Assembly (NCBI GenBank): GCA_016839555.1
Contig: JAEOUA010000003.1
Span: 62,001-126,000, forward strand
Length of the DNA: 64,000 bases
From: Promethearchaeota archaeon
GTDB taxonomy: Archaea; Asgardarchaeota; Lokiarchaeia; Sigyniarchaeales; SOKP01
Direction: 5' to 3'
Shown: one piece after another, positions 1-64,000 of the stretch
Layout of the letters: each line of letters opens with the position of its first letter
Numbering within the stretch: the first letter of the stretch is position 1
Notes under the pieces: generated by a model
The model's database searches: none
What the model saw: the letters and a program-made list of their open reading frames with translations, nothing else
Told to the model about the DNA's origin: nothing
Program-made: the position numbers and the translations under genes

Positions 1-672
1 AACGAAATATGATAAAAGTATATAGGGAACTAATCCGAATATCGCTATTCCTATAACAAGGAACTGGAAGACTGTTATTGATTCTATCGTGGGATCGGCT
101 AAAAAGACTAATGGCAAGAAAAATCCTATCATTACTCCCGGTAAAGTAAAAAGTGTACAAAGAATCTGAATTTTTTCTCTCTCTTGTTGATTAAGGCTCA
201 TTTGAGGCAATAATGCTACATGAGCACAGAGTACAATAGTGAATAATGTATCATAAGCAATTTGAGTTACTAAATACCAAACAAATAACCATACTTGAGC
301 TGTTAATGTAGGATCCGCTCTCAACATATCCGGTGGGAAAAATACCAAAGCAAATACCAAGCTGAAAAGGGGCGCTCCATACTTTATATATGGGATATAT
401 CGCTGATATTCTCCACGACGTTTATTGTAGAATTTTGTATTATTAATCTTATTACCAAAAAGGGGATCATTGACGACGTTCCATACCGCGTATACAATTT
501 GTCCGATAACTATCCAGATATTCTGGAGGCCCATCCATGCATAATAAAAGGATTGAATTAAACCCATGACGGAACCATAAAATGTTCCTGGCATTGTAGC
601 AAATGCATAAGCCAACTTCTCTTTATAGGGTACAAATTCTGATTCTGACATTTTTTTAGTATCTGTAGCCAT
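1..672 (-). CDS. MFS cation:sugar symporter (GPH/MelB type), 3' end missing
   Basis: Open frame of 224 codons from an ATG at 672 running off the window start, so the C-terminal half is missing. The N-terminus reads MATDTKKMSESEFVPYKEK, followed by several hydrophobic helices and the phrase VVNDPLFG near residue 60. A loop of this form after helix 2 is typical of the glycoside-pentoside-hexuronide (MelB-like) branch of the major facilitator superfamily, where Asp residues take part in Na+/H+ coupling. I infer an inner-membrane symporter for a sugar or related solute; the substrate cannot be read from this part. It is transcribed away from the neighbouring phosphoglycerate mutase gene by orientation but separated from it by 285 bases, so an operon is uncertain. 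Confidence 0.75.
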   Translation of the reverse strand, partial: MATDTKKMSESEFVPYKEKLAYAFATMPGTFYGSVMGLIQSFYYAWMGLQNIWIVIGQIVYAVWNVVNDPLFGNKINNTKFYNKRRGEYQRYIPYIKYGAPLFSLVFALVFFPPDMLRADPTLTAQVWLFVWYLVTQIAYDTLFTIVLCAHVALLPQMSLNQQEREKIQILCTLFTLPGVMIGFFLPLVFLADPTIESITVFQFLVIGIAIFGLVPYILLSYFV

Positions 673-957
673 AATTTTTTCACATGAAAATTTATTATAT
701 TTATGTATAAATTATTTTTACTTTATAATTAAACCTTCATATATTTAATAAATATATATTTCAATAATTTGTCAAGAAAATACGGAGATATCATTACTGT
801 TTTTTGAATATGCTATACAACTGCACTAATATCTGTGGAGATTTAAAAGAAACTCATTATTAAAGGAAATGAAAATTGAATGAAAAATCAAGAAATCCAA
901 AATTTTGATTATTCATATATAATAAATATCTCTACCAGCGAGAATTTTTTTTTAAAA

Positions 958-2610
958 TTAGCTAAATGTAATTAAAGACTCCATAAAAGACCCAGGCTTT
1001 TTAAACCCCATTAAATTAAGTAGCGTTGCTGCGACATTTCCGAGTCCAGGTTCTTTAAGTTCTTTTCTTATTTGATATTCTCCTTTATAGTTTGAATCAA
1101 TGATCGCAAACATTACGGGATTAAGTGAATGGGCGGTTTTATGTTTTATATCCATCTCCTCAAGATTTCCATGATCGGCTGTTACCACAGCAATTCCATC
1201 AAGTTCCATTACTTTTCTAACAGTTTGTTTAACACATTCATCAACTGTTTCCGCAGCTATAATTGCTGATTGGATATTACCTGTATGTCCCACCATGTCT
1301 CCATTTGCCCAATTAACCCGTAAAAAATTGAAAGATTGTAATTCAAGCGCTCTTAATAATTCTTCTTTTACTTCAATAGCTTTCATTTTAGGATTATTTT
1401 CAATCATTTCGCTTGGATCTGATTTAATTTCAACGTATTTTTCATAGTCTTTACATACATATCCTTCTTTATTTCCATTCCAAAAGTAGGTAATATGACC
1501 GAATTTATGAGTTTCTGCCAAGGCGTATTGCTTAATATGTTCATTACAAAGGTATTTCGAAAGAGAATCCTCAACTTCAGGGGGATCAATAAAATAATTC
1601 TTTGGAAGATTCATTTTTTTATCATATTGAAGTAATCCATAATAATGAACTTGTGGATTGCACTTCTTTTCAAAACCATAGCCTTTTTCGTCAAAGGCTT
1701 GGGAGATCTCAATTGCCCTATCGCCCCTAAAATTAAAATTAATAACTCCATCTCCATCATTCATTTTACCTATCGGATGGTTATTTTCATCAGCAATAAC
1801 AAATGAAGGAAGATATTGGTCGCTTATAGTGGGATCCCGTTCTCTGGCTCTATTTATGGCTTCAGTTGCGGTCTTAAAGTATCCATTATAATCTGAATAT
1901 TGTTCAGGGATTCCACATACATGGGCATCCCACCCCCTTTTAACAACCTTCCAATCAGAATAATATCTGTCCATGGTGACTCTCATTCTTCCGCCGCCAG
2001 AAGCAATTTGATAATCAAAGGAACCATCGGCATTAATTCCTTCGAGCTTATCTTCTAATTGTTCTATATACTGCAAAGCCGATTGAGGAGGTACATCTCT
2101 TCCATCTAATAAGGTGTGAACTCTTACAATTCCGATATGAGAATCTTTTGCTCCTTCTAATAATCCAATTAAATGAGAAATATGACTATGAACATATCCA
2201 TCTGATAATAAACCGAAAAAATGAAGTACTTGATTATTTTTTTTAATTTTATCCGTAAAATTCATCCATTTGTCAGTTTTAAATAATTTTTTTGATAAGA
2301 TAGCTTCTTTTGCTAGAGTTGCTCTTTGTTTTACAATTCTACCCGTCCCTAGGGCATTATGTCCGACCTCTGAATTGCCCATTTCTTCATTCGTGGGTAA
2401 TCCTACTGCAGTTCCATGAGCTTTTAATTCGGTGTATAGATTCTTTTTAGGGCATTCTATTTGAAGTTTATCTAAGTATGGGGTATTTGCTAAATAAACT
2501 GCGTTCATATTATTTTTTTCCCCTAGCCCAATTCCATCCATAATAATTAAAACTAAAGGCCCTTTTCTTCCCGAAAAATTATCTAATTTTTGAAGTTTGA
2601 ATTTTTCCAT
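958..2610 (-). CDS. gpmI: 2,3-bisphosphoglycerate-independent phosphoglycerate mutase
   Basis: Interconverts 3- and 2-phosphoglycerate in glycolysis/gluconeogenesis in the cytosol, with two divalent metals and a phosphoserine intermediate. Alkaline-phosphatase-superfamily motifs are present in order: IMDGIGLG (Asp25, metal), GNSEVGHNALG (Ser80, the phosphorylated serine), HTLLDGRDVPP, a Gly/Arg-rich substrate region (SGGGRMRVTMDRY), FNFRGDRA, NWANGDMVGHTG and VVTADHGNLEEM (metal-binding Asp/His). The length of 550 residues is slightly above the usual 510-520. This is the long bacterial/plant type (GpmI) rather than the short archaeal ApgM type, which suggests an exchange between domains in the past. 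It is a single gene with no clear operon partner. Confidence 0.95.
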   Translation of the reverse strand: MEKFKLQKLDNFSGRKGPLVLIIMDGIGLGEKNNMNAVYLANTPYLDKLQIECPKKNLYTELKAHGTAVGLPTNEEMGNSEVGHNALGTGRIVKQRATLAKEAILSKKLFKTDKWMNFTDKIKKNNQVLHFFGLLSDGYVHSHISHLIGLLEGAKDSHIGIVRVHTLLDGRDVPPQSALQYIEQLEDKLEGINADGSFDYQIASGGGRMRVTMDRYYSDWKVVKRGWDAHVCGIPEQYSDYNGYFKTATEAINRARERDPTISDQYLPSFVIADENNHPIGKMNDGDGVINFNFRGDRAIEISQAFDEKGYGFEKKCNPQVHYYGLLQYDKKMNLPKNYFIDPPEVEDSLSKYLCNEHIKQYALAETHKFGHITYFWNGNKEGYVCKDYEKYVEIKSDPSEMIENNPKMKAIEVKEELLRALELQSFNFLRVNWANGDMVGHTGNIQSAIIAAETVDECVKQTVRKVMELDGIAVVTADHGNLEEMDIKHKTAHSLNPVMFAIIDSNYKGEYQIRKELKEPGLGNVAATLLNLMGFKKPGSFMESLITFS

Positions 2611-2982
2611 ATTTAATCTTTTTACAAATTTATGATTTTTATAAGCTTGAGAATTAATATATAGATTATAATTTCGTAAGAAAATAAATCATTTCTACAT
2701 ATAATATAATTCTATAAATTTTTGATAAAATAAGGGTTTTTTTCCTTTTCTAAGAAATAATTATTAAATTTCTAAAATATAAAATTTTTGAAGTAAATAT
2801 AAAGAGATTTTTACAATACTAAGCACTTTCGAAAATTCTATAATAATTTAAGATAATTTTGAATTAATTTATTTCAAACGTTTAAGGATCTAACTCCTTT
2901 CAGAATATGTTATTTAAGAATTTTAGAGAGATATTTTAGGTAGATATTTTTTTAAAAAATTAAAAATTTGAATTAATATATT
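2611..2982. other. Intergenic region, nothing recognised
   Basis: 372 bases of very AT-rich sequence between the phosphoglycerate mutase and PAC2 genes, both on the minus strand. I see no open frame with coding character, no RNA-like GC-rich block and no long repeat. It must hold the promoter of the phosphoglycerate mutase gene, but with this composition a TATA box cannot be singled out. Confidence 0.5.
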
Positions 2983-3777
2983 TCAGCGGAAATAGGAATC
3001 CGCACCTGGACCTCTTTGTTCTCGATATTGTTTCATAAAGGTATCTGTTTTTTCCTTGAATTTATCTAACATTTCCTCCATTTCTTCAATTTTCTTATCT
3101 AATTCTTTATAGTCCATATCAATATCAAAATATTCCTTAAGTACTGTTACTAATCGCTTTGAAGCTTTTGGGTTTAAATTGATCATTTGAAGAGGGACGG
3201 TTTCTGCCAATAAACAAATTCCTGGGGCAAATCCATTAGTACCAGCCCAAGCAGGTAAGATACCATTAGCACCTGCAATTACTCCATTTTCCATAATTTC
3301 TGTATTAGAAAATTTTAAAAAACTCTTCATAATTTTTTGATCAGTTCCCGAAATAAATACTGTTGGAATTTCATCCTCAATTGGTTTATCAGATACCATA
3401 GCCCCCGTACTAATATACATTTTAATGTTACCATGAGTTAATTCATCCATCATCTCACAGAATCTTTTTGAAAATTCAAACACTCCTTCTGCAGAATGGG
3501 GTTGATAGTCTGCGGTCAATATAAAAAAATCATTTGATTTTCTACTTTTATAATATAGCTTCGCTGTAGGAATATCCAGTTTCCCATTTTCCACGGTACT
3601 CTTTGGAGGAAAATCAAAAAATTGGATATCAAAGATTAAATCAGCACCAATAGAATCTCTAATGGCTGTTATTGCTAATTTACCGACTAATGCAATACCT
3701 GGAAAGCCGATGAGAATAACAGGGTCTTTTATTTTCTCCGGATCGAGTTCCTTTTTCTTCTCAAAATTTATATACAT
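2983..3777 (-). CDS. PAC2 family protein (proteasome-assembly-chaperone-like)
   Basis: 264 residues. The N-terminal segment PVILIGFPGIALVGKLA and the later GAMVSDKP and GVIAGANGILPAWAGTNG are typical of the archaeal PAC2/DUF75 family, whose eukaryotic relative is the proteasome assembly chaperone PAC2. The C-terminal 45 residues are charged and helical (LDKKIEEMEEMLDKFKEK), as in other archaeal members. Archaeal PAC2 proteins are believed to act around proteasome assembly, but the exact role is unproven, so only the family is assigned. The start is the ATG giving MYINFEKKKELDPEK; nothing upstream in frame adds to the family core. Confidence 0.85.
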   Translation of the reverse strand: MYINFEKKKELDPEKIKDPVILIGFPGIALVGKLAITAIRDSIGADLIFDIQFFDFPPKSTVENGKLDIPTAKLYYKSRKSNDFFILTADYQPHSAEGVFEFSKRFCEMMDELTHGNIKMYISTGAMVSDKPIEDEIPTVFISGTDQKIMKSFLKFSNTEIMENGVIAGANGILPAWAGTNGFAPGICLLAETVPLQMINLNPKASKRLVTVLKEYFDIDMDYKELDKKIEEMEEMLDKFKEKTDTFMKQYREQRGPGADSYFR

Positions 3778-3985
3778 TTTTCTATTTTGTTCAACTGAAT
3801 TTTATTCAATTTTCTTTAAAAAAAAAGAATATTTATATAATAAATAAATAATTCCTATCAAATATTTTTAATCATTCTAAAGATGTTCTATTTAAATATG
3901 AAGAGACCCTCATTTTAATTTCTATAACCCTATAAAATAAATTTAAAAATATAAAAAAAATGCTCTATTTAATAAACCTGAGGAG

Positions 3986-4903
3986 ATGAATACAATAAAT
4001 AAAATTAGAGCAAAACGAAAAGAAATTATTAATAAACTGGAAAAAAAATCAGACAATCTTGATAAAAAGTCCAAAAATTACTTGAAAGACGCAATTAAAT
4101 TGCTAGATATTCAATGTGGAATAGAAAATATCATTTATATTATTTTATTTGGTAGCCAAAGTAGTGGAATACCTTCTAAAATTTCAGATTGTGATTTATT
4201 AATAATTTTAAACAATTCTCTATCTAAAAATGAAATTTGTTTGTTAAAAAAAAACTTTCTCGCCTTAGAACTTAAGCATGAGTTTCGAGAACAACCTAAA
4301 GGGTTTATTAATAGAATTTCTGTTGGATTTCAAAAAGCCACAGGTATGTTTGTCAGTCATTTCATTACTGATTTAAAAACTTGGACAGAAAAGAAGTTTT
4401 ACAAAATTTTCGATGTTAATAAATTCTTTTCTTATCTATTAGCACCCAGAGATATTATCCTCCATAGTGTAATAAAAAGTAGTATTATTCTCTATAAGGC
4501 AAATAGCTTGGAAATTTTAAATAAAGATTCTTATTTTATTCCTAAGATTATTGAGATGGTTAAAAGTATCATAATGAATTATCTACTAACAATTGGTTCA
4601 CTTTTATTTATCCCATTTAATCCAGTATCAATAAAATATTTATTAGAATCCATTAAATGGTCCTTAAGAAGTTCTAACTGTTATATTTTTGGAGATTCAG
4701 AATCATTAAAAAAAATATCTTTCCGTTTTATCGCATTTGAAAAAAATATAAAAAAAAGAAGAAAAACCTCTCAATATTTTAACACATTTATTATGTTAAG
4801 AGATAATCCTTGTTATGATTTTAGATTTATATTCAAAAGTCTATATAGAGTTTTGAAGATCCATATACAAGGAATTATGTTTAGAAAAATCTTTAATGAA
4901 TAA
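3986..4903 (+). CDS. Nucleotidyltransferase-domain protein
   Basis: 305 residues. Near residues 50-74 it carries the pattern ILFGSQSSGIPSKISDCDLL: the GSxxxG loop followed by a D-x-D pair, as in minimal nucleotidyltransferases of the pol beta fold. The helical N-terminus (residues 1-45) is strongly charged. The C-terminal half is largely helical with hydrophobic stretches (residues 190-220) and no family I recognise. A third catalytic Asp was not located with confidence. The gene stands alone, upstream of the GTPase gene by about 250 bases. It could be a toxin-like MNT enzyme or an RNA- or antibiotic-modifying enzyme; no HEPN partner is adjacent, which weakens the toxin-antitoxin reading. Confidence 0.6.
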   Translation: MNTINKIRAKRKEIINKLEKKSDNLDKKSKNYLKDAIKLLDIQCGIENIIYIILFGSQSSGIPSKISDCDLLIILNNSLSKNEICLLKKNFLALELKHEFREQPKGFINRISVGFQKATGMFVSHFITDLKTWTEKKFYKIFDVNKFFSYLLAPRDIILHSVIKSSIILYKANSLEILNKDSYFIPKIIEMVKSIIMNYLLTIGSLLFIPFNPVSIKYLLESIKWSLRSSNCYIFGDSESLKKISFRFIAFEKNIKKRRKTSQYFNTFIMLRDNPCYDFRFIFKSLYRVLKIHIQGIMFRKIFNE

Positions 4904-5150
4904 GTTATTAATTCCTAAAATAAGGGCCCATAAAAATTTTTAGGGTACTGTTTTTAAAGGGGTTATGATTTTAAGAAAGCTAAAACATACAAAACTTCAA
5001 GAAATATTAGCCGATAATTAATATGTTTAAGACTTTTTTAAATTAAAATTTTAAGAAAAAATTTTTAACTTAATATCACAGAGATATTACATTTTTTTTT
5101 TATTTCTCGTTTCCATTTTTCCTTAAATAATTCTCTTATTTGAATAGATT

Positions 5151-5681
5151 ATGTTAAAATCAACGTGTATTGATGATAGTATAAAAGTATCTATAATTGG
5201 TTTTCCTGCTGTGGGAAAAACTACGATGACTAAATTACTTGCCCAAAAAGAGGTTACTAAGAAATATATTCCCACCGCAGGGTTTGATCTTAAAACGGTA
5301 AAATTTGGGTCTTATAAACTTAAGATCTGGGATTTTGGAGGGCAAAAAAATTACCTTAAAAAATATTTAAAGAATTTTATTGTAGGGTCAGATTTAATTT
5401 TTATCATGACTGATTCAACCCCAAGGAATGTACTTAGTTCAAGGGAATTAATAGATCATGCAAGAGAGATTATGGAAGATGATTGCCCTATCATAGCCAT
5501 TGCAAATAAACAGGATTTATGCAAAACAGACGGTAGAATGGATTCTAAACGTGTTGAAGATGTATTACATACTCGTACGATCGGATTAACGGCAATTGAT
5601 CCAAATGAACGATTGCATTTATTAAAAACGATTGAAAATGAGTTAAAACAGGTATTAAACCGGAGGGATTTAAAGAGATGA
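5151..5681 (+). CDS. Arf/Rab-like small GTPase
   Basis: 176-residue Ras-superfamily GTPase. G1 P-loop GFPAVGKT at residues 17-24, G2 Thr within IPTAG at about 42, G3 WDFGGQ at 60-65 and G4 NKQD near 115. The DFGGQ and NKQD forms are closest to Arf/Sar/Arl-type or Asgard small GTPases. There is no N-terminal amphipathic helix or C-terminal Cys for lipid attachment, so a membrane anchor is not evident. The glutamine of G3 that positions the water for hydrolysis is kept. Its stop overlaps the start of the next gene (ATGA at 5678), so the two are translationally coupled, which suggests that the partner regulates or is regulated by this GTPase. Expansion of such GTPases is a hallmark of Asgard archaea. 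Confidence 0.88.
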   Translation: MLKSTCIDDSIKVSIIGFPAVGKTTMTKLLAQKEVTKKYIPTAGFDLKTVKFGSYKLKIWDFGGQKNYLKKYLKNFIVGSDLIFIMTDSTPRNVLSSRELIDHAREIMEDDCPIIAIANKQDLCKTDGRMDSKRVEDVLHTRTIGLTAIDPNERLHLLKTIENELKQVLNRRDLKR

Positions 5682-6238
5682 ATTTTAATGAAAATGAAAT
5701 GTTTGGCGCTGCTTTAATAGGTTTTGATATGATTGATGGTCCTTTTCTAAAATGGAAAAAAGAATTTGATGACCACATTGATAGTGTAAATCTCGATGAT
5801 TTTGCGATGAATTTTTACTTATCTTTTCGTGGAGGGAACGCCGGAAAAAAGCCAAAAGCTATTCTATATGATGATTTTTATATAGTTGCATTTCCGCACG
5901 ATTTAGAACTATGCTGTCTCTTTATGAAACCGCAAGGGATTCAAGCAAATATTAAAAAATTACATAAAATTGCATCTCGAATTATGATTGATATGGAAAA
6001 GCTTGAAGAAGAGGAAGATGGAGAGAATTCAGAAGAGTCCGATGATGATACCATTGAAGAAATAAAAAGATTGATAGTAAACCTCTTAAATGATACCGAG
6101 ATGTCCACTCCAGAACTACGTAGATATTTTAAACTCTCAAACTCCCAAATATGGAGAGTGATGTCAGAGTTGGAAGAATCTCATAAAATAAAACGCACTC
6201 GAAAAGAAGGAAGGGCTCAATTGTGGTCTACAAACTAA
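5678..6238 (+). CDS. Putative longin/roadblock-like protein with C-terminal winged helix, GTPase partner
   Basis: 186 residues, overlapping the GTPase gene by four bases. Residues 7-105 (FGAALIGFDMIDGPFLKW, then KAILYDDFYIVAFP and LHKIASRIMIDME) show alternating strands and a final helix that look like a longin/roadblock-type profilin fold; this is an inference from pattern. An acidic linker follows (EEEEDGENSEESDDD, about 108-125). Residues 126-186 form a winged-helix domain (STPELRRYFKLSNSQIWRVM, then EGRAQLWSTN). The pairing recalls MglA/MglB and Rag/Ragulator arrangements, in which a roadblock or longin protein acts on a small GTPase. The winged helix could bind DNA or serve as a protein interface. 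Confidence 0.6.
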   Translation: MNFNENEMFGAALIGFDMIDGPFLKWKKEFDDHIDSVNLDDFAMNFYLSFRGGNAGKKPKAILYDDFYIVAFPHDLELCCLFMKPQGIQANIKKLHKIASRIMIDMEKLEEEEDGENSEESDDDTIEEIKRLIVNLLNDTEMSTPELRRYFKLSNSQIWRVMSELEESHKIKRTRKEGRAQLWSTN

Positions 6239-6372
6239 AGTTTTATAATTATTTTATTAATATATAATTATTTATTTTTTTATTTGTTGTATGTAATCTT
6301 ACAAAATTTCTATATTTAATTTTCTTATTCTTAAATAATGAAATTTAAAAAATATGATAAGATCAGTAAGAA

Positions 6373-7512
6373 TTAGTAAGGTAAAAGAATAAATTTACTT
6401 ATTGGTAATATCTTATTTAATACTGTCCCGAAATAAGTATAAAGACCCGACTTGAGAAAATTTTTTTTCAAATAATATTGCAATTCTTCATTACTTTCAA
6501 GATATTTTATTTGTTTTTCTGAGTTTTTTTTAATCTTTTTTATTGTTTTTTTCATGTATTTTTTATAATATTTTAGAGCATTTTGATTTTTCTTTGTTCC
6601 TTTCTTAATTGCCTTTGCTAAATATCTTCCACTTAATGCTGCAGCATCCATACCTAATCCACGAGATAAGTCAATTAATCCAGCAGCATCTCCAATAAAA
6701 AATAAATTTTCATTACCTAAATATACATGATCTGGATCATATAGACAGAATTTTGAAACAAATCCTTCTTTTTTTATAATTTCTCCATTAAAATTGTATT
6801 TGTCTCTAATATAATCTACTAATTTATCACAACGGCTTGCAACATTATCTGTATGCCCTGTACCTATTACCCATTGATCGTTTTTCTTATAAGCCCAAGC
6901 AAACATAAGATTGGAATAATTAATATTCCAAAATTGATATAGGGTATTTGAATTTAAATCTCCTTCATTATAATTTTTAAAATAATAATTTAATGTAACT
7001 CCTGGATTGCTTTCAGTATAATCTTGAGGTCTGATTTTTTTACGCAAGCAAGAACAAAGCCCATCAGCTGCAATAAGATATTTTGTCTTAACTTTTTCTA
7101 TATCTTCATGTTTAGGATGGAGTGAAACTAAAAAACCATCATTAATCCTCTTGAAATCATCACATCTTACTCCATCCCGAAATTTAGCACCTTCCTCTAT
7201 AGCAATCTGGTTCAACCAATTATCAAAGACATCCCTTGTAAAATTTAACATCGGAAAGGGCATTTTAAGAGACTTGCCGTTAGGGAATTCCATACATACT
7301 CTATTAAGCGAATTTTTACATAATTTTTCCTTAGGAATCTTTTTACCGATGATTCGTTCAAAATATTTAAATTGAATCGCACTACAAGGTTTTTCCCGAG
7401 GTGTAAATGCACTTTCTACGATTAAAGTATTTAAGTTGGCTTTTGCAAGATATCTCCCTGCTACTGAGCCAGCAATACCTCCTCCTACGATAAGTGCGTC
7501 ATAATGATTCAT
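6373..7512 (-). CDS. Geranylgeranyl reductase family flavoprotein
   Basis: 379-residue FAD-dependent oxidoreductase. The dinucleotide-binding motif is at the N-terminus (DALIVGGGIAGSVAGRYLA, with the acidic E of LIVE at the end of strand 2), and the second FAD motif FFIGDAAGLIDLSRGLGM is near residue 265. The PCSAIQFKYFERI segment after the first motif is typical of geranylgeranyl reductases. In archaea such enzymes saturate the isoprenoid chains of membrane lipids (digeranylgeranylglycerophospholipid reductase) or of prenyl quinones. A role in lipid or quinone saturation is likely; the exact substrate is inferred. It is a single gene flanked by AT-rich spacers. Confidence 0.8.
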   Translation of the reverse strand: MNHYDALIVGGGIAGSVAGRYLAKANLNTLIVESAFTPREKPCSAIQFKYFERIIGKKIPKEKLCKNSLNRVCMEFPNGKSLKMPFPMLNFTRDVFDNWLNQIAIEEGAKFRDGVRCDDFKRINDGFLVSLHPKHEDIEKVKTKYLIAADGLCSCLRKKIRPQDYTESNPGVTLNYYFKNYNEGDLNSNTLYQFWNINYSNLMFAWAYKKNDQWVIGTGHTDNVASRCDKLVDYIRDKYNFNGEIIKKEGFVSKFCLYDPDHVYLGNENLFFIGDAAGLIDLSRGLGMDAAALSGRYLAKAIKKGTKKNQNALKYYKKYMKKTIKKIKKNSEKQIKYLESNEELQYYLKKNFLKSGLYTYFGTVLNKILPISKFILLPY

Positions 7513-7680
7513 ATTTTTTACCTTTAATAGAACTTTATTTTTTCTCTTCTTAATGATAATGACTTAAAAGGTACAAAAATATTTCTATTTACACCTCAAT
7601 ATTATTGAAAATATTAGAAATAATGTTAAAAAAGAAAGAAATGATTGAAAAATTTTAAAAAAATGTTTAAAAAAAGTTAA

Positions 7681-8514
7681 TTAATAATCTAAACCTTCTA
7701 ATTTTCGATATATCCATCCTTTTTCCTTTGTGAGTAATCTTGAAAACATCATATAGCAAATATCTGGAAGATCTTCATCTTGATTGGAAATAGTGATATA
7801 TCGCAAAATATGGTTGATTATAAAAATACCAATTAATTCCAAATGATAACTCCCCATCTTTTCTAAATTTTCGCCAGAATATGAAATATTTAAATCTTCT
7901 TTATCTTGATTATATGTAACTTCAATATATATCTCTGGGAAAACCTCTTTTTTAAATCTCCACCCGGAAATTGTCTTCCACACTTTCCCATTAATAAACT
8001 CTTCTAAAGGGCGTTTATCATTATCTTTTAATAGCTTAAAGGGTTTTTTTCGTTGCTTAAATACCTTTTTCATTAAATCTGTTGTGGTATTATAACTTTT
8101 ATCGTAGGGGGGCTTGTTTTTAATCCTTCGTTCAATAAAATCAAATATGATATCGATATAAGTAGCAGAGTCCTCACCCGGGATCCAATATACTCGCTCT
8201 CCAGAAAATAGAAATCTAAACTTTGCTCTCACATCCCCAAATTCATCTCCATAATAAAAATAAGATAAATGAATATTAGCTTTTGGGAAAAATTCCATAG
8301 TAATTGTCCAATCTTCGTCAAATCTAATGTCTTCTAGTTTTGCTCCAAGATCATCTTCCACAATTTTTTTTAATTTATCCATTTCCAGGTCGATAAATAA
8401 TGGAATTTTAGCCCTTCCCATATCTTCTAATTCTTTTTCATGAGGACCTCTTACTCCAGTGGCATCTATTTGCCCCACCGTATAAAATTTATTTTTTTTC
8501 TTTTTTTCTACCAT
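7681..8514 (-). CDS. Uncharacterised 277-residue protein with apparent internal repeat
   Basis: I do not recognise a family. It has a Lys-rich start (MVEKKKKNKF), no signal peptide and no membrane segment, so it is probably cytosolic. Two halves look related: residues about 60-130 (WTITMEFFPKANIHLSYFYY, later YIDIIFDFIERRI) and about 185-250 (WRFKKEVFPEIYIEVTYN, later HLELIGIFIINHILRY). Both have an aromatic strand ending in FP, further strands with an S-G-E step, then an amphipathic helix. That suggests a duplicated alpha/beta domain. The upstream and downstream genes do not hint at a function. Confidence 0.6.
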   Translation of the reverse strand: MVEKKKKNKFYTVGQIDATGVRGPHEKELEDMGRAKIPLFIDLEMDKLKKIVEDDLGAKLEDIRFDEDWTITMEFFPKANIHLSYFYYGDEFGDVRAKFRFLFSGERVYWIPGEDSATYIDIIFDFIERRIKNKPPYDKSYNTTTDLMKKVFKQRKKPFKLLKDNDKRPLEEFINGKVWKTISGWRFKKEVFPEIYIEVTYNQDKEDLNISYSGENLEKMGSYHLELIGIFIINHILRYITISNQDEDLPDICYMMFSRLLTKEKGWIYRKLEGLDY

Positions 8515-8638
8515 GTTCTGCTTCTTTTTCTTTTTAATCGATTATATTATAATTATGAATATCATGAAATAATTATCATATTCTTAATATTTTTTATAAA
8601 AAGTAAGAAATTTATTAAATTCGAATAATTTCAATAAT

Positions 8639-8947
8639 TTAATTAATAACTTCATTAATTTTTTCTTTTTTAATATGTCCAACTTTATAGAGAATTATAT
8701 GTTTATCAGCCGTAAAAATTCTATTAGGTCTAATATTACTCTTTTTTTTCAAGCTCCCAATTTCAAAATCTTTAGAAGTTAATGAAATAGCATAAGTGTC
8801 AGAAATCTTTTGACTTGTTATTTGACATAAAATAAGGTCTTCACCTTTTAGATCAGTTATAACTAAAGCAGGTCTACGTTTAGCATGAGAGAGATCAGAA
8901 AAAGGAAACGGAATAACAACTATATCTCCTTTTACAAATTTTGCCAT
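8639..8947 (-). CDS. MazF/PemK-family toxin
   Basis: 102 residues of the PemK/MazF growth-inhibitor fold: VKGDIVVIPFPFSDLSHAKR (loop with the conserved P-F-S/T and R), RPALVITDL, ILCQITSQ and SNIRPNRIFTADKHIILYKVG near the C-terminus. MazF toxins are sequence-specific mRNA or tRNA endoribonucleases. The gene begins inside the end of the upstream antitoxin gene (16-base overlap), the usual order for such modules. Length and motifs are complete, so it is probably active. Confidence 0.85.
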   Translation of the reverse strand: MAKFVKGDIVVIPFPFSDLSHAKRRPALVITDLKGEDLILCQITSQKISDTYAISLTSKDFEIGSLKKKSNIRPNRIFTADKHIILYKVGHIKKEKINEVIN

Positions 8948-9135
8948 GCTTCATCTTCCTCTGGACGACTCCAATCCTTTTTTAAACTTGATTCACTTAA
9001 CATCATAGTTTCCATAATGCTTCTATTTATTTTTCCTTTAAGATACTTTACATAATCTAAAACTTCATCCAAGAGTCTTTCGGGAAAATTATTTAGTTCT
9101 TTAATGATTTGATCTATTTTTGAAATTTTTATCAC
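8932..9135 (-). CDS. Antitoxin of the MazF-type module (DUF2281-like)
   Basis: 67-residue protein upstream of and overlapping the MazF-like toxin. The segment NNFPERLLDEVLDYVKYLKG is the signature of short DUF2281-type antitoxins, and the acidic C-terminus with W residues (KKDWSRPEEDEAWQNL) is the kind of tail that wraps the toxin. There is no ribbon-helix-helix or AbrB domain in view. It is presumed to neutralise the toxin and perhaps repress the pair. Confidence 0.75.
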   Translation of the reverse strand: MIKISKIDQIIKELNNFPERLLDEVLDYVKYLKGKINRSIMETMMLSESSLKKDWSRPEEDEAWQNL

Positions 9136-9341
9136 CTATTAGGTTTTAGAATATCACTATTTTTAAATAAAAGATTAAATAAATATCTTAGTGCTTTAAA
9201 TTGATGAACATTCCATTATAATAATATATTTTTTTATTTATAATCGTTTTTTTAAATATATTATATTCTTTTTTAATTTGTTTTCCCTAAATTGTATATT
9301 ATTTTTTTTATACCATTTTTAGTTAAATATTCATCTCATAT

Positions 9342-10682
9342 TTAATAATTTTTCTTAAATTTTCCAATAAAAAAACCTTTTGTAGCATTGGTTGATGGAA
9401 ATAATCGCCCCGTCCCTGAGATTATTTTATCATTAATTCTATAGCTTGAAGAGATATAGTTTGGTAAAGGAAGAGGATCTAATCTATCTAAAAATTTTAA
9501 AATTTGAAGTTCCCCTTCTTGTGGATAAAAACTACAAGTGGAATAAATTAAATCTCCCCCTTGTTTTAACATATTTATAGCTGATTGAAGCAATTTCTCT
9601 TGTAATATTGTATTCTGATGTAAAAAGGAGTTATTTTGCCGCCACTTTAATTCAGGATTAGAAGAAAATGCTCCATTCCCGGTACAAGGGGCATCAAGGA
9701 GGATTTTATCGAATTGTTTCCCCTTTTTTAATGAAAAACTTATACTATCTGTATTTATAATTGAGATATTTGACATTTGATATAAATTAAAAAGTGATTT
9801 CATTATTTTTACTCTATTTATCTGAAATTCTGCAGCAACTAATTGAGAGCTATCTTGTAAAAATTGATTGATTATACTAGCTTTCATTCCCGGTCCTGCA
9901 CACATATCACATATTATGTTATCTTTTAATGGTCTTAATAGATTTGCAGTGTAGATTGAGGCTTTATCGAGAATTATTATATTTCCATTTTTATTGAAAT
10001 CACTATTTATTAAATCATTTTTATAAGAAAAGGGTATTTGGTAAATATATTCCACATTTTTATCATTTCTATAAGGAATTTTTATGTTTTTCAAAGATTT
10101 TTTGACTTTTTGCGATAATTCTTTATAATTTTTTTCGGATTTAGTATTTATGATAAAATATAAATTTAATTCTTCAGGAGAATTCATTAATTTTAAATTT
10201 TCTTTTAAAAAGTTAAAATCTAGGTAGGGTTTTATTTGTTTTATAAAAAAGGTCGGAATTGCTTCTGTTATGCTTAGCTTTTCAATAGGCGTTTTATTTT
10301 TAAGAGCTTTTTTCCAAGAAAATGTTTTTAATTTATTATAAAGATTAGTAAGGTTCTTTTTACTTAATTTAAAAGGAATTTTCATGAAAAAGCTTTTCAT
10401 TTCCTTTAAAATTTCTTTTAAAGAAACTCGTTCCCAAACAATTCGATAGACAATATATAAATAAAGAGCTTTTCTGACTCGAGTTAATTTTGCTTTTTTG
10501 CCTAAGGCACTAAGAGTATAATTAAGGATAAAATTGATTTTATTGAAATATCGGAGAATTTCCATATAGTAGTGAAATATAATATGATTTTGACGGTTTA
10601 CTTCTGATAATTGAGTAGGGTTACCCTTTAAGAATTGTTGGATTATAGGTAGTAACCTTTCTATTGATTTCTTATCTGGCAA
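9342..10682 (-). CDS. RsmB/NOP2-family RNA m5C methyltransferase
   Basis: 446 residues. The C-terminal half has the complete SAM-dependent m5C RNA methyltransferase set: CDMCAGPGMKASI (motif I), DKILLDAPCTGNG (motif IV with the Pro-Cys dyad) and YSTCSFYPQEGE (motif VI with the nucleophilic Thr-Cys), and ends with GRLFPSTNATKGFFIGKF. The N-terminal approximately 130 residues are helical and NusB-like (YLYIVYRIVWERVSLKEIL). A middle segment of strands matches the RsmF/NOP ferredoxin-like linker. It methylates cytosine C5 in rRNA or tRNA; the target site cannot be told from sequence. Confidence 0.87.
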   Translation of the reverse strand: MPDKKSIERLLPIIQQFLKGNPTQLSEVNRQNHIIFHYYMEILRYFNKINFILNYTLSALGKKAKLTRVRKALYLYIVYRIVWERVSLKEILKEMKSFFMKIPFKLSKKNLTNLYNKLKTFSWKKALKNKTPIEKLSITEAIPTFFIKQIKPYLDFNFLKENLKLMNSPEELNLYFIINTKSEKNYKELSQKVKKSLKNIKIPYRNDKNVEYIYQIPFSYKNDLINSDFNKNGNIIILDKASIYTANLLRPLKDNIICDMCAGPGMKASIINQFLQDSSQLVAAEFQINRVKIMKSLFNLYQMSNISIINTDSISFSLKKGKQFDKILLDAPCTGNGAFSSNPELKWRQNNSFLHQNTILQEKLLQSAINMLKQGGDLIYSTCSFYPQEGELQILKFLDRLDPLPLPNYISSSYRINDKIISGTGRLFPSTNATKGFFIGKFKKNY

Positions 10683-10780
10683 TATTATGAAAGAAAATTA
10701 TTATTTGATTCTCTGAGCTTTTAGAAAAAGAAGTTTAGGAGATTATAAAAAATTAATCTTCAAAAATTATAAATCTCGGT

Positions 10781-11482
10781 TTATATTAGAATTTTAATAG
10801 CTTTTCTTTGTAATTCCTGAAAGGGCTCAGGTATCTCTAGTAATTTATTATGAATTATATTGAGAACTTTTAATGATTTTAAATCAGTAACTGTATTTGG
10901 AATGCTTCTTAAATTATTAAAGCTGAGATCTAATTCTTCTAGATTCTCTAATTTATGTATGCTAGGAGAAATACTCTTTAAGTTATTGCCAATTAAATCT
11001 AAAATTTTTAAGGAAGATAATGAAAATATGAACTCTGGGAGCTCTTCAATATGATTCCATGATAAATTTAAATTTTTTAAGAATTTTAAATAATTAATTT
11101 CTTCTGGAATTTTCATTAAATCACACATATATAGGCTAAGACCAGTTATGTTCCCTTTTTCAATCATGAAGCCCAATGAGTTACATTTCATAACGGGAAT
11201 AATATTTAATTTGAATTTAAGCCTTTTTTCTATAATATCTATTGCTTTTTTCTCTATTTCATTGAGTTGCTCTCTCTGTTTTTTTAATTTTCGTTCTTTT
11301 TTCAATCTATTATAACATAAACAGCAATAAAACTCTATATGGCTATTTTCCCATAATTGAATTAATCTTTTTTTAGAGAGACTCCTATTTCTTATTATAA
11401 ATTCTCCAATTTCTATAGGTCTATTACATTTATAGCATCTTCTCTTCCTATATCGTTTTTCCTCCTCAAACCGATAACTCAT
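10781..11482 (-). CDS. Zinc-finger leucine-rich-repeat protein
   Basis: 233 residues. Residues 14-60 hold two Cys pairs (CYKCNRP and CCLCYNR) forming a probable zinc knuckle. A basic helical stretch follows (LKKERKLKKQREQLNEIEKK). From about residue 115 there are at least four leucine-rich repeats of the ribonuclease-inhibitor-like/SDS22-like type, for example LKNLNLSWNHIEELPEFI, LKILDLIGNNLKSI and LEELDLSFNNLRSI. No signal peptide is present, so it is likely a cytosolic protein-interaction scaffold. The union of a zinc knuckle with LRRs is unusual in prokaryotes and fits the Asgard habit of eukaryote-like interaction domains. No enzymatic domain is seen. Confidence 0.75.
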   Translation of the reverse strand: MSYRFEEEKRYRKRRCYKCNRPIEIGEFIIRNRSLSKKRLIQLWENSHIEFYCCLCYNRLKKERKLKKQREQLNEIEKKAIDIIEKRLKFKLNIIPVMKCNSLGFMIEKGNITGLSLYMCDLMKIPEEINYLKFLKNLNLSWNHIEELPEFIFSLSSLKILDLIGNNLKSISPSIHKLENLEELDLSFNNLRSIPNTVTDLKSLKVLNIIHNKLLEIPEPFQELQRKAIKILI

Positions 11483-11539
11483 ATTATACTAAAAACGTTT
11501 TTTTATTAAAATTTTTTTAAAAAGATAAAAAAAAGGAAA

Positions 11540-12289
11540 TTAAGTTGGTATACGCTTTATTAACCATTTTGGCATTACTAATGAAAAATACGAAAATAGA
11601 ATAAATAAAATTACGAAGATCCAACCAATATAGATAAATATTGAATATCCCGGGTGATCGAAAAATACAATTAATACATTCTCTAATATATTGCACGAAA
11701 AAAAGGCGACCATACATAAAACGGAAAGGGCATACAATAAGAAACCAACTCTGACTTTTTTATCCTCAGCTTCACTCTGAGCTTTCAAACTTATAATTGC
11801 AATTGATAAATAGATTGCCATTGAATATATAGTGAATGATAGGGTAGAAAATATTCTAATACTGACTTCACCAACATAATCTTCTTGTGGAACACCCCAC
11901 CAGTTCCATGGTAATAATAAAATTATGCTTAAAATTATCCCTATGATAATTATGAAGTATATTGCGTTGCCTGATTTCTCAGTTATTTCATTTGTAAATC
12001 TGAATAATAAAATATCTGCTACTATTACGCTTACATAAGCAAGAGGAAATGTCATTCGATAAATTTCTTTAAAATAACCAGTGATGATTGTTTCTAGTAG
12101 TCCAATTGCTAAAAAACTTAATGCAATAATAAGAGAAATAAAAACCAAACCTAAAATAAGCGGTAATTTACTTTTTCTCTCTTTCCATTTATTGAACATC
12201 TTTATTGTGATAAATATACCAAAAGCGATTAGAATAAAATAAACAATCAATAATGCGGGAACCCCGGGATTCATAGGTGTATACGACAT
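11540..12289 (-). CDS. Seven-helix membrane protein, unknown
   Basis: 249 residues with about seven hydrophobic helices (starting near residues 12, 42, 80, 108, 145, 180 and 215) and short charged loops (KWKERKSK, KAQSEAEDKK). It has no recognised catalytic motif. The number of helices and length resemble 7TM receptor-type sensors without an attached signalling domain, but this is only topology. It is divergent from the membrane-bound amidohydrolase gene 95 bases away, so they may share a regulatory region. Confidence 0.65.
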   Translation of the reverse strand: MSYTPMNPGVPALLIVYFILIAFGIFITIKMFNKWKERKSKLPLILGLVFISLIIALSFLAIGLLETIITGYFKEIYRMTFPLAYVSVIVADILLFRFTNEITEKSGNAIYFIIIIGIILSIILLLPWNWWGVPQEDYVGEVSIRIFSTLSFTIYSMAIYLSIAIISLKAQSEAEDKKVRVGFLLYALSVLCMVAFFSCNILENVLIVFFDHPGYSIFIYIGWIFVILFILFSYFSLVMPKWLIKRIPT

Positions 12290-12384
12290 AAAATTAGCTT
12301 TTAAGATTGTAGATTAAATTTAATTATTAATAAATATAAGATTAATATTAATCTTTAACAAATATAAAATTAATCCTATTATTA

Positions 12385-14133
12385 TTGGTAAAAAAAATGA
12401 ACGAGAAAGAAGGAAAAATAAAAATTATTAGAATCAGTGGTTTAATGGTATTCTATTTCATATTATTAGTTACTATATTAGCTTGGATTACATACGGTAC
12501 TTTACAAGGAGTCTTTGGAATGCTTTCTTACCTAATCATCGGTTTAATAAACTTCTATCCATGGATTATTCCGATTATTGGAATCCCTCTTGGTATATTA
12601 AATTTTCTAGGCATAATTGGTCCTGATATGTACAATTTCACCCTTAGCTTAGCACATCTTAATTCTTCTTGGATGTCTATAACTTGGTTTTGGTTTATTT
12701 TAGTAATTGGGAATATTATAGATATAATACTAACGCTCTTAATTATATTAAGAGTAGTCGAATTAATAACCGGGAAAAAAGAACCAAAAACGGATTATGC
12801 TTTGATTAATTGTACGATAATAGATGGGGATAAAAATAGTAAAACTATCAATAATGGAGTAATTTTAATAAAAAACATAGTGGATGAGGAAACTGATGAA
12901 TTACCAGGGAAAATTGTTGCTGTCGGTCAAAAAGAGGATATAGAAGTTCCTGAAAATTATAAAACAATTGATTTAAAAGGAAAATATATATTACCTGGAT
13001 TGATAAATGCTCATTGTCACTTAACCGGAAGCGGAAAGCCTACCTTTTTAATGAAATTAAGCGATAAATGGTTGAATAGATTTATAAGGATCCTCGGAAC
13101 TCCATTAGGAATGATTCTACTGAAATCAATGATGAAAAAGAATGCATTAAATGCATTAAATGCCGGAATAACAACAATGAAAACGATGAGTGATCCAATT
13201 TATATGGATCTTAAGGTGAGAGATGATATAAATGAAGGAAAATATCTCGGACCACGATTGATATGTGCTGGGAAAGGTATTTGTATCACTGGAGGTCATG
13301 GGGGCGTTATGGCTTACATAGCAGATTCTATACCTGAAATTAGGAAAGCAGTAAGACAGAATCTTCGAGAAGGAGTGGATTTCATTAAGATATTAAGTAC
13401 GGGAGGGGTAATGGATGCTGAAAAAATTGGAGAAGCAGGACGCCCTCAAATGACAATTGAAGAGATTAAAAATGCCTGTTTCGAAGGACATAGAGGAAAT
13501 CTTTTAGTCGCAACTCATTGTGAATCCACCAAAGGAATAGAAGAAGCATTGGAGGGAGGAGTGGATTCAATTGAACATGGTGCAGCAATACTCGATGAAT
13601 TAATTCCATTATTTAAAGATAATCCAAATTCATTAAGAGGGTATACTTATTTAACCCCTACTATCTCAGCTGGAATGGGATTGGCAGCGCTGCCAAAGGA
13701 GGAAACCAAGATCACAGATATAAAAAAGCAAAACGCGGTTCTTATTGAGAAAGGAATGATTCAGGGTCTGCAGAAGGCATATCAATCAGGAATCAGATTT
13801 GGAGTAGGAACAGATGCTTCAGTTCCCTATTCTTTACATTATGAGGTATGGAAGGAATTATATTATTTTACTAAATATACTGGAATGTCTAATCAAGAAG
13901 CTATTTATTATGGAACAAAAAATAATGCTGAACTTCTGGGGATTGATGATGAAACGGGCAGCGTGGAAGAAGGCAAATTCGCAGATCTGATTGTCTTGAA
14001 AAAAGATCCATTGGAAGAGATTGAAGCATTAGCTGACGTTGATCACGTTTTCATTAAAGGGTATTTTATTAAAAATCCGAAGGTAAAGAAGATAAAAGGC
14101 TTAGAAGAATTCGAGCCAATAGAAATTCAATAA
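12385..14133 (+). CDS. Membrane-anchored amidohydrolase (prolidase/imidazolonepropionase-like)
   Basis: 582 residues. The first 130 contain three or four hydrophobic helices (VFYFILLVTILAWITYG, IPIIGIPLGILNFLGIIG, IIDIILTLLIILRVVELI). A full binuclear metal amidohydrolase follows: NAHCHLTGSG (HxH), FIKILSTGGVMD (candidate bridging Lys), ATHCES, SIEHGAAI and GVGTDASVPY (catalytic Asp), ending with the usual GSVEEGKFADLIVLKKDP. The family hydrolyses dipeptides, amides or cyclic amides. The listed start is TTG at 12385; the ATG at 12397 (MNEKEGK) is the more likely real start. The catalytic domain should face the cytosol if the helices are even in number. The downstream CPBP-like membrane protein follows after 70 bases. 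Confidence 0.85.
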   Translation: MVKKMNEKEGKIKIIRISGLMVFYFILLVTILAWITYGTLQGVFGMLSYLIIGLINFYPWIIPIIGIPLGILNFLGIIGPDMYNFTLSLAHLNSSWMSITWFWFILVIGNIIDIILTLLIILRVVELITGKKEPKTDYALINCTIIDGDKNSKTINNGVILIKNIVDEETDELPGKIVAVGQKEDIEVPENYKTIDLKGKYILPGLINAHCHLTGSGKPTFLMKLSDKWLNRFIRILGTPLGMILLKSMMKKNALNALNAGITTMKTMSDPIYMDLKVRDDINEGKYLGPRLICAGKGICITGGHGGVMAYIADSIPEIRKAVRQNLREGVDFIKILSTGGVMDAEKIGEAGRPQMTIEEIKNACFEGHRGNLLVATHCESTKGIEEALEGGVDSIEHGAAILDELIPLFKDNPNSLRGYTYLTPTISAGMGLAALPKEETKITDIKKQNAVLIEKGMIQGLQKAYQSGIRFGVGTDASVPYSLHYEVWKELYYFTKYTGMSNQEAIYYGTKNNAELLGIDDETGSVEEGKFADLIVLKKDPLEEIEALADVDHVFIKGYFIKNPKVKKIKGLEEFEPIEIQ

Positions 14134-14203
14134 ATCTAAGGGTTTCAAAATACAATAATTGGTCTAATAATCACTTAAAAGTAATTATATCTATTAAAGA
14201 TTT

Positions 14204-14923
14204 ATGAATGAGGTAGATTCTAACAAGGAATATGAGAAATTTTATTTAAATCCAAAATTCCAATTAATAACAACCTATATTTGGTTTTTTATAGGAGCCC
14301 TTATAGTTATTTTAATCTTTATAATACTTTCCGGATTTAATATTAGCGTGGCTATGAGTACTATACAAAATAATCCGCATCTCTATATTTTCATAGAATT
14401 TTCTTCCGTCGGGTTATTGCCAATTATATATGTTCTTGTTTCAAAAGATAGAATTTCTAAATATGGTGTTAATGCAGAAAATCTGGTAAAATCAATTTCC
14501 ATTTCATTTCTAATGGTTCTAATATATTTTCTCTTAGGATATCTTATAAATGGCAAAATAATGACCTATGAACCATATGATTTCAATTTAGAATTACCGT
14601 GGAATTTATTTTTTGGAATAGGGGGAATTATTGTATGGGGGCTACTTGAGGCTTTTTTCTTTATTTGGCTTATTGATAAAACAAATGATGCCTTTTTTTT
14701 CGAAGATAAAAAGTTAATAGTAAGTGCATTAATTACATCATTGATATTTGGTGTTTTATTACATCTTATTACGACAAGTGTATATAATGCGATCTATACA
14801 GGAATAATATTTCTCCTATTAAGTCTAATTTATGTGTATACAAAAAATTCCATAGGTCCAATAATCGCCTGGACTCTCTTAAATGGGCAAGTGTGGTTCA
14901 TAGGACAAATGATATTTGTCTAA
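14204..14923 (+). CDS. CPBP-like (CAAX-protease-related) membrane protein
   Basis: 239 residues with about six membrane helices. The C-terminal half resembles the CPBP intramembrane protease family: a helix with a Glu (GLLEAFFFIWLID), FGVLLHLITT with the F-x3-H pattern, and WTLLNGQVWF near the end. The family norm is two Glu plus R in the first motif; here only one Glu remains (LLEAFFF), so activity is doubtful. It lies directly downstream of the membrane amidohydrolase gene on the same strand, which may mean a shared task in peptide or lipid-peptide processing, an inference from position only. Confidence 0.6.
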   Translation: MNEVDSNKEYEKFYLNPKFQLITTYIWFFIGALIVILIFIILSGFNISVAMSTIQNNPHLYIFIEFSSVGLLPIIYVLVSKDRISKYGVNAENLVKSISISFLMVLIYFLLGYLINGKIMTYEPYDFNLELPWNLFFGIGGIIVWGLLEAFFFIWLIDKTNDAFFFEDKKLIVSALITSLIFGVLLHLITTSVYNAIYTGIIFLLLSLIYVYTKNSIGPIIAWTLLNGQVWFIGQMIFV

Positions 14924-14982
14924 ATTATATAAAAATTTGAAAGATATATTTTATAATTTTTAATATATGGTTCTTAAGGTTT

Positions 14983-15849
14983 TTAAATGATATTAAAGGA
15001 CTTTAATAGTTTTTGAGCATTTTTAATAAATATTCCTTCCTTAAAACTTTCAGGGATTGGTAATTTTTCAATCGCGGGAATTATTTGATTCCAATGAGTT
15101 AAAGGATGGTCAGATGCGAATAAAACTTTATTATCTACGTTATAATCCATATACGCATCCCATGGAAAATATTGATAGAGAGCGGGATGAGCAGAAATAT
15201 CTACATAGACATTAGGATGCCTTGAAACAACGGAAAAGGTATCCCAGAACCATGGTGTTCCCATATGACCAAGAATAATTGTTAAATCAGGATATCGCAT
15301 TGCTAAATCATCGATCCGCATAGGATGACCATATTTCGCCTCTGAACCCGCTGTTGAAACCTGATGTCCGGCGTGTATCCATAATGGAATATTTAAATCA
15401 TTAATTTTTTTCCAAATAGGATTATATATTGGATCTTTTAAGTCAAATTTTTGGACTGGAGGAACCAGTTTAATTCCTTTTAATTCTAATGAACTTATGG
15501 CATAATCAAGCTGGTCAAGCGCATCTGGAGCCGGAGGATCTATTCCCGCAAATCCAATAAATCGATTAGGATACATTTCAACAAATTTTGCGATATCATC
15601 ATTAGTAACAAGAATAATATCATAGGCAGTTTTAACATTCATAGAGACGATAACTGCTTTTTCAATTTCAAACTGATCCATTAGTTCAATATAATTATGA
15701 ATAGAAAATTTTGTCGCAACATTTTGCAACATTACTTTCATTCTCTTTTTTCTTTTGGGATCGAGCCCCCACATCGCTTCAGCTACTTTACCTAGGTCCT
15801 CCCAAGTGGCTTCCTTACAAAACGGATGGATATGAACATCTATTTTCAT
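14983..15849 (-). CDS. Amidohydrolase 2 family metal-dependent hydrolase/decarboxylase
   Basis: 288-residue TIM-barrel protein of the amidohydrolase-related (ACMSD-like) family. Motifs: MKIDVHIHPF at the start (HxH), IHAGHQ near residue 165 and LGHMGTPWFW (metal His), then FASDHPLTHW near residue 250 (catalytic Asp). Family members hydrolyse or decarboxylate aromatic or carboxylated substrates. The region between (GFAGIDPPAPDALDQLDYA) is typical. The start is set by the metal-binding HIH lying at residues 6-8. Soluble, single gene, convergent with the CPBP-like gene. Confidence 0.85.
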   Translation of the reverse strand: MKIDVHIHPFCKEATWEDLGKVAEAMWGLDPKRKKRMKVMLQNVATKFSIHNYIELMDQFEIEKAVIVSMNVKTAYDIILVTNDDIAKFVEMYPNRFIGFAGIDPPAPDALDQLDYAISSLELKGIKLVPPVQKFDLKDPIYNPIWKKINDLNIPLWIHAGHQVSTAGSEAKYGHPMRIDDLAMRYPDLTIILGHMGTPWFWDTFSVVSRHPNVYVDISAHPALYQYFPWDAYMDYNVDNKVLFASDHPLTHWNQIIPAIEKLPIPESFKEGIFIKNAQKLLKSFNII

Positions 15850-15995
15850 TTTTAAATATTACCGATTTTATTAGATATGTTTAATTTAGTATAAAATAAA
15901 ATTTTATTCATTTTTAAATTCATTATTATCAATTTTTCAGAGAAATTAGATCTCATTTGGAAATCTTTTGAGGAGGATTTTAACCCTTGTATAAT

Positions 15996-17342
15996 TTATG
16001 AAAAATATAAAAAGTCATCCAAGGTTTTCTGTTTCCTAATAAAATTAATCAATTTACTATTGTGTTGCCATTGCTCTGGGTTAACAAGAAAATCTTTACT
16101 TAAATTATCAATAGCATCATTGAAATTATCTAAAACTTGAGGTTTTGAAGATTCCATGGCATTTTTAACCGTTTCACGAATAACCCAAACTCCAAGTGGA
16201 ACTATATATCCAGAAGAAACTTCTCGAAAAATTATAATTCTCGCCTGTCTATGTATTTGATAAAGGTATTCACAAACAGACTTGCGGGCTGCATAATAAG
16301 CTCCTGTTATATTACTCGCATAGGATTTTCTCCCTTGATAAAATTCAAAATCAGTTAAAATCTGAGGTTTATAGTCACTAATCTCTGCTTTAGGAGTTGG
16401 ATTCCATAAGGAATTTGGAGCCCAGACTTCATTCATCTCGAAGGTAAATTTTCCCGGAAATAATAAAATCTTGAAATGATTATCTAAATAAGCTGCTTCA
16501 AAAATTTTGAATTCACTAATCTCAGGAAATTTCTTTATTTCTTCAATTAATCGTTTTGAAGTAATATCATCAACCGCGGTGATTGTCCAACGCGTGGGTA
16601 CGAGTTTTCTTCTCCTTTTCTCCCCTAAAAGTCCCGCCGAGAAAACTCTCTGAATTGTCGATAAAGGAACATTTCCATCCATGTATAAATAATCTCCAAT
16701 GGCATCTTGGGCTTTTAGATCGGTATCAGATACACAGTATTCCACTTTTGGATCTACTTTCACATTTTCGGTAATTTCTATTTTATCGGTATATCCACTT
16801 GGACCCATTGGCAGCGAATGAGTATCAAACATCATCCTTAAACTTAATTTTTCAAACTTGGTTTCTGTATCAGTTGGATGAGCAGCCATAGACAGTAATT
16901 GAGAATTTTCTAATAATCGCTGGGTTTTTAATGGTGGTTTATTTTTTAAGGTTTGCTGTCCGACTTTCACATTTATCTTAAAATTACTTCTTACAAGGCT
17001 GCTTCGATAAGTCATTACTTTTGTAAGACTTTTACCAAACCATAACTCAGGAGCATCTAAAATGTGATATTTTTCTTTTGGAAAATTCATATTTTTAGAA
17101 AATGTCGAGAAGGGGATAAGAGGTCCAACGGCGACTTTTGGATAATTAAACCTTCCAACAAAAAATCCGGGAGGGCTAGCTCCGAAAATATCAATATTTC
17201 TTAAAGATTTTCCCACATCAAATGGAATAATTGATTTTAATACCGATTTCTTTAATAAAATTGGGCAGGTTTTTTTTCCGCAGAGAAGTTTTGCGCCCTT
17301 ACAGCGCACGCACAGATTTTTTTCTGTTGGAGGTCTGACCAA
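15996..17342 (-). CDS. nreA: Archaeal DNA repair protein NreA
   Basis: 448 residues, the usual length of the Nre family. The N-terminal zinc finger has four Cys (CVRCKGAKLLCGKKTC), followed by the conserved FGASPPGFFVGRFNYPKV and GPLIPF segments. The last residues, QKTLDDFLYF, fit a PCNA-interacting PIP box (Q-x2-L-x2-F-x-F-like), as described for NreA of Haloferax, which acts in repair of mitomycin-type lesions with PCNA. The middle region has DGNVPLSTIQRVFSAGLLGE and the catalytic-like TRWTITAVDD. Single gene with its own promoter region in the 150-base gap upstream. Confidence 0.88.
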   Translation of the reverse strand: MVRPPTEKNLCVRCKGAKLLCGKKTCPILLKKSVLKSIIPFDVGKSLRNIDIFGASPPGFFVGRFNYPKVAVGPLIPFSTFSKNMNFPKEKYHILDAPELWFGKSLTKVMTYRSSLVRSNFKINVKVGQQTLKNKPPLKTQRLLENSQLLSMAAHPTDTETKFEKLSLRMMFDTHSLPMGPSGYTDKIEITENVKVDPKVEYCVSDTDLKAQDAIGDYLYMDGNVPLSTIQRVFSAGLLGEKRRRKLVPTRWTITAVDDITSKRLIEEIKKFPEISEFKIFEAAYLDNHFKILLFPGKFTFEMNEVWAPNSLWNPTPKAEISDYKPQILTDFEFYQGRKSYASNITGAYYAARKSVCEYLYQIHRQARIIIFREVSSGYIVPLGVWVIRETVKNAMESSKPQVLDNFNDAIDNLSKDFLVNPEQWQHNSKLINFIRKQKTLDDFLYFS

Positions 17343-17493
17343 TTTTATTCTATCATCTCGATTTATTCTTTTAAATATGAATTTATTCTATCCCTAAGAA
17401 AATAAAAGAACTTATTTAAAAAAAATTATCAATTAAAAAATATAACCCTCAAAAAATGATTAATATCTTTTTATTTATAAGAAATTCAAGTGT

Positions 17494-18609
17494 TTATGTT
17501 TGAGATAAGAGATCAATCAAAGCACGTGGGATTTCAAGATAAGTTTCTACAGCAAAAAATTTACCACCACCTGCTTTAGCAATCTCTTTACACGTTTGGA
17601 TGCCCATATCAGCATCATTTTCGGGAGGCATCCCGATTACATGTAATTTCGGATATTTTTTAGCTATCTCCAGTGGATCATCCCCCCGATTGTAATTTCC
17701 ATCTGATATTAATATCCCAAATTCATTTTGTCTCTTACTTTTTAATCTCTTTAATTCTTTCAACCCCTTTTCAAGCCCAATAGAAATATTGGTAAATCCT
17801 ACGGCTTCAGAATCCAAAATCTCATCGATTATATTAGTGATGAGTTTATCTTCTGCCATTTTTTTTAAAACCATAGCTGTGGAGTTGAATAATATGATAG
17901 CATAATCCTCTTTTTCTAGATGATATGATAAAACAGAAGCGGTTAAGGCTGCGTTTAATAACAATCGGCCGTACATACTCCCACTTGTATCAAGAATTAA
18001 GGCAACCTTTCTTTTTTCTCGCTCTCTTTTTATTCCGTAAATATCTTTATAAGATAAGGTTTCATTATGAATTTTTAGTGGATTATGTTGGATTGTTTCA
18101 TCCAAATCAAATGAAACCATTCCCAAATGATAATAAGGTACAATTTTTCTTTTATATCCCTTAATTCCCCGACTAGTGATTTTATATGAAGTTTTTAAAA
18201 CACTTTGGCGTGCTAATCTTCTGAAAATTTTTTTATATTTTTCTGAGATTGGGCGCCTAATGAAAAAATATACTTCTGGCATAAAATCTGGAGATTCTTT
18301 TGCTTTTTCAGAGAAAAATTTCACGGCTTCTTCGCAATCAAGAGCATCAGAAGCCGCGTACACATTAGATTTTAATAATCCTCGGATAGCCTCGAGGTTT
18401 TTATATTGAATGGCTAAATAGGTTAATTCTTTAATCTGTTTATAATCAAGCGAATGGGCTAAATGTTGATAATAATCTGGTTTTTTCTTTCTCTTGCGTA
18501 TGATTTCATATTCTAATATCTTTTTATCGTCTGGAAGGTCAGTAAGCCTTACATGAAGCCGTTTATTTGTCTCCTCCTCTTCGGATTCTTCCTTAGAGAA
18601 ATCATCGAT
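17494..18609 (-). CDS. vWA-domain protein of a MoxR/vWA (CoxD/CoxE-like) pair; start not canonical
   Basis: The C-terminal vWA domain has a complete metal-ion-dependent adhesion site: VALILDTSGSM, the Thr of VGFTNISIG and ILISDGNYN. The first GTG/ATG in frame is a GTG at 18363, but the frame stays open and clearly protein-like up to a stop at 18625-18627. It adds an acidic stretch (DDFSKEESEEEETNKR) and helices (YYQHLAHSLDYKQIKELTY). No ATG, GTG or TTG exists in that part. The coordinates use an ATC at 18609 next to the moxR stop; a -1 frameshift from moxR is an alternative. Such vWA proteins act with a MoxR AAA+ ATPase to insert or remodel cofactors (CoxE in Mo-CO dehydrogenase maturation). 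The position at the end of a Moco gene run supports that. Confidence 0.7.
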   Translation of the reverse strand: MDDFSKEESEEEETNKRLHVRLTDLPDDKKILEYEIIRKRKKKPDYYQHLAHSLDYKQIKELTYLAIQYKNLEAIRGLLKSNVYAASDALDCEEAVKFFSEKAKESPDFMPEVYFFIRRPISEKYKKIFRRLARQSVLKTSYKITSRGIKGYKRKIVPYYHLGMVSFDLDETIQHNPLKIHNETLSYKDIYGIKREREKRKVALILDTSGSMYGRLLLNAALTASVLSYHLEKEDYAIILFNSTAMVLKKMAEDKLITNIIDEILDSEAVGFTNISIGLEKGLKELKRLKSKRQNEFGILISDGNYNRGDDPLEIAKKYPKLHVIGMPPENDADMGIQTCKEIAKAGGGKFFAVETYLEIPRALIDLLSQT

Positions 18610-19490
18610 TACTGAAAATTCGAATCATTGAGCACCGCTAATACAATATCGGAAATTAATTCTTTTTTTGTTTTTGAGATTCCATCTTCGATTTCGATTT
18701 TATTATAGAGCGCCATAATCGCGGTTTTGATCCATTTTTTTGTACTTCTTGAATTATTATATTGGTTCATTAATGCAGCTAAGTCAATTCCTCCTCTAAT
18801 TGAACTGCCTCTTCTAATTGAAGTACTCTCTCGTGTTTTTTGTATTATACGCTGGGAAAGTTCCGCTAATTTTTGAGCTTGTTTGTCTTTCAATTTAGCA
18901 TCTTGAATTATTATTTGCTTTTCTTCTTCAGGGCTCTGATAATCTAAATGGATCCATACAAATCTGTCCAATATGGCCTCGCCCAAAACAGTTACTCCGA
19001 TATGTGCAGAAGGATTAAGCGTTGCAATGGTAAAAAAATTTTCAGCTGCCTGAATTGTTTTTAATTTTGGAATTTCCAATATTTTTTCATCTAAAGCTGT
19101 TAATAAAGCATTTTGAGTAATTTCGGGCATACGATTAATTTCATTAATAAAAAGACAACCTCCTTTAAGCATTGCAGATGCCAGTGGACCATAGATATAG
19201 GTATCTTCTTTATATCCTTTAGATATGACTAAAGGAGGATCCCAATAGCCGACTAAATTATGTGTTAAGGTGTCTTCACTGCAATCAATGCGATAAAAAT
19301 TTGTATCAAAATAGGAGGCAACTGCTTTCGCAAGTGTCGTTTTTCCCACTCCCACCTCCCCTTCTATAAGTATATTTTTACCGACTGAATGTGCCAAAAT
19401 AATTTGTTTTAATTCTTCGGTTCTTCCAACTACATGATAATTTTGTTGAATTTCTCTAACAGCTTCATTAATATTTATCATACTATCCAC
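18609..19490 (-). CDS. MoxR-type AAA+ ATPase (CoxD-like)
   Basis: 293 residues. Walker A GEVGVGKTTLAKA near residue 40, Walker B GGCLFINEINRMP near 110 (with N in place of the usual D before E), sensor 1 ATLNPSAH, arginine finger region LDRFVWIHLDYQSPEEE. This is the MoxR/CbbQ class of chaperone ATPases that work with a vWA partner. The listed start is GTG at 19490; an ATG at 19481 (MININEAVREIQ) is equally good. The stop TAA at 18609-18611 overlaps the open vWA frame by about 15 bases. It follows MoaB and the two MoeA genes on the same strand, which favours a role in metal-cofactor insertion. Confidence 0.85.
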   Translation of the reverse strand: MDSMININEAVREIQQNYHVVGRTEELKQIILAHSVGKNILIEGEVGVGKTTLAKAVASYFDTNFYRIDCSEDTLTHNLVGYWDPPLVISKGYKEDTYIYGPLASAMLKGGCLFINEINRMPEITQNALLTALDEKILEIPKLKTIQAAENFFTIATLNPSAHIGVTVLGEAILDRFVWIHLDYQSPEEEKQIIIQDAKLKDKQAQKLAELSQRIIQKTRESTSIRRGSSIRGGIDLAALMNQYNNSRSTKKWIKTAIMALYNKIEIEDGISKTKKELISDIVLAVLNDSNFQ

Positions 19491-19600
19491 AAATAATAAA
19501 ATGATTCTTTTAAAAAAAATAAATTCAAATCTTTTAATTACTAATGAGATTTTTCAAACCTAAATTGTACTAAAATGACTTAAATAAAGTGTATAGATTT

Positions 19601-20851
19601 TTATTTAGGAAATAATTTTACCATAACTTTTTCTCCCGCTTTTAATCCTTCTCTTTCTTTGGAAATTTCTACTATTCCATCGGATTCTGTGAGGGAACTA
19701 AGGATTCCAGAACCTTTTAATCTAACGGATTTTGCGATAAATTTATCTTCTTTTTTTTCCAAATATACTCGCAAATGATGAAGATATCCCATATGCGAGA
19801 CGGGAATATCTTTTTGAATAATTGCTTGCAACTCTTGCCTTGGATCGAGTTTTATTGCATCCATCATTTTTAGGATTGCAGGGCCAGCAAATTTTAAGAA
19901 ACATACATAAGCTGCTACTGGTGTGCCTGGCAGACAGAAAATTAACGTGTTATTTTTTAAAGCAATCAAGAGTGGTGACCCGGGTCTCATTGCGATTCCA
20001 TGAGCTAAAATAGTAGCATGTTCGCTTACCACTTCTGGTAAATAATCTTTCGTCCCAACAGAAGTCCCTCCAGTAAAAATCACAATATCTGAATCTTTAA
20101 TACTATTTAAGAGATTTTTTTGAATAAGAGCTTTATCATCTTTTAATGTAGATTCTAGAATTACATAACCACCATATGTATTCACCAAATTAGAAATCAT
20201 AGGGGTATTAGAATTATAAATTTGATTTTTTCCTAAGGGCTGTCCAAGTTCTATTAGCTCATCACCAGTCGCAAATACACTCACTTTAGGCTTTTTTCTT
20301 ACAAAGACGGTTTCTATACCTTGTGAACTAATGAGGGCAATATGTTCCGCTCTTAGTTCTGTTCCTTTTTTAACAATAATTTCATCTTTTTTAATATCTT
20401 CTCCTTGCTTAGAAACATTTTTGCCTGGAGTAACAGGGTTATAGAGTATAATTTTATTATTTTTTTTTTCAGTATCTTCAATTTTAATAACGGCATTTGC
20501 ACCTTCTGGTAATGCTGCTCCTGTTGAAATCCGAATAGCCTCTCCTTTATGAATAGATAAAGGAGACACTTCTCCTATTTCAATTTTACCTATTTTTTCC
20601 ACAATCTTAGGATTATTAGGGGATGCTCCAAAAGTATCCTCGGCAATAACCGCATAGCCATCCATCGCAGATCTATTAAAACTTGGAACATCGATTTTAC
20701 TCCTTATTGCCTCCGCTGTAATCCGCCTTAGAGCATTATTAACTTTGATTTCCTCAGTTTGAGTAAAATTTAGAGTAGAAAACATTCTTTCAGTAGCATC
20801 TTCAACGGACGTTAATTTTGAAAACCCAATCTTTCTTAATCTGTCTATCAT
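19601..20851 (-). CDS. moeA: Molybdopterin molybdenumtransferase MoeA, copy 1
   Basis: 416 residues, full length. Inserts molybdate (or tungstate) into adenylylated molybdopterin, the last step of Mo/W-cofactor synthesis. Family marks: the N-terminal helix ATERMFSTLNFTQTEEI, FNRSAMDGYAVIAEDTFG, ISTGAALPEGANAVIKIEDT, FATGDELIELG, YNSNTPMISN, FTGGTSVGTKDYLPE, HGIAMRPGSPLLIA, FCLPGTPVAAYVCF. The acidic catalytic residues of the AMDGYA and GGTSVGxxD regions are kept. It lies six bases downstream of MoaB. Having two MoeA paralogs is common in archaea and may mean separate handling of Mo and W. Confidence 0.93.
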   Translation of the reverse strand: MIDRLRKIGFSKLTSVEDATERMFSTLNFTQTEEIKVNNALRRITAEAIRSKIDVPSFNRSAMDGYAVIAEDTFGASPNNPKIVEKIGKIEIGEVSPLSIHKGEAIRISTGAALPEGANAVIKIEDTEKKNNKIILYNPVTPGKNVSKQGEDIKKDEIIVKKGTELRAEHIALISSQGIETVFVRKKPKVSVFATGDELIELGQPLGKNQIYNSNTPMISNLVNTYGGYVILESTLKDDKALIQKNLLNSIKDSDIVIFTGGTSVGTKDYLPEVVSEHATILAHGIAMRPGSPLLIALKNNTLIFCLPGTPVAAYVCFLKFAGPAILKMMDAIKLDPRQELQAIIQKDIPVSHMGYLHHLRVYLEKKEDKFIAKSVRLKGSGILSSLTESDGIVEISKEREGLKAGEKVMVKLFPK

Positions 20852-20856
20852 AGTAA

Positions 20857-21399
20857 TTATTCTGTTTTATTGATAATATAACTCGTATGAGCTAATTCGG
20901 GTAATATTAATTCTATTAAGGCTAATTTCACAGCATTTGGTGAACCTGGTATTAAAAATAACGCTTTATTGCCAATTTTTCCCCCAATTGCTCTTGAGAG
21001 CATCGCCGCCGAGCCAATTTCTTTATATGAAAGATAACGAAATAATTCTCCAAACCCTGGTATTATTTTTTCTAATTTAGGTTTCACTGTTTCATAAGTA
21101 ATATCTTTTGGGGATAAACCAGTTCCCCCACTGAATATAATTGCATCTATAGTTGGAATACTTAAACATTCTCTCAAGGTTAGTTCTATATGGTCAATTG
21201 AATCAGGAATTATTTTTGTAAAATTCAGATAAATATTTGATTTATTTTCTAATATTTCTCTGACCAATGGGATTGTTTTATCTGAAGTTTTTTTGCTACT
21301 TTGTAATTCTTCAAATCGAGAGGTACTTACTACTATAAATGCGATTTTAAGTTCTTTTTTTTGGTTTGCTTCTTGTTTATGTTCTTCATATACTTTCAA
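20857..21399 (-). CDS. moaB: MoaB/MogA-family molybdopterin adenylyltransferase
   Basis: 180 residues. Core motifs FSGGTGLSPKDITYETVKP, IIPGFGELFRYLS, GSAAMLSRAIGG and FLIPGSPNAVKLALIELI are those of the MoaB/Mog domain. It adenylates molybdopterin so that MoeA can insert the metal. The N-terminal Lys/Glu-rich 20 residues (MKVYEEHKQEANQKKELK) precede the usual IAFIVVSTS strand. It is placed between the two moeA genes on the same strand, 45 bases after moeA copy 2 and six bases before copy 1. Confidence 0.92.
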   Translation of the reverse strand: MKVYEEHKQEANQKKELKIAFIVVSTSRFEELQSSKKTSDKTIPLVREILENKSNIYLNFTKIIPDSIDHIELTLRECLSIPTIDAIIFSGGTGLSPKDITYETVKPKLEKIIPGFGELFRYLSYKEIGSAAMLSRAIGGKIGNKALFLIPGSPNAVKLALIELILPELAHTSYIINKTE

Positions 21400-21443
21400 A
21401 TTCTATATAACTCCTTTAATATAAGTTTTAAAACATTTCGGTA

Positions 21444-22670
21444 TTAATAAGTGTAGAATGTTTTTTTATCGCCTTTTTCTACAATTTCCTCCAATTCTTC
21501 AATTTCAATATATCCGTCTGAATAGAATAAAGTACTGATGGCTTCTGAGCCCGTTTTGATTGGAAAAATCTTTTTAATACCGCCAACTTGTTCTATTTTA
21601 ACTGGTTTAAAATGATGTCGTCCTATTGGGCTATAAATTCTTTCACCAATTTCAATTTCTTGAGCATTTTTATCACGCAGAGGGTTTCCAGTTATTTTTC
21701 TTAAAAAATCATCTATAAAAATATAAAAACAACTTAAAGCAGATGTAGGATATCCTGGCAGAATAAAAATCATCTTTTTTTCAAGTTTTGCAAAAATAAG
21801 AGGTTTTCCAGGCTTTATCTTCACACCATGGACTAATAACTCGATATTATTAAATGTATTTAAAACTCTCACTCCAAGATCACCTTCTCCTTTCGAAGTT
21901 CCCCCAGATAAAATAACAATATTACTTTCTTTAAGTCCTTGTTCGATTGCCGCTTTTAACTCATTGAAGTCGTCCTTGATAATCCCCAAGAATTGCACCT
22001 CTGCACCTGTATTTTCAATGGCTTGTTTAAGAACAATTGAATTTATGTCATAGATCTTTCCTATTTTTAAATCTTCCACATCAAGGTTCTGAAGTTCATT
22101 TCCGGTACTAATAAGAGATATTTTAAGTTTTTTGTAAACGGGAACTTCTTTTATTCCACAAGCAGCTAAGATACCCATTGTTGGAAGATCAATTAGCTTA
22201 TAAGGATTTAAAACTTCTTCTCCCTTTTTTACATCATATCCTATATTAATTACATAAGTGCCAGGTGTAACGGCTGTTGAGATCAAAATTTCATTATCTT
22301 TTTTTTCCGTATATTCTACCATTACTACAGCATCTGCATTTTTAGGAATAGCCGCTCCTGTAGCTACATATGAGCATTGCCCCTTTTCTAATTCTTTTTG
22401 AGGGATATCTCCTACTTCTATCATTTCAATCAATTTTAAGGGTATTTCATTATCTTCTTCAGCTCCGAAAGTGTCCTCTGCTCTTACCGCATAACCATCC
22501 ATTCGAGACTTTTTGAAATGAGGAACATTAATTGGACTCTTTATTTCTTTTGAAATTACTCGATTAAAACTCTGTTCTAAAGGAATAATTTCATCTTCCT
22601 GTATTAAATTAGGGAGTTCATTTAAAATACTTCTAAAATCAGAAACTGAAATGGTTTTTAGAAATTTAAT
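21444..22670 (-). CDS. moeA: Molybdopterin molybdenumtransferase MoeA, copy 2, probable ATT start
   Basis: The first ATG, at 22502, falls in the middle of the conserved SRMDGYAVRAEDTFGA motif and would delete the N-terminal domain. The frame is open upstream to a stop at 22695-22697 and encodes the missing part, with FLKTISVSDFRSILNELP, LEQSFNRVISKEIKSPI and FKKSRMDGYA aligning to copy 1. No ATG, GTG or TTG occurs there. An ATT at 22670 lies six bases after GAGGAG (22677-22682) and gives 408 residues, close to the 416 of copy 1. Other family motifs: YVATGAAIPKNADAVVMVEY, LSGGTSKGEGDLGV, HGVKIKPGKPLIFA, FILPGYPTSALSCFY. It catalyses metal insertion into adenylylated molybdopterin, possibly specialised for the other metal. 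Confidence 0.85.
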   Translation of the reverse strand: MKFLKTISVSDFRSILNELPNLIQEDEIIPLEQSFNRVISKEIKSPINVPHFKKSRMDGYAVRAEDTFGAEEDNEIPLKLIEMIEVGDIPQKELEKGQCSYVATGAAIPKNADAVVMVEYTEKKDNEILISTAVTPGTYVINIGYDVKKGEEVLNPYKLIDLPTMGILAACGIKEVPVYKKLKISLISTGNELQNLDVEDLKIGKIYDINSIVLKQAIENTGAEVQFLGIIKDDFNELKAAIEQGLKESNIVILSGGTSKGEGDLGVRVLNTFNNIELLVHGVKIKPGKPLIFAKLEKKMIFILPGYPTSALSCFYIFIDDFLRKITGNPLRDKNAQEIEIGERIYSPIGRHHFKPVKIEQVGGIKKIFPIKTGSEAISTLFYSDGYIEIEELEEIVEKGDKKTFYTY

Positions 22671-22676
22671 TGAAAT

Positions 22677-22682
22677 CTCCTC
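22677..22682 (-). promoter_or_regulatory. Shine-Dalgarno site supporting an ATT start of moeA copy 2
   Basis: GAGGAG on the minus strand, six bases before the ATT at 22670-22668. It matches the archaeal anti-Shine-Dalgarno sequence and has the best spacing to that codon; no ATG, GTG or TTG in the moeA frame is in range. Confidence 0.6.
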
Positions 22683-22739
22683 TAAATTTATAATTTAAAA
22701 TTGTTTTACTATAAATTTATTTATTATTTTAATAATATA

Positions 22740-23195
22740 TTAGTGTACCCATTTTTTAGAATGATCCAAGAATTCTTCTCTTTTCCATACCTCAATCTCT
22801 TTTTTATAACGTTCTACAGCTGTTCTTAGCGCATTAAATCCCTCTTCTCTATGAGCAGATGCTACCACCACATATACTAAATCCTCAGATAATTTAAATT
22901 CCCCTTTTAAATGAATTATTTTAATATCAATTATTCCTGGAATTTTTTTTATATCTTCACAAATATGATTAATACTTTTGTTAGCTAATTCCTCATAAGT
23001 ATTTATAGTTAGGAATTTCACAAGTTTTCTTTCTTTGGATGTTTCTCTAACTATGCCATTAAAAGAAAGAATAGCACCCGCTTTTTGTATTTCTGGATTA
23101 CTTTTTAAAGAAGCAATAAGCTTTGGAAAATCAATTTCATTTTTTCTATATATTCCCGATTTAATATGCGAATCCTTCTTCTTATTGTTTTTCAT
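22740..23195 (-). CDS. moaE: Molybdopterin synthase catalytic subunit MoaE
   Basis: 151 residues. MoaE motifs: GAILSFNGIVRETSKERK, LTINTYEELANKSI, IIHLKGEFKLSEDLVYVVVASAHREEGF and the closing TAVERYKKEIEVWKREEF with the catalytic lysines. It transfers sulfur from the MoaD thiocarboxylate to cPMP to build the dithiolene of molybdopterin. It sits five bases after moaD, so the two subunits are co-translated. About 35 N-terminal residues are extra and Lys-rich. Confidence 0.93.
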   Translation of the reverse strand: MKNNKKKDSHIKSGIYRKNEIDFPKLIASLKSNPEIQKAGAILSFNGIVRETSKERKLVKFLTINTYEELANKSINHICEDIKKIPGIIDIKIIHLKGEFKLSEDLVYVVVASAHREEGFNALRTAVERYKKEIEVWKREEFLDHSKKWVH

Positions 23196-23200
23196 ATCTG

Positions 23201-23482
23201 TCAGCCTCCAGATACAGGTAATAAAAAAGCTAAAATATCATCCTTTAGTAATAGTTGAGAATTGAGATTGTGATTTTTTATAATGCAATGATTGATGGCA
23301 ACAGAGATTGTGTTTTTAATAGTGTTGGTTTTTTCTTCTAATAATATCTTTTTAAGAAGTGGATATTTTTTTATAAGTTTATTAATTAATTCTCCCAAAG
23401 TTTTTAATTGATTGAGATTAATGTATTCTTCATCTTTGTGAGTAATCGTCTTAAAATCAGCAAAATATAATATTTTTACCAT
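23201..23482 (-). CDS. moaD: Molybdopterin synthase sulfur carrier MoaD
   Basis: 93 residues of the ubiquitin-like fold. It starts MVKILYFADFKTIT and ends with LPVSGG, the required C-terminal Gly-Gly that is adenylated and thiocarboxylated. It is followed at once by moaE. An activating E1-like enzyme (MoeB) is not in this window. Length and ends are complete. Confidence 0.92.
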   Translation of the reverse strand: MVKILYFADFKTITHKDEEYINLNQLKTLGELINKLIKKYPLLKKILLEEKTNTIKNTISVAINHCIIKNHNLNSQLLLKDDILAFLLPVSGG

Positions 23483-23514
23483 TTATAACATTAATCTCCT
23501 ATTTTTATATTTAT

Positions 23515-24432
23515 TCAATAATATGGTTCTCGAGAATCGACTACTTCTCTTATTACTTTCTCAAAATGTTCCAATGAATTAAGATTTAGATCATTTTTTA
23601 TATTTTTTCCCCTATCAGCACGATATAAGCATCCAAATAGATTTCCATCACAGCCCACTCTTAATTTTGTACATCCCATACAAAATTCGTGACTTGGATG
23701 AATAGCTTCTACAATTGCGCCATTTGACAGAAATAAAACTTTTCGGTTTTGCATCAACCCTCTTATTTTCACATCAACAGCTTTTTCTACTAAACTCTTA
23801 ATTATATCTGATAAATCTAAGTGATATTTCACATAGAATTCTTTTTCTTTTCCAATTGCATCTGATCTTGCATGTAATTCTATTAATTGTAGGATATATC
23901 CAGTTTTTGCAGAAAATTCAATGAAATCCTCTAATTCAAGATCATTTAATCCTTTTAACATCACATAGTTTATTTTAATTGGAAATAATCCAACTTCTTT
24001 TGCTTTATTAAGACCTTTTAATACTTTCGATAAAGAATCAGAACCTGTAATTTTTTTATAAACATCTGGTTTTAAGGATGGTAAAGATACATTAATACGG
24101 TTTAATCCAGCTCGAACTAAATCTTCTGCTTTTTCATATAATAAATATCCATTAGTAGTCATTGAAATATCTTTATATAATCCTAAATCACTAACTTGTT
24201 GAATTATTGGAATTATATCTTTTCGACTTAAAGGTTCTCCCCCCGTAAATTTAATTCTTGTCACATTTAATATTTCTGCTAATAAACGGCATATTTTTTT
24301 AATCTCTTCTACTGTCAATTCTGTCGTTTTTGGAATAAAACCTTCATTATCACAATAAATACAATTAAAATTGCATTTATCAGTAACTGAAAATCGAATG
24401 TGCTTAATTTTCCTATTACATTTGTCTTTCAT
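23515..24432 (-). CDS. moaA: GTP 3',8-cyclase MoaA (radical SAM)
   Basis: 305 residues. It catalyses the first step of molybdopterin synthesis, GTP to 3',8-cyclo-GTP, with two Fe4S4 clusters. The radical-SAM motif CNFNCIYC is near residue 18, followed by FTGGEPLSRKDI. The second, C-terminal cluster ligands are in FCMGCTKLRVGCDGNLFGC. The family usually ends in a Gly-Gly tail that activates the enzyme; here the end is SREPYY, so that tail is absent, as in some archaeal MoaA. It lies between moaC and moaD in the same direction. Confidence 0.92.
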   Translation of the reverse strand: MKDKCNRKIKHIRFSVTDKCNFNCIYCDNEGFIPKTTELTVEEIKKICRLLAEILNVTRIKFTGGEPLSRKDIIPIIQQVSDLGLYKDISMTTNGYLLYEKAEDLVRAGLNRINVSLPSLKPDVYKKITGSDSLSKVLKGLNKAKEVGLFPIKINYVMLKGLNDLELEDFIEFSAKTGYILQLIELHARSDAIGKEKEFYVKYHLDLSDIIKSLVEKAVDVKIRGLMQNRKVLFLSNGAIVEAIHPSHEFCMGCTKLRVGCDGNLFGCLYRADRGKNIKNDLNLNSLEHFEKVIREVVDSREPYY

Positions 24433-24444
24433 TATTATGCTTGC

Positions 24445-24879
24445 TTATACTTTCTTTAATTTTTCTTCCACTTTAATGTCTTGAATTATAGTAGAGGGGT
24501 ATTGACCATTTTTATCTTTCTCATACATCTTCACGACATCCCATACATTTAAAAGAGCTGCAGAAACTCCTGTTAAGGCCTCCATTTCAACCCCTGTTTT
24601 CGCAATACTTTTTACGATACATGTAGCCTTTATATAGGATTCTTTATCTTCAATTTCAAAATCAATCGAAACATTTGTTATTGGAATTGGATGACAAAGT
24701 AGGATTAAATCCGGAACTTTTTTTACAGCATTTATTCCGGCAATTCTTGCTATTGTCCTCACATCCCCTTTTTGAATATTATTAGTTTTAATTTTATCAA
24801 TTGTGCTTCTTTTTAAAAATATTTTTCCCGATGCTTTGGCTATCCGTTCTATTTTTTTTTTATGGGATATATCAATCAT
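24445..24879 (-). CDS. moaC: Cyclic pyranopterin monophosphate synthase MoaC
   Basis: 144 residues. Acts after MoaA to turn 3',8-cyclo-GTP into cPMP. Motifs: [60 protein letters not shown]. The conserved Lys/Glu catalytic positions (KxxD in VKMYEKD, M-E-A-L) are visible. The gene is 12 bases upstream of moaA. It is the first gene of the Moa run proper; the upstream 233-base gap to trmO is AT-rich and shows no Moco-riboswitch-like fold. Confidence 0.92.
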
Positions 24880-25112
24880 GATTGAAGTGAAATTTTTTTA
24901 TCGTTATATTTTTATATACATCACGTCGTTAGTTAGAGTATAATACCAAATGTAAAAAATATTAACTAATATAAATATAACTAATTTTGATTGATTTATT
25001 TAAATTTAAAATCAAAAAGATAAATTTTTTTTTACAAAATAATATATTATTCTACTTAAATTCAATTCTTACTCGGTAAATTTATAAGAAATTATATAAT
25101 AAGATAAAAATT

Positions 25113-25589
25113 TTATTTAGCAAACCTTCCATCATCCTTCATAAAATTTAATTGATCTAAGTTATTTTTAAGCCATCCTATCTCCGTTTTATCGAGATTA
25201 AATTCTGGTATATACGGTTTTATATCTAATAATGGAGTTTGATCAATAATATCTAAATTCTTTATGAATAAAATATTATCTTCTACTCTAATTAACTTAA
25301 CAACAGATATTCCTATAGGATTTGGTCTGCTTGAAGCATGGGTAGAAAAAACTCCATGTTTTTCTGTATCTAAAAACGGTTTTACTAGTAAAGAAGGGTT
25401 TTTAGAAAGATGAAAATGATAAATTAATATTAAATGTGAAAATCCCTCAAGATCTTTTAAACCTTCCGCATATTCGGGATAAACTATAACCTTTCCTTCA
25501 ATTTCTTTAGATATTGATATTTGAATAGGTGTTCCCTTAGGATTTTTAAAAGGCGAACGGATGATACCAATTGGTTTATAATTTATCAT
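25113..25589 (-). CDS. TrmO-family tRNA-m6t6A37 methyltransferase
   Basis: 158 residues with the TrmO/YaeB (UPF0066) beta-barrel signature: YKPIGIIRSPFKNPKGTPIQ at the start, LKDLEGFSHLILIYHFH, GVFSTHASSRPNPIGISVVKL and LDIIDQTPLLDIKPYIPEFN. TrmO methylates N6 of t6A at tRNA position 37 using SAM. It is on the same strand between the ECF transporter genes and moaC; whether the location is functional or accidental is open. Confidence 0.88.
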   Translation of the reverse strand: MINYKPIGIIRSPFKNPKGTPIQISISKEIEGKVIVYPEYAEGLKDLEGFSHLILIYHFHLSKNPSLLVKPFLDTEKHGVFSTHASSRPNPIGISVVKLIRVEDNILFIKNLDIIDQTPLLDIKPYIPEFNLDKTEIGWLKNNLDQLNFMKDDGRFAK

Positions 25590-25748
25590 GTCTTTTTGAA
25601 TAGCTATTTTTAATTCAATTTTTTAAAATCAACTAATCTTAAATAAAATAATGGAGCATTATTCAAAAGACATTTTAAATGTTGAACTATAAAAACTTAC
25701 ATGCATTACCAGAAATTAGAAGAATAAGACTTCGATAATTATGGTTAT

Positions 25749-26648
25749 TTATTGTCCAAGAAACGGAAAGATTTGTTTAAAAATAGATAATAAAGAAGGA
25801 ACTTGAGGTAATGGAAGTATCCCATAAATATAGAAAAAAATTAATATAAAAATAATAAGGCAAAACATAATAAAAGCCCAGTCCTTTTTTTTGAATTTGA
25901 CTTCTGTCAGATATGTTCTTTCTTTAGAAATGCCAAAGCAACGATTTTCCATGGAAATTGATGTGATATACCCTTTTCTTAGAATTGATACTAATATCGA
26001 AATAAGTCGTTCAAAAATAAGATTATATGCTTTTTTTACGGTTTTTACTCTTTCTCTTCCAAATCCTCGAGCCTTTTGAGCTAATGCTATTGTTTTTGCC
26101 TCTTTCTCGATTAAAGGAATGTACCTCAAGCCCACCATAAAATTAAAACAATATTTATAGGGGATTTTCAGTTTAATAAGAGAATATACAAAATCTTTCA
26201 TTGATGTAGTATTAGTGAAAACAATTGAAGAGGTGAATAAAGTAATTACAATAAAAAATGCTTTCAAGGCATAATAGACAGCTAATCTTCTTATTGGTAA
26301 AAATTCTAATCCGAATAAATAAAACAATACTTCAGCTTCTTCTTGGGGAATAGCATTAAAAAAGATATTTAATAAGACGCTAACTATCATTACAATAATC
26401 ATGAATCTTAACTTCCTTGCTAAATCTTTTAATGAAATTCCACTCAATAGTGCAATGATAATGAGTGATAATGTAAATATTGAGAAAAAGATAAGACTTT
26501 TAATGAAAAAAATTGTAATCGTTAGCATTAAAATAAAAAAAAATTTTGAGAGAGGATTTAATTTATGAAAGAAGGAATTTCCTGGGTAATAAGCAAATGT
26601 ATATGATTTATTATCTAAAATTTTATTCCTTTTTGTCATTTTATTCAT
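25749..26648 (-). CDS. ECF transporter transmembrane subunit EcfT
   Basis: 299 residues with about six membrane helices (FFFILMLTITIFFIKSLIFF near 35, MIIVMIVSVLLNIFF near 90, AFFIVITLFTSSIVFT near 130). The coupling helices have the two short signature segments AKTIALAQKARGFG and RKGYITSISMENRCFG, where A-R-G and related motifs contact the ATPases. The start overlaps the end of the fused ATPase gene by eight bases. EcfT couples ATP hydrolysis to toppling of the S component in vitamin and metal uptake. Confidence 0.9.
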   Translation of the reverse strand: MNKMTKRNKILDNKSYTFAYYPGNSFFHKLNPLSKFFFILMLTITIFFIKSLIFFSIFTLSLIIIALLSGISLKDLARKLRFMIIVMIVSVLLNIFFNAIPQEEAEVLFYLFGLEFLPIRRLAVYYALKAFFIVITLFTSSIVFTNTTSMKDFVYSLIKLKIPYKYCFNFMVGLRYIPLIEKEAKTIALAQKARGFGRERVKTVKKAYNLIFERLISILVSILRKGYITSISMENRCFGISKERTYLTEVKFKKKDWAFIMFCLIIFILIFFYIYGILPLPQVPSLLSIFKQIFPFLGQ

Positions 26649-28425
26649 CTCCTGTTTTTTTTTGAATTTGCTTATTTATTTCATTCAGGAGAATAATAGG
26701 TCCTAAATTTCCATGCCTTTTAAAATAGTTTCCGTTAGTGTCATAATCTCTTAAAGTCCCATCATGATTTAATTCAATGATTTTTTTGGTATATTTTAAT
26801 AAAAGATGATAATCATGTGAAGATATTATGATTGTTTTTCCTCTTTTATTTTCAATATACAAAGTCTCAATTAATTCTTCAATAGTATATTGATCCTGCC
26901 CAATAAAGGGCTCATCTAATAAAATGATTTCCGGATTATACACAAATATAGAGCTCAAATTCAATCTTCTTTTTTGGCCCCAACTTAGATTAAACGGGTT
27001 CTTTTCAGGACTTTCATTTCCAATCAATGAGATTAATTTATTAATATATTCCTCTTTAATTTGGTTAAGAATATTAAAATTTTTTGGAGCATATAATATC
27101 TCATCCTTTATAGTGCTTTTAAATATCATGCTCTCTGGGTTTTGGAAAATAAAACCTATTTTTTGGGCATATTCATATTCATCAAAATTTTGAATATTTT
27201 CACCTCGATATAATATCTCACCTGATTTTGGTTCATAAAGGCCTGCCAAAAGGTATAATAATGTTGTTTTGCCCGATCCGTTAGGTCCAACTAATCCTAT
27301 GAAATCTCCTTGTTCGATTTGTAAAGATAAATTCTGTAAGGCAGTGATTCCAGAATTAGGATACTTAAAAGTTAATTTTTTTATTTCCAGATAATTTTTA
27401 GGGATCGTTTTTTGTTTACCAGATGAATGATTTTTTATGCTTTCAATGTATAAATTATCAAATTCAATTAAACGATCAAAATTTTGATATTTTTTCAGAT
27501 AATCGGGATGAATTTCTGTATTAATTAAGACTTTTTTCAATTTTTCCAATTGATTAATACTTAGATTTTGTATTAGATCAATAGCTTCTTGAAAATCTAC
27601 AGGATTTATAATTGATCTATCATATTCATAAAAAGTATTTAGCAACCATGGAACCCGTAAATTACATACTTTTAATTCATTAAAACTATTTCTAAGAATA
27701 TTTGACATTTCTCCATTAAGGGCAATAGTACCGTCATAATTCAAAACTACTATTTTATCCGCAATATCTATTATTCTGGATAATCTATGCTCTATAATTA
27801 TTAAAGTTAAATCATAATTATCAGATTTAATTAATCTTTTTAATCTACCTAACAATAAACTTTCTGATTTTTGATCAAGAAACGCAATGGGCTCATCTAA
27901 AATTAACAATTTTGGGTTCATAACTAAAAATGAACTAAGAATAGTTAATTGCATTTGGCCCCCACTTAATTGATTGATTTCTCTGTCTAAAAGATGAGAA
28001 ATACCTAAAAATTTAGAAATCTCTTTAACGCGCTTCTTTATTTCTGCTTCTGGGTATTTTAAATTTTCAAGACCAAATGCAATTTCATCCTTTACGGTAA
28101 AGGTTACTAGTTGTTCTAAGGGATTTTGTGTCACTAATCCAACTAGTTTATTTAATTCCATGAAATCATAATCCCAGATGCTTTTTCCAAAAATTTGGAC
28201 ATCTCCTTTTGCAAATCCTTTGATTCTCCAAGGAATAAATCCATTAATCGCATATGCAAGAGTTGATTTTCCACTCCCGCTTGGTCCCGCTATAACTAAA
28301 ACCTCCCCTCTATTTAATTGGAAAGTAATATTAGATATAGCGGGTGTATGATCTTTCTCTCTTCCATATATAAATGAAAAATTATTAAAAGAAAGAGCTG
28401 GAATTGAATTTGAATCTAAATTTAT
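26641..28425 (-). CDS. Fused ECF transporter ATPases EcfA-A', probable ATA start
   Basis: Two ABC ATPase halves in one chain. With the first ATG (28161) the protein lacks its first Walker A, but the open frame continues to a stop at 28429-28431 and encodes GPSGSGKST (residues 47-55) in a standard NBD start (FSFIYGREKDHTPAISNITF). There is no ATG, GTG or TTG in this 88-residue part; an ATA at 28425 follows AAGGTG by six bases. First half: signature LSGGQMQLT, Walker B LLILDEP. Second half: GPNGSGKTT, signature LSWGQKRRL, Walker B IILLDEPFIGQD. It powers the EcfT/S-component uptake complex. Confidence 0.87.
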   Translation of the reverse strand: MNLDSNSIPALSFNNFSFIYGREKDHTPAISNITFQLNRGEVLVIAGPSGSGKSTLAYAINGFIPWRIKGFAKGDVQIFGKSIWDYDFMELNKLVGLVTQNPLEQLVTFTVKDEIAFGLENLKYPEAEIKKRVKEISKFLGISHLLDREINQLSGGQMQLTILSSFLVMNPKLLILDEPIAFLDQKSESLLLGRLKRLIKSDNYDLTLIIIEHRLSRIIDIADKIVVLNYDGTIALNGEMSNILRNSFNELKVCNLRVPWLLNTFYEYDRSIINPVDFQEAIDLIQNLSINQLEKLKKVLINTEIHPDYLKKYQNFDRLIEFDNLYIESIKNHSSGKQKTIPKNYLEIKKLTFKYPNSGITALQNLSLQIEQGDFIGLVGPNGSGKTTLLYLLAGLYEPKSGEILYRGENIQNFDEYEYAQKIGFIFQNPESMIFKSTIKDEILYAPKNFNILNQIKEEYINKLISLIGNESPEKNPFNLSWGQKRRLNLSSIFVYNPEIILLDEPFIGQDQYTIEELIETLYIENKRGKTIIISSHDYHLLLKYTKKIIELNHDGTLRDYDTNGNYFKRHGNLGPIILLNEINKQIQKKTGDE

Positions 28426-28431
28426 CTTTCA

Positions 28432-28438
28432 CACCTTT
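28432..28438 (-). promoter_or_regulatory. Shine-Dalgarno site supporting an ATA start of fused ecfA
   Basis: AAAGGTG on the minus strand, six bases before the ATA at 28425-28423 and just after the stop of the S-component gene (28444-28446). AGGTG matches the archaeal 16S anti-Shine-Dalgarno. The overlapping GTG is followed at once by TGA and cannot be the start. Confidence 0.55.
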
Positions 28439-28443
28439 ATCTT

Positions 28444-29046
28444 TTAAAACGTTGTATGGACCCCTGCTTTGATTAATACATTTGTTACAGCTCGCCCTAA
28501 TAGTCCGACAATAAAAATACCCGAAATAAAAGCATATATAAAAGATAAAACCCAAAGAGTCCAATGTAAATACCATCTCTGATTTAGAACCCAAAAAAAT
28601 GGTGCTTGAAAGAAATTTCCAAACCCGCCGGCAATTCCCCAACCTAAATTGGTTTCTCCTTCCCCTAATTTTTCAATGATAAAAAATCCACTTAGAAGGC
28701 AAAATCCTTCCATTAAATTAACAAATATAATTAATAATCCCCACGGGTCGCCGAATAATAATTCTAATAAGCCTTTCGAAAGCATGGTTATCATAATATT
28801 GGCTTTTTTCTTAGTGAGCCCATAAATGATTGATGCCCAAATAACATGATGTCCACTGATTAATTGAGTGCCCCCAGTCAACGGGTACCAGACCTTTATT
28901 AATAAGCTAAAAGGAATTAAACTTGATATAATTCCACCAAGAACACCAATGATTGTTGAATATAATAAATCAATTGATGTATATTTCTTCCTCGATAACC
29001 CAGTTTCTATGAAGTCTTCATCAAGCTTTTTTGTAATTTCTTCCAT
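28444..29046 (-). CDS. ECF transporter S component, substrate unknown
   Basis: 200 residues, about six helices: DLLYSTIIGVLGGIISSLIP, GHHVIWASIIYGLTKKKANI, LLIIFVNLMEGFCLLSGF, WTLWVLSFIYAFISGIFIVG. The overall form and the F-x-P-W-G loop (LFGDPWGLL) are typical of S components of the ECF family. Its gene is 18 bases ahead of the likely start of the fused ATPases and downstream of two SUOX-like extracytoplasmic proteins. I cannot tell the substrate; context with the Mo/W-cofactor genes favours a pterin, metal or related cofactor precursor. Confidence 0.8.
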   Translation of the reverse strand: MEEITKKLDEDFIETGLSRKKYTSIDLLYSTIIGVLGGIISSLIPFSLLIKVWYPLTGGTQLISGHHVIWASIIYGLTKKKANIMITMLSKGLLELLFGDPWGLLIIFVNLMEGFCLLSGFFIIEKLGEGETNLGWGIAGGFGNFFQAPFFWVLNQRWYLHWTLWVLSFIYAFISGIFIVGLLGRAVTNVLIKAGVHTTF

Positions 29047-29107
29047 ATTTGTTTACCCTAAGATTTTTTTTTTAATATTTTTGTTATTTTTTTTTTAATT
29101 TAAATTT

Positions 29108-29683
29108 CTATTGAATAAGGATAGAGCTTACCATCTTAACACAATATTGAGAACTAAATTCTCCTTCAGGTACAACTGACTGATCTATAACTGATCTAAT
29201 TGGACCATCAGATGTTAATGGAAGTCCATTTTCTTCATAGGCTAAAATTACCGAAGTACTAAAATTTTTGGCAATTATAAGACTAAGTGGTTTTGGCGAA
29301 GCATAGCCATCATATGCATAGAATCGGAATGTAAGCTCTTCAACAGGTCTTGCTAATAAGTCCAATCTATCCAATACACTCCATAAAGTGACTCCAGTAT
29401 AAACTTTAATATATTGGTTATATAAGCGATTCATGATAAGAAATTGTTTATAATAAACTTGTTGAAAAGAGAGAGATTTCAGTTGACTTACAGTAACTAT
29501 TGCTCTTCCTCCTTTAATACCTGTCCCTTCAATGGTTATTGGGGTTAAATCCGGTTGAGTTTGTTGTTGCTGATAAGCTTGATAATCTATATCTAATTCG
29601 ATAAAAGCATAGACATTCAACCAAAAAATACTTAAGCCTATCACCACAGAAGCTATTAAAAGATAGAAATTCCTTGTTTTCAT
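29108..29683 (-). CDS. Membrane-anchored SUOX-fold (molybdopterin-oxidoreductase-like) extracytoplasmic protein
   Basis: 191 residues with an N-terminal hydrophobic anchor (FYLLIASVVIGLSIFWLNVY). The body matches the sulfite-oxidase/oxidoreductase molybdopterin-binding fold in pattern: ITIEGTGIKGGRAIVTVSQL, IKVYTGVTLWSVLDRLDLL, YDGYASPKPLSL, VILAYEENGLPLTSDGPIRS and QYCVKMVSSILI. The cysteine that binds Mo in true sulfite oxidases normally precedes the GV-x-L-W segment and is not present here; the only Cys is near the C-terminus. So it is probably not a redox enzyme but may bind a ligand. It lies upstream of the ECF S component by about 60 bases and may act as its extracytoplasmic partner. 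Confidence 0.65.
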   Translation of the reverse strand: MKTRNFYLLIASVVIGLSIFWLNVYAFIELDIDYQAYQQQQTQPDLTPITIEGTGIKGGRAIVTVSQLKSLSFQQVYYKQFLIMNRLYNQYIKVYTGVTLWSVLDRLDLLARPVEELTFRFYAYDGYASPKPLSLIIAKNFSTSVILAYEENGLPLTSDGPIRSVIDQSVVPEGEFSSQYCVKMVSSILIQ

Positions 29684-29856
29684 ATTTTTTCATCTATCTT
29701 TCTTAATTTTTTTGTTATTTATTTGTTATAGATGCACTTATTAATTTATTTTAAGTGATTTTTATAGTAATTCATTAAATATTAAAAAAAAAAATAGTTA
29801 TTATTAAATTAAATTTTCTAGGTTTTTTTGCATTAGCAATTAATATTAATTCTGAG

Positions 29857-31080
29857 CTAAGTAGTAATAGTAATATCAATTCTATATATCATCGAGACGA
29901 AGTGATCTCTAGTTCTGCCGGGAACTATACACGTTAAAGGTCCATGAGCAAGCCTCATCTCCTGCTGCTCAGGCCAAACTGGATTCGTGGGATATGGTTC
30001 ACCAGCCCCTAAATCTATCTCTCCTAATATTCGTTGGGAATAGGCTAATATGATAGGTTTGCCATCATTAATTCCTGCTGGTAAGGGTACTCCGTCAGGA
30101 TTTGCTACTGATTCATTTACATAGTCCCAATATGTTGAATTAAATGCCAATCCCTCATAAATTTCTGTTGTGTTAAACCCTGGATCTTTCGATCTTCCAG
30201 AAGGAGCTGCCCACCCATCGGCAGCAACTACTTTTACCTCGAAATAAACAGAATCATTCATCCCAGCCCAATCACAGATTAAGGAAAGATTTATCCCTAT
30301 GACTTCTCTATTATAGTTCCAAAAATCACTACGATCATAAGAATAATTATAAACTTTTTGGTTACTCACATCTGTAAAATTGCTAGGTTCAAGTGTTAAT
30401 TTTGATACACCATCAACATATACTTCCAATGTCCAATACGTATCAATTTTTATTTCTTTAAGATTTTTTAGTTGAAATATCCTTCCAGCTGATGCTAGCG
30501 TAAAATTACCCCATGGCTCATCTTCATTTGCTAAAGGAGAGTCTTGTAACCATTTTTTATCTGCTGCAAGCACAATAATAACATCTTCTTCATAATTTTC
30601 GATTTTATTCAATAATTCTACGGCGGTTATATCTTCTTCCATCGGATCCAAATATTTATCAAGATTATGAGAAATGAATGTGATTTCCCCCGGATAAGAA
30701 ATATTAAATTTATCTAATAGATCGGTTAAATAAATGCCAGTTAGAGGAATTCCTGATTGTTGATCAAATATTGAAGTAATTCCGATACCTGTATCAATGT
30801 CATATTTTTCAGCGTCCAGCCCTTTTTCCACTTGTTTTAATATATCCCCAAGTGTAATATTTATAGAATCACCCGTTTGATTAGTGAGAATGATTTTTGA
30901 TGAATTTGGAGCAGTAGACCAATCATCAGGAAGTCCAGATTGATAGGTGGTTAGAACTGTTCGCACGCCACTAAGGTCTATAGTTGTAGGTTCTTCTGAA
31001 AGAAGCACATACCCTAAACCCCCTCCCAAGCTCACCAGAGCAATAATTAATACTCCAATTATTCCATCTTTTAGTTCCAT
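29857..31080 (-). CDS. Membrane-anchored double SUOX-like extracytoplasmic protein
   Basis: 407 residues. One N-terminal helix (IIGVLIIALVSLGGGLGYV) serves as signal anchor; the rest is soluble. Two SUOX-like units: residues about 95-215 (GIPLTGIYLTDLLDKFNIS, VIIVLAADKKWL) and about 225-407 (VIGINLSLICDWAGMNDSVY, VVAADGWAAPSG, IILAYSQRILGEIDLGAGE, HGPLTCIVPG, YRIDITIT). The last parts match the LAYxxNG...hGPlrxxxPG pattern of the family. Mo-ligand Cys: ICDWAG lies after rather than before the expected position, so true cofactor binding is not shown. It is the first gene of the minus-strand run through the ECF and Moco genes; a 255-base AT-rich spacer upstream should hold the promoter. Confidence 0.65.
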   Translation of the reverse strand: MELKDGIIGVLIIALVSLGGGLGYVLLSEEPTTIDLSGVRTVLTTYQSGLPDDWSTAPNSSKIILTNQTGDSINITLGDILKQVEKGLDAEKYDIDTGIGITSIFDQQSGIPLTGIYLTDLLDKFNISYPGEITFISHNLDKYLDPMEEDITAVELLNKIENYEEDVIIVLAADKKWLQDSPLANEDEPWGNFTLASAGRIFQLKNLKEIKIDTYWTLEVYVDGVSKLTLEPSNFTDVSNQKVYNYSYDRSDFWNYNREVIGINLSLICDWAGMNDSVYFEVKVVAADGWAAPSGRSKDPGFNTTEIYEGLAFNSTYWDYVNESVANPDGVPLPAGINDGKPIILAYSQRILGEIDLGAGEPYPTNPVWPEQQEMRLAHGPLTCIVPGRTRDHFVSMIYRIDITITT

Positions 31081-31335
31081 ATTATCACATAAAATTTTTA
31101 TATAAATTTTGGTAGTAAATAATATTTGCGAGTATAAAAGTGTTATGTATGACTGACCATATCGTCTAAGAAAAAATTAATTTTAATCGTTTTTCAAGAG
31201 CTATAAATAGAAAATAAATAAGTCTATTATTATTTCTGAAATTAAAAAAAATAATGTCTAAAAGATAAATAAAAGTAAAAACAAAAATATAAAATACTTG
31301 AAGAATGGGATATTTAGTAGTAGATTTTATCCTTT

Positions 31336-32070
31336 CTAGATACTTATATCTCCTGTATTTTCATTAAATTTAATAACCCCTTTAACAGAAAGTTGTTTCA
31401 AGGTGCGTTGTGCCATTATTGGAGGTACTGTAAGTTGTCCTTTCAAATCATCTAAGTTTGCTTCTCCTCCTTTCATTAAAATTGTGGCGATAATGTCAAC
31501 TTCGGGGAAGTCTTGGTCGCTAAACTCAATCAAAAAGGAGCTAAAAAAGTTACGCCTCTGTGTATCTTTTAATTTAGCGTCTAAATCTTCAAATTTATCC
31601 TCAGAATACATATCTTTTATTTTCTTCTCTTTTTGCTCAATATTGAGTAAATCTTCGTCTAATTTCGCTTTTTCTTCTTCTTTTTTACTAATCTTTTCAT
31701 TTTTTGTTGCCAAATTAGAATTAAGAGTTTCTAATTCGAATTCTGGCTTCTTAATCTCGTCTCTATTACGCTCCAGCGTTCCATTAAGCTCAATTATTTT
31801 TGAGTTCAATTCCTCTTTTTGTTGATTTAATGTTTCAATAGTAGTATCTAATTCTGCAGCTTGTGTATTTAATTCGGCGATATTTGCATTCTGATTTCGA
31901 ATAGTTTCATTTAATTCCTCCATCTGATCTTGCTCTTCCTTGATTTTCTGCCATAGATTGGTTAGATTTTGAAGTATTTCATCCATATTTTTATTAAAGG
32001 ATTGTTGAAAGGTATCAAAGGTATTTTCAAAGGTTTCTATTAACTTTAAAATTTCTTTTGGCGAACTCAT
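31336..32070 (-). CDS. Coiled-coil protein with C-terminal winged helix (second of pair)
   Basis: 244 residues. Residues 20-165 are a long coiled coil rich in Glu, Gln, Asn and Lys (LNQQKEELNSKIIELNGTLE and similar heptads). Residues 185-244 form a winged-helix domain (DIIATILMKGGEANLDDLKG, RTLKQLSVKGVIKFNENTGD). There is no signal peptide or catalytic motif. The start overlaps the stop of the preceding similar gene by four bases, so a stoichiometric heterodimer through the coiled coils is likely (inference). It could be a cytoskeletal, chromosome-associated or transcription-linked rod. Confidence 0.7.
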   Translation of the reverse strand: MSSPKEILKLIETFENTFDTFQQSFNKNMDEILQNLTNLWQKIKEEQDQMEELNETIRNQNANIAELNTQAAELDTTIETLNQQKEELNSKIIELNGTLERNRDEIKKPEFELETLNSNLATKNEKISKKEEEKAKLDEDLLNIEQKEKKIKDMYSEDKFEDLDAKLKDTQRRNFFSSFLIEFSDQDFPEVDIIATILMKGGEANLDDLKGQLTVPPIMAQRTLKQLSVKGVIKFNENTGDISI

Positions 32071-32822
32071 TCAAAATCCACCTCCTCTAATAAAGTTACA
32101 GTATTGGCATTTTCATCAAATTGAACAGGTCCATTATATTCGACCATTTTTCTAAGAATTTGTCTTGCTTTCTCTTCTTTTAAATCAATCGCCATTAAAA
32201 TATGGTTTAAATCTAGAGTAGCTCCTTTCTGCAATGATTTAATTAATTTAATTTGTCCAGATTGAATATAATTGGACCTAATTAAAATTTTCATCGCTTT
32301 TATTCTACTTTCGTAATTATCCACATAATGCTTCTTTTCTAAGAATTTGTCTTCAAAATCTGCTTCTAATTTTTTTAGGTCATCTTGTGATTTATCTTTT
32401 TCAATTTTTAATTCCGTAATGGTCTCTTCTAATTCTTTTAACCGTTGCTTTCTACTTTCGAATTCTTCTTTTTTGCTTGTGATTTCTGATTGAAGTTCTT
32501 TTAGTTTATTTTGGACTTCTTCAATTTTTTTCAAGAAATCATTTTTATTCTTATTTAATTCTTCTATCTCTTCTTTTAATTTGGCAATAGTTCTTTCATT
32601 TTTAGAGATCCTTTCTTTCAGAGAATTAATATTTTCCTTATTTGATTCAATAGTATCTTCTTTACCTTTCTTTTCCACTTCAAAGCTTTCTAAGGCTTGT
32701 AAGATATTTTTTGGTTGTTCAGTCATCTTAGGAATGCTCTCTGTATTGAGTGTGTTAATTTCTTCTACTAACATAAGCAATTTATTGATTGAAGATTTGC
32801 TTTCAGTAATGCGTTCAGTCAT
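32067..32822 (-). CDS. Coiled-coil protein with C-terminal winged helix (first of pair)
   Basis: 251 residues, same plan as its downstream neighbour: coiled coil from about 45 to 175 (SLKERISKNERTIAKLKEEI and many further heptads), then IKLIKSLQKGATLDLNHILM and KARQILRKMVEYNGPVQFDE, which look like a winged helix. The two proteins are clearly paralogous in plan but not close in sequence. I do not recognise a named family. The upstream gene (APH-like kinase) is on the same strand 113 bases away, so it may or may not share transcription. Confidence 0.7.
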   Translation of the reverse strand: MTERITESKSSINKLLMLVEEINTLNTESIPKMTEQPKNILQALESFEVEKKGKEDTIESNKENINSLKERISKNERTIAKLKEEIEELNKNKNDFLKKIEEVQNKLKELQSEITSKKEEFESRKQRLKELEETITELKIEKDKSQDDLKKLEADFEDKFLEKKHYVDNYESRIKAMKILIRSNYIQSGQIKLIKSLQKGATLDLNHILMAIDLKEEKARQILRKMVEYNGPVQFDENANTVTLLEEVDFE

Positions 32823-32935
32823 TTTAGATCTTTTTTTTAAAAATTATTTTGAATTTATAATATTATAATTTTAATAATTTACTTTCTAATATATTTTTGC
32901 TTTTAAATTTAGAGATATTATAATTAAATGATTTC

Positions 32936-33793
32936 TTACAGTCCATTCTTTGTAATAATTTTATTTATAATCTCATTTTTATTAAGGTTTCCCATTCCTA
33001 AACCTCTTCTTTTTATTATTATATTAAGGTTTTCTATTAATAATTCTGCGAATGTTTGAAAAGAAAATAGAAATTCATTATTAATTGTAAAGTATTCCTT
33101 TAAAAATACATTAATTAATTGAATCTTATGGGATGGTTCTGATAATTCAAATATTCCAGGGTTCGTATCGATTAAGGAGCAACATACCCAGGAAAGGTCC
33201 TCAAGATAATTTCCTTCATACGCATTTTCAAAATCAAGTCCATATATTCTATTGTTTGAAAAATTTATAATAAAATCCCTTAATTGTGTATCTCCTTTAT
33301 TCAAAACGATTATTTTCTGAACTTCTTTATGTTTAATGATATTTTTATGATGAAGTTCGGCGAACCATTGAGCTAACAGTTTAATGCTCATTTTTAATTG
33401 TTTTCTTATCAGATCAGAAACCTCACTTAATTCCTGTTTGCCTAATAAATTTTGATTAATAAAGTCACATAGGTTTTCACCATTAATTTTTTCAAGTATT
33501 AAATAAGGATCTTCATATAATAAGATCAATGGAACGCTTATGTTTTGCTTCTTTAAATTTTTAAGAATAGCAACTTCTTTATTCCCATTTTGATTTTTAA
33601 ATATTTTTAGTATAAAGTTTTGAGGGAGATTCTTTAATGGTTTCGTTGATCTGACCTCATAAACAGTATTTCTCTTACTCTTTAATTGAATAATATCAAC
33701 CATATTTAAATCTTTATTAAGTTCTCCAAAAATATTAGGAAATTTTTTAGTTAACTTAGAAAAAATTTTTATTTTGGTGGGTTTGTTTCTCAT
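32936..33793 (-). CDS. Aminoglycoside/choline kinase-like protein with altered catalytic loop
   Basis: 285 residues. The N-lobe has NFILKIFKNQNGNKEVAILK (Lys and Glu pair) and the hinge PYLILEKINGENL, as in APH/choline-kinase-like small-molecule kinases. The loop expected to read HxDxxxxN is LNKGDTQLRDFI; the Asp is kept, the first His is replaced and the Asn position holds Arg. The metal-binding motif equivalent to DFG/D-x-E is YGLDFENAYEGN with an Asp, followed by LEDLSWVCC. So the fold is clear but activity is uncertain. The C-terminus is helical. Confidence 0.65.
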   Translation of the reverse strand: MRNKPTKIKIFSKLTKKFPNIFGELNKDLNMVDIIQLKSKRNTVYEVRSTKPLKNLPQNFILKIFKNQNGNKEVAILKNLKKQNISVPLILLYEDPYLILEKINGENLCDFINQNLLGKQELSEVSDLIRKQLKMSIKLLAQWFAELHHKNIIKHKEVQKIIVLNKGDTQLRDFIINFSNNRIYGLDFENAYEGNYLEDLSWVCCSLIDTNPGIFELSEPSHKIQLINVFLKEYFTINNEFLFSFQTFAELLIENLNIIIKRRGLGMGNLNKNEIINKIITKNGL

Positions 33794-34059
33794 ATCGCTA
33801 AAAATATAAATTTATTCAAATTAAACGAAAAACGATTAACTTCTATAGAATAATTATTTTTTTGATTCTCTAAAATCTTTAGGTTAATAATTATTAATAT
33901 TAAAAACAGCTAAAAATAATTTTATATTGCTAATTTTATAAATAGAACTTATTTTTAAAAGAAATTTCTTGAATATTTCTTGAACATGTTCGTATTTAGA
34001 CATTTAAACCTTATTAAATATTAAACTAATAAATATAAACAGAATAAATTTATTTTAAT

Positions 34060-34965
34060 ATGAGAATGAAGGATAAAAAAACGCATATCGTAAAACTTGG
34101 GATGCTTTATGGACATGAACCGGATACTATAGATTTAGCTAAAAAATTTATAGGACACTTAATGAATTATCCTGAATTTTGTACTGCATGCGAAGAATTT
34201 GCGCAAAAAGTTAAATGCGATGAATGTCGACAAGACCTTCAATCATTCTCAAAAAATATTTTTTATTATAAAGAAATAGGAAAAGAACTTCCTCAATTTA
34301 TAGATAACCCTGAAAATTATCTCCCAGAAGATTTGCCTGATTTAGATTTTTTATTAGTAGTGGGGATACATGAAGATTTATTAGCAGGACTTCCTGATTT
34401 TTTGGAAGATAAAAATATTAAAGCAGTCATAGTGCCTATAGAAAATCCAAAATGGGTTCCAACTGGTTTACAAAAACAAGTTTTAGAAGCTTTTCAACGA
34501 GTGGGCATACAAGCGGCGTTCCCCAAACCTTTTTGTTGCTTAAATTCCCAAGAGGACGAATATAATAAAGTTGGCTTTAATCTCACTGAAAAGCATAATT
34601 ATATTGAAGAATTTGTAGAATATTTTAAAATTGGCAAACCTCAAATCTCTTTTAGATTAAGTAAAAATAATAAAGCAATTGAAGATTCATGCGTTATTAG
34701 AAGCGCGCCCTGTGGTTCAACATATTATATAGTCCAGCAACTTAAAGGGAAATATATAGAAAACGGAAAAAAAGAGCATGAATCTCTTAATGAGAAAATT
34801 AGCAAAGCTCATCATTCTTATCCATGTAATGCATCCATGGACCAAGATTCTATTCTCAGAGATTCGATCCTTCATGTAGGTGGATATCTCGTAAGAAATG
34901 CTATTAGAAAAGCTTTAAATCTGGAAGAGGAAGAAGGAGTCAAATTAAAATATATTATAAAATAA
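34060..34965 (+). CDS. DUF166 family protein
   Basis: 301 residues. The C-terminal segments IRSAPCGSTYYIVQQLKGK and HHSYPCNASMDQDSILRDSI are typical of the DUF166 family, found mainly in archaea, with conserved cysteines suggestive of metal or redox function. The middle has LLVVGIHEDLLAGLPDFL and KAVIVPIENPKWVPTGL. It has a Cys-rich N-terminal cluster too (CTACEEFAQKVKCDEC, four Cys), likely a zinc or Fe-S site. Some databases describe DUF166 as a predicted thymidylate-synthase-like protein; no function is proven. Single gene upstream of tRNA-Leu. Confidence 0.75.
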   Translation: MRMKDKKTHIVKLGMLYGHEPDTIDLAKKFIGHLMNYPEFCTACEEFAQKVKCDECRQDLQSFSKNIFYYKEIGKELPQFIDNPENYLPEDLPDLDFLLVVGIHEDLLAGLPDFLEDKNIKAVIVPIENPKWVPTGLQKQVLEAFQRVGIQAAFPKPFCCLNSQEDEYNKVGFNLTEKHNYIEEFVEYFKIGKPQISFRLSKNNKAIEDSCVIRSAPCGSTYYIVQQLKGKYIENGKKEHESLNEKISKAHHSYPCNASMDQDSILRDSILHVGGYLVRNAIRKALNLEEEEGVKLKYIIK

Positions 34966-35093
34966 TTATCTTTATTATCCTCCGAATCAAAATTATTTTA
35001 GAAATAAAAATTATAAATCCTTCACAATATTATATAAAATATTGTTTTTAGTCTTTGAATAATATCTCCTTTTGAATAAATCATTCCATGAAA

Positions 35094-35178
35094 GCGGGAA
35101 TTGCCAAGTTTGGACAAAGGCGCTGGACTCAGAATCCAGTCCTATAGAGGTTCGGGAGTTCAAATCTCCCTTCCCGCA
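35094..35178 (+). tRNA. tRNA-Leu (anticodon CAG)
   Basis: 85 nt cloverleaf. The acceptor stem GCGGGAA pairs with TTCCCGC, followed by discriminator A at 35178. The anticodon arm is CTGGA-CTCAGAA-TCCAG with anticodon CAG, reading Leu codon CUG. A long variable arm (TCCTATAGAGGTTC) marks a class II tRNA. T arm GGGAG-TTCAAAT-CTCCC is complete. No intron and no encoded CCA. Confidence 0.95.
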
Positions 35179-35268
35179 TATGATAGGAATTCAGCTTATA
35201 TAATATAAATTATTAAATCCTTAGTGATAAAGCGCTAATTAAAAGAATTAAAAATATTTAAAAAATAA

Positions 35269-35484
35269 TTATTTATCACTATATTTTTCAATAATATAAT
35301 TCTGAAGAGACCACGCATACTTTTCAAGGTTTAAGAGTAATCCTTTTTGTTGCAAATGGTGTAAATAAGAAACATCCAGTTTTTTAAATTCTGATTTCAA
35401 TTCTTCGATTAAGTCAAATATTTTAACGATTGCTTTCCAATCTTGGGACCATTCTGTATCTTGGGTTTCAATTTGTTTGACCAT
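35269..35484 (-). CDS. Small helical protein, unknown
   Basis: 71 residues, charged and helical (WKAIVKIFDLIEELKSEFKK, YAWSLQNYIIEKY). No family is recognised. It stands alone between the tRNA and the M28 peptidase gene, with an ATG and a spacing that would allow its own promoter. Composition is protein-like rather than a shadow of an opposite gene, since no gene is on the other strand here. Coding status is moderate. Confidence 0.45.
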   Translation of the reverse strand: MVKQIETQDTEWSQDWKAIVKIFDLIEELKSEFKKLDVSYLHHLQQKGLLLNLEKYAWSLQNYIIEKYSDK

Positions 35485-35616
35485 ATAATATACCTTATTT
35501 TTTTAAGAATTATTTAAAAATTTTCTTATGAATTTGAAGAAAACATAAGTTATAAAATCTTATTAATTCAGATATATAATTTACTATTATTTTCTAATTT
35601 TAAAACAATTAAAATC

Positions 35617-37173
35617 TTAAAATTTTTCTTTTGGTAAATACATCAACGAATTAATTAAATCTGTGATACACTGAGCCGTCGGACCTAATTTAATCATATC
35701 AATTTTATCCAATGTGTCTTCTGCTGTAAGTAAATAGTATGGTGATCGGATTAAATGAATCACTTTCAAACCGCCCATAACTGCGAAGTGACCAGCTTCA
35801 CCTATCGGTGGTGTTGCAAAAAAATTGTCTGGTATTAATAGCATTCGTTCCATATCATGCTCTTTAAAAGCTTTCAGTGTATGGGCAACTAATGTTTCGT
35901 TTTGCGAGATAAAAGTAGCACCAATAGCAAGATTGTCTGTTATTTTGAAATCATGAGTTATGGGATCTTCATCTACCTCTTTCGCACATAAATGTTCCAG
36001 ATTCACATCAATCAAAACATTATTCAGTAAACTATTTTTATATTTATGAGCAAAATGTTCAGCACCTATTCCACCATAAAGATGGCCCGCAGTTAAGATA
36101 AATAATAAGGATCGTGGTCGCTTCTCTAAGGGTGTATTCGCCCAAGCCCCTAATTGGGCTAAAACCATTGACACTCCAGTTCCATCTTCTGAAGCTCCTT
36201 GAAAGGCAGCATCGTGGTGACTTGAAATCATTATCATTTCATTAGACTGACCAGGCAAGATTCCTATTATATTATGAGCTATAGAGGGTTCTTTATTTCC
36301 TTCTAGGATCATAGTAGCTTTAGCAGTTTCTGAAATGGCGATTTCTCGTAGTTCTATTCCGTCATATTTTCCTACATATAAAGCAGGCACTGGTTTCATT
36401 GATCCATCATACGGTCCCCAGTGTGTATTAACATTTGAAGGATAATCTCTTAGAATTAGGATTAAACCAACCGCTCCATTATTAACAGCTCGCCAATACA
36501 CAGAATCTTTTATAGGGGGGCCTCCTAATGCTTGAGGGGGGAAATTTAATAGGGCAAAAGTTAATATTATGCTTGTTTCTTTATCTATTGAATTTTTGGG
36601 ATCGGACACATAATAAGGAGGTGCTAATTTTAAAATTTTTCCTATTGGAAACTCCGGAAATTCAATATCAGCTACAACAATCTTACCTTTCACGTCTTTT
36701 TTTTTAAAATCTCTTTTTTCCCCGGTTCTTACATACACTAAAGGGGCACTAATTCCTTCAGAATTAGTAAATTCTGTATTCAAAACATAAAAACAAGGAA
36801 TTTCAATTTGTCCTTTTTCTGTTGAAATAGTTAATTTCCAATTATTTGCCTGCCAATTAATTAAATTAATAGGATCCTTTTTAATATCTTTTAATCCTAA
36901 TTCCTTAAATCGACTAATGAGATAATCTTCAATCTCGTGAGCTTCATTTGTACCGACTCTTCTATGAGGGACACTACATATTTTTTTTAAATCTTCAATA
37001 ATAGTCTTTGAACCTGGTGCTAAAACTAAATTCTCAGGAGATTTTATTTCTGATAATAAATTTTCCGCTTTTTTTCGAAATTTTTTCATTTTTGGACGTA
37101 ATTTTAATAAATTTAAAATAAATTTTTTCCTTGAAAAGCGGAACTCTGTTAACTCTTTATTATTATTCGGCAT
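35617..37173 (-). CDS. M28-family zinc peptidase
   Basis: 518 residues. A PA-type insert (VYVRTGEKRDFKKKDVKGKI) precedes the catalytic region. Zinc-site motifs of M28 aminopeptidases: ISSHHDAAFQGASEDGTGVS (His-x-Asp and bridging Asp), VNLEHLCAKEVDEDPITHDF and EAGHFAVMGGLKVIHLI near the C-terminus. No signal peptide is present, so the enzyme is probably cytosolic, unlike many secreted M28 enzymes. N-terminal approximately 70 residues are helical. It should release N-terminal amino acids from peptides. Single gene. Confidence 0.85.
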   Translation of the reverse strand: MPNNNKELTEFRFSRKKFILNLLKLRPKMKKFRKKAENLLSEIKSPENLVLAPGSKTIIEDLKKICSVPHRRVGTNEAHEIEDYLISRFKELGLKDIKKDPINLINWQANNWKLTISTEKGQIEIPCFYVLNTEFTNSEGISAPLVYVRTGEKRDFKKKDVKGKIVVADIEFPEFPIGKILKLAPPYYVSDPKNSIDKETSIILTFALLNFPPQALGGPPIKDSVYWRAVNNGAVGLILILRDYPSNVNTHWGPYDGSMKPVPALYVGKYDGIELREIAISETAKATMILEGNKEPSIAHNIIGILPGQSNEMIMISSHHDAAFQGASEDGTGVSMVLAQLGAWANTPLEKRPRSLLFILTAGHLYGGIGAEHFAHKYKNSLLNNVLIDVNLEHLCAKEVDEDPITHDFKITDNLAIGATFISQNETLVAHTLKAFKEHDMERMLLIPDNFFATPPIGEAGHFAVMGGLKVIHLIRSPYYLLTAEDTLDKIDMIKLGPTAQCITDLINSLMYLPKEKF

Positions 37174-37522
37174 TTCTAAAATTAAATATAATTTTAATTT
37201 ATAATATCAGTTTTAAACTTAAATATCTATTTACTCATTTAAGATGATTAAATTAATATTCAAATTTCCGCTAAGAACTTAGAACTATTGCTTACTTAAA
37301 ATAATCTATGTTAAAATATTTAAGCAATCATTTCCTATTTTTTATTACTATGAATATTAAAATAATTCCACTAGAAATTATTTTGATTATTATTGGGATT
37401 ATTTAATTTCATAAAAGAAATTTTAAACTCTTTTTATGATTTACATTTCTTTTATCATCAAATAATCGTTTAAAATTTCTTTTTTTTATGAGATAAAAAA
37501 TAACTAATATATGTGAGATGCA
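37174..37522. other. Intergenic region between divergent genes, nothing recognised
   Basis: 349 bases of AT-rich sequence between the divergent M28 peptidase and citramalate synthase genes. It must contain both promoters. I found no open frame with coding character, no RNA gene and no repeat. Confidence 0.5.
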
Positions 37523-39121
37523 ATGGAAAATAAATATGTTTATATTTATGATTCGACGCTCCGGGAGGGTTCCCAAAAAACGGGTATAACCTTCTCAATG
37601 AAGGATAAATTGCGGATTTTGAAAAGGTTAGTCAGGGATCTCGAAATACCAATGATTGAAGCTGGATGGCCAGGATCTAACCCTAAAGATATTGAATTAT
37701 ATAAAAACATTAATGAAATGGATTTAAAAACTACGAAAATATTTCCTTTTAGTAGTACACGGAGAAAAAATCAAAATGTGGAAAATGATAGGAATATAAA
37801 AGCCTTATTAGAAACTGGTGCAAATCAAGCCACCATTTTTGGAAAGAGTTGGGATTTACATGTTGAGCATGCCCTTGAAACATCATTAAAAGAAAACCTC
37901 AATATGATAAAAGATAGCATCTCATTTTTGGTTAAAAATAATATGGAAGTAATGTTCGATGCTGAACACTTTTTTGATGGATTTAAAAATAATAATGAAT
38001 ATGCATTAAAAACTATCTTGCAAGCAAAAGAGGCTGGTGCATCTTGGATAGTATTATGCGATACCAATGGAGGCCTATTACCCAGTGAATTAGCTCCAAT
38101 ATTAGAAGAAGTAAAACATAATTTAGGAGACCATTCTTTGGGTATCCATGCTCATAATGATTGTGGTGTAGCTAATGCTATAGCCTTGGAAGCCTGGCAG
38201 CACGGTGTAAAACTTATCCAAGGAACTATTAATGGATTTGGAGAGCGCTGTGGAAATACAGATCTCACAACAATTATTCCCATCTTCAAGTTAAAGTATG
38301 GAATTGATTTTATTGATGATAAGAAGTTGAAAAACTTGACCGAAATATCCCATTATGTATATGAACTTGCTAACTTATCTGCTGATTATGATCAACCGTT
38401 TGTTGGGAAAAACGCTTTTTCTCATAAAGGAGGAGTTCATATCTCTGCCATGTTAAAAGATATAAACACATATGAGCATATAGACCCTGAGGCTGTGGGG
38501 AATACTCGAAATATAAAAGTCTCAGAATTAGCGGGTAAAAGTTCTATTCTCCATATGGCTAAAAAATTTGAACTTCCTTTAACTGAAGATAATCCTAAAG
38601 TAGGGGCAATTCTTAATTTTGTGAAAGAAAAAGAGAATCAAGGGTATTCATTTGAGGGAGCAGAAGGGTCCTTAGAGATTATCATGCGGGGGATTGATAT
38701 GAATATCGAAGATCCTGATTATTATCGAAAAAAATTTTTTGAACTTGAAGGGTTTAGAGTTCTTACGGAGCTATATAAAAATAATCTTATCTCAGAAGCG
38801 ACCATAAAAGTAAAAGTAAAAGGACAAGAATATCATACTGCTGCTGAGGGTGTGGGACCCGTGAATGCGCTTGATAATGCACTCAAAAAAGCCTTAGTGT
38901 ATTTCTACCCAAGTATTAAAGAAATAGAGTTAAGCGACTTCAAGGTGAGAATTATAAACCAAGCAGGGACAGCAAGTATGGTCCGCGTCTTAGCAGAAAC
39001 TCATGATAGTAAAGATTCCTGGGGTACAATTGGGGCTCATGAAAATATCATACTTGCATCGTGGAATGCTTTAGTAGATTCATATATCTATAAATTATTA
39101 AAGAATAAGGAAAATTGGTAA
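37523..39121 (+). CDS. cimA: (R)-citramalate synthase
   Basis: 532 residues of the DRE-TIM metallolyase family. Condenses pyruvate and acetyl-CoA to citramalate in the threonine-independent isoleucine route. Motifs: IYDSTLREGSQKTGITFSMK (DRE-like), EAGWPGSNPKD, MFDAEHFFDG, LCDTNGG, LGIHAHNDCGVANAIA (HxH metal site), QGTINGFGERCGNTDL. The long form with C-terminal LeuA-type regulatory domain (about residues 390-532, ending in VRVLAETHDSKDSWGTIGAH) is the CimA type, which is more specific than 2-isopropylmalate synthase in having the VGKNAFSHKGGVHISAM region. Confidence 0.92.
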   Translation: MENKYVYIYDSTLREGSQKTGITFSMKDKLRILKRLVRDLEIPMIEAGWPGSNPKDIELYKNINEMDLKTTKIFPFSSTRRKNQNVENDRNIKALLETGANQATIFGKSWDLHVEHALETSLKENLNMIKDSISFLVKNNMEVMFDAEHFFDGFKNNNEYALKTILQAKEAGASWIVLCDTNGGLLPSELAPILEEVKHNLGDHSLGIHAHNDCGVANAIALEAWQHGVKLIQGTINGFGERCGNTDLTTIIPIFKLKYGIDFIDDKKLKNLTEISHYVYELANLSADYDQPFVGKNAFSHKGGVHISAMLKDINTYEHIDPEAVGNTRNIKVSELAGKSSILHMAKKFELPLTEDNPKVGAILNFVKEKENQGYSFEGAEGSLEIIMRGIDMNIEDPDYYRKKFFELEGFRVLTELYKNNLISEATIKVKVKGQEYHTAAEGVGPVNALDNALKKALVYFYPSIKEIELSDFKVRIINQAGTASMVRVLAETHDSKDSWGTIGAHENIILASWNALVDSYIYKLLKNKENW

Positions 39122-39165
39122 AAGTATTCATTACATTAAAATAGCGAAATTAGCACCATTCTTAT

Positions 39166-40278
39166 TCAAAAAAAAATCTGGAAATTTTTTTCAATAATTT
39201 GTTTTGTATCTTTAAACTCAGAAACATTTATAATTTTATTAATATCTTCAATTTCTTTCAATTCTGATTTGTATCGTTTTTCAAAATCAATCATTAATTG
39301 TTGCATACAATATTCCATATAAGGGTTTTTTTGATTTGTTATTAATAATACTGCAAAACCAGCAGTGTTATTATAATCAACAACAATTTCAGTATTTTGG
39401 GTTTGAAACACATCAATTTGATCTTCTTTATTAATAAATTCAGAGAGAATATGATTTAGACCAATGAGGATATTTCCCCAAATCATAGATTCCCTTTGTT
39501 GGTTATTAATTTTGAAATCATAAGAATATAATAAAACTCCAGATTTATGGTAGATGTGAATATAATAAATTTTGTTTGTTAATTTTACATAAATTTTTGG
39601 ATTTCTTATTGTAATTAAAGATTTAGTAATTAAGGCAAGCCAAAAAAGTGCGATAAATAGGTGTAAGAAAATAACGTTTTCTAAAATGAGGGATAAACAA
39701 AAAAATAAGGTTGAATTTGATAATATTAAGGTAAAAATTAATAATTGATTACTTATTCGCTTAAATTTAGAAATCATTCTAATTCTTAAAGAAGTATAAA
39801 TAAGATAGAGAAGCACTGACCAATTGAAGATTATGATAATTAATTTAGGTATACTGTTCAGGGAATATAAAAGATTAATTTCTTGTTGATTTATTGTAAT
39901 TTTAGATATTGAAATTAAAATCCCTATTAAAAAACTAAATAATAGTGAAAAATATAAAGAAATAAATAATGGGATCTTTCCATATTCTTTTAAGAAACTT
40001 ATGTCTAAGGAATAGAGCCAGATTGATATTGCTTCAGAAATTAATAAAGCCATAAAAAAAGATACATTCCTTAATTCTGAAAAATAAATACCAATTGAAA
40101 GAAATAATAAATGAGGATAAAAAATTCCTACAAAACTTATTATAGCAATATTAAAAATGGGTATTAATCTAATTCCATAATTAGTTCTATTTTTAATTAA
40201 AAATATAATAGTAGTGATACTTGCTATAAGATAAATAGTAAACCAGATGATGTGAAATATCATTGTCGGAGACCACAT
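39166..40278 (-). CDS. Seven-helix membrane protein with C-terminal longin-like domain (second of tandem)
   Basis: 370 residues. Residues 1-225 contain about seven membrane helices. Residues about 230-370 form a soluble domain: KIYYIHIYHKSGVLLYSYDF, GNILIGLNHILSEFI, EIVVDYNNTAGFAVLLIT, MIDFEKRYKSELKEI. The pattern of two hairpin strands, a helix, three strands and a long final helix fits the longin/roadblock-type profilin fold used by SNAREs and small-GTPase regulators. The tail ends SEFKDTKQIIEKNF, shared with the neighbouring gene. It may be a membrane-embedded receptor that signals to small GTPases. Function is inferred from domain plan only. Confidence 0.65.
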   Translation of the reverse strand: MWSPTMIFHIIWFTIYLIASITTIIFLIKNRTNYGIRLIPIFNIAIISFVGIFYPHLLFLSIGIYFSELRNVSFFMALLISEAISIWLYSLDISFLKEYGKIPLFISLYFSLLFSFLIGILISISKITINQQEINLLYSLNSIPKLIIIIFNWSVLLYLIYTSLRIRMISKFKRISNQLLIFTLILSNSTLFFCLSLILENVIFLHLFIALFWLALITKSLITIRNPKIYVKLTNKIYYIHIYHKSGVLLYSYDFKINNQQRESMIWGNILIGLNHILSEFINKEDQIDVFQTQNTEIVVDYNNTAGFAVLLITNQKNPYMEYCMQQLMIDFEKRYKSELKEIEDINKIINVSEFKDTKQIIEKNFQIFF

Positions 40279-40335
40279 TTTCCTTAAACTGTTTCTATCT
40301 TTTTATTTTTTAAATAATATAATCATAACCTAATT

Positions 40336-41442
40336 CTAAACCATAAATGGTTTGAAATAATCATATAAAATTTCTTTTGCATTTTTAAATTCAGAAGTAT
40401 CAATCAATTGGGTATTATTATTGATTTTATTCAAGGTGGATTCATATTCCTTTGTAAATTTTTTCATATATAATTGGACTGCCTTTTCAATCATTTTGTT
40501 TTTATGCTTTACTACTGTAAGTATGGCACAACCATATTGATTATTATATTCAAATATAATATCACCATCTTTCATTTTAATAAGATTTAACATATCTTTT
40601 TTATTAATAAAATTTGAGAGAATATGATTTACTCCTATTAAAATGGAGCCTTTTAATATTGAATCGTCAATTTCCTCATTTCGAGCTAAATTGTAAGAGA
40701 ATAGTAAAACGCCAGATCGATGAAAAATTATAAAATCATAAACCTTATTTGTAACAACCAAAAATAAATCGAATCGGGCTATTATTATAAATATCTCAAA
40801 TGTTAAAAAAATAAGCACCATAATTAAATAAAAATATCTAATTAATAATATATCTGGATTTAAGAGAAAGGCGTGATATATAATTAAATTAATATTAAAT
40901 TGAATTATTAATATCAAATGTAATTTCTTCATTTTTGAAAAACTAATTCTTTTATAACCAATTAAATAAGTAAAGTTCGTAATAAACATTACCAGTCCAT
41001 TAAAAATATAATTCAAAAGTAAAAATATATCATCCTTAGGAATATAGATATAATTATTATTTAGAATTACAATTTGAAATGAATTTGTAAATATTAAATA
41101 TATTCCCAAAACTCCTCCAAAAAAAGCATAAATATAGAGTGGGAGGATTCTTATCTTTCTCTGAATAAATACAAAACAAACAACAGCACTTGGAATAGAT
41201 AATCTAAGGATTCTTAAAATTATAGAAATGATCCAAAAAACATTCGCAACCTCTAATGGTAAAATAACAATAAGGGATAAATTAAACAGAATGAAATAAG
41301 ATATTTCAATATACATATAAAATGATATTAATAACACATCACTGTATCTTATAACATACTTATTCCTATTACGAATTAGGTAATATCCTCCAATTATTAC
41401 TAAATGAATAGATAAACTTATAAAAATTATACTTAATATCAT
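40336..41442 (-). CDS. Seven-helix membrane protein with C-terminal longin-like domain (first of tandem)
   Basis: 368 residues, paralog of the next gene with the same layout. Helices span residues 1-225. The C-terminal domain aligns throughout: NKVYDFIIFHRSGVLLFSYN, GSILIGVNHILSNFINKKD, DIIFEYNNQYGCAILTVV, KKFTKEYESTLNKI, SEFKNAKEILYDYF. The conserved core F-x-Y-N-N-x-x-G-x-A-(V/I)-L and I-L-I-G-x-N-H-I-L-S are seen in both. A 57-base gap separates it from the downstream gene, so they are likely one operon. Confidence 0.65.
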   Translation of the reverse strand: MILSIIFISLSIHLVIIGGYYLIRNRNKYVIRYSDVLLISFYMYIEISYFILFNLSLIVILPLEVANVFWIISIILRILRLSIPSAVVCFVFIQRKIRILPLYIYAFFGGVLGIYLIFTNSFQIVILNNNYIYIPKDDIFLLLNYIFNGLVMFITNFTYLIGYKRISFSKMKKLHLILIIQFNINLIIYHAFLLNPDILLIRYFYLIMVLIFLTFEIFIIIARFDLFLVVTNKVYDFIIFHRSGVLLFSYNLARNEEIDDSILKGSILIGVNHILSNFINKKDMLNLIKMKDGDIIFEYNNQYGCAILTVVKHKNKMIEKAVQLYMKKFTKEYESTLNKINNNTQLIDTSEFKNAKEILYDYFKPFMV

Positions 41443-41520
41443 AACTAAACAAATTTCATTGAAAATTTTACCTCCTAAATAAATTGTATTTCTCTAATAT
41501 TTTAAATTTTAGTATCAATA

Positions 41521-43446
41521 ATGAAGCTTATAAATTCAATTGATTTTTTACAACAAAAAAAAATAATCTCTAAATTAATTACTGATTTCTCCAAAAATCA
41601 AGATATAAATTATAATATTACAGAAATTCAAGAACTAGTTAATAAAATTATTAAAACCTTCAGGAAAAATAGGCTTAAATCTAAAGATTTTGAATCTGAC
41701 TTAGAAAATGTTTACATTAAAGAGATATCATATAAGCAAAGAAAATTATTAGGAGAGATATATACTCCAAAAAAAATTGTATCTTATATTCTTCAAAAAA
41801 TAAGATATAATTCATATTCCGATTTACAAAATAAAAGATTAATTGATTTGAGCTGTGGTTCTGGAAGCTTCTTAGAAGCGGCTTGTGAAATACTTATAGA
41901 TTTTTATAAAAAAAAATTTGAAAAAACTAATTTAAAAGATTTTTCACCACAACAAGCTAAGATAGTAATTAATCAAGTAAAAAACAATATTTTTGGTATT
42001 GATGTTAATCCAATCACTTGTATTCTATGTCAAATTAATCTACATTTAAAATTGGTTGATCTATATATAGTTTTATTTGAAAATACAACTAACTTTAAAG
42101 CACCAAGCTTCAAAATTATATGCCAAAATGCTTATCGCTTAAATAAATTAATTAGTGTTTTTGAATTGAATTCGTTTGATTTCGTGGTTGGAAACCCCCC
42201 TTATATATTTATAAGAGATCTTCCTGAAAAGCATAAAAATATTATCGATTCTGAAGACTTCAAGACAAAAATGGGGCAATATGATTCATATCAATTATTT
42301 ATAGAACTCGGAATTGAATTTTTGCAACAAAATGGTTTTCTGGGCTATATAATTCCAGACTCTATCTTAGCATTATCCAATAGAAGAATTATTAGAAAAT
42401 ACATTTATAATTCTACGAAAATAAAAGAGCTATGTATTGTAAATTCTCAGTTCAAAAATAGTATAGTCTCAAATATAATTTTAATATTGAAAAAAGAAAA
42501 GAACAAGAGAAAGAGAAAAAATAATATTATAAATGTAATGGATATTGCTGATAAAGCTAATTTGATTAATAAATTTCCTCAAAAATTAATTAAAAAATGG
42601 AACTACAAATTTCTTATCAATTTAAATTCAATTGATATTAAAATATTAGAATATTTAAATCAAAATTTTTCAAAATTAAAAGATTTAATGGAAGATGAAC
42701 GGTTTAAGATCCTACTAAATAGAGGAGTGGAATTAACTAAAGAAGGAAAGGTTTTCTTTTGCTCAAAATGTGAAAAATATTATCCCATACCTAAAAGAGA
42801 GAAAAAATGTCAGAAATGTGGAGAAAAATTCATTAAAGAGAACGTCGAAATTATTATATATGATAATTTACCCCCAAATAATCAAGCGGAATATAAATTA
42901 TATCTTTATTCTTTAAACAGATACAAAATAGATGAGTATAAATATATTAATATAAATAAGAAGGGAATTGATTACAAGGATCTCAATTATTTTCACGATC
43001 GAATTATAATTCGGCAAATGAATCAAAATAATCGAATTTGTGCTAGTTATTATGAGAGTCTGTTAATGTGTTCTCAAAGTTATTATAATCTAAAAGTAGA
43101 ATTTTTTTCTATTCCAGAATTTAACAATTTATATTTGCTTGGATTAATAAATTCGCTCCTTCTTTCTTATTTTTTCATTAAGTCTTTTGGTTCTTATAAA
43201 CAGCTTTTTCCAAGAATATTGATTGAAAATATACGAAATCTACCTATCAAAGTTCCTCATACAGATAAAGAAAAAAAAATTGCAAAGAAAATAATAAAAC
43301 TTGTTAAAATTTTGTTGAATCTAAAAAATTCAAATGCTGAATTATTTTATAAGGAACAGAATCAAATAGATTCTTTAGTGTTCGAATTATACCAACTTCC
43401 TTCATTAGATATAAAATACATTAGGGATTTTATGACTAATTTGTGA
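41521..43446 (+). CDS. Solitary Eco57I/TaqI-type adenine-specific DNA methyltransferase
   Basis: 641 residues. N6-adenine methyltransferase motifs: LLGEIYTPKKIVSYIL (motif X), LIDLSCGSGSFLEAA (motif I, SAM), FGIDVNPITCILCQINLHLK and VVGNPPYIF (motif IV NPPY). A four-Cys zinc ribbon (FCSKCEKYYPIP and KCQKCGEKF) lies at residues about 415-440, and the C-terminal part (RIIIRQMNQNNRICASYYES, SKPQLFPRI-like region) is the target-recognition domain of the TaqI/Eco57I class. I see no nuclease motif (PD-x(D/E)xK) within the protein nor a restriction enzyme gene adjacent, so it is a solitary modifying enzyme or part of an incomplete type IIG system. Confidence 0.82.
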   Translation: MKLINSIDFLQQKKIISKLITDFSKNQDINYNITEIQELVNKIIKTFRKNRLKSKDFESDLENVYIKEISYKQRKLLGEIYTPKKIVSYILQKIRYNSYSDLQNKRLIDLSCGSGSFLEAACEILIDFYKKKFEKTNLKDFSPQQAKIVINQVKNNIFGIDVNPITCILCQINLHLKLVDLYIVLFENTTNFKAPSFKIICQNAYRLNKLISVFELNSFDFVVGNPPYIFIRDLPEKHKNIIDSEDFKTKMGQYDSYQLFIELGIEFLQQNGFLGYIIPDSILALSNRRIIRKYIYNSTKIKELCIVNSQFKNSIVSNIILILKKEKNKRKRKNNIINVMDIADKANLINKFPQKLIKKWNYKFLINLNSIDIKILEYLNQNFSKLKDLMEDERFKILLNRGVELTKEGKVFFCSKCEKYYPIPKREKKCQKCGEKFIKENVEIIIYDNLPPNNQAEYKLYLYSLNRYKIDEYKYININKKGIDYKDLNYFHDRIIIRQMNQNNRICASYYESLLMCSQSYYNLKVEFFSIPEFNNLYLLGLINSLLLSYFFIKSFGSYKQLFPRILIENIRNLPIKVPHTDKEKKIAKKIIKLVKILLNLKNSNAELFYKEQNQIDSLVFELYQLPSLDIKYIRDFMTNL

Positions 43447-43478
43447 TAATATTTCTTATAGCTTAAAAATGAGCATAT

Positions 43479-45311
43479 TCAAGATTTTTTCTCAAATTTT
43501 TGTATTATTTTTTCTGCTAACCTTTGATTTACTATTTTCGTTAATCCTTTCTTTGATGCGTTTCGCATTCCCTCTATACTTCCAAATTCTTTTAATAGTT
43601 TATTTCTGGTTGCGGGACCAATCCCTTTAATGTCATCTAAGATTGACCCTACAAATTTTTTCTGTCTCTGCTTTTTATGAAGTCTTACGGCAAATCTATG
43701 TGCCTCATCTCTTACTTGTTGGAAAAATTTCAATATAGATGAGTCATCAGGGAGAATTATTGAATCTTTTTTATCATGGATGAAAATTTCTTCAAGTCTT
43801 TTAGCTAAACTTATCACTGGTATAGATAAGCCTAAATCTTTTAGCACGTTCACAGCAGCATTTAATTGTCCTTTTCCACCATCTATTAGAATTAGATTTG
43901 GCAAAGTCCAATCTTTTTCCAATAATTTAGAGTATCTTCTTCTAATAACTTCTTTCATCATACCGGGGTCATCGGGAGTGGTTTTTGATCTGATTTTATA
44001 GTGTCTATAATATTTCTTGTATGGCTTTCCCTCTAAGAAATAGACCATCGAGCCTGTGGCATCCTTTCCTTCAATGTTTGAGATATCGAATCCCTCGATA
44101 ATTCGAGGGATTTCTGGTAAATCCAGTAATTCTTTAATATCCTGCAAAAGATTCTTAAACTCATCTTTTTCTTGTTCCTTTAGTTCTTCCATTTCTATTT
44201 TTTGTAATACCATTACTTCTGCATTTTTATTCGCTATTCTCATAAGAGCCCTTTCATTCTTCTCTATAGGCTTCCGAATTTTAATGGTTTTTTTATTATC
44301 CTTTAAAATTTCTTTTAGTAATTCGAAATTCCCATAAAATTTTGGAACAATAATGATATCTGGAAGATTATGTAAAGTATCTTGATAATATTGTTCCAAA
44401 ATAGAATTTAATATATCCTTTTGCTGGATTATTTTTTCTCTTAAATCTAAACTAAATGGACTCTTATTTGTTATCTTTCCCTCCCGAATATGAATAATAA
44501 CCATTGAAACAATTTGTTCTTTGCTATAAAACCCAATAATGTCTTTATCTAATTCTTCATTAAGAAGAACATGCTGCTCGGTGGTTGAATTTTCAATAGC
44601 TTGTAATTTATCCCTCCAAAACGCCGCAACTTCATAATTTTGCTGTTTTGATGCATTTTTCATCTTTTTTTTAATCTGTTTTTTAAGGTCGGAGGTTTCG
44701 CCCTTCAAAAACATTTCAATTCTACGAATATTTTCTAAGTAGTCTTTTTTACTTATTTCCCCTATACAAGGCCCAAAACATAATTTTAGTTGGTAATATA
44801 AACAAGGGCGTTCTCTTTGTCGTACCTTTCTTTTACAAGAACAATATGGAAATATCTTTCTTAAATCCCGAAGAATTCGTTGAATTTCTTTTTTGTCTAT
44901 ATAAGGTCCTAAAAATAAATTATTATGATTAAAATGTTGAGGATTCCTCATTAGTCTAATTCTTGGAAAATCTTCAGAATAGGTAATCATCACCCAAGGA
45001 TAAGATTTGGAATCTCGCATAAAGACATTAAATCGAGGATAATGCTTCTTAATAAGAATATTTTCAAGAATTAATGCTTCTTTTTCATTTTCTGTCACAA
45101 TATAATCAATGGAATGGATTCGATTAACTAGATCCTGAATCTTTTCTTCGTAATAGGGGTCATTATACTTTTTTGTAGAAAAATATGAAGAAACCCTTTT
45201 TTTCAAATCTTTTGCTTTACCTATGTATATGATTTCCTTTTCTTTATTTTTGAATTGATATATTCCTGGTTCATTGGGTAAGCTTTTTCTCTGAAAGTCT
45301 AAATTATTCAT
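43479..45311 (-). CDS. uvrC: Excinuclease ABC subunit C
   Basis: 610 residues, full length. GIY-YIG nuclease at the start (LPNEPGIYQFKNKEKEIIYI with IGKAKDLKKRV), UVR motif (KKQIKKKMKNASKQQNYEVA), then the RNase H-like second nuclease (GFDISNIEGKDATGSMVYFL, LILIDGGKGQLNAAVNVLKD) and a C-terminal tandem HhH (LDDIKGIGPATRNKLLKEFG). It makes both incisions in nucleotide excision repair with UvrA and UvrB, which are not in this window. The bacterial-type system is known in some archaea through horizontal transfer. Confidence 0.96.
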   Translation of the reverse strand: MNNLDFQRKSLPNEPGIYQFKNKEKEIIYIGKAKDLKKRVSSYFSTKKYNDPYYEEKIQDLVNRIHSIDYIVTENEKEALILENILIKKHYPRFNVFMRDSKSYPWVMITYSEDFPRIRLMRNPQHFNHNNLFLGPYIDKKEIQRILRDLRKIFPYCSCKRKVRQRERPCLYYQLKLCFGPCIGEISKKDYLENIRRIEMFLKGETSDLKKQIKKKMKNASKQQNYEVAAFWRDKLQAIENSTTEQHVLLNEELDKDIIGFYSKEQIVSMVIIHIREGKITNKSPFSLDLREKIIQQKDILNSILEQYYQDTLHNLPDIIIVPKFYGNFELLKEILKDNKKTIKIRKPIEKNERALMRIANKNAEVMVLQKIEMEELKEQEKDEFKNLLQDIKELLDLPEIPRIIEGFDISNIEGKDATGSMVYFLEGKPYKKYYRHYKIRSKTTPDDPGMMKEVIRRRYSKLLEKDWTLPNLILIDGGKGQLNAAVNVLKDLGLSIPVISLAKRLEEIFIHDKKDSIILPDDSSILKFFQQVRDEAHRFAVRLHKKQRQKKFVGSILDDIKGIGPATRNKLLKEFGSIEGMRNASKKGLTKIVNQRLAEKIIQKFEKKS

Positions 45312-45528
45312 GGAATTTAGGAGGAATAAGAATTTTTTTATTTACAAATTTAGTAAAGTAGATATAATTATATTTTTTTCCCCGTAAATTATTAATTTGT
45401 ATATTTATTTATTTGCTTTTATTATAGCTTTAATTTTTATTTCTCATTTAAAGCTATATAAAATATAGTTTAATATAAGAAATAAAGGCAATAAACTATT
45501 ATATAATAATTTTATTTAATATTATAGG

Positions 45529-45735
45529 ATGGGAAAAACAATACGCATCTGCCCAAAATGTAAAAAACCCTCATTAAAACCAGCCTATAATGTAAGTGGT
45601 TGGTTAGCCCCCGACATGTTTCGATGTGAAGAGTGTGGTTATATTGGTAATTTTTATTTGGAAGTGGAACCAGAAGAATATTTAAAATTTCAAAAGTATT
45701 TAAGAGATAAAGAAGAGGATGAACATTCTCAATAA
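45529..45735 (+). CDS. Small zinc-ribbon protein
   Basis: 68 residues. Two Cys pairs, CPKCKK near residue 8 and CEECGY near 34, form one zinc ribbon; the acidic tail LRDKEEDEHSQ follows. Short zinc ribbons of this type occur in archaea as adaptor or transcription-linked proteins, but no function is assigned. It is 58 bases upstream of the R15P isomerase gene on the same strand and could share its transcript. Confidence 0.65.
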   Translation: MGKTIRICPKCKKPSLKPAYNVSGWLAPDMFRCEECGYIGNFYLEVEPEEYLKFQKYLRDKEEDEHSQ

Positions 45736-45792
45736 AAAGAATATTATGTGTAAAATAAATAATAATATGTAAATAATAAAAGGAGTGAAAAA

Positions 45793-46746
45793 ATGGAAGT
45801 ATTATTGAAGAGAGCAGAAAAGATTAGATCTTTAGAGATTCAAGGAGCAACTAATACTGCATTAAGTGCAATTGAATTTCTCAGCGAATATGCTAAAACT
45901 ATTAAATGCACTACATTAGATGAATGCATAATGAAGTTAAAAGAAGCAAAACAAATTTTAGAACAAACTCGTCCCACGGAACCTGCGATGCAAAATGGAT
46001 TGAACTTTATAATGAACAAGTTAAAAAAATGTAAAGGAGATATCTGCATTGAAGATGTTCCAAGAAAGATTGAAAGTTTTGAAGAGGATTATAAAGCGCT
46101 CATATTAAATGCTAAAAAAAAGATTGCGGAAATCGGGGCAAATAGAATACCGAAGATTCTCAAAAAAACGGAGTATAAAGATGATTTCGTGGTTATGACT
46201 CATTGTCATAGCTCCGTCGTTACTGGCATACTATTAAAAGCAAAAGAACAAGGAAAAACTTTCCGAGTCATTAATACCGAAACTCAACCGAAATTACAAG
46301 GCCGAAAAACAGCTAAAGAATTATTAGACGCAGGAATAGAGGTTCTTCATATTGTGGATAGTGCTATGCGATGGGCTGTAAGTACATATCAAGTAGATTT
46401 AATCATTATCGGAGCAGACTCAATAACATCCGAAGGAACGGTATTGAACAAAATTGGATCACGATTACTTGCTTTGGTTGCACATGAAGAGCATGTACCA
46501 TTTTATGTGGCATCTCCTTTATTAAAATATCAACCTTTAACAACAGTAGGATTTTTAGAAGAGATTGAGACACGTCCATCTGATGAAGTATGGAAAGATC
46601 CTCCAAAAAATTTAAGAGTGTTAAATCCCGCGTTTGAGACCGTTAGTAGACGCTACATTGATGGTTTAATTACAGAGGCGGGAATTTTTGCCAGCTCACA
46701 TGCTCATTGGTATTTTTCAAGACTCTATCCCGATTTAGTAGAATAA
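45793..46746 (+). CDS. Ribose-1,5-bisphosphate isomerase (eIF2B-like family)
   Basis: 317 residues of the eIF2B alpha-like isomerase family. N-terminal helical domain (SLEIQGATNTALSAIEFL), then VMTHCHSSVVTGILLKAKEQ, RVINTETQPKLQGRKTAKEL, IIIGADSITSEGTVLNKIGS and FYVASPLLKYQPLT, with catalytic Cys (HCHSS) and Asp (GADSI) as in archaeal R15P isomerase. It turns ribose-1,5-bisphosphate into ribulose-1,5-bisphosphate in the AMP salvage pathway. The next gene, convergent, is the RuBisCO that consumes the product, which strengthens the assignment over other eIF2B-like roles such as methylthioribose-1-phosphate isomerase. A good RBS (AGGAG) lies at 45780-45784. Confidence 0.9.
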   Translation: MEVLLKRAEKIRSLEIQGATNTALSAIEFLSEYAKTIKCTTLDECIMKLKEAKQILEQTRPTEPAMQNGLNFIMNKLKKCKGDICIEDVPRKIESFEEDYKALILNAKKKIAEIGANRIPKILKKTEYKDDFVVMTHCHSSVVTGILLKAKEQGKTFRVINTETQPKLQGRKTAKELLDAGIEVLHIVDSAMRWAVSTYQVDLIIIGADSITSEGTVLNKIGSRLLALVAHEEHVPFYVASPLLKYQPLTTVGFLEEIETRPSDEVWKDPPKNLRVLNPAFETVSRRYIDGLITEAGIFASSHAHWYFSRLYPDLVE

Positions 46747-46788
46747 TTCCAACAATTTATCAATGAATAGTAAAGTTAAGTGCTAATT

Positions 46789-48081
46789 TTAAACGTTTAT
46801 AGTATATTTCCCCCATTTTTCAAAAGCGCGGGTTAATTCCTTAACAAATTTTGAATATTCTCTTAGATCAATATTATTGAGAGTAGCATCAAGCGCTTGT
46901 CTAATTGCTTTAGCTCCTGCCTCAGTTCCGTCTGGGTGTCCATGTGTGCCTCCGCCAAACTGAAAAACCATATCTTTGCCAAGAGTTTCAATTAATTCAG
47001 GTATATCTAAGGGATTTAATCCTCCGGATGCTACGGGTAAGATAGGTTTTAATCCATACCAATTCTGAGATAAAAGATTTTTATTATTTCCATGAATCTG
47101 TTGTTCAGTAATTTCTTTATTAATATTCAATACTTCCTTTTTCCCACCTTTCATTTTTCCCACAATTGTACCGGTATGGAGCTGATCTACGCCAATCAAT
47201 CTCATTAATTTGGCTAACACCAACATTGTAATTCCATGTTCTTTTACTCTGGTAAAAGCAGCATGCATTGCTCTATGAGCATGAATTGCCAAATCCATAG
47301 TATCGAGATAATCTCGCATTTCCATCATAGCTGAGAATCCTGTTGTGAAAATGTCAATCATTACATATCTCCCACCACGTTCCTTCACGTAATCTGCTCT
47401 TTCTTTCATCGTGCTCACTTTTGCCGTTATATTTGGCATATAAAATTTTTTTTCTCCCGTTTTATCCTCAATCTGATCTCTTACAGTGAGAGTTTTATCG
47501 ACACGTTCCTCGAAATTATTAAATTTCATATTTGTCAAATTTTCATCATCTTTTACGATATCAAGCCCTCCGCGCCAGGCATCTCCACAAACTTTTGCAT
47601 GTTCCTTCTCGTTTAATCCAACTTTCGGTTTAACAATAGTACCCAGCAATGGTCTATTGGAAATTTTAGTTAATTTTCTAATACCTTTTATACCAAATTT
47701 GGGACCTTTATAGGAATTTACTATATCTTCAGGAAAATCGATATCTAATAACCTTAAACTGTGGAGTTTCTTCATTCCAAAAATATTCCCCGCAATCGCA
47801 CTTAAAATTTGAGAGATATTATCCATCTCAAATAATTCTTCAGTATAAGCGATTTTAACAATATGATTTTTTTCATCTATATAAAACACAAAGGGCTTAA
47901 GTTTTCGAGTAATTTCTTTATACATAGTTGAGATTTCTGTCCAAGTGCCTATGGAACTTTCTTTTGCTATTTCCATACACGCATGTTGTAAATCTTTGCA
48001 CTCTGGAGCTTTATCTACATAATACATAGCGATTAAATCTTTCGAGGTTGGTTCATAGTTTAAATCAACATAATCTACCAT
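46789..48081 (-). CDS. rbcL: Ribulose-1,5-bisphosphate carboxylase, archaeal type III
   Basis: 430 residues, large-chain-like, no small subunit gene. All key active-site residues are kept: IVKPKVGL (substrate Lys), GGLDIVKDDENL (carbamylated Lys, Asp, Glu), AHRAMHAAF (His), GTIVGKMKGGKK (loop 6 Lys), VASGGLNPLDIPE (Ser) and FQFGGGTHGHPDGTEAGAKA. The GTHGHPDG form and the overall length are those of archaeal type III enzymes, which act in AMP/nucleoside degradation and fix CO2 to yield two 3-phosphoglycerate. It is tail to tail with R15P isomerase. AMP phosphorylase, the first enzyme of the pathway, is not in the window. The product enters the phosphoglycerate mutase step. Confidence 0.94.
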   Translation of the reverse strand: MVDYVDLNYEPTSKDLIAMYYVDKAPECKDLQHACMEIAKESSIGTWTEISTMYKEITRKLKPFVFYIDEKNHIVKIAYTEELFEMDNISQILSAIAGNIFGMKKLHSLRLLDIDFPEDIVNSYKGPKFGIKGIRKLTKISNRPLLGTIVKPKVGLNEKEHAKVCGDAWRGGLDIVKDDENLTNMKFNNFEERVDKTLTVRDQIEDKTGEKKFYMPNITAKVSTMKERADYVKERGGRYVMIDIFTTGFSAMMEMRDYLDTMDLAIHAHRAMHAAFTRVKEHGITMLVLAKLMRLIGVDQLHTGTIVGKMKGGKKEVLNINKEITEQQIHGNNKNLLSQNWYGLKPILPVASGGLNPLDIPELIETLGKDMVFQFGGGTHGHPDGTEAGAKAIRQALDATLNNIDLREYSKFVKELTRAFEKWGKYTINV

Positions 48082-48196
48082 TCCATATACTCCTTTAAAT
48101 TACTATTAATTAATTGAAATTTTAAGAATATTTTATTACTTTAATTTAAGAAATCATAAATAATATATAATATTTTTAATTCATTCTAGTTAATAA

Positions 48197-48517
48197 GTGA
48201 GTTTATCTATGAGTACTGAAACGAAAACTATTACTATTGATATAAGAGAGCTAAGTTTTAAAAAGGATCAATATGTACAAGATTTAATAGTATTTTTAAA
48301 AGAACAATTACCTCAATTGGAGATTGAACGAAAGGGCAATGAATTAGAAGTTCTTATGCCAAATCAGTTATCCAATAGAGCAATCAAATTAAGAATTAAA
48401 AAATATTTATATAAAAATAATTTGAAGGAAGACTTTCGTCCTATCTCTAATAGCGGAAAAAAAGAAGGATATATGGTGAAACTTCGGAAAGTTTTTGAAA
48501 CTTCTTATACATATTAA
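48197..48517 (+). CDS. Eukaryote-type ribosomal protein eL22
   Basis: 106 residues from GTG at 48197, or 102 from the ATG at 48209 (MSTETKTITIDIREL), which is preferable. The segment LSNRAIKLRIKKYLYKNNLK followed by EDFRPISNS matches the conserved core of eukaryotic eL22 (FSKRYLKYLTKKYLKKNNL then RDWLRVVANS). The N-terminal strand FLKEQLPQLEIERKGNELEV also fits. eL22 binds 23S/28S rRNA at the exit side of the large subunit and was long thought eukaryote-only, then found in Asgard archaea. The 3' end overlaps the start of the CitG-like gene by 23 bases. Confidence 0.8.
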   Translation: MSLSMSTETKTITIDIRELSFKKDQYVQDLIVFLKEQLPQLEIERKGNELEVLMPNQLSNRAIKLRIKKYLYKNNLKEDFRPISNSGKKEGYMVKLRKVFETSYTY

Positions 48518-49526
48518 TAATTTATTTATAAATTTATTTAAAATATTTTCTATCTTGCCTTTTAAAGAATATTCAAAGCTTGTTGTAAAGACTATTGAAG
48601 ATATTATAAGATGCACAACATTATCAAGTCTTTTAGAAGTATCTGGGTGGCCGAAACCTGGGAATGTCCATCGTACTCATGATTTTAAAAATACGCGTTT
48701 TGAGCATTTTTTAGCCGCAGTGGCTGTTATACAACCTAATTTTTTTAAATTTTGTAAGAGAATTCAAAATAATTCTATAATTCACCAAAATAATTTAAGT
48801 TATGTGCACTTAGGGAAGTTTTTCAAGGATGCTGCTAAAAGGATGATGGAATGGCAAAAAGGTGGAAATGTTATATTAGGACATATCTTAATATTAGCCC
48901 CTTTAGTTGCTGCAACTGTTATTTGTTTGCAAGATGAAAATTTAGATATAAAATATTTTAAAAAAGTATTAAAAAAAATAATTGAAGATACAACCGTTCA
49001 AGACACATTAGATTTATATGAAGCAATAAATTTATGTAATCCTGGCGGGCTTGGAAAAGTAGAGCGATATGATCTAACAGATAAAAATGCCATTCATCAA
49101 ATTCAAAAAGATAAAATTACCCTCCAGCAAATTTTTAATATATCGCAAACTTATGATTTAATAAGCAGCGAATACTCATCGGTATATAATATTATTCTAA
49201 ATGAGGGGTTGCCTTATTATTATGAGGTTTTTAATCAAAGCAACGACATAAATATCTCAACTGTTCATACATTTTTATATATCTTAGAAAACCACTATGA
49301 TACCTTAATTATCAGGAAAGCAGGTCTAAATTTGGCACGAGAAATTTCAGAAAATGCATCTAAAATCTTAAAGGTTGGAGGATTAACCACTAATAAAGGC
49401 AAAAAATTATTAATGGAAATGGATAATAATTTGCAAAGCCATGAAGGAAAACTTAATCCAGGAACAACTGCTGATCTCATTGCCGGTATCATCTTTTGTG
49501 CCCTCATTTTTGGATTAAAATTTTAA
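48495..49526 (+). CDS. CitG/MdcB-like triphosphoribosyl-dephospho-CoA synthase family protein
   Basis: 343 residues. Family motifs: LLEVSGWPKPGNVHRTHDF near the start (P-K-P-G-N), FEHFLAAVAVIQPNF, GNVILGHILILAPLVAA, AINLCNPGGLGKVERYDL, and SHEGKLNPGTTADLIAGIIF at the end. In bacteria CitG makes the prosthetic group precursor of citrate lyase or malonate decarboxylase; archaeal members have no such partner near by and are thought to act on a different nucleotide or cofactor. The TTG at 48495 is the listed start; the true one is uncertain because the first 30 residues are not conserved. It is coupled to eL22 by overlap. Confidence 0.78.
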   Translation: MKLLIHINNLFINLFKIFSILPFKEYSKLVVKTIEDIIRCTTLSSLLEVSGWPKPGNVHRTHDFKNTRFEHFLAAVAVIQPNFFKFCKRIQNNSIIHQNNLSYVHLGKFFKDAAKRMMEWQKGGNVILGHILILAPLVAATVICLQDENLDIKYFKKVLKKIIEDTTVQDTLDLYEAINLCNPGGLGKVERYDLTDKNAIHQIQKDKITLQQIFNISQTYDLISSEYSSVYNIILNEGLPYYYEVFNQSNDINISTVHTFLYILENHYDTLIIRKAGLNLAREISENASKILKVGGLTTNKGKKLLMEMDNNLQSHEGKLNPGTTADLIAGIIFCALIFGLKF

Positions 49527-49604
49527 TCGAATAAAAAAACATGAATATAAAAAAAGAATTAATGAATGAAAAATTAAAGAAGTTAACCTAAATTTCCGTG
49601 ATAT

Positions 49605-49952
49605 ATGGTGGAATTCTGTCCAGAATGTGGAAGCCTTATGCTTCCGTCTAAACAAGATGGGAAAAAAGTCTTTAAATGCAAATGTGGATATATTAAACCA
49701 TTTTCAGAAGAAAAATCTGAAGCATACAAATTAAGACAGAAAATCAAAAACGAAGAGAAACCAATCTCTACTAAAGAAATCTTAGAATGGAAAGAAAAAA
49801 ATCTTCAGTCCGCACTTAAAGATTTTAGATGTCCTAACTGTGGATATGATAAATGCTCCTTAAAGACAATGCAAACAAGGAGTGCAGATGAAGGTATGAC
49901 ACATTTTATAATTTGTTTGAAATGTGGTAGAATGATTAAAATAGGTTCTTAG
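49605..49952 (+). CDS. Transcription elongation factor TFS (TFIIS/RPB9-like)
   Basis: 115 residues. The N-terminal zinc ribbon has CPECGSL and CKCGY; the C-terminal TFIIS-type ribbon has CPNCGYDKC and CLKCGR, with MQTRSADEGMTHF between. The acidic pair D-E of that loop reaches the RNA polymerase active site and stimulates RNA cleavage of backtracked complexes. This fits archaeal TFS, with complete zinc ligands and an active DE pair. It is 78 bases downstream of the CitG-like gene. Confidence 0.92.
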   Translation: MVEFCPECGSLMLPSKQDGKKVFKCKCGYIKPFSEEKSEAYKLRQKIKNEEKPISTKEILEWKEKNLQSALKDFRCPNCGYDKCSLKTMQTRSADEGMTHFIICLKCGRMIKIGS

Positions 49953-50043
49953 ACTTTTTCTAAAAATTTTAATTTCAATAGAAAAGATTATAATCCTTAT
50001 ATTTTATCAATTTATTATTATTAGAATAATAAAATTGATCTTT

Positions 50044-50343
50044 TTAATGATTAAATAGTTTATGTTGTATTTCTTCTTTATCTATATTTTTATAAAAATT
50101 AATTTCAATTATTTTTTCTTGATTTTTCAAACCAGCGAGAAAAGTAATCTGTGATGATGAAATGCTCAATTTTTTTTTGAAAAGATGTATCAATTCTTTA
50201 TTTGCTTTATTCTTTTTAGCTTTAGATTTAAGTGAAACGGCTAAAAAATCACCATCTTGTTCAATTTTCTGGTGATAAGAATTTGGTTTTACATATAAAT
50301 TTAAGATATAGTTTTTATCAGATTTTTTTTCAATAAAATTCAT
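50044..50343 (-). CDS. DUF167 (YggU/UPF0235) family protein
   Basis: 99 residues. The pattern VKPNSYHQKI, FLAVSLKSKAKKNKANKELI and ITFLAGLKNQEKIIEI is that of the DUF167 family, a small alpha/beta fold of unknown role found across life. It is 24 bases downstream of the RecJ-like gene in the same direction, so probably co-transcribed with it. Confidence 0.82.
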   Translation of the reverse strand: MNFIEKKSDKNYILNLYVKPNSYHQKIEQDGDFLAVSLKSKAKKNKANKELIHLFKKKLSISSSQITFLAGLKNQEKIIEINFYKNIDKEEIQHKLFNH

Positions 50344-50367
50344 TTATTCCCCTCGTTTATAATAAAA

Positions 50368-51753
50368 TTAGATATATTGTTCGATATTCTGTTTTAATCG
50401 CTTATAAGAGGGAGTGGATAAACGTATTCCACCTGCTAATTTATGTCCCCCACCAGTACCTCCTAATTCCCTTTTAATATTGCTTATAATTTTATTCACT
50501 CCCTTATAATCATTTTTCTTAAGAAATTTACGTGTGCATCTTATACTTAATTTAATGGTATGAGATTTCTTTTCTAAGCCTCCTAATAAGAGAATTTTGT
50601 AAGGATCCAATAATTCATTCACGGTACTAAAAGAAGCAGTATCCGACCAGTTACTTGGAGGAATTTCATCTCGAATTTTAATAAAAATTGCTTTTTCAGT
50701 CTCATATCGAGGTAATTCATTTGAGAGTATTTTAAGATTTTGTGCTAAATTAGTAATATATTCAGAATATACCTTTTTTGCATACCTTGTTATACTCTGT
50801 AATTGAATAATTGAAACGGCTGCACTAATATTCTTAAAACATAAAATATTTAATAGAAGGGCATGTTCAAATGCAAAACTTAACAATCCTCCTTTCTGAG
50901 GTAATATGGCATAATGCCCATAACTTTCAAAGCCTCCTTGTTTTTGGATTTGTTCAATTTCGTAAGGATCTAAGTTTTTCACTTCTTTTTTTGGATTTAT
51001 ATTTAGTCCATTTAGAAAGGTTTGAATTTTAACATTAGATTCTCCCCCTAATCCTGGAATAAAAGGTAAAATACTATATTTTAATCCATTTAATATTGAG
51101 TTATGCATACTCCCAAATAAGATCAAGCCCTCTTTATCTTCAAAAATTTCTTCAGCTAATAATTCTTGATAAATTTCTTTATTAAATGATTTCAATTTGT
51201 CCATAGATTTTAAAGAATCACCAGCAATTCCAATAATCGCCAACCATCCTTGCTTTATAATTTGAGGATATAGTTTCTTCACAAACATATAGGTTAATGT
51301 CGCACCTGCGATGTGTTCAAGTCCATCAAATCCATAAAGAGTAGGATTAATAAAACTTAAATTATCGGGGTGTGAAGTTATATCAGTATCAGTCTCTACT
51401 TCATGATGATCCAAGATAAAAAACATTTCATTCCTTTTTTCTATTATTGGAATTAATTCAGAAAGGTTAGAGCCCACATCTGTAAAAATATAAGCCATTT
51501 TATCAGTATTTCTTTTTGAAAGAATCCCTTCCAAATAGCTTTTCCATGAGACTGATCTATTATAAATAAAATAATCATAATCCAGATTCATTCTATATAA
51601 TAAATTTTGCATCAATTGAAGGCAAGAGATACCATCCGCGTCATTATGAGATATTATAATTACTTTATTGAAATAAGATGATAAATCAGCAAAACGATTA
51701 ACAGCATTATCAAGTACATTTAAAAACTTACTTCTATCTTGCTTATTATTCAT
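50368..51753 (-). CDS. DHH-family RecJ-like exonuclease
   Basis: 461 residues. Motifs of archaeal DHH phosphoesterases: VIIISHNDADGISCLQLMQ (motif I, with D-x-D), YIFTDVGSNLSE (motif II), FFILDHHEVETD (DHH), then a later DHHA1 domain with GGTGGGHKLAGGIRL. Archaeal relatives are RecJ-like nucleases, some bound to GINS and related to Cdc45. Without clear GINS partners here, a nucleic-acid or oligonucleotide exonuclease role is assigned only by family. The DUF167 gene follows closely. Confidence 0.88.
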   Translation of the reverse strand: MNNKQDRSKFLNVLDNAVNRFADLSSYFNKVIIISHNDADGISCLQLMQNLLYRMNLDYDYFIYNRSVSWKSYLEGILSKRNTDKMAYIFTDVGSNLSELIPIIEKRNEMFFILDHHEVETDTDITSHPDNLSFINPTLYGFDGLEHIAGATLTYMFVKKLYPQIIKQGWLAIIGIAGDSLKSMDKLKSFNKEIYQELLAEEIFEDKEGLILFGSMHNSILNGLKYSILPFIPGLGGESNVKIQTFLNGLNINPKKEVKNLDPYEIEQIQKQGGFESYGHYAILPQKGGLLSFAFEHALLLNILCFKNISAAVSIIQLQSITRYAKKVYSEYITNLAQNLKILSNELPRYETEKAIFIKIRDEIPPSNWSDTASFSTVNELLDPYKILLLGGLEKKSHTIKLSIRCTRKFLKKNDYKGVNKIISNIKRELGGTGGGHKLAGGIRLSTPSYKRLKQNIEQYI

Positions 51754-51984
51754 CCAAATCAGTAAAATTAATCTAAAAAGGTTTGATTTTTATAAAATAT
51801 GAAAAAACTTACAAAATCATCCTAAATTTCGATAGTTTTTCTCATTAAATACATTAAATTATTAATTGGAATCTGTAAGTTTAATTTTTCTCAAATATAT
51901 TTTAACTTTCTATGTTCTTATATTGTTATACAATTGACTAATTATATTTTTTATTAAATTGAAAAATGAAAACTTGAAAAATAA

Positions 51985-52008
51985 AAAATTAAAATTAAAA
52001 TTAAAATT
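51985..52008. repeat. Short (AAAATT)n direct repeat
   Basis: Four tandem copies of AAAATT lie about 30 bases before the start of the membrane-anchored secreted protein gene. It is low-complexity sequence in the 5' leader; a regulatory function is not shown. Confidence 0.45.
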
Positions 52009-52034
52009 TAAATAAATATTATTGAGTTTATAAA

Positions 52035-53738
52035 ATGATAAGTGAAATGAAGAAGAATCTTACAAAAAAGATTATTTATTTAATAATAATAGTTATATTA
52101 ATTTCAGTTTCATCTATTTTCCTTCTAATTCCTTTCTCTAAAAAGAATACTAATCTTTATTATTCATATCTGAATCAGAATAATTTAATCAATTCTAATT
52201 CATTTAGTGAAGAGGATTTTAGCTCCATCTTGGCAGAAGAAAAAAATGGTTTAGGGAGCATCTCCATTCAAAATATTTCTTATTATAAAAAAGGATTTAC
52301 AAATTATACTTCTCAATTAAAATATAAAAGAGTAAATGATGATATTTTAAATGAAACCTTAAATATTACGTATCTAGGAACTCAATTTAAGGGAGTGTTA
52401 ACAAACGCTACACGGGATTATCTCAAGAGTACTTTTATAGATCAGAATAAAATTGCTATTCTAATTAATGAAAGCCTTCAAATTTCTTTTGATAATAGTT
52501 CCGATGAGGATGGTCTAGCGGGATATCTTATTTATTTACCATGTTTAACTCCAATAGAAATAAATGAGATTTATATTAATAAAGGTGCAATAAGTTCCAT
52601 CGATTACGCAATTAAAGAAATAAAATGTTATCCCTTTATATATTTTAATTATTTTAACTTTTTAGGGCTGCAAACTAGTGGAACTTTTTCAATGGATATC
52701 ATATTTTCATATAATTTAACGTTAAAAAATTGGGAAGCTACTCAAATCAATTATGAGGATATAGTAGTCATTAACAAAGTTCAAAATATATCAGCAGATT
52801 ATGTTTATAATTTTGAGATAGTAGGAGAACAAATTATTGGAGACACTTCTATTGAAGGAACTGGTAAGGCATCTGACTTAAATGTGAGTTTGAAAATAAT
52901 CCCTTTTGATAGAACTCAATTAACGTATACAATCCTTAAATTAAATGGGAAAAATAAAAATATTAATAATTATACTTCTGATAACATAATTTATATCAAT
53001 CTTTCAGATTCGTTTCAAGCAAATAACAGCGAATTTTCATTAAGTTTTACAACAGAATTTAGAGTCCAATTTTATAACGCAGTTGATAAGACATGGGCGA
53101 TAGACAGACTAGTAGAAAATTTGTATATTAGGGAAAGGATTTATTTTCCCTCTATTACCGAGGGCCCAAGTCGCTTAGTTGTGAGATTCTCTTTTTCCGA
53201 ATCTACAATATTAGAAGAAGATATCATCGATTCTTATACTCAATTTGAAAGAGCAATCACCGAAATTAGTCCTGAGCAATTTGGTATTAAAATTATTACT
53301 CCTGTATTAGTTAAAGGTGAACTGGCATGTCCTATTGCTATTAAATATCAAGCAATCAGAAATTTTAGAATTATTATAAGAGATAATTTTGATGTACCCC
53401 TATCAGGATTAAATATTAAATTATTTTATAATAATAAACCATATGGAACATATATATCAAATAATAAAATTCAGCCCATTGCTCCTTTAACCACAAATAA
53501 GAATGGGGAGATTAATTTGGCTTTTCTACCTGATGGCTTTTATACAATTGCGATATATAAAGATGGCAATTTAGAGGCGGTAAAGACATTAAATACGAAT
53601 CAACCAGTATATGACTTTAAGACAGAAATTCCTCATATTCCTATTGTTGTTATCGTTTTTGGGTCTTTATCAATTCTAATAATTTGTATTGGAGTTATTT
53701 TTTATTTTAGAAATTATAAAGGAAATCTAAGAACTTGA
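52035..53738 (+). CDS. Large membrane-anchored extracytoplasmic protein, unknown
   Basis: 567 residues. N-terminal signal/anchor helix (IIYLIIIVILISVSSIFLLI), a large Asn/Ser-rich extracellular region with many potential N-glycosylation sites, and one C-terminal helix (IPIVVIVFGSLSILIICIGV) followed by a short basic tail. Residues about 460-535 (RIIIRDNFDVPLSGLNIKLF, GEINLAFLPDGFYTIAIYKD) look like a carboxypeptidase-regulatory-like/Ig-type beta-sandwich domain, as found in surface proteins. It may be an archaeal surface or cell-envelope protein. The small following gene overlaps its stop. Confidence 0.65.
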   Translation: MISEMKKNLTKKIIYLIIIVILISVSSIFLLIPFSKKNTNLYYSYLNQNNLINSNSFSEEDFSSILAEEKNGLGSISIQNISYYKKGFTNYTSQLKYKRVNDDILNETLNITYLGTQFKGVLTNATRDYLKSTFIDQNKIAILINESLQISFDNSSDEDGLAGYLIYLPCLTPIEINEIYINKGAISSIDYAIKEIKCYPFIYFNYFNFLGLQTSGTFSMDIIFSYNLTLKNWEATQINYEDIVVINKVQNISADYVYNFEIVGEQIIGDTSIEGTGKASDLNVSLKIIPFDRTQLTYTILKLNGKNKNINNYTSDNIIYINLSDSFQANNSEFSLSFTTEFRVQFYNAVDKTWAIDRLVENLYIRERIYFPSITEGPSRLVVRFSFSESTILEEDIIDSYTQFERAITEISPEQFGIKIITPVLVKGELACPIAIKYQAIRNFRIIIRDNFDVPLSGLNIKLFYNNKPYGTYISNNKIQPIAPLTTNKNGEINLAFLPDGFYTIAIYKDGNLEAVKTLNTNQPVYDFKTEIPHIPIVVIVFGSLSILIICIGVIFYFRNYKGNLRT

Positions 53739-54052
53739 TTGTCATATTCGTTGATAATATCGAAGATTTTGCATATTTTCTCCATAAAAGAATTATGGAT
53801 GAAATTTTTTATGAATTCAGAGAAAGGAAAAAGGATGAAGATCTTGGCAGCAAAACTGAAACAGAAGTGATATTTCACTTTCTTAGTAAGGTAGAATCTT
53901 CTTTAATTCTTTACGAAACAAAATTAATATTATCATCCCAAAATGAGGAGCAATTAATTAACCAAGCTCAAGAAATATTAAATAAGGTAGATAATTCTAT
54001 TAAATTTGTGAGAGGAAAAATTAGAGAGATTTTTTTATCTTACTCCTTATGA
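53735..54052 (+). CDS. Small helical protein, unknown
   Basis: 105 residues starting from TTG at 53735, overlapping the preceding gene by four bases. Largely helical (ILYETKLILSSQNEEQLINQ, AQEILNKVDNSIKFVRGKI). No family recognised. The tail overlaps the aIF2 gamma gene by 13 bases tail to tail. Coupling to the secreted protein suggests it may be a cytosolic partner; that is only positional. Confidence 0.5.
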   Translation: MIVIFVDNIEDFAYFLHKRIMDEIFYEFRERKKDEDLGSKTETEVIFHFLSKVESSLILYETKLILSSQNEEQLINQAQEILNKVDNSIKFVRGKIREIFLSYSL

Positions 54053-55596
54053 TCTACTCTCATTCCATAACCTATCAATCTGTATCTTCTATTAATGATT
54101 CTCGAAATCGCAAAAATAAAGTCGTTTGGAATACAAATTGGAGGATTCAAGTTAATTATATAACTATTTTTTAAGATCTTAGAAACAGTTCCTGCAGCCT
54201 TTTCTGTGCCCACTACGATAAGAAATTTTTCTCCATGCTTTAAATCATGCACTTTAATCATTTCCTCAGCTCCTATAACTCTATCTAATAAATGAACCTC
54301 TAATTCAACTTCATCTATTAATTCAGGCAAAGAGCCGGGTTTTCCGGCTAAATTTCCAATTAAAGCATCTCCTTTTGTCAAGGCGGGGTCCAATTTAGTC
54401 CCTAGTCCAATTAGACCGCCAGGTTTTGCTTTTTTTAAAAACTTATTACCTTGGCTTATACTGACTATTGTTGATTTTAAAGGTCTATATTGATTTTTTA
54501 CCTTCAATCCAGGACTTATTTCGACTTTATCTCCAATTTCAATCTTACCTTGTAATACCTGACCACCAATTACACCTCCAATAAGTTTATCAATTTCTTT
54601 CCCAGGTCTATTTACATCAAATGAACGAGCAATTAAAAATTCAAAATCTTGAGTTTCATCAAATTCAGGAGTAAGAATTACTTCTTGAATTGCTCTGACC
54701 ACAAGTTCGATATTAATACCAAATAAGGCTGATATGGGAATAATAGGTGCATTTTCTGCAACTGTTCCTTTTACAAATTCTTTTATTTGACGATAATTTT
54801 TTAAAGCATCTTCTTTAGTAACAGCATCAATTTTATTTTGAATAATAATAATATTTTCTATACCTGCAATATTTAATGCTGCCAAATGTTCTCTAGTTTG
54901 GGGTTGTGGACATGGTTCATTAGCAGCTATTAATAAACAAGCTCCATCCATAAGTGAGGCTCCACTCAACATTGTAGCCATTAATATTTCGTGTCCTGGA
55001 GCATCTACAAAAGAGATATTTCTTTTAAATTGTAATTGTCCTTTACATTCTGGGCATCTAAATCGAGGTTCCCCCTCTTTTCTAGCTTCATCGACCATAT
55101 ATGAAGTATAATATTTGTCGCATACTGGACAATGGAAAATAGTGGCATTTGAATAACCTAATTTAATCGAAATGCCACGTTCTTGCTCTTCTGAGTGTCT
55201 ATCGGTCCAATCTCCAGTTAAAATCTCAACTAATGTAGTTTTACCGTGATCCACATGTCCAACCAAACCCAGATTCATTTCAGCTTGCTTGTTCATTTGT
55301 TTTTTTAACTCTGATATAGGTATTTCTTCTGTTTTTTTCATTGGTGCTCTTTTTGGCTTTAATTCTTTTTCTATTATTTTCTCTGGAGCTTTAAATCCCT
55401 TTTCTTCAGTTTCTTGTAATAGTTTCTGGGCAGCTTTAATATATTTTAAAGCAGTTGATTCTCCAATACCTTTAACTTTTAATAAATCATCTACCGTTAG
55501 ATTTGCAAGTTTTTTAACAGAATTTATTCCTGCGGCTTCTAAACTCTCAGCAGTTGCTTTTCCAATCCCGGTAATATCTTCTAATTTCAATGACAT
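54040..55596 (-). CDS. Translation initiation factor aIF2 gamma with N-terminal HhH extension
   Basis: 518 residues against a usual 410. From about residue 108 it is an ordinary eIF2 gamma: GHVDHGKTTLVEILTG (P-loop), HSEEQERGISIKLG (switch I), the zinc knuckle CPVCDKYYTS...FRCPECKGQL, FVDAPGHEILMATML (G3), IIIQNKIDAV (G4), PISALFGIN (G5), then domains II and III ending IINRRYRLIGYG. It delivers Met-tRNAi to the small subunit with alpha and beta. The first 108 residues carry a double helix-hairpin-helix of the Rad51/RNA-polymerase-alpha C-terminal type (ITGIGKATAESLEAAGINS, LLKVKGIGESTALKYIKAAQ) and a charged linker; such an extension is unusual. Confidence 0.93.
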   Translation of the reverse strand: MSLKLEDITGIGKATAESLEAAGINSVKKLANLTVDDLLKVKGIGESTALKYIKAAQKLLQETEEKGFKAPEKIIEKELKPKRAPMKKTEEIPISELKKQMNKQAEMNLGLVGHVDHGKTTLVEILTGDWTDRHSEEQERGISIKLGYSNATIFHCPVCDKYYTSYMVDEARKEGEPRFRCPECKGQLQFKRNISFVDAPGHEILMATMLSGASLMDGACLLIAANEPCPQPQTREHLAALNIAGIENIIIIQNKIDAVTKEDALKNYRQIKEFVKGTVAENAPIIPISALFGINIELVVRAIQEVILTPEFDETQDFEFLIARSFDVNRPGKEIDKLIGGVIGGQVLQGKIEIGDKVEISPGLKVKNQYRPLKSTIVSISQGNKFLKKAKPGGLIGLGTKLDPALTKGDALIGNLAGKPGSLPELIDEVELEVHLLDRVIGAEEMIKVHDLKHGEKFLIVVGTEKAAGTVSKILKNSYIINLNPPICIPNDFIFAISRIINRRYRLIGYGMRVDHKE

Positions 55597-55804
55597 GTTA
55601 TAAAAGTTAAAATTTTTTGAATATAATTAGAATACGTAAATTTCTTCCTATATTAAGTAAAATAATTTAATAAAAAATATATTATTTATGAAAATTTAAA
55701 GATCAACTTAGAAACAGTTTAGTCTAATTTCATTTATTATATTATCATTTGCCTTAAAATAATATTAATTGATTTTATAGAAAAAATAAAAGCGAATTAT
55801 ATTA

Positions 55805-56101
55805 TCATTTACTTTTTTTTCCGGTTTTTTCTTCAATCTTTTTTTTCTGTCGTTTTTTACGATCTTTTGAAAAAGATTTGATGGTCTTGATGGTTTTTAT
55901 AGCACCTGCTTTCTTTTCCAATGTTGTATAAGAAACTCTTAATAAGCTATCTACATAGAATGTCGAGGTCTTTCCACACGATTTATCCGTATGATGAATA
56001 TATATTGGAGCAGGATACTTGCCAGAATCAATATCTGCTTCTTCAATCCAAAAAATTATTTGCTTGCCGCAGTGAGGACAATTATTAAATCGATAGGGCA
56101 T
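55805..56101 (-). CDS. Small zinc-finger basic protein
   Basis: 98 residues. One CPHCGK pair and the later HHTDKSCGK make a likely zinc site; the C-terminal 30 residues are very basic (KSFSKDRKKRQKKKIEEK), suggesting nucleic-acid binding. No family is recognised. It is about 200 bases upstream of the aIF2 gamma gene on the same strand, a possible but not proven operon. Confidence 0.6.
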   Translation of the reverse strand: MPYRFNNCPHCGKQIIFWIEEADIDSGKYPAPIYIHHTDKSCGKTSTFYVDSLLRVSYTTLEKKAGAIKTIKTIKSFSKDRKKRQKKKIEEKTGKKSK

Positions 56102-56252
56102 TATATATTAGATTTACTACGTCTTTAATATAAGACTTAATAATATCTATAAAATAAATAATTATTGTGAATAATTAAGTACTTATTATTTTATTCTTAT
56201 ATACTATAATAAGATATAAATTAAGTTCTTTTATATGTGATGAGTTAATATT

Positions 56253-58415
56253 ATGGCTCTAATCCGTAAAAAAAGCTTTATTTTGGTACTCCTTTTTTTA
56301 TTTATTTTTAGTATTTCGAGTATTTCTATTCTTTATTATAATGAATTGGCTCTTAAAAACGAAAATGAGGCATTAGCTTCTAATGGAAGCTCTCAATTTA
56401 CTTTTCCTTTGTTGCCCTCGATTGATTATGAATCATTAAATGATACTTGGTATAATCCAAAATTAGAGATGATAATTATAGTACCAAATGGAAGCGAAAT
56501 TTTTGCGAATGCGTGTAAACCGTTAGCAGAATGGAAGAATCAAAAAGGAGTGAAAACTCTAATATTAAGCAATTATTCTTTATATCCTGGAGAAGATAAT
56601 CAATCAAAAATAAGAAATATGATAAAATCATACTATGAATCTGATGGAATTAGATGGGTCTTATTAGCTGGAGATGCTCAAGATGATTTGATCCCAATAC
56701 GGAAAATCTATAATCCAGATACAATAGTTATAGGTGATACTGAACCTCATGGTTTTAGCCAGTCTTATAAACCTACAGATTATTACTATGCGGATCTTAC
56801 AGGAAGCTGGGATTCGGATGGTGATGGAATTTATGGAGAAATAACATTATTTTCAGATGAAATAAATTGGATTCCAGAAGTTTATGTTGGACGTTTGCCA
56901 GCAAGTAATGTTAATGAACTTTCTGAAATGATTAATAAAACACTAAAATATGAAGAAGATCCAGAAATAGGTGATTGGATGAATAGAATGTTATTAGCAG
57001 GGGGAGTATCAGAACCAGTTAATCCAATAAAAGATCCTGATGGAGAAGATGAAGCAAGGCTCACTTCATATATCTTACAATATTATGTTCAAGATCAGAT
57101 GAATTCAACCCATCTTTGTCGTACTACCTCAGCTTATACACCACCAGTTCCCTATGAAGATCTAAATCATAGTAGTTTCAATAATTCCTTTAATGATGGA
57201 TATTCTACAATATTATTTGCTGGTCATGGTGATTATGATGAATTCGCTGATGCGGATGGTGGTATTAGAACATTATATACGAGTGGAGATGCTCAAGATT
57301 GTTCGAATGCTTATAATCCATCCCTAGTTTATGCTGATGCGTGTACAACTTCCTGTTATGACTCTGATGATTTTGATAATAATATTGGAGAGATCTTAAT
57401 TAAGAATAAAAATGGTGGCGCAATCGGGTACATCGGTGGATTAAGATTAACCTGGTATTATACTAATGATTATTTACTTGAGGCGCTCAATCGAGGGAAT
57501 GCGAAATATTTCTGGAAAGTATTTTTTGAGGATAAAATATTCCAGCAAGGAAAAGCATTATATGATTCGAAAGTTTCCTATATGAATAGTTTTTACTATA
57601 AATTTAAGAGAGTTCCATATCATGTAGAAGCCGAGCGCAAGCAATTATCAACATATTGTTTGTTAGGAGATCCGGAAGTGGATATATATACGGATATTCC
57701 CGGTAAAATCGAAAATATTTCACTCCCTTCAACTATCTATGAAGGGCAGTTAGTAGAAATAGAAAAAATTACAGATAATTATAGTAGAATTGTTCCTTAC
57801 CCCCGTCTTTATATTACCACAGAGGATGGCATAGAAAGAACAGTCTATGGCGATAAAAACGGAAATGTGAAATTTCGATTACCTTTAGGAGCGTATAAAA
57901 CCTATAATATATCAATATCTGGTCATAATTTGGACAAATTTTCCAATTTTTCTTTTATTACTGAGCCTGATAATAATCTTCCAAAAATAAACAATTTTTT
58001 ATATTCTCCAAATCAGCCCACTGTATCTACAAATATTAACTGGTATTTTAAGACTACTGATAATGAATCCGGAATAGAAAGTCTATTTCTTATATATTCA
58101 GCAGATAATTTTAAAACCTATCAATATATTCAGTTTAAAAATGATTTTACTGAAAATCAAGAAGATTTTATGTTTCGAACCTTAAAATTGGAGCCCGGAG
58201 ATTATCAATATATCTTATATGCAAGGGATTATGCTAACCATGGAATTTATTTATGGTTACCTTCTTTTCAAATTTCTATTAACATTCCACTAACTTACTA
58301 TTTCATTGAAAGTATTGCCATAACCTTTGCAATTATTGCTGCTGGTTTTTGTATATATTATGTGGTTATATTAAAAAATTACCCAAGAAAAATAGAAAAA
58401 TTCACAGAAATCTAA
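56253..58415 (+). CDS. C25-family (gingipain-like) secreted cysteine peptidase
   Basis: 720 residues. N-terminal signal helix (FILVLLFLFIFSISSISILY), then a caspase-like fold of the C25 family: LIIVPNGSEIFANACKPLAE-like start of the domain, DYYYADLTGSWDSDGDG, PEVYVGRLPASNVNEL, the His dyad TILFAGHGDYDEFAD and catalytic Cys LVYADACTTSCYDS with GEILIKNKNGGAIGYIGGLR after it. Residues about 490-580 and 590-690 are Ig-like beta domains, and a C-terminal helix (YFIESIAITFAIIAAGFCIY) anchors it at the cell surface. It should cleave after basic or other residues outside the cell. Archaeal C25 peptidases are known but not studied in detail. Confidence 0.85.
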   Translation: MALIRKKSFILVLLFLFIFSISSISILYYNELALKNENEALASNGSSQFTFPLLPSIDYESLNDTWYNPKLEMIIIVPNGSEIFANACKPLAEWKNQKGVKTLILSNYSLYPGEDNQSKIRNMIKSYYESDGIRWVLLAGDAQDDLIPIRKIYNPDTIVIGDTEPHGFSQSYKPTDYYYADLTGSWDSDGDGIYGEITLFSDEINWIPEVYVGRLPASNVNELSEMINKTLKYEEDPEIGDWMNRMLLAGGVSEPVNPIKDPDGEDEARLTSYILQYYVQDQMNSTHLCRTTSAYTPPVPYEDLNHSSFNNSFNDGYSTILFAGHGDYDEFADADGGIRTLYTSGDAQDCSNAYNPSLVYADACTTSCYDSDDFDNNIGEILIKNKNGGAIGYIGGLRLTWYYTNDYLLEALNRGNAKYFWKVFFEDKIFQQGKALYDSKVSYMNSFYYKFKRVPYHVEAERKQLSTYCLLGDPEVDIYTDIPGKIENISLPSTIYEGQLVEIEKITDNYSRIVPYPRLYITTEDGIERTVYGDKNGNVKFRLPLGAYKTYNISISGHNLDKFSNFSFITEPDNNLPKINNFLYSPNQPTVSTNINWYFKTTDNESGIESLFLIYSADNFKTYQYIQFKNDFTENQEDFMFRTLKLEPGDYQYILYARDYANHGIYLWLPSFQISINIPLTYYFIESIAITFAIIAAGFCIYYVVILKNYPRKIEKFTEI

Positions 58416-58637
58416 ATTAATAAAACTTTTAATCATTTTTTTTAATCTTTAAAAATCTTAAGAGTAAAGCAGCCTTAGAAAAGAAAAAATAAGTTTTTGA
58501 ATCATTAATCCCTAAGATTCGACTTATTTATTCCTTTTAAATTTAACGCATAAACTTTAATTATAAGGGGTTCTTTATTCTATCCAAATTTAAACCATCA
58601 AGTTTTAAGTTATCAATTTCTTAGAAATTGAGATTAC

Positions 58638-58645
58638 TTAAAAAT
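58638..58645 (+). promoter_or_regulatory. Possible TATA box of the permuted 5S rRNA gene
   Basis: TTAAAAAT centred about 25 bases before the first base of the terminal stem at 58666, the normal archaeal TATA distance. In such AT-rich DNA the match is weak evidence; its value is in the spacing. Confidence 0.35.
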
Positions 58646-58665
58646 CAACTATGGTTTTTTTTTTG

Positions 58666-58839
58666 GCCACATAAAATGCAGCTCTTCGCTGCAGCGCCGA
58701 AAGTTAAACTTTGTTGCGTTAGCGATAGTACTTCTGTTGAAATCAGCGGGAAACGCTAAACTGTAAGTTCGCTTACGGTCATAGTAACAAGGGATAGTAC
58801 CCGGTCCCATACCGAACCCGGAAACGCTTTTTATGTGGC
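58666..58839 (+). rRNA. rrf: 5S rRNA, apparently circularly permuted
   Basis: All conserved 5S pieces are present but in the wrong order. Canonical 3' half first (about 58699-58767): AAAGTTAAAC, helix II strand CTTTGTTGC, loop E region GCGATAGTACT, CGGGAAACGCTAA, CTGTAAG. Then TTCG (58768-58771) caps helix I, and the canonical 5' half follows (58772-58824): CTTACGGTCATAGTAACAAG, CCCGGTCCCATACCGAACCC, GGAAA. Helix I CTGTAAG/CTTACGG, helix II GTAACAAGG/CTTTGTTGC and helix V TTAGCG/CGCTAA all pair. The new ends pair as an 11-bp stem (58666-58676 with 58829-58839), beside a hairpin TGCAGC/GCTGCA at 58677-58693 and a GCG/CGC stem. The new break lies in the loop B/helix III side. It stands alone, not in an rRNA operon. 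Confidence 0.88.
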
Positions 58840-58938
58840 TAAATAATTTTTATAATGCTTCTTCTATCTATAGTATCCTTTTGCCATAATTTTTTAAACA
58901 ATTAATAATATCTTAAATATAATATATTATTTTATCGC

Positions 58939-59451
58939 TTGAATAATAATATGGTAAAGAAATACGTCATTTTTCTCAAAAGAATTTGGAGATCATGGTT
59001 TATAATCTTAGTAATAATTATTATTATCCTTGCGTTTTATAATTTAATTGCAGCCATAATTTTAACGGGTATAACACTTCTTTTATTTGTATTTTCTTAT
59101 ATTCCGTCCTTCTTCTTTAAAAATAGAGTAGTGCGCTTTCTAAAAAATTATTATAGGATTAAAGATGATGATATCATTAAGCATTTTAGCAATAAAAAAG
59201 ATAAAATAAAAAAGGTTCTATTTGATTTAGCACAGGATCAAGCAAAAAAAGATTGGCTCATCGTGTTTGTAAATAATCATTACATCTATTTTCATAAAGA
59301 TATAATTGAGAAATATAAAAATCTCTATCAAAAAGGTTACGGCGAAAAAAAGATTTTTGATCTATTACAAAAGATTGATATTGAGACGAGAGCAGAAATT
59401 AAAGCAATAAATACTACTTTAAAGGCACATAATAGACTTTCAGAAGAATAA
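58939..59451 (+). CDS. Small membrane protein with cytosolic helical domain
   Basis: 170 residues from TTG at 58939; the ATG at 58951 (MVKKYVIFLKRIWRSW) is the better start. Two adjacent membrane helices at the N-terminus (WFIILVIIIIILAFYNLIAA, ILTGITLLLFVFSYIPSFFF), then about 110 charged, helical cytosolic residues. No family is recognised. The gene follows the 5S rRNA gene on the same strand; it probably has its own promoter in the 100-base gap. Confidence 0.6.
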   Translation: MNNNMVKKYVIFLKRIWRSWFIILVIIIIILAFYNLIAAIILTGITLLLFVFSYIPSFFFKNRVVRFLKNYYRIKDDDIIKHFSNKKDKIKKVLFDLAQDQAKKDWLIVFVNNHYIYFHKDIIEKYKNLYQKGYGEKKIFDLLQKIDIETRAEIKAINTTLKAHNRLSEE

Positions 59452-59475
59452 GAAAAATAAAAAAATAAAAAAAAA

Positions 59476-59949
59476 TTATTTCCGATTTCCTTTTTTAATC
59501 ATTTGGATTTCCAATAAAATTCCTAGAGAATCTATTGTGTCAAAATAGGCAACATATTGCGTAAAGAATTGTCCAATAAACACCGCTTCTATATTATTCT
59601 TCTTAAATAATTCAATATACGGATCAAGATCTTCTACCATACCACTTATATGTTGAAGTCCTTCGTGTCCATTATCCAAGAATTCTTGATGTATTCCTTC
59701 ACCAGAGATTGGCTGAATAAGTTCAATTTGTTTGCCCCAATATCGACTCAATGCAAGTCTCAATGTGCAAATTGATTTTTTTCCCCGAAAAACAACTTCA
59801 GATGTTACATCTGGAAAAATTGCAAATTTCGGCATATTCCATAATTTCTCCATTACTTTAGTTTGTTTTTCAACATCTTTATATACATATCCTAATTGCA
59901 TAATTTCCAAATCTCCAATATTCATATCTAATGATTTTTCGTCTGACAT
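59476..59949 (-). CDS. VOC (glyoxalase/bleomycin-resistance fold) protein, copy 1
   Basis: 157 residues in two beta-alpha-beta-beta-beta units: LEIMQLGYVYKDVEKQTKVM with the next strands, then GEGIHQEFLDNGHEGLQHIS and SYFDTIDSLGILLEIQMI-like end. The H of GLQHIS and the E of LLEIQM are the positions of metal ligands in the VOC superfamily, as in methylmalonyl-CoA epimerase and glyoxalase I. The substrate is unknown. Copy 2 at 60177-60650 is a close paralog; a 103-base stretch (59644-59746) is identical to 60345-60447. Confidence 0.8.
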   Translation of the reverse strand: MSDEKSLDMNIGDLEIMQLGYVYKDVEKQTKVMEKLWNMPKFAIFPDVTSEVVFRGKKSICTLRLALSRYWGKQIELIQPISGEGIHQEFLDNGHEGLQHISGMVEDLDPYIELFKKNNIEAVFIGQFFTQYVAYFDTIDSLGILLEIQMIKKGNRK

Positions 59950-60071
59950 TATCTATACAACTCCTTTTCTTAATATAATAATAAAAACAATTTCATTTTT
60001 ATTTTAATAGAAAAGTAAGTTTGAATGGTATTTATAATTTTTATCCCATAAAAATAAACACAATTTTAAAA

Positions 60072-60152
60072 ATGCGGTTTATCTCTGGGTTAAAAAAATT
60101 ATTCTCAAAATGGATATATGCCCTGATAATAAACTATTTTCCAAAAGTGTAA
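60072..60152 (+). pseudogene. Relic 5' end of a third multi-pass membrane protein gene
   Basis: Reads MRFISGLKKLFSKWIYALII then NYFPKV and a stop, 26 codons. The first 20 match the N-termini of the membrane protein genes at 60787 and 61862 almost exactly, including DNA-level identity and about 40 similar bases upstream (CCCATAAAAA leader). The remainder is missing and replaced by the end of the VOC copy 2 gene region. It is a truncated remnant of a tandem duplication. Confidence 0.8.
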
Positions 60153-60176
60153 AAATAAAAAAAAGGATTTAAAAAA

Positions 60177-60650
60177 TTATTTTCGACTTCTTTTTTTAGT
60201 CATTTGTAATTCCAATAGAAAACCTAAAGAATCAGTTGTATCAAAATATGAAAAATACTGCTTTCCTATATTTCCACTAAATACAGCTTCTATATTATTC
60301 TTCTTAAATAATTCAATGTATGAATCAAGATCTTCTACCATACAACTTATATGTTGAAGTCCTTCGTGTCCATTATCCAAGAATTCTTGATGTATTCCTT
60401 CACCAGAGATTGGCTGAATAAGTTCAATTTGTTTGCCCCAATATCGAGTGAATGCAATTCTAGTAGTATAAACTGATTTTTTCCCCCGATAAATAACTTC
60501 ATTTTTGTTATCAGGAAGAATTGCAAATTTCGGCATTCCCCACACCTGCTCCATTATCTTAGCTTGTTTTTCAACATCCTTATAGACGTAGCCTAGTTGG
60601 AAAATTTCCAAATCTCCTATATTCATATCTAAAAGTTTTTGATCTGACAT
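60177..60650 (-). CDS. VOC (glyoxalase/bleomycin-resistance fold) protein, copy 2
   Basis: 157 residues, same length as copy 1 and very similar throughout (LEIFQLGYVYKDVEKQAKIM, GEGIHQEFLDNGHEGLQHIS, SLGFLLELQMTKK). Putative metal ligands are kept (H of LQHIS, E of LLELQM). The N-terminal half differs by many substitutions while the central segment is identical in DNA, which points to recent gene conversion. It diverges from the membrane protein gene at 60787, with a shared 136-base promoter region. Confidence 0.8.
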   Translation of the reverse strand: MSDQKLLDMNIGDLEIFQLGYVYKDVEKQAKIMEQVWGMPKFAILPDNKNEVIYRGKKSVYTTRIAFTRYWGKQIELIQPISGEGIHQEFLDNGHEGLQHISCMVEDLDSYIELFKKNNIEAVFSGNIGKQYFSYFDTTDSLGFLLELQMTKKRSRK

Positions 60651-60786
60651 TTCATATTCTATTCTTAATTTAATTTTAAAAATATTAATATAATAATAGG
60701 AATATTTTCATTTTTATAAATTTAAAAGTAAGTTAAAATTCTAAATAAAATTTTAAATTCATTAAATATAATATAGATTAAAAAAA

Positions 60787-61770
60787 ATGCGGTTTATTTT
60801 TGGATTAAAAAAACTATTCTCTAAATGGATTTATGCTCTTATAATAATCTCTTTTTTAGTATCATGGTTTTTCACTTTATTAGGTATTGTTTTTTTTCCA
60901 GAAAAAGCATTTTTTCAAATTATTCGAATTATAATAAGCGTTTTATTTGGTTTTAATTGTTTACTCTTTATTTTTTCATTTTTTAAATCCCTTGATAAAG
61001 TACATTATATTTTTATAAGCATTGCGTTTATAACGAGTAATTTTTTCTTATTTGTATTTGATAATACTATTTCAATATTGTTTGAGTTCTTTTATACTAC
61101 CAATTTAATTCTAAATTCTCTTTTTGCCTTTATATTATGCATAGATTATGCTATTAATATTGATAATTATTTAACTAAAAAAGACAGAAATATAATTTTT
61201 AGGATAATATTCTGGATCAATATTATTTTTTTTATAATGGAAATTTTCACTTTTTTTTTTGCTATAGAGGATCAATACCAAATTTTTAGGATATTACTTT
61301 GGGTTAATATTGTTTTTTTATTAGGTTTAATAGTGAATTTAATAATAAATAAAAAAATAATCGCTTATTTTGCCTTGTTTCTTCTTTTAATATTTCTGTA
61401 TATACTATATAGAGTAGTCAAGTTTTATATTAATTCTTCTGGTTATATATTTTTATCATATATTTTAGATTTGATTTTATTCATATATATTATTGGCTCT
61501 CTCTTTAACAAAAAACACTTTTTTAAAGAGAAAATGAAATATTTACGAATAGAAACTATTATCCTTTTAGTTATAATTATGAAATTTGTAATTCAAGGAT
61601 TTCAAATTATATCTTCGATTAGTGGAATTAATATCTCAATAAATTTATATAATGAAGATGATAATATGATTCTTTTTATCATATTTATTATATTGTTTGA
61701 AATCTATGGATTAATTAAATATAAAATAAAAAATGGAAAAAGTGAAAACAATATTATCAATTATGATTAA
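60787..61770 (+). CDS. Multi-pass membrane protein, paralog A
   Basis: 327 residues with about nine or ten membrane helices and almost no long soluble loops. The N-terminus MRFIFGLKKLFSKWIYALII is shared with paralog B and the upstream relic. Conserved later segments include SYILDLILFIYIIGSLF and VIIMKFVIQGFQIISSISGI. No transporter or enzyme motif is seen. It is one of two intact tandem copies, 92 bases apart in the same direction. Confidence 0.7.
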   Translation: MRFIFGLKKLFSKWIYALIIISFLVSWFFTLLGIVFFPEKAFFQIIRIIISVLFGFNCLLFIFSFFKSLDKVHYIFISIAFITSNFFLFVFDNTISILFEFFYTTNLILNSLFAFILCIDYAINIDNYLTKKDRNIIFRIIFWINIIFFIMEIFTFFFAIEDQYQIFRILLWVNIVFLLGLIVNLIINKKIIAYFALFLLLIFLYILYRVVKFYINSSGYIFLSYILDLILFIYIIGSLFNKKHFFKEKMKYLRIETIILLVIIMKFVIQGFQIISSISGINISINLYNEDDNMILFIIFIILFEIYGLIKYKIKNGKSENNIINYD

Positions 61771-61861
61771 AAGAAATTAATATTTAACTTTTCTATTGAA
61801 AAATAAATTTAAATTCTTTATAAAATTTTAAATCCCATAAAAACAACCTTAATTTTGAAAA

Positions 61862-62878
61862 ATGCGGTTTATCTCTGGTTTAAAAAAATTATTCTCAAAA
61901 CGGATATATGCTCTGATCATCATCTATTTTTTAGTATCGTGGTTTTTAATTTTATTAGGTATTGTTTTTTTCCCGGCAGAGGCATTTTTTCAAATCATTC
62001 GAATTATATTAAGTGTTTTATTTGGTTTCAGTTTATTGTTATTCATCTTTTCATTTTTTAAACCGCTAGATGAACTTCATTATGGTTTTATAATTGTTGC
62101 GTTTATTGGGGGCTTATTTTTCTTGATTATATTCGACAACATTATTACACTATTCTATATTTTCTGTTTTTATGCTAATCTCGTTTTAACCGCATTCTTT
62201 GCTTTCAAACTTTGTATGGATTCTGCTATCAATGTAGATAACTATTTATCTAAAAAAGAGAAATATCGGAAAGTACTACGTGTTTTCGAATTTATATTTT
62301 TTACTTTTTTAAATATAGTTAGCTTTTTATTTACACTTAATTTTTTTAGAAGAGTTCTACGACTTCCTCCCTTAGTCGAATTGGTATTTCGAGTAATATT
62401 TTGGTTAAATATAATATTTTTAATGGGAATTGTAATTAGATTGCTAATTACTAAAAAATTTGCGGCATATTTTGCGTTATTTCTTCTATTAGTCTTTCTC
62501 TATATGCTATACAGGGTTGTGGATTTTTATGCTGAAATTATTTTTGCTAATTCATCTGGTTATGATTTTTTTTCATATATTTTAGATTTGATTTTATTCA
62601 TATACATTATGGGGTCTATATTTGATAGGGTGGACTTTCTAAAAGAAAAATTAAAATATCTAAGAGCGGATACTATTGCACTCTTTGTGATTATTATGAA
62701 ACTTGTTGTTCAAGGATTTGAAATAGTAACATCGATTAGTGGAGCTAATGCCCCACCTCAGATACAGGATGAATTAGGTATTATGATTCTCTTTATCATA
62801 TTCACGTTGTCATTCGGTATCTATAAATTAATTAAACATAGCGCAGAATTAAAAAAAACTGAAATTGATATAAAATAA
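61862..62878 (+). CDS. Multi-pass membrane protein, paralog B
   Basis: 338 residues, about ten helices, paralog of the preceding gene over the whole length (MRFISGLKKLFSKRIYALII, then FYANLVLTAFFAFKLCMDSA, SYILDLILFIYIMGSIFD, VIIMKLVVQGFEIVTSISGA). The tail is charged (KHSAELKKTEIDIK). Its 5' leader resembles that of the 60072 relic more than that of paralog A. No function assigned. Confidence 0.7.
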   Translation: MRFISGLKKLFSKRIYALIIIYFLVSWFLILLGIVFFPAEAFFQIIRIILSVLFGFSLLLFIFSFFKPLDELHYGFIIVAFIGGLFFLIIFDNIITLFYIFCFYANLVLTAFFAFKLCMDSAINVDNYLSKKEKYRKVLRVFEFIFFTFLNIVSFLFTLNFFRRVLRLPPLVELVFRVIFWLNIIFLMGIVIRLLITKKFAAYFALFLLLVFLYMLYRVVDFYAEIIFANSSGYDFFSYILDLILFIYIMGSIFDRVDFLKEKLKYLRADTIALFVIIMKLVVQGFEIVTSISGANAPPQIQDELGIMILFIIFTLSFGIYKLIKHSAELKKTEIDIK

Positions 62879-62980
62879 AGATATATATAAGCAATTTACT
62901 GATTACCTCAATTTGAACGATCTTGATCAATTTTAAATTCAACTTATAAGTTTAAATATATTAACCTCATTTTTTTTATT

Positions 62981-63715
62981 ATGGCATTGGAACCAAATAG
63001 TTTAGAATATCAAGTATTTTATATATTAGTTATCTTATTATTAGCGGCTAAATTATCTTTTTCGGTGTACCTTGGAAAAAAGATTATTAATAAAACCAAA
63101 AAAGAGGGTAAATTTACTTTCGATTTTATATTTGGAGTATTCATCCTCATGATTTGCTTATTTGTATCGCGATTTTTATATTTCTTTTATGACTTTTATC
63201 TTATTAAATTCGACCCAGCAAATTTTCTTAATCCCGATGCTCTAATTGTATGGGCATTTGCTTCTTTGATCAGTACTATAGGTTATTCAGCAGCAATGTT
63301 TGCCATCGATTACAGGGTTCTACATTTTAGAATGAAAGGAATTATAGCTTATATAATTATTGGAGTAGGAATATTTGATTTTATCTGGGTTATGGGTGGT
63401 TTCGTGACTTCTGAGGATATATTTGGAATAGTAAATGGAATTTTAATGGTTGCTAATGTGCTTGCTATAATTATCCCAATAATCTTTTTCTACATTGGAA
63501 CAAAAACAACTGGTTTAAAAAAAGTTTCTTATATTATTGCGTTTGGGGTTATTATTTACTCAATTGGATCATCAATAGTCCTAGAACCTATTTTATCTCC
63601 CCTCAGAGATATATTTGGAGACTTAATTCATATTCCTGTCTTCTTTATATTTTTCATCCTTAAATTAGTCGGCTTGGGCATGTTTTCTTACGGGGTTACT
63701 CAATTTAGTCTCTAA
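62981..63715 (+). CDS. Seven-helix membrane protein, unknown
   Basis: 244 residues with about seven helices (FYILVILLLAAKLSFSVYL, DFIFGVFILMICLFVSRFLY, GIIAYIIIGVGIFDFIWVMG, IGTKTTGLKKVSYIIAFGVI) and very short tails. The layout resembles the 249-residue protein at 11540-12289, with a similar size and seven helices, but I cannot claim homology by eye. It is not related to paralogs A and B. Possibly a 7TM sensor. Confidence 0.65.
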   Translation: MALEPNSLEYQVFYILVILLLAAKLSFSVYLGKKIINKTKKEGKFTFDFIFGVFILMICLFVSRFLYFFYDFYLIKFDPANFLNPDALIVWAFASLISTIGYSAAMFAIDYRVLHFRMKGIIAYIIIGVGIFDFIWVMGGFVTSEDIFGIVNGILMVANVLAIIIPIIFFYIGTKTTGLKKVSYIIAFGVIIYSIGSSIVLEPILSPLRDIFGDLIHIPVFFIFFILKLVGLGMFSYGVTQFSL

Positions 63716-63824
63716 TTTTTTTTATTTAAATATTTCATAGCAAAATAAGAACTAAAATTTTCTGAATACTTCAAAAAATTAAATAAAATAGATTGAAATA
63801 AATTTTAAGAATTAGTATTTTGAT

Positions 63825-64000
63825 TTATTCAATATCTCCGAATTCTAAATCGAAACTATAATATTTTCTTACAGGTTTTTTAACCTTCCACTTGCAATTT
63901 AATCCCTTCTTAAATTGAACTAAATCTCCCTTACCAAATTCTATTTTTTCTCCTGTCTTTGGGTCCTTAACCTCCACTTCTCCGTCTAAAAGGTAGCACG
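63825..64000 (-). CDS. Cupin-domain protein, 5' end missing
   Basis: 58 codons in frame up to a TAA at 63825-63827, cut by the window end. The visible C-terminal part reads CYLLDGEVEVKDPKTGEKIE then FGKGDLVQFKKGLNCKWKV and YYSFDLEFGDIE. This is the second half of a small RmlC-like cupin of the DUF861/cupin_3 type (GEVEV-x-DP...KGDLVxF-x-KG...W). The first motif with metal His residues is outside the window. Confidence 0.7.
   Translation of the reverse strand, partial: CYLLDGEVEVKDPKTGEKIEFGKGDLVQFKKGLNCKWKVKKPVRKYYSFDLEFGDIE

What the first reader, a model, noticed from the sequence alone, without database searches (positions are those of the whole stretch)
58666..58839. Circularly permuted 5S rRNA gene
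Conserved 5S segments appear with the 3' half ahead of the 5' half. The canonical ends are joined by a TTCG tetraloop on helix I, and new ends are made in the loop B/helix III side, closed by an 11-bp stem. Helices I, II and V pair with several wobble pairs, which argues for a real, functional fold. Natural permuted 5S rRNAs are known from some mitochondria; I know of no established archaeal case. It would have consequences for 5S processing, ribosome assembly and gene finding, because standard 5S models may miss it.
Basis: partly seen in the sequence, partly recalled or inferred. Interest (0 to 1): 0.95.

Follow-up and report, generated by a model that had tools for sequence, protein, structure and literature searches.

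The report
Half-swapped 5S gene, likely circularized
In this Asgard archaeon the only 5S ribosomal RNA gene found is written with its two halves swapped, and its transcript is predicted to be cut and sealed into a circle that restores the normal molecule; the same swapped order turns up in most Asgard families examined.

Summary
Window 58665-58839(+) is a circularly permuted 5S rRNA gene (3' half, TTCG-capped helix I, 5' half), and the only 5S-like locus RF00001 finds in its draft genome, as two sub-threshold halves. It is not a one-off: I collected 131 permuted loci from 129 of 227 genomes of the phylum, in 21 of 29 families. Matching named records are Loki-, Heimdall-, Hod-, Jord-, Odin- and Baldrarchaeota. 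Families f2, f8, f21, f27 and f28 keep normal order. Covariation in the permuted order is strong. A strict script found this geometry in 81 of 131 loci and 19 of 21 families, but in 0 of 21 f15 loci. EndA (two) and RtcB are encoded. Closest precedent: permuted circular SRP RNA of Thermoproteus. Ten paper searches found no permuted archaeal 5S. Not shown: transcription, cleavage, the circle.

The parts
58638..58644 (+). TATA-like stretch TTAAAAA about 25 nt upstream of the leader; possible promoter (inferred)
   Evidence: Read; TTTATA-like motifs are seen by eye upstream of several relatives. No control was run.
58665..58676 (+). 5' strand of the terminal (leader/trailer) stem, GGCCACATAAAA
   Evidence: Pairs with 58829-58839 (11 bp, plus G58665-T58840)
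58677..58693 (+). Leader hairpin TGCAGC-TCTTC-GCTGCA
   Evidence: Sequence; the minimum-energy fold pairs these bases otherwise
58694..58696 (+). Clamp GCG, pairs with CGC 58825-58827
58697..58700 (+). BHB central helix, leader strand CCGA (3 of 4 pairs with CCGG 58818-58821; A-C mismatch at the inner end)
   Evidence: shuffle p 0.030 for the whole geometry
58701..58703 (+). BHB bulge 1, AA|G; predicted cut after 58702
   Evidence: geometry; cleavage itself untested
58703..58823 (+). Predicted circular 5S rRNA, 121 nt
   Evidence: Joined sequence scores 54.0 bits with the normal-order HMM
58703..58767 (+). 3' half of 5S: loop B side, helix II 3' strand (58709-58715), helix IV (58719-58724/58754-58759), helix V, helix I 3' strand (58761-58767)
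58768..58771 (+). TTCG loop sealing helix I
   Evidence: 86 of 131 loci have a 4-nt loop and 104 of 131 a loop of 3-6 nt here
58772..58823 (+). 5' half of 5S: helix I 5' strand (58772-58778), CATAG, helix II 5' strand (58786-58792), helix III (58801-58804/58818-58821)
58818..58821 (+). BHB central helix, exon strand CCGG (also the 3' strand of helix III in the mature fold)
58822..58824 (+). BHB bulge 2, AA|A; predicted cut after 58823
   Evidence: cleavage itself untested
58825..58839 (+). Trailer: CGC clamp, T, TTTTATGTGGC (3' strand of the terminal stem)

Best explanation
The locus is a circularly permuted 5S rRNA gene (3' half, TTCG-capped helix I, 5' half) whose transcript is likely cut at a bulge-helix-bulge formed by its leader and trailer and ligated into a 121-nt circular 5S rRNA. 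Shown: the order, the covarying structure, no other 5S detected in the draft genome, and a join that rebuilds the consensus. Inferred: the leader strand CCGA (58697-58700) pairs with CCGG (58818-58821) so that the bulges AA|G and AA|A are opposed; the tRNA splicing endonuclease (two EndA-family proteins in this genome) cuts both; RtcB joins A58823 to G58703; the CCGG strand then pairs into helix III and the RNA folds as ordinary 5S with a closed helix I. The circle probably enters the ribosome as it is, because helix I ends in a short loop in most loci.
For: Permuted order conserved in 131 loci from 129 of 227 genomes, 21 families; strong covariation. In 130 of 131 loci the joined canonical-order sequence beats the unjoined one against an HMM of 31 normal-order relatives, median 44.3 against 23.1 bits (the join was optimised on a profile of those 31). 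At joins within 3.5 bits of the best, BHB geometry (central helix >=3 of 4 bp, 3-nt bulges, outer helix score >=3) is present in 81 of 131 loci: f1 36 of 56, f15 0 of 21, other families 45 of 54; at least one locus in 19 of 21 families. Full 4-bp centre 75 of 131; as good or better in <=1% of shuffled flanks 61 of 131, <=5% 83 of 131. Central strands change together (CGTG:CACG, CCGG:CCGG, CTGG:CCAG, CCGA:TCGG, GTCG:CGGC, CCGC:GCGG). Of the 81, 73 joins restore the 7-nt spacing between GAAC and TTAAR/TCAAR (63 by regex, 10 read from its reject list); 6 are the other breakpoints and rebuild their own consensus: loop C (L016, L018, L020, L060, L090) and 5' of helix III (L011). EndA-family at 104.3 and 72.9 bits and RtcB at 563.7 bits in the same genome. 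The same architecture and enzyme are shown experimentally for Thermoproteus SRP RNA (PMC4731332).
Against: No RNA evidence at all. The strict script finds no BHB in 0 of 21 f15 loci (a leader hairpin interrupts the outer helix; by eye and a CAGG:CCTG-like centre remains) and misses 20 of 56 f1 loci, many with a loop C insertion. In the window the central helix is 3 bp plus an A-C mismatch (shuffle p 0.030). L011 has shuffle p 0.217; L015, which I read by eye as a loop C breakpoint, was not recovered (p 0.997). In 2 of the 81 (L048, L135) the script chose an implausible join. Minimum-energy folds of three precursors show the outer stem but not the central helix, and the MFE of the joined window sequence lacks helix II, which its centroid shows. 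In pure cultures of other archaea 5S is said not to be processed by circularization (PMC12918454, passage).
Confidence: 0.82

Rival explanations
1. Circularized, then reopened: after BHB joining, the loop of helix I is cut so that the mature 5S is a linear molecule with ordinary ends, as permuted pre-tRNAs end up as ordinary tRNAs.
For: Permuted tRNA genes end this way (PMC10085705, passage). The loop of helix I varies, with longer inserts in some genomes such as L027, L031 and L105.
Against: 86 of 131 loci have a 4-nt loop and 104 of 131 one of 3-6 nt, leaving little to cut; no known nuclease site was identified (not searched systematically).
Confidence: 0.2
2. Linear permuted 5S: the transcript is trimmed at or near the terminal stem and works as a linear RNA with its new ends by helix III, as in some mitochondria; no ligation.
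For: Permuted mitochondrial 5S is known (Valach 2014, named in PMC10085705, passage). Folds show the terminal stem but not the central BHB helix. The f15 loci fail the strict BHB test.
Against: It does not explain why leader and trailer keep two 3-nt bulges around a co-varying 4-bp helix, nor why joining there restores the exact consensus at three breakpoints.
Confidence: 0.14
3. Pseudogene, tandem-array fragment or assembly artefact that only looks permuted.
For: These are mostly metagenome assemblies; the pattern scan did return three false cases of this kind outside Asgard.
Confidence: 0.01

Closest known systems
Permuted circular SRP RNA of Thermoproteus tenax/uzoniensis (PMC4731332; abstract and section 3 read)
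   Same: Permuted essential RNA gene, missing from annotation; leader and trailer form a BHB at the breakpoint; cut by a two-subunit tRNA splicing endonuclease; circle restores a conserved loop
   Different: SRP RNA, not ribosomal; known in a few Thermoproteus species; its old terminal helix was lost, whereas here helix I is kept and capped. Circle proven there, predicted here
Permuted tRNA genes (Soma 2007, recalled; mentioned in PMC10085705, passage)
   Same: Reversed halves, circular intermediate
   Different: The tRNA is re-linearized; not an rRNA
Permuted mitochondrial 5S rRNA, mtPerm-5S RF02547 (Valach 2014, recalled; named in PMC10085705, passage; paper not held)
   Same: 5S with canonical ends joined and new ends elsewhere
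   Different: Organelles; no BHB that I know of; RF02547 does not match this genome
Archaeal 16S/23S circularization and the permuted Pyrococcus 23S (PMC12918454, PMC7758197; passages)
   Same: Circularization of archaeal rRNA, by BHB/EndA for the precursors; circular 16S and 23S transcripts reported for Asgard archaea
   Different: Those genes are in normal order; PMC12918454 says that 5S is not processed this way in the cultures studied
Circular 5S reads in Halobacterium and Sulfolobus (PMC12558985, passages)
   Same: Circular RNAs containing 5S sequence
   Different: From normal-order genes, with variable junctions, read by the authors as possible degradation products

Membership tests
5S rRNA (RF00001) | Conserved 5S sequence blocks and helices I, II, IV, V | tested here: met
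   Covariation of these helices in permuted order, 94.8% of cells paired; joined window 54.0 bits against the normal-order HMM
5S rRNA (RF00001) | Reaches the Rfam gathering score as encoded | tested here: not met
   27.2 and 17.2 bits against 38, as expected for swapped halves; the joined sequence could not be put to Rfam with these tools
5S rRNA (RF00001) | Present in the ribosome | not testable with these tools
   No ribosome or RNA data
mtPerm-5S (RF02547) | Match to the Rfam model | tested here: not met
   No match at E<=10 in the window's genome
BHB-circularized permuted RNA genes | Reversed order of halves | tested here: met
BHB-circularized permuted RNA genes | BHB (4-bp central helix with 3-nt bulges) joining leader and trailer | tested here: inconclusive
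   Window: 3 of 4 central pairs, shuffle p 0.030. Set: 81 of 131 loci and 19 of 21 families, 0 of 21 in f15
BHB-circularized permuted RNA genes | Join restores the conserved sequence | tested here: met
   Window CCGAACCCGGAA^GTTAAAC; 73 of 81 at the main breakpoint plus 6 at the others
BHB-circularized permuted RNA genes | EndA and an RtcB-type ligase in the genome | tested here: met
BHB-circularized permuted RNA genes | Junction reads or RNase R resistant circle | not testable with these tools

The most novel reading that the evidence does not exclude
In most Asgard lineages, including Heimdall- and Hodarchaea, the ribosome carries a covalently closed circular 5S rRNA made from a permuted gene by the tRNA splicing machinery, with the breakpoint moved to new positions at least twice: a circular form of a universal ribosomal RNA as the normal state of most of a phylum.
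Probability: 0.6. Interest if true: 0.97.

Novelty: new variant of a known kind. Interest (0 to 1): 0.92.

Why it matters
It would explain why the 5S gene is hard to find in Asgard genomes: the authors of closed Heimdallarchaeum genomes wrote that it could not be predicted (PMC8813620, passage). It would make a universal rRNA dependent on tRNA splicing enzymes, add 5S to the permuted RNA genes rescued by circularization, force changes in gene finders and 5S databases, and give a directly testable prediction (a circular 5S) for the archaea nearest to eukaryotes, for which circular 16S and 23S transcripts have just been reported.

Tried and rejected
RF02547 (mitochondrial permuted 5S): no match in the window's genome. 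R1 rows in G040, G042 and G178 (best E 0.0016-0.0063) overlap normal-order 5S and were dropped from the permuted count. Normal-order hits in G023, G098 and G150 were set aside as bacterial-looking (judged by eye). G070:C117, a normal-order 5S with a 23-nt BHB intron at the same site, looked like an Asgard intermediate; its RpoB is 48% identical or less to every other listed Asgard match, so I treat the contig as another archaeon's. Three non-Asgard matches of the genome contigs pattern carry normal-order 5S with chance or tandem upstream matches; two of the three match R1 weakly (28.3 and 24.4 bits). The first profile test with linear gaps and the second with long insertions allowed place the join differently in some f1, f15 and f17 loci; I report the second (81 of 131; the first gave 86 of 131 at geometry score >=7, a different cut-off). 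In one search the geometrically best place anywhere in the flanks coincided with a near-best join in only 44 of 131 loci, because long stems also score in other registers. First pattern drafts had wrong spacing. No species tree was made, so ancestral against repeated permutation is open.

Full report
What is there. Window 58665-58839(+) holds a 5S rRNA gene in which the 3' half (58703-58767) precedes the 5' half (58772-58823); the canonical ends are fused by TTCG on a 7-bp helix I, and an 11-bp stem (58666-58676/58829-58839) closes the transcript. Rfam 5S sees two adjacent halves below threshold and nothing else in 3.74 Mb at E<=10.

How widespread. In the first relatives search RF00001 passed its cut-off in 8 of 58 genomes, while many of the window's family showed weak, often split matches. 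A covariance model of the permuted core (R1, 16 sequences) was run on the 227 genomes held for the phylum: 114 of 227 matched at E<=0.1. Three of these (G040, G042, G178) are weak matches over normal-order 5S and were dropped, leaving 111. R1 with that search's stricter filters missed family f15 entirely; a second search gave 8 of 23, 6 of them real, and RF00001 gave weak matches in 22 of 23. Reading the loci shows the permuted order in 19 of 23 f15 genomes. In total 131 loci from 129 genomes in 21 families were analysed; contig-edge pieces in G141, G089 and G081 were left out. RF00001 passed its cut-off in 64 of 227: these are normal order in families f2, f8, f21, f27 and f28, plus G023, G098, G150 (bacterial-looking), G070 (contaminant) and G087 (on the permuted locus itself). 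I saw no genome with both a permuted and a convincing own normal-order 5S. About 36 genomes show neither. One f4 locus (G047, 9% contamination) resembles f22 and may be a stray contig.

Names. The one genome-contig scan (84,980 species) with a permuted-order pattern returned 64 stretches. 61 are titled Loki-, Heimdall-, Hod-, Jord-, Odin-, Baldrarchaeota or similar or Asgard group; all 61 match R1 at E<=1e-6. The other 3 are not permuted 5S. The pattern finds 62 of my 131 loci, so absence outside Asgard is weak evidence. Six window-family (f1) contigs have the same length as records titled Lokiarchaeota or Lokiarchaeia (G005, G010, G144, G146, G148, G163). G065 has the contig length of Ca. Heimdallarchaeum endolithica CP084167.1 and has two permuted copies. 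[quoted passage not shown] Against this, PMC9723677 lists a 5S gene for a Jordarchaeum and a Borrarchaeum MAG (passages); how it was called I do not know.

It is a functional structure. 68 of 68 loci given to R1 match over the full model (16 of them built the model, and most of the others had been found with R1). Of 25 pairs, 23 show changes on both sides; covariation score 0.899 against 0.210 for shuffles and 0.089-0.162 for slid partners. The alignment was fitted to the model, which favours the structure somewhat. Helix I pairs across its loop in the permuted order, and helix II pairs the first and last segments.

How it likely works. Leader and trailer give outer helix, 3-nt bulge, 4-bp helix, 3-nt bulge. 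In f13: GGTGCGGCATCC|CGTG|AA^A|GTCAAGCC with CACG|GA^A|GGATGCCGCACC; cutting and joining gives CACGGAAGTCAAGCC. In f20: CTCATCG|CCGG|AA^G|TTAAGCC with CCGG|AA^A|CGATGAG gives CCGGAAGTTAAGCC. Different registers of the cut, and three breakpoints (3' of helix III in most; loop C in L016, L018, L020, L060, L090; 5' of helix III in L011), rebuild the consensus. Counts: geometry in 81 of 131 loci (f1 36 of 56, f15 0 of 21, others 45 of 54), 19 of 21 families; full 4-bp centre with outer helix and shuffle p<=0.01 in at least one locus of 16 of 21 families. The 4-nt central strand of the leader mimics the 5' strand of helix III and competes with it, which may be why minimum-energy folds of three precursors show the outer stem but not the central helix. 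Two EndA-family proteins occur: one (198 aa) has a His-containing motif that I recall as catalytic, the other (208 aa) appears to lack it (by eye). This suggests the heterotetrameric enzyme that PMC4731332 describes as having the most relaxed BHB recognition. RtcB is present.

Known or new. Ten paper searches showed no report of a permuted 5S gene in Asgard or other archaea; 'permuted 5S' and 'circular 5S rRNA' each returned no paper. The library lacks bioRxiv and most subscription journals. Known: circular RNAs from normal-order 5S in Halobacterium and Sulfolobus, read as possible degradation (PMC12558985, passages); permuted mitochondrial 5S, permuted tRNA and permuted circular SRP RNA (PMC10085705, passages; PMC4731332, abstract and section 3). 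PMC12918454 (passages) reports circular 16S and 23S transcripts of Asgard archaea and says that in pure cultures 5S is not processed that way. So the kind, a permuted RNA gene rescued by BHB circularization, is known; its use for a ribosomal RNA, through most families of a phylum, is new as far as I could see.

Noticed in passing
L152 (G070:C117:8277-8414): A normal-order archaeal 5S with a 23-nt insertion that has BHB geometry at the very site where Asgard 5S genes are broken; the contig is probably not Asgard (RpoB 48% identical or less to other listed matches). A possible picture of an intron-bearing ancestor state.
   Followed up: partly
L155 (G211:C15, family f8): Normal-order 5S with about 33 extra bases after GTTAA; possible 5S intron or expansion segment.
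   Followed up: no
L092, L093, L095, L097, L100, L102, L103, L105 (family f1): Hairpin insertion in loop C (CCGAA...TTCGG), an expansion segment or further intron in the permuted 5S.
   Followed up: no
L019 (G043, f4): Permuted 5S with a 9-bp hairpin (CATTCGATC...GATCGAATG) inserted near loop B.
   Followed up: no
L121 (G111:C510): Two permuted 5S copies in tandem, 157 nt apart.
   Followed up: no
G042:C1:1399892-1400758 (f2): Three equally scoring normal-order 5S matches in tandem, about 375 nt apart, in a family of the same order as the window's.
   Followed up: no
window 59476-59949 and 60177-60650 (-): Two similar neighbouring 157-aa ORFs, apparently a tandem duplication.
   Followed up: no
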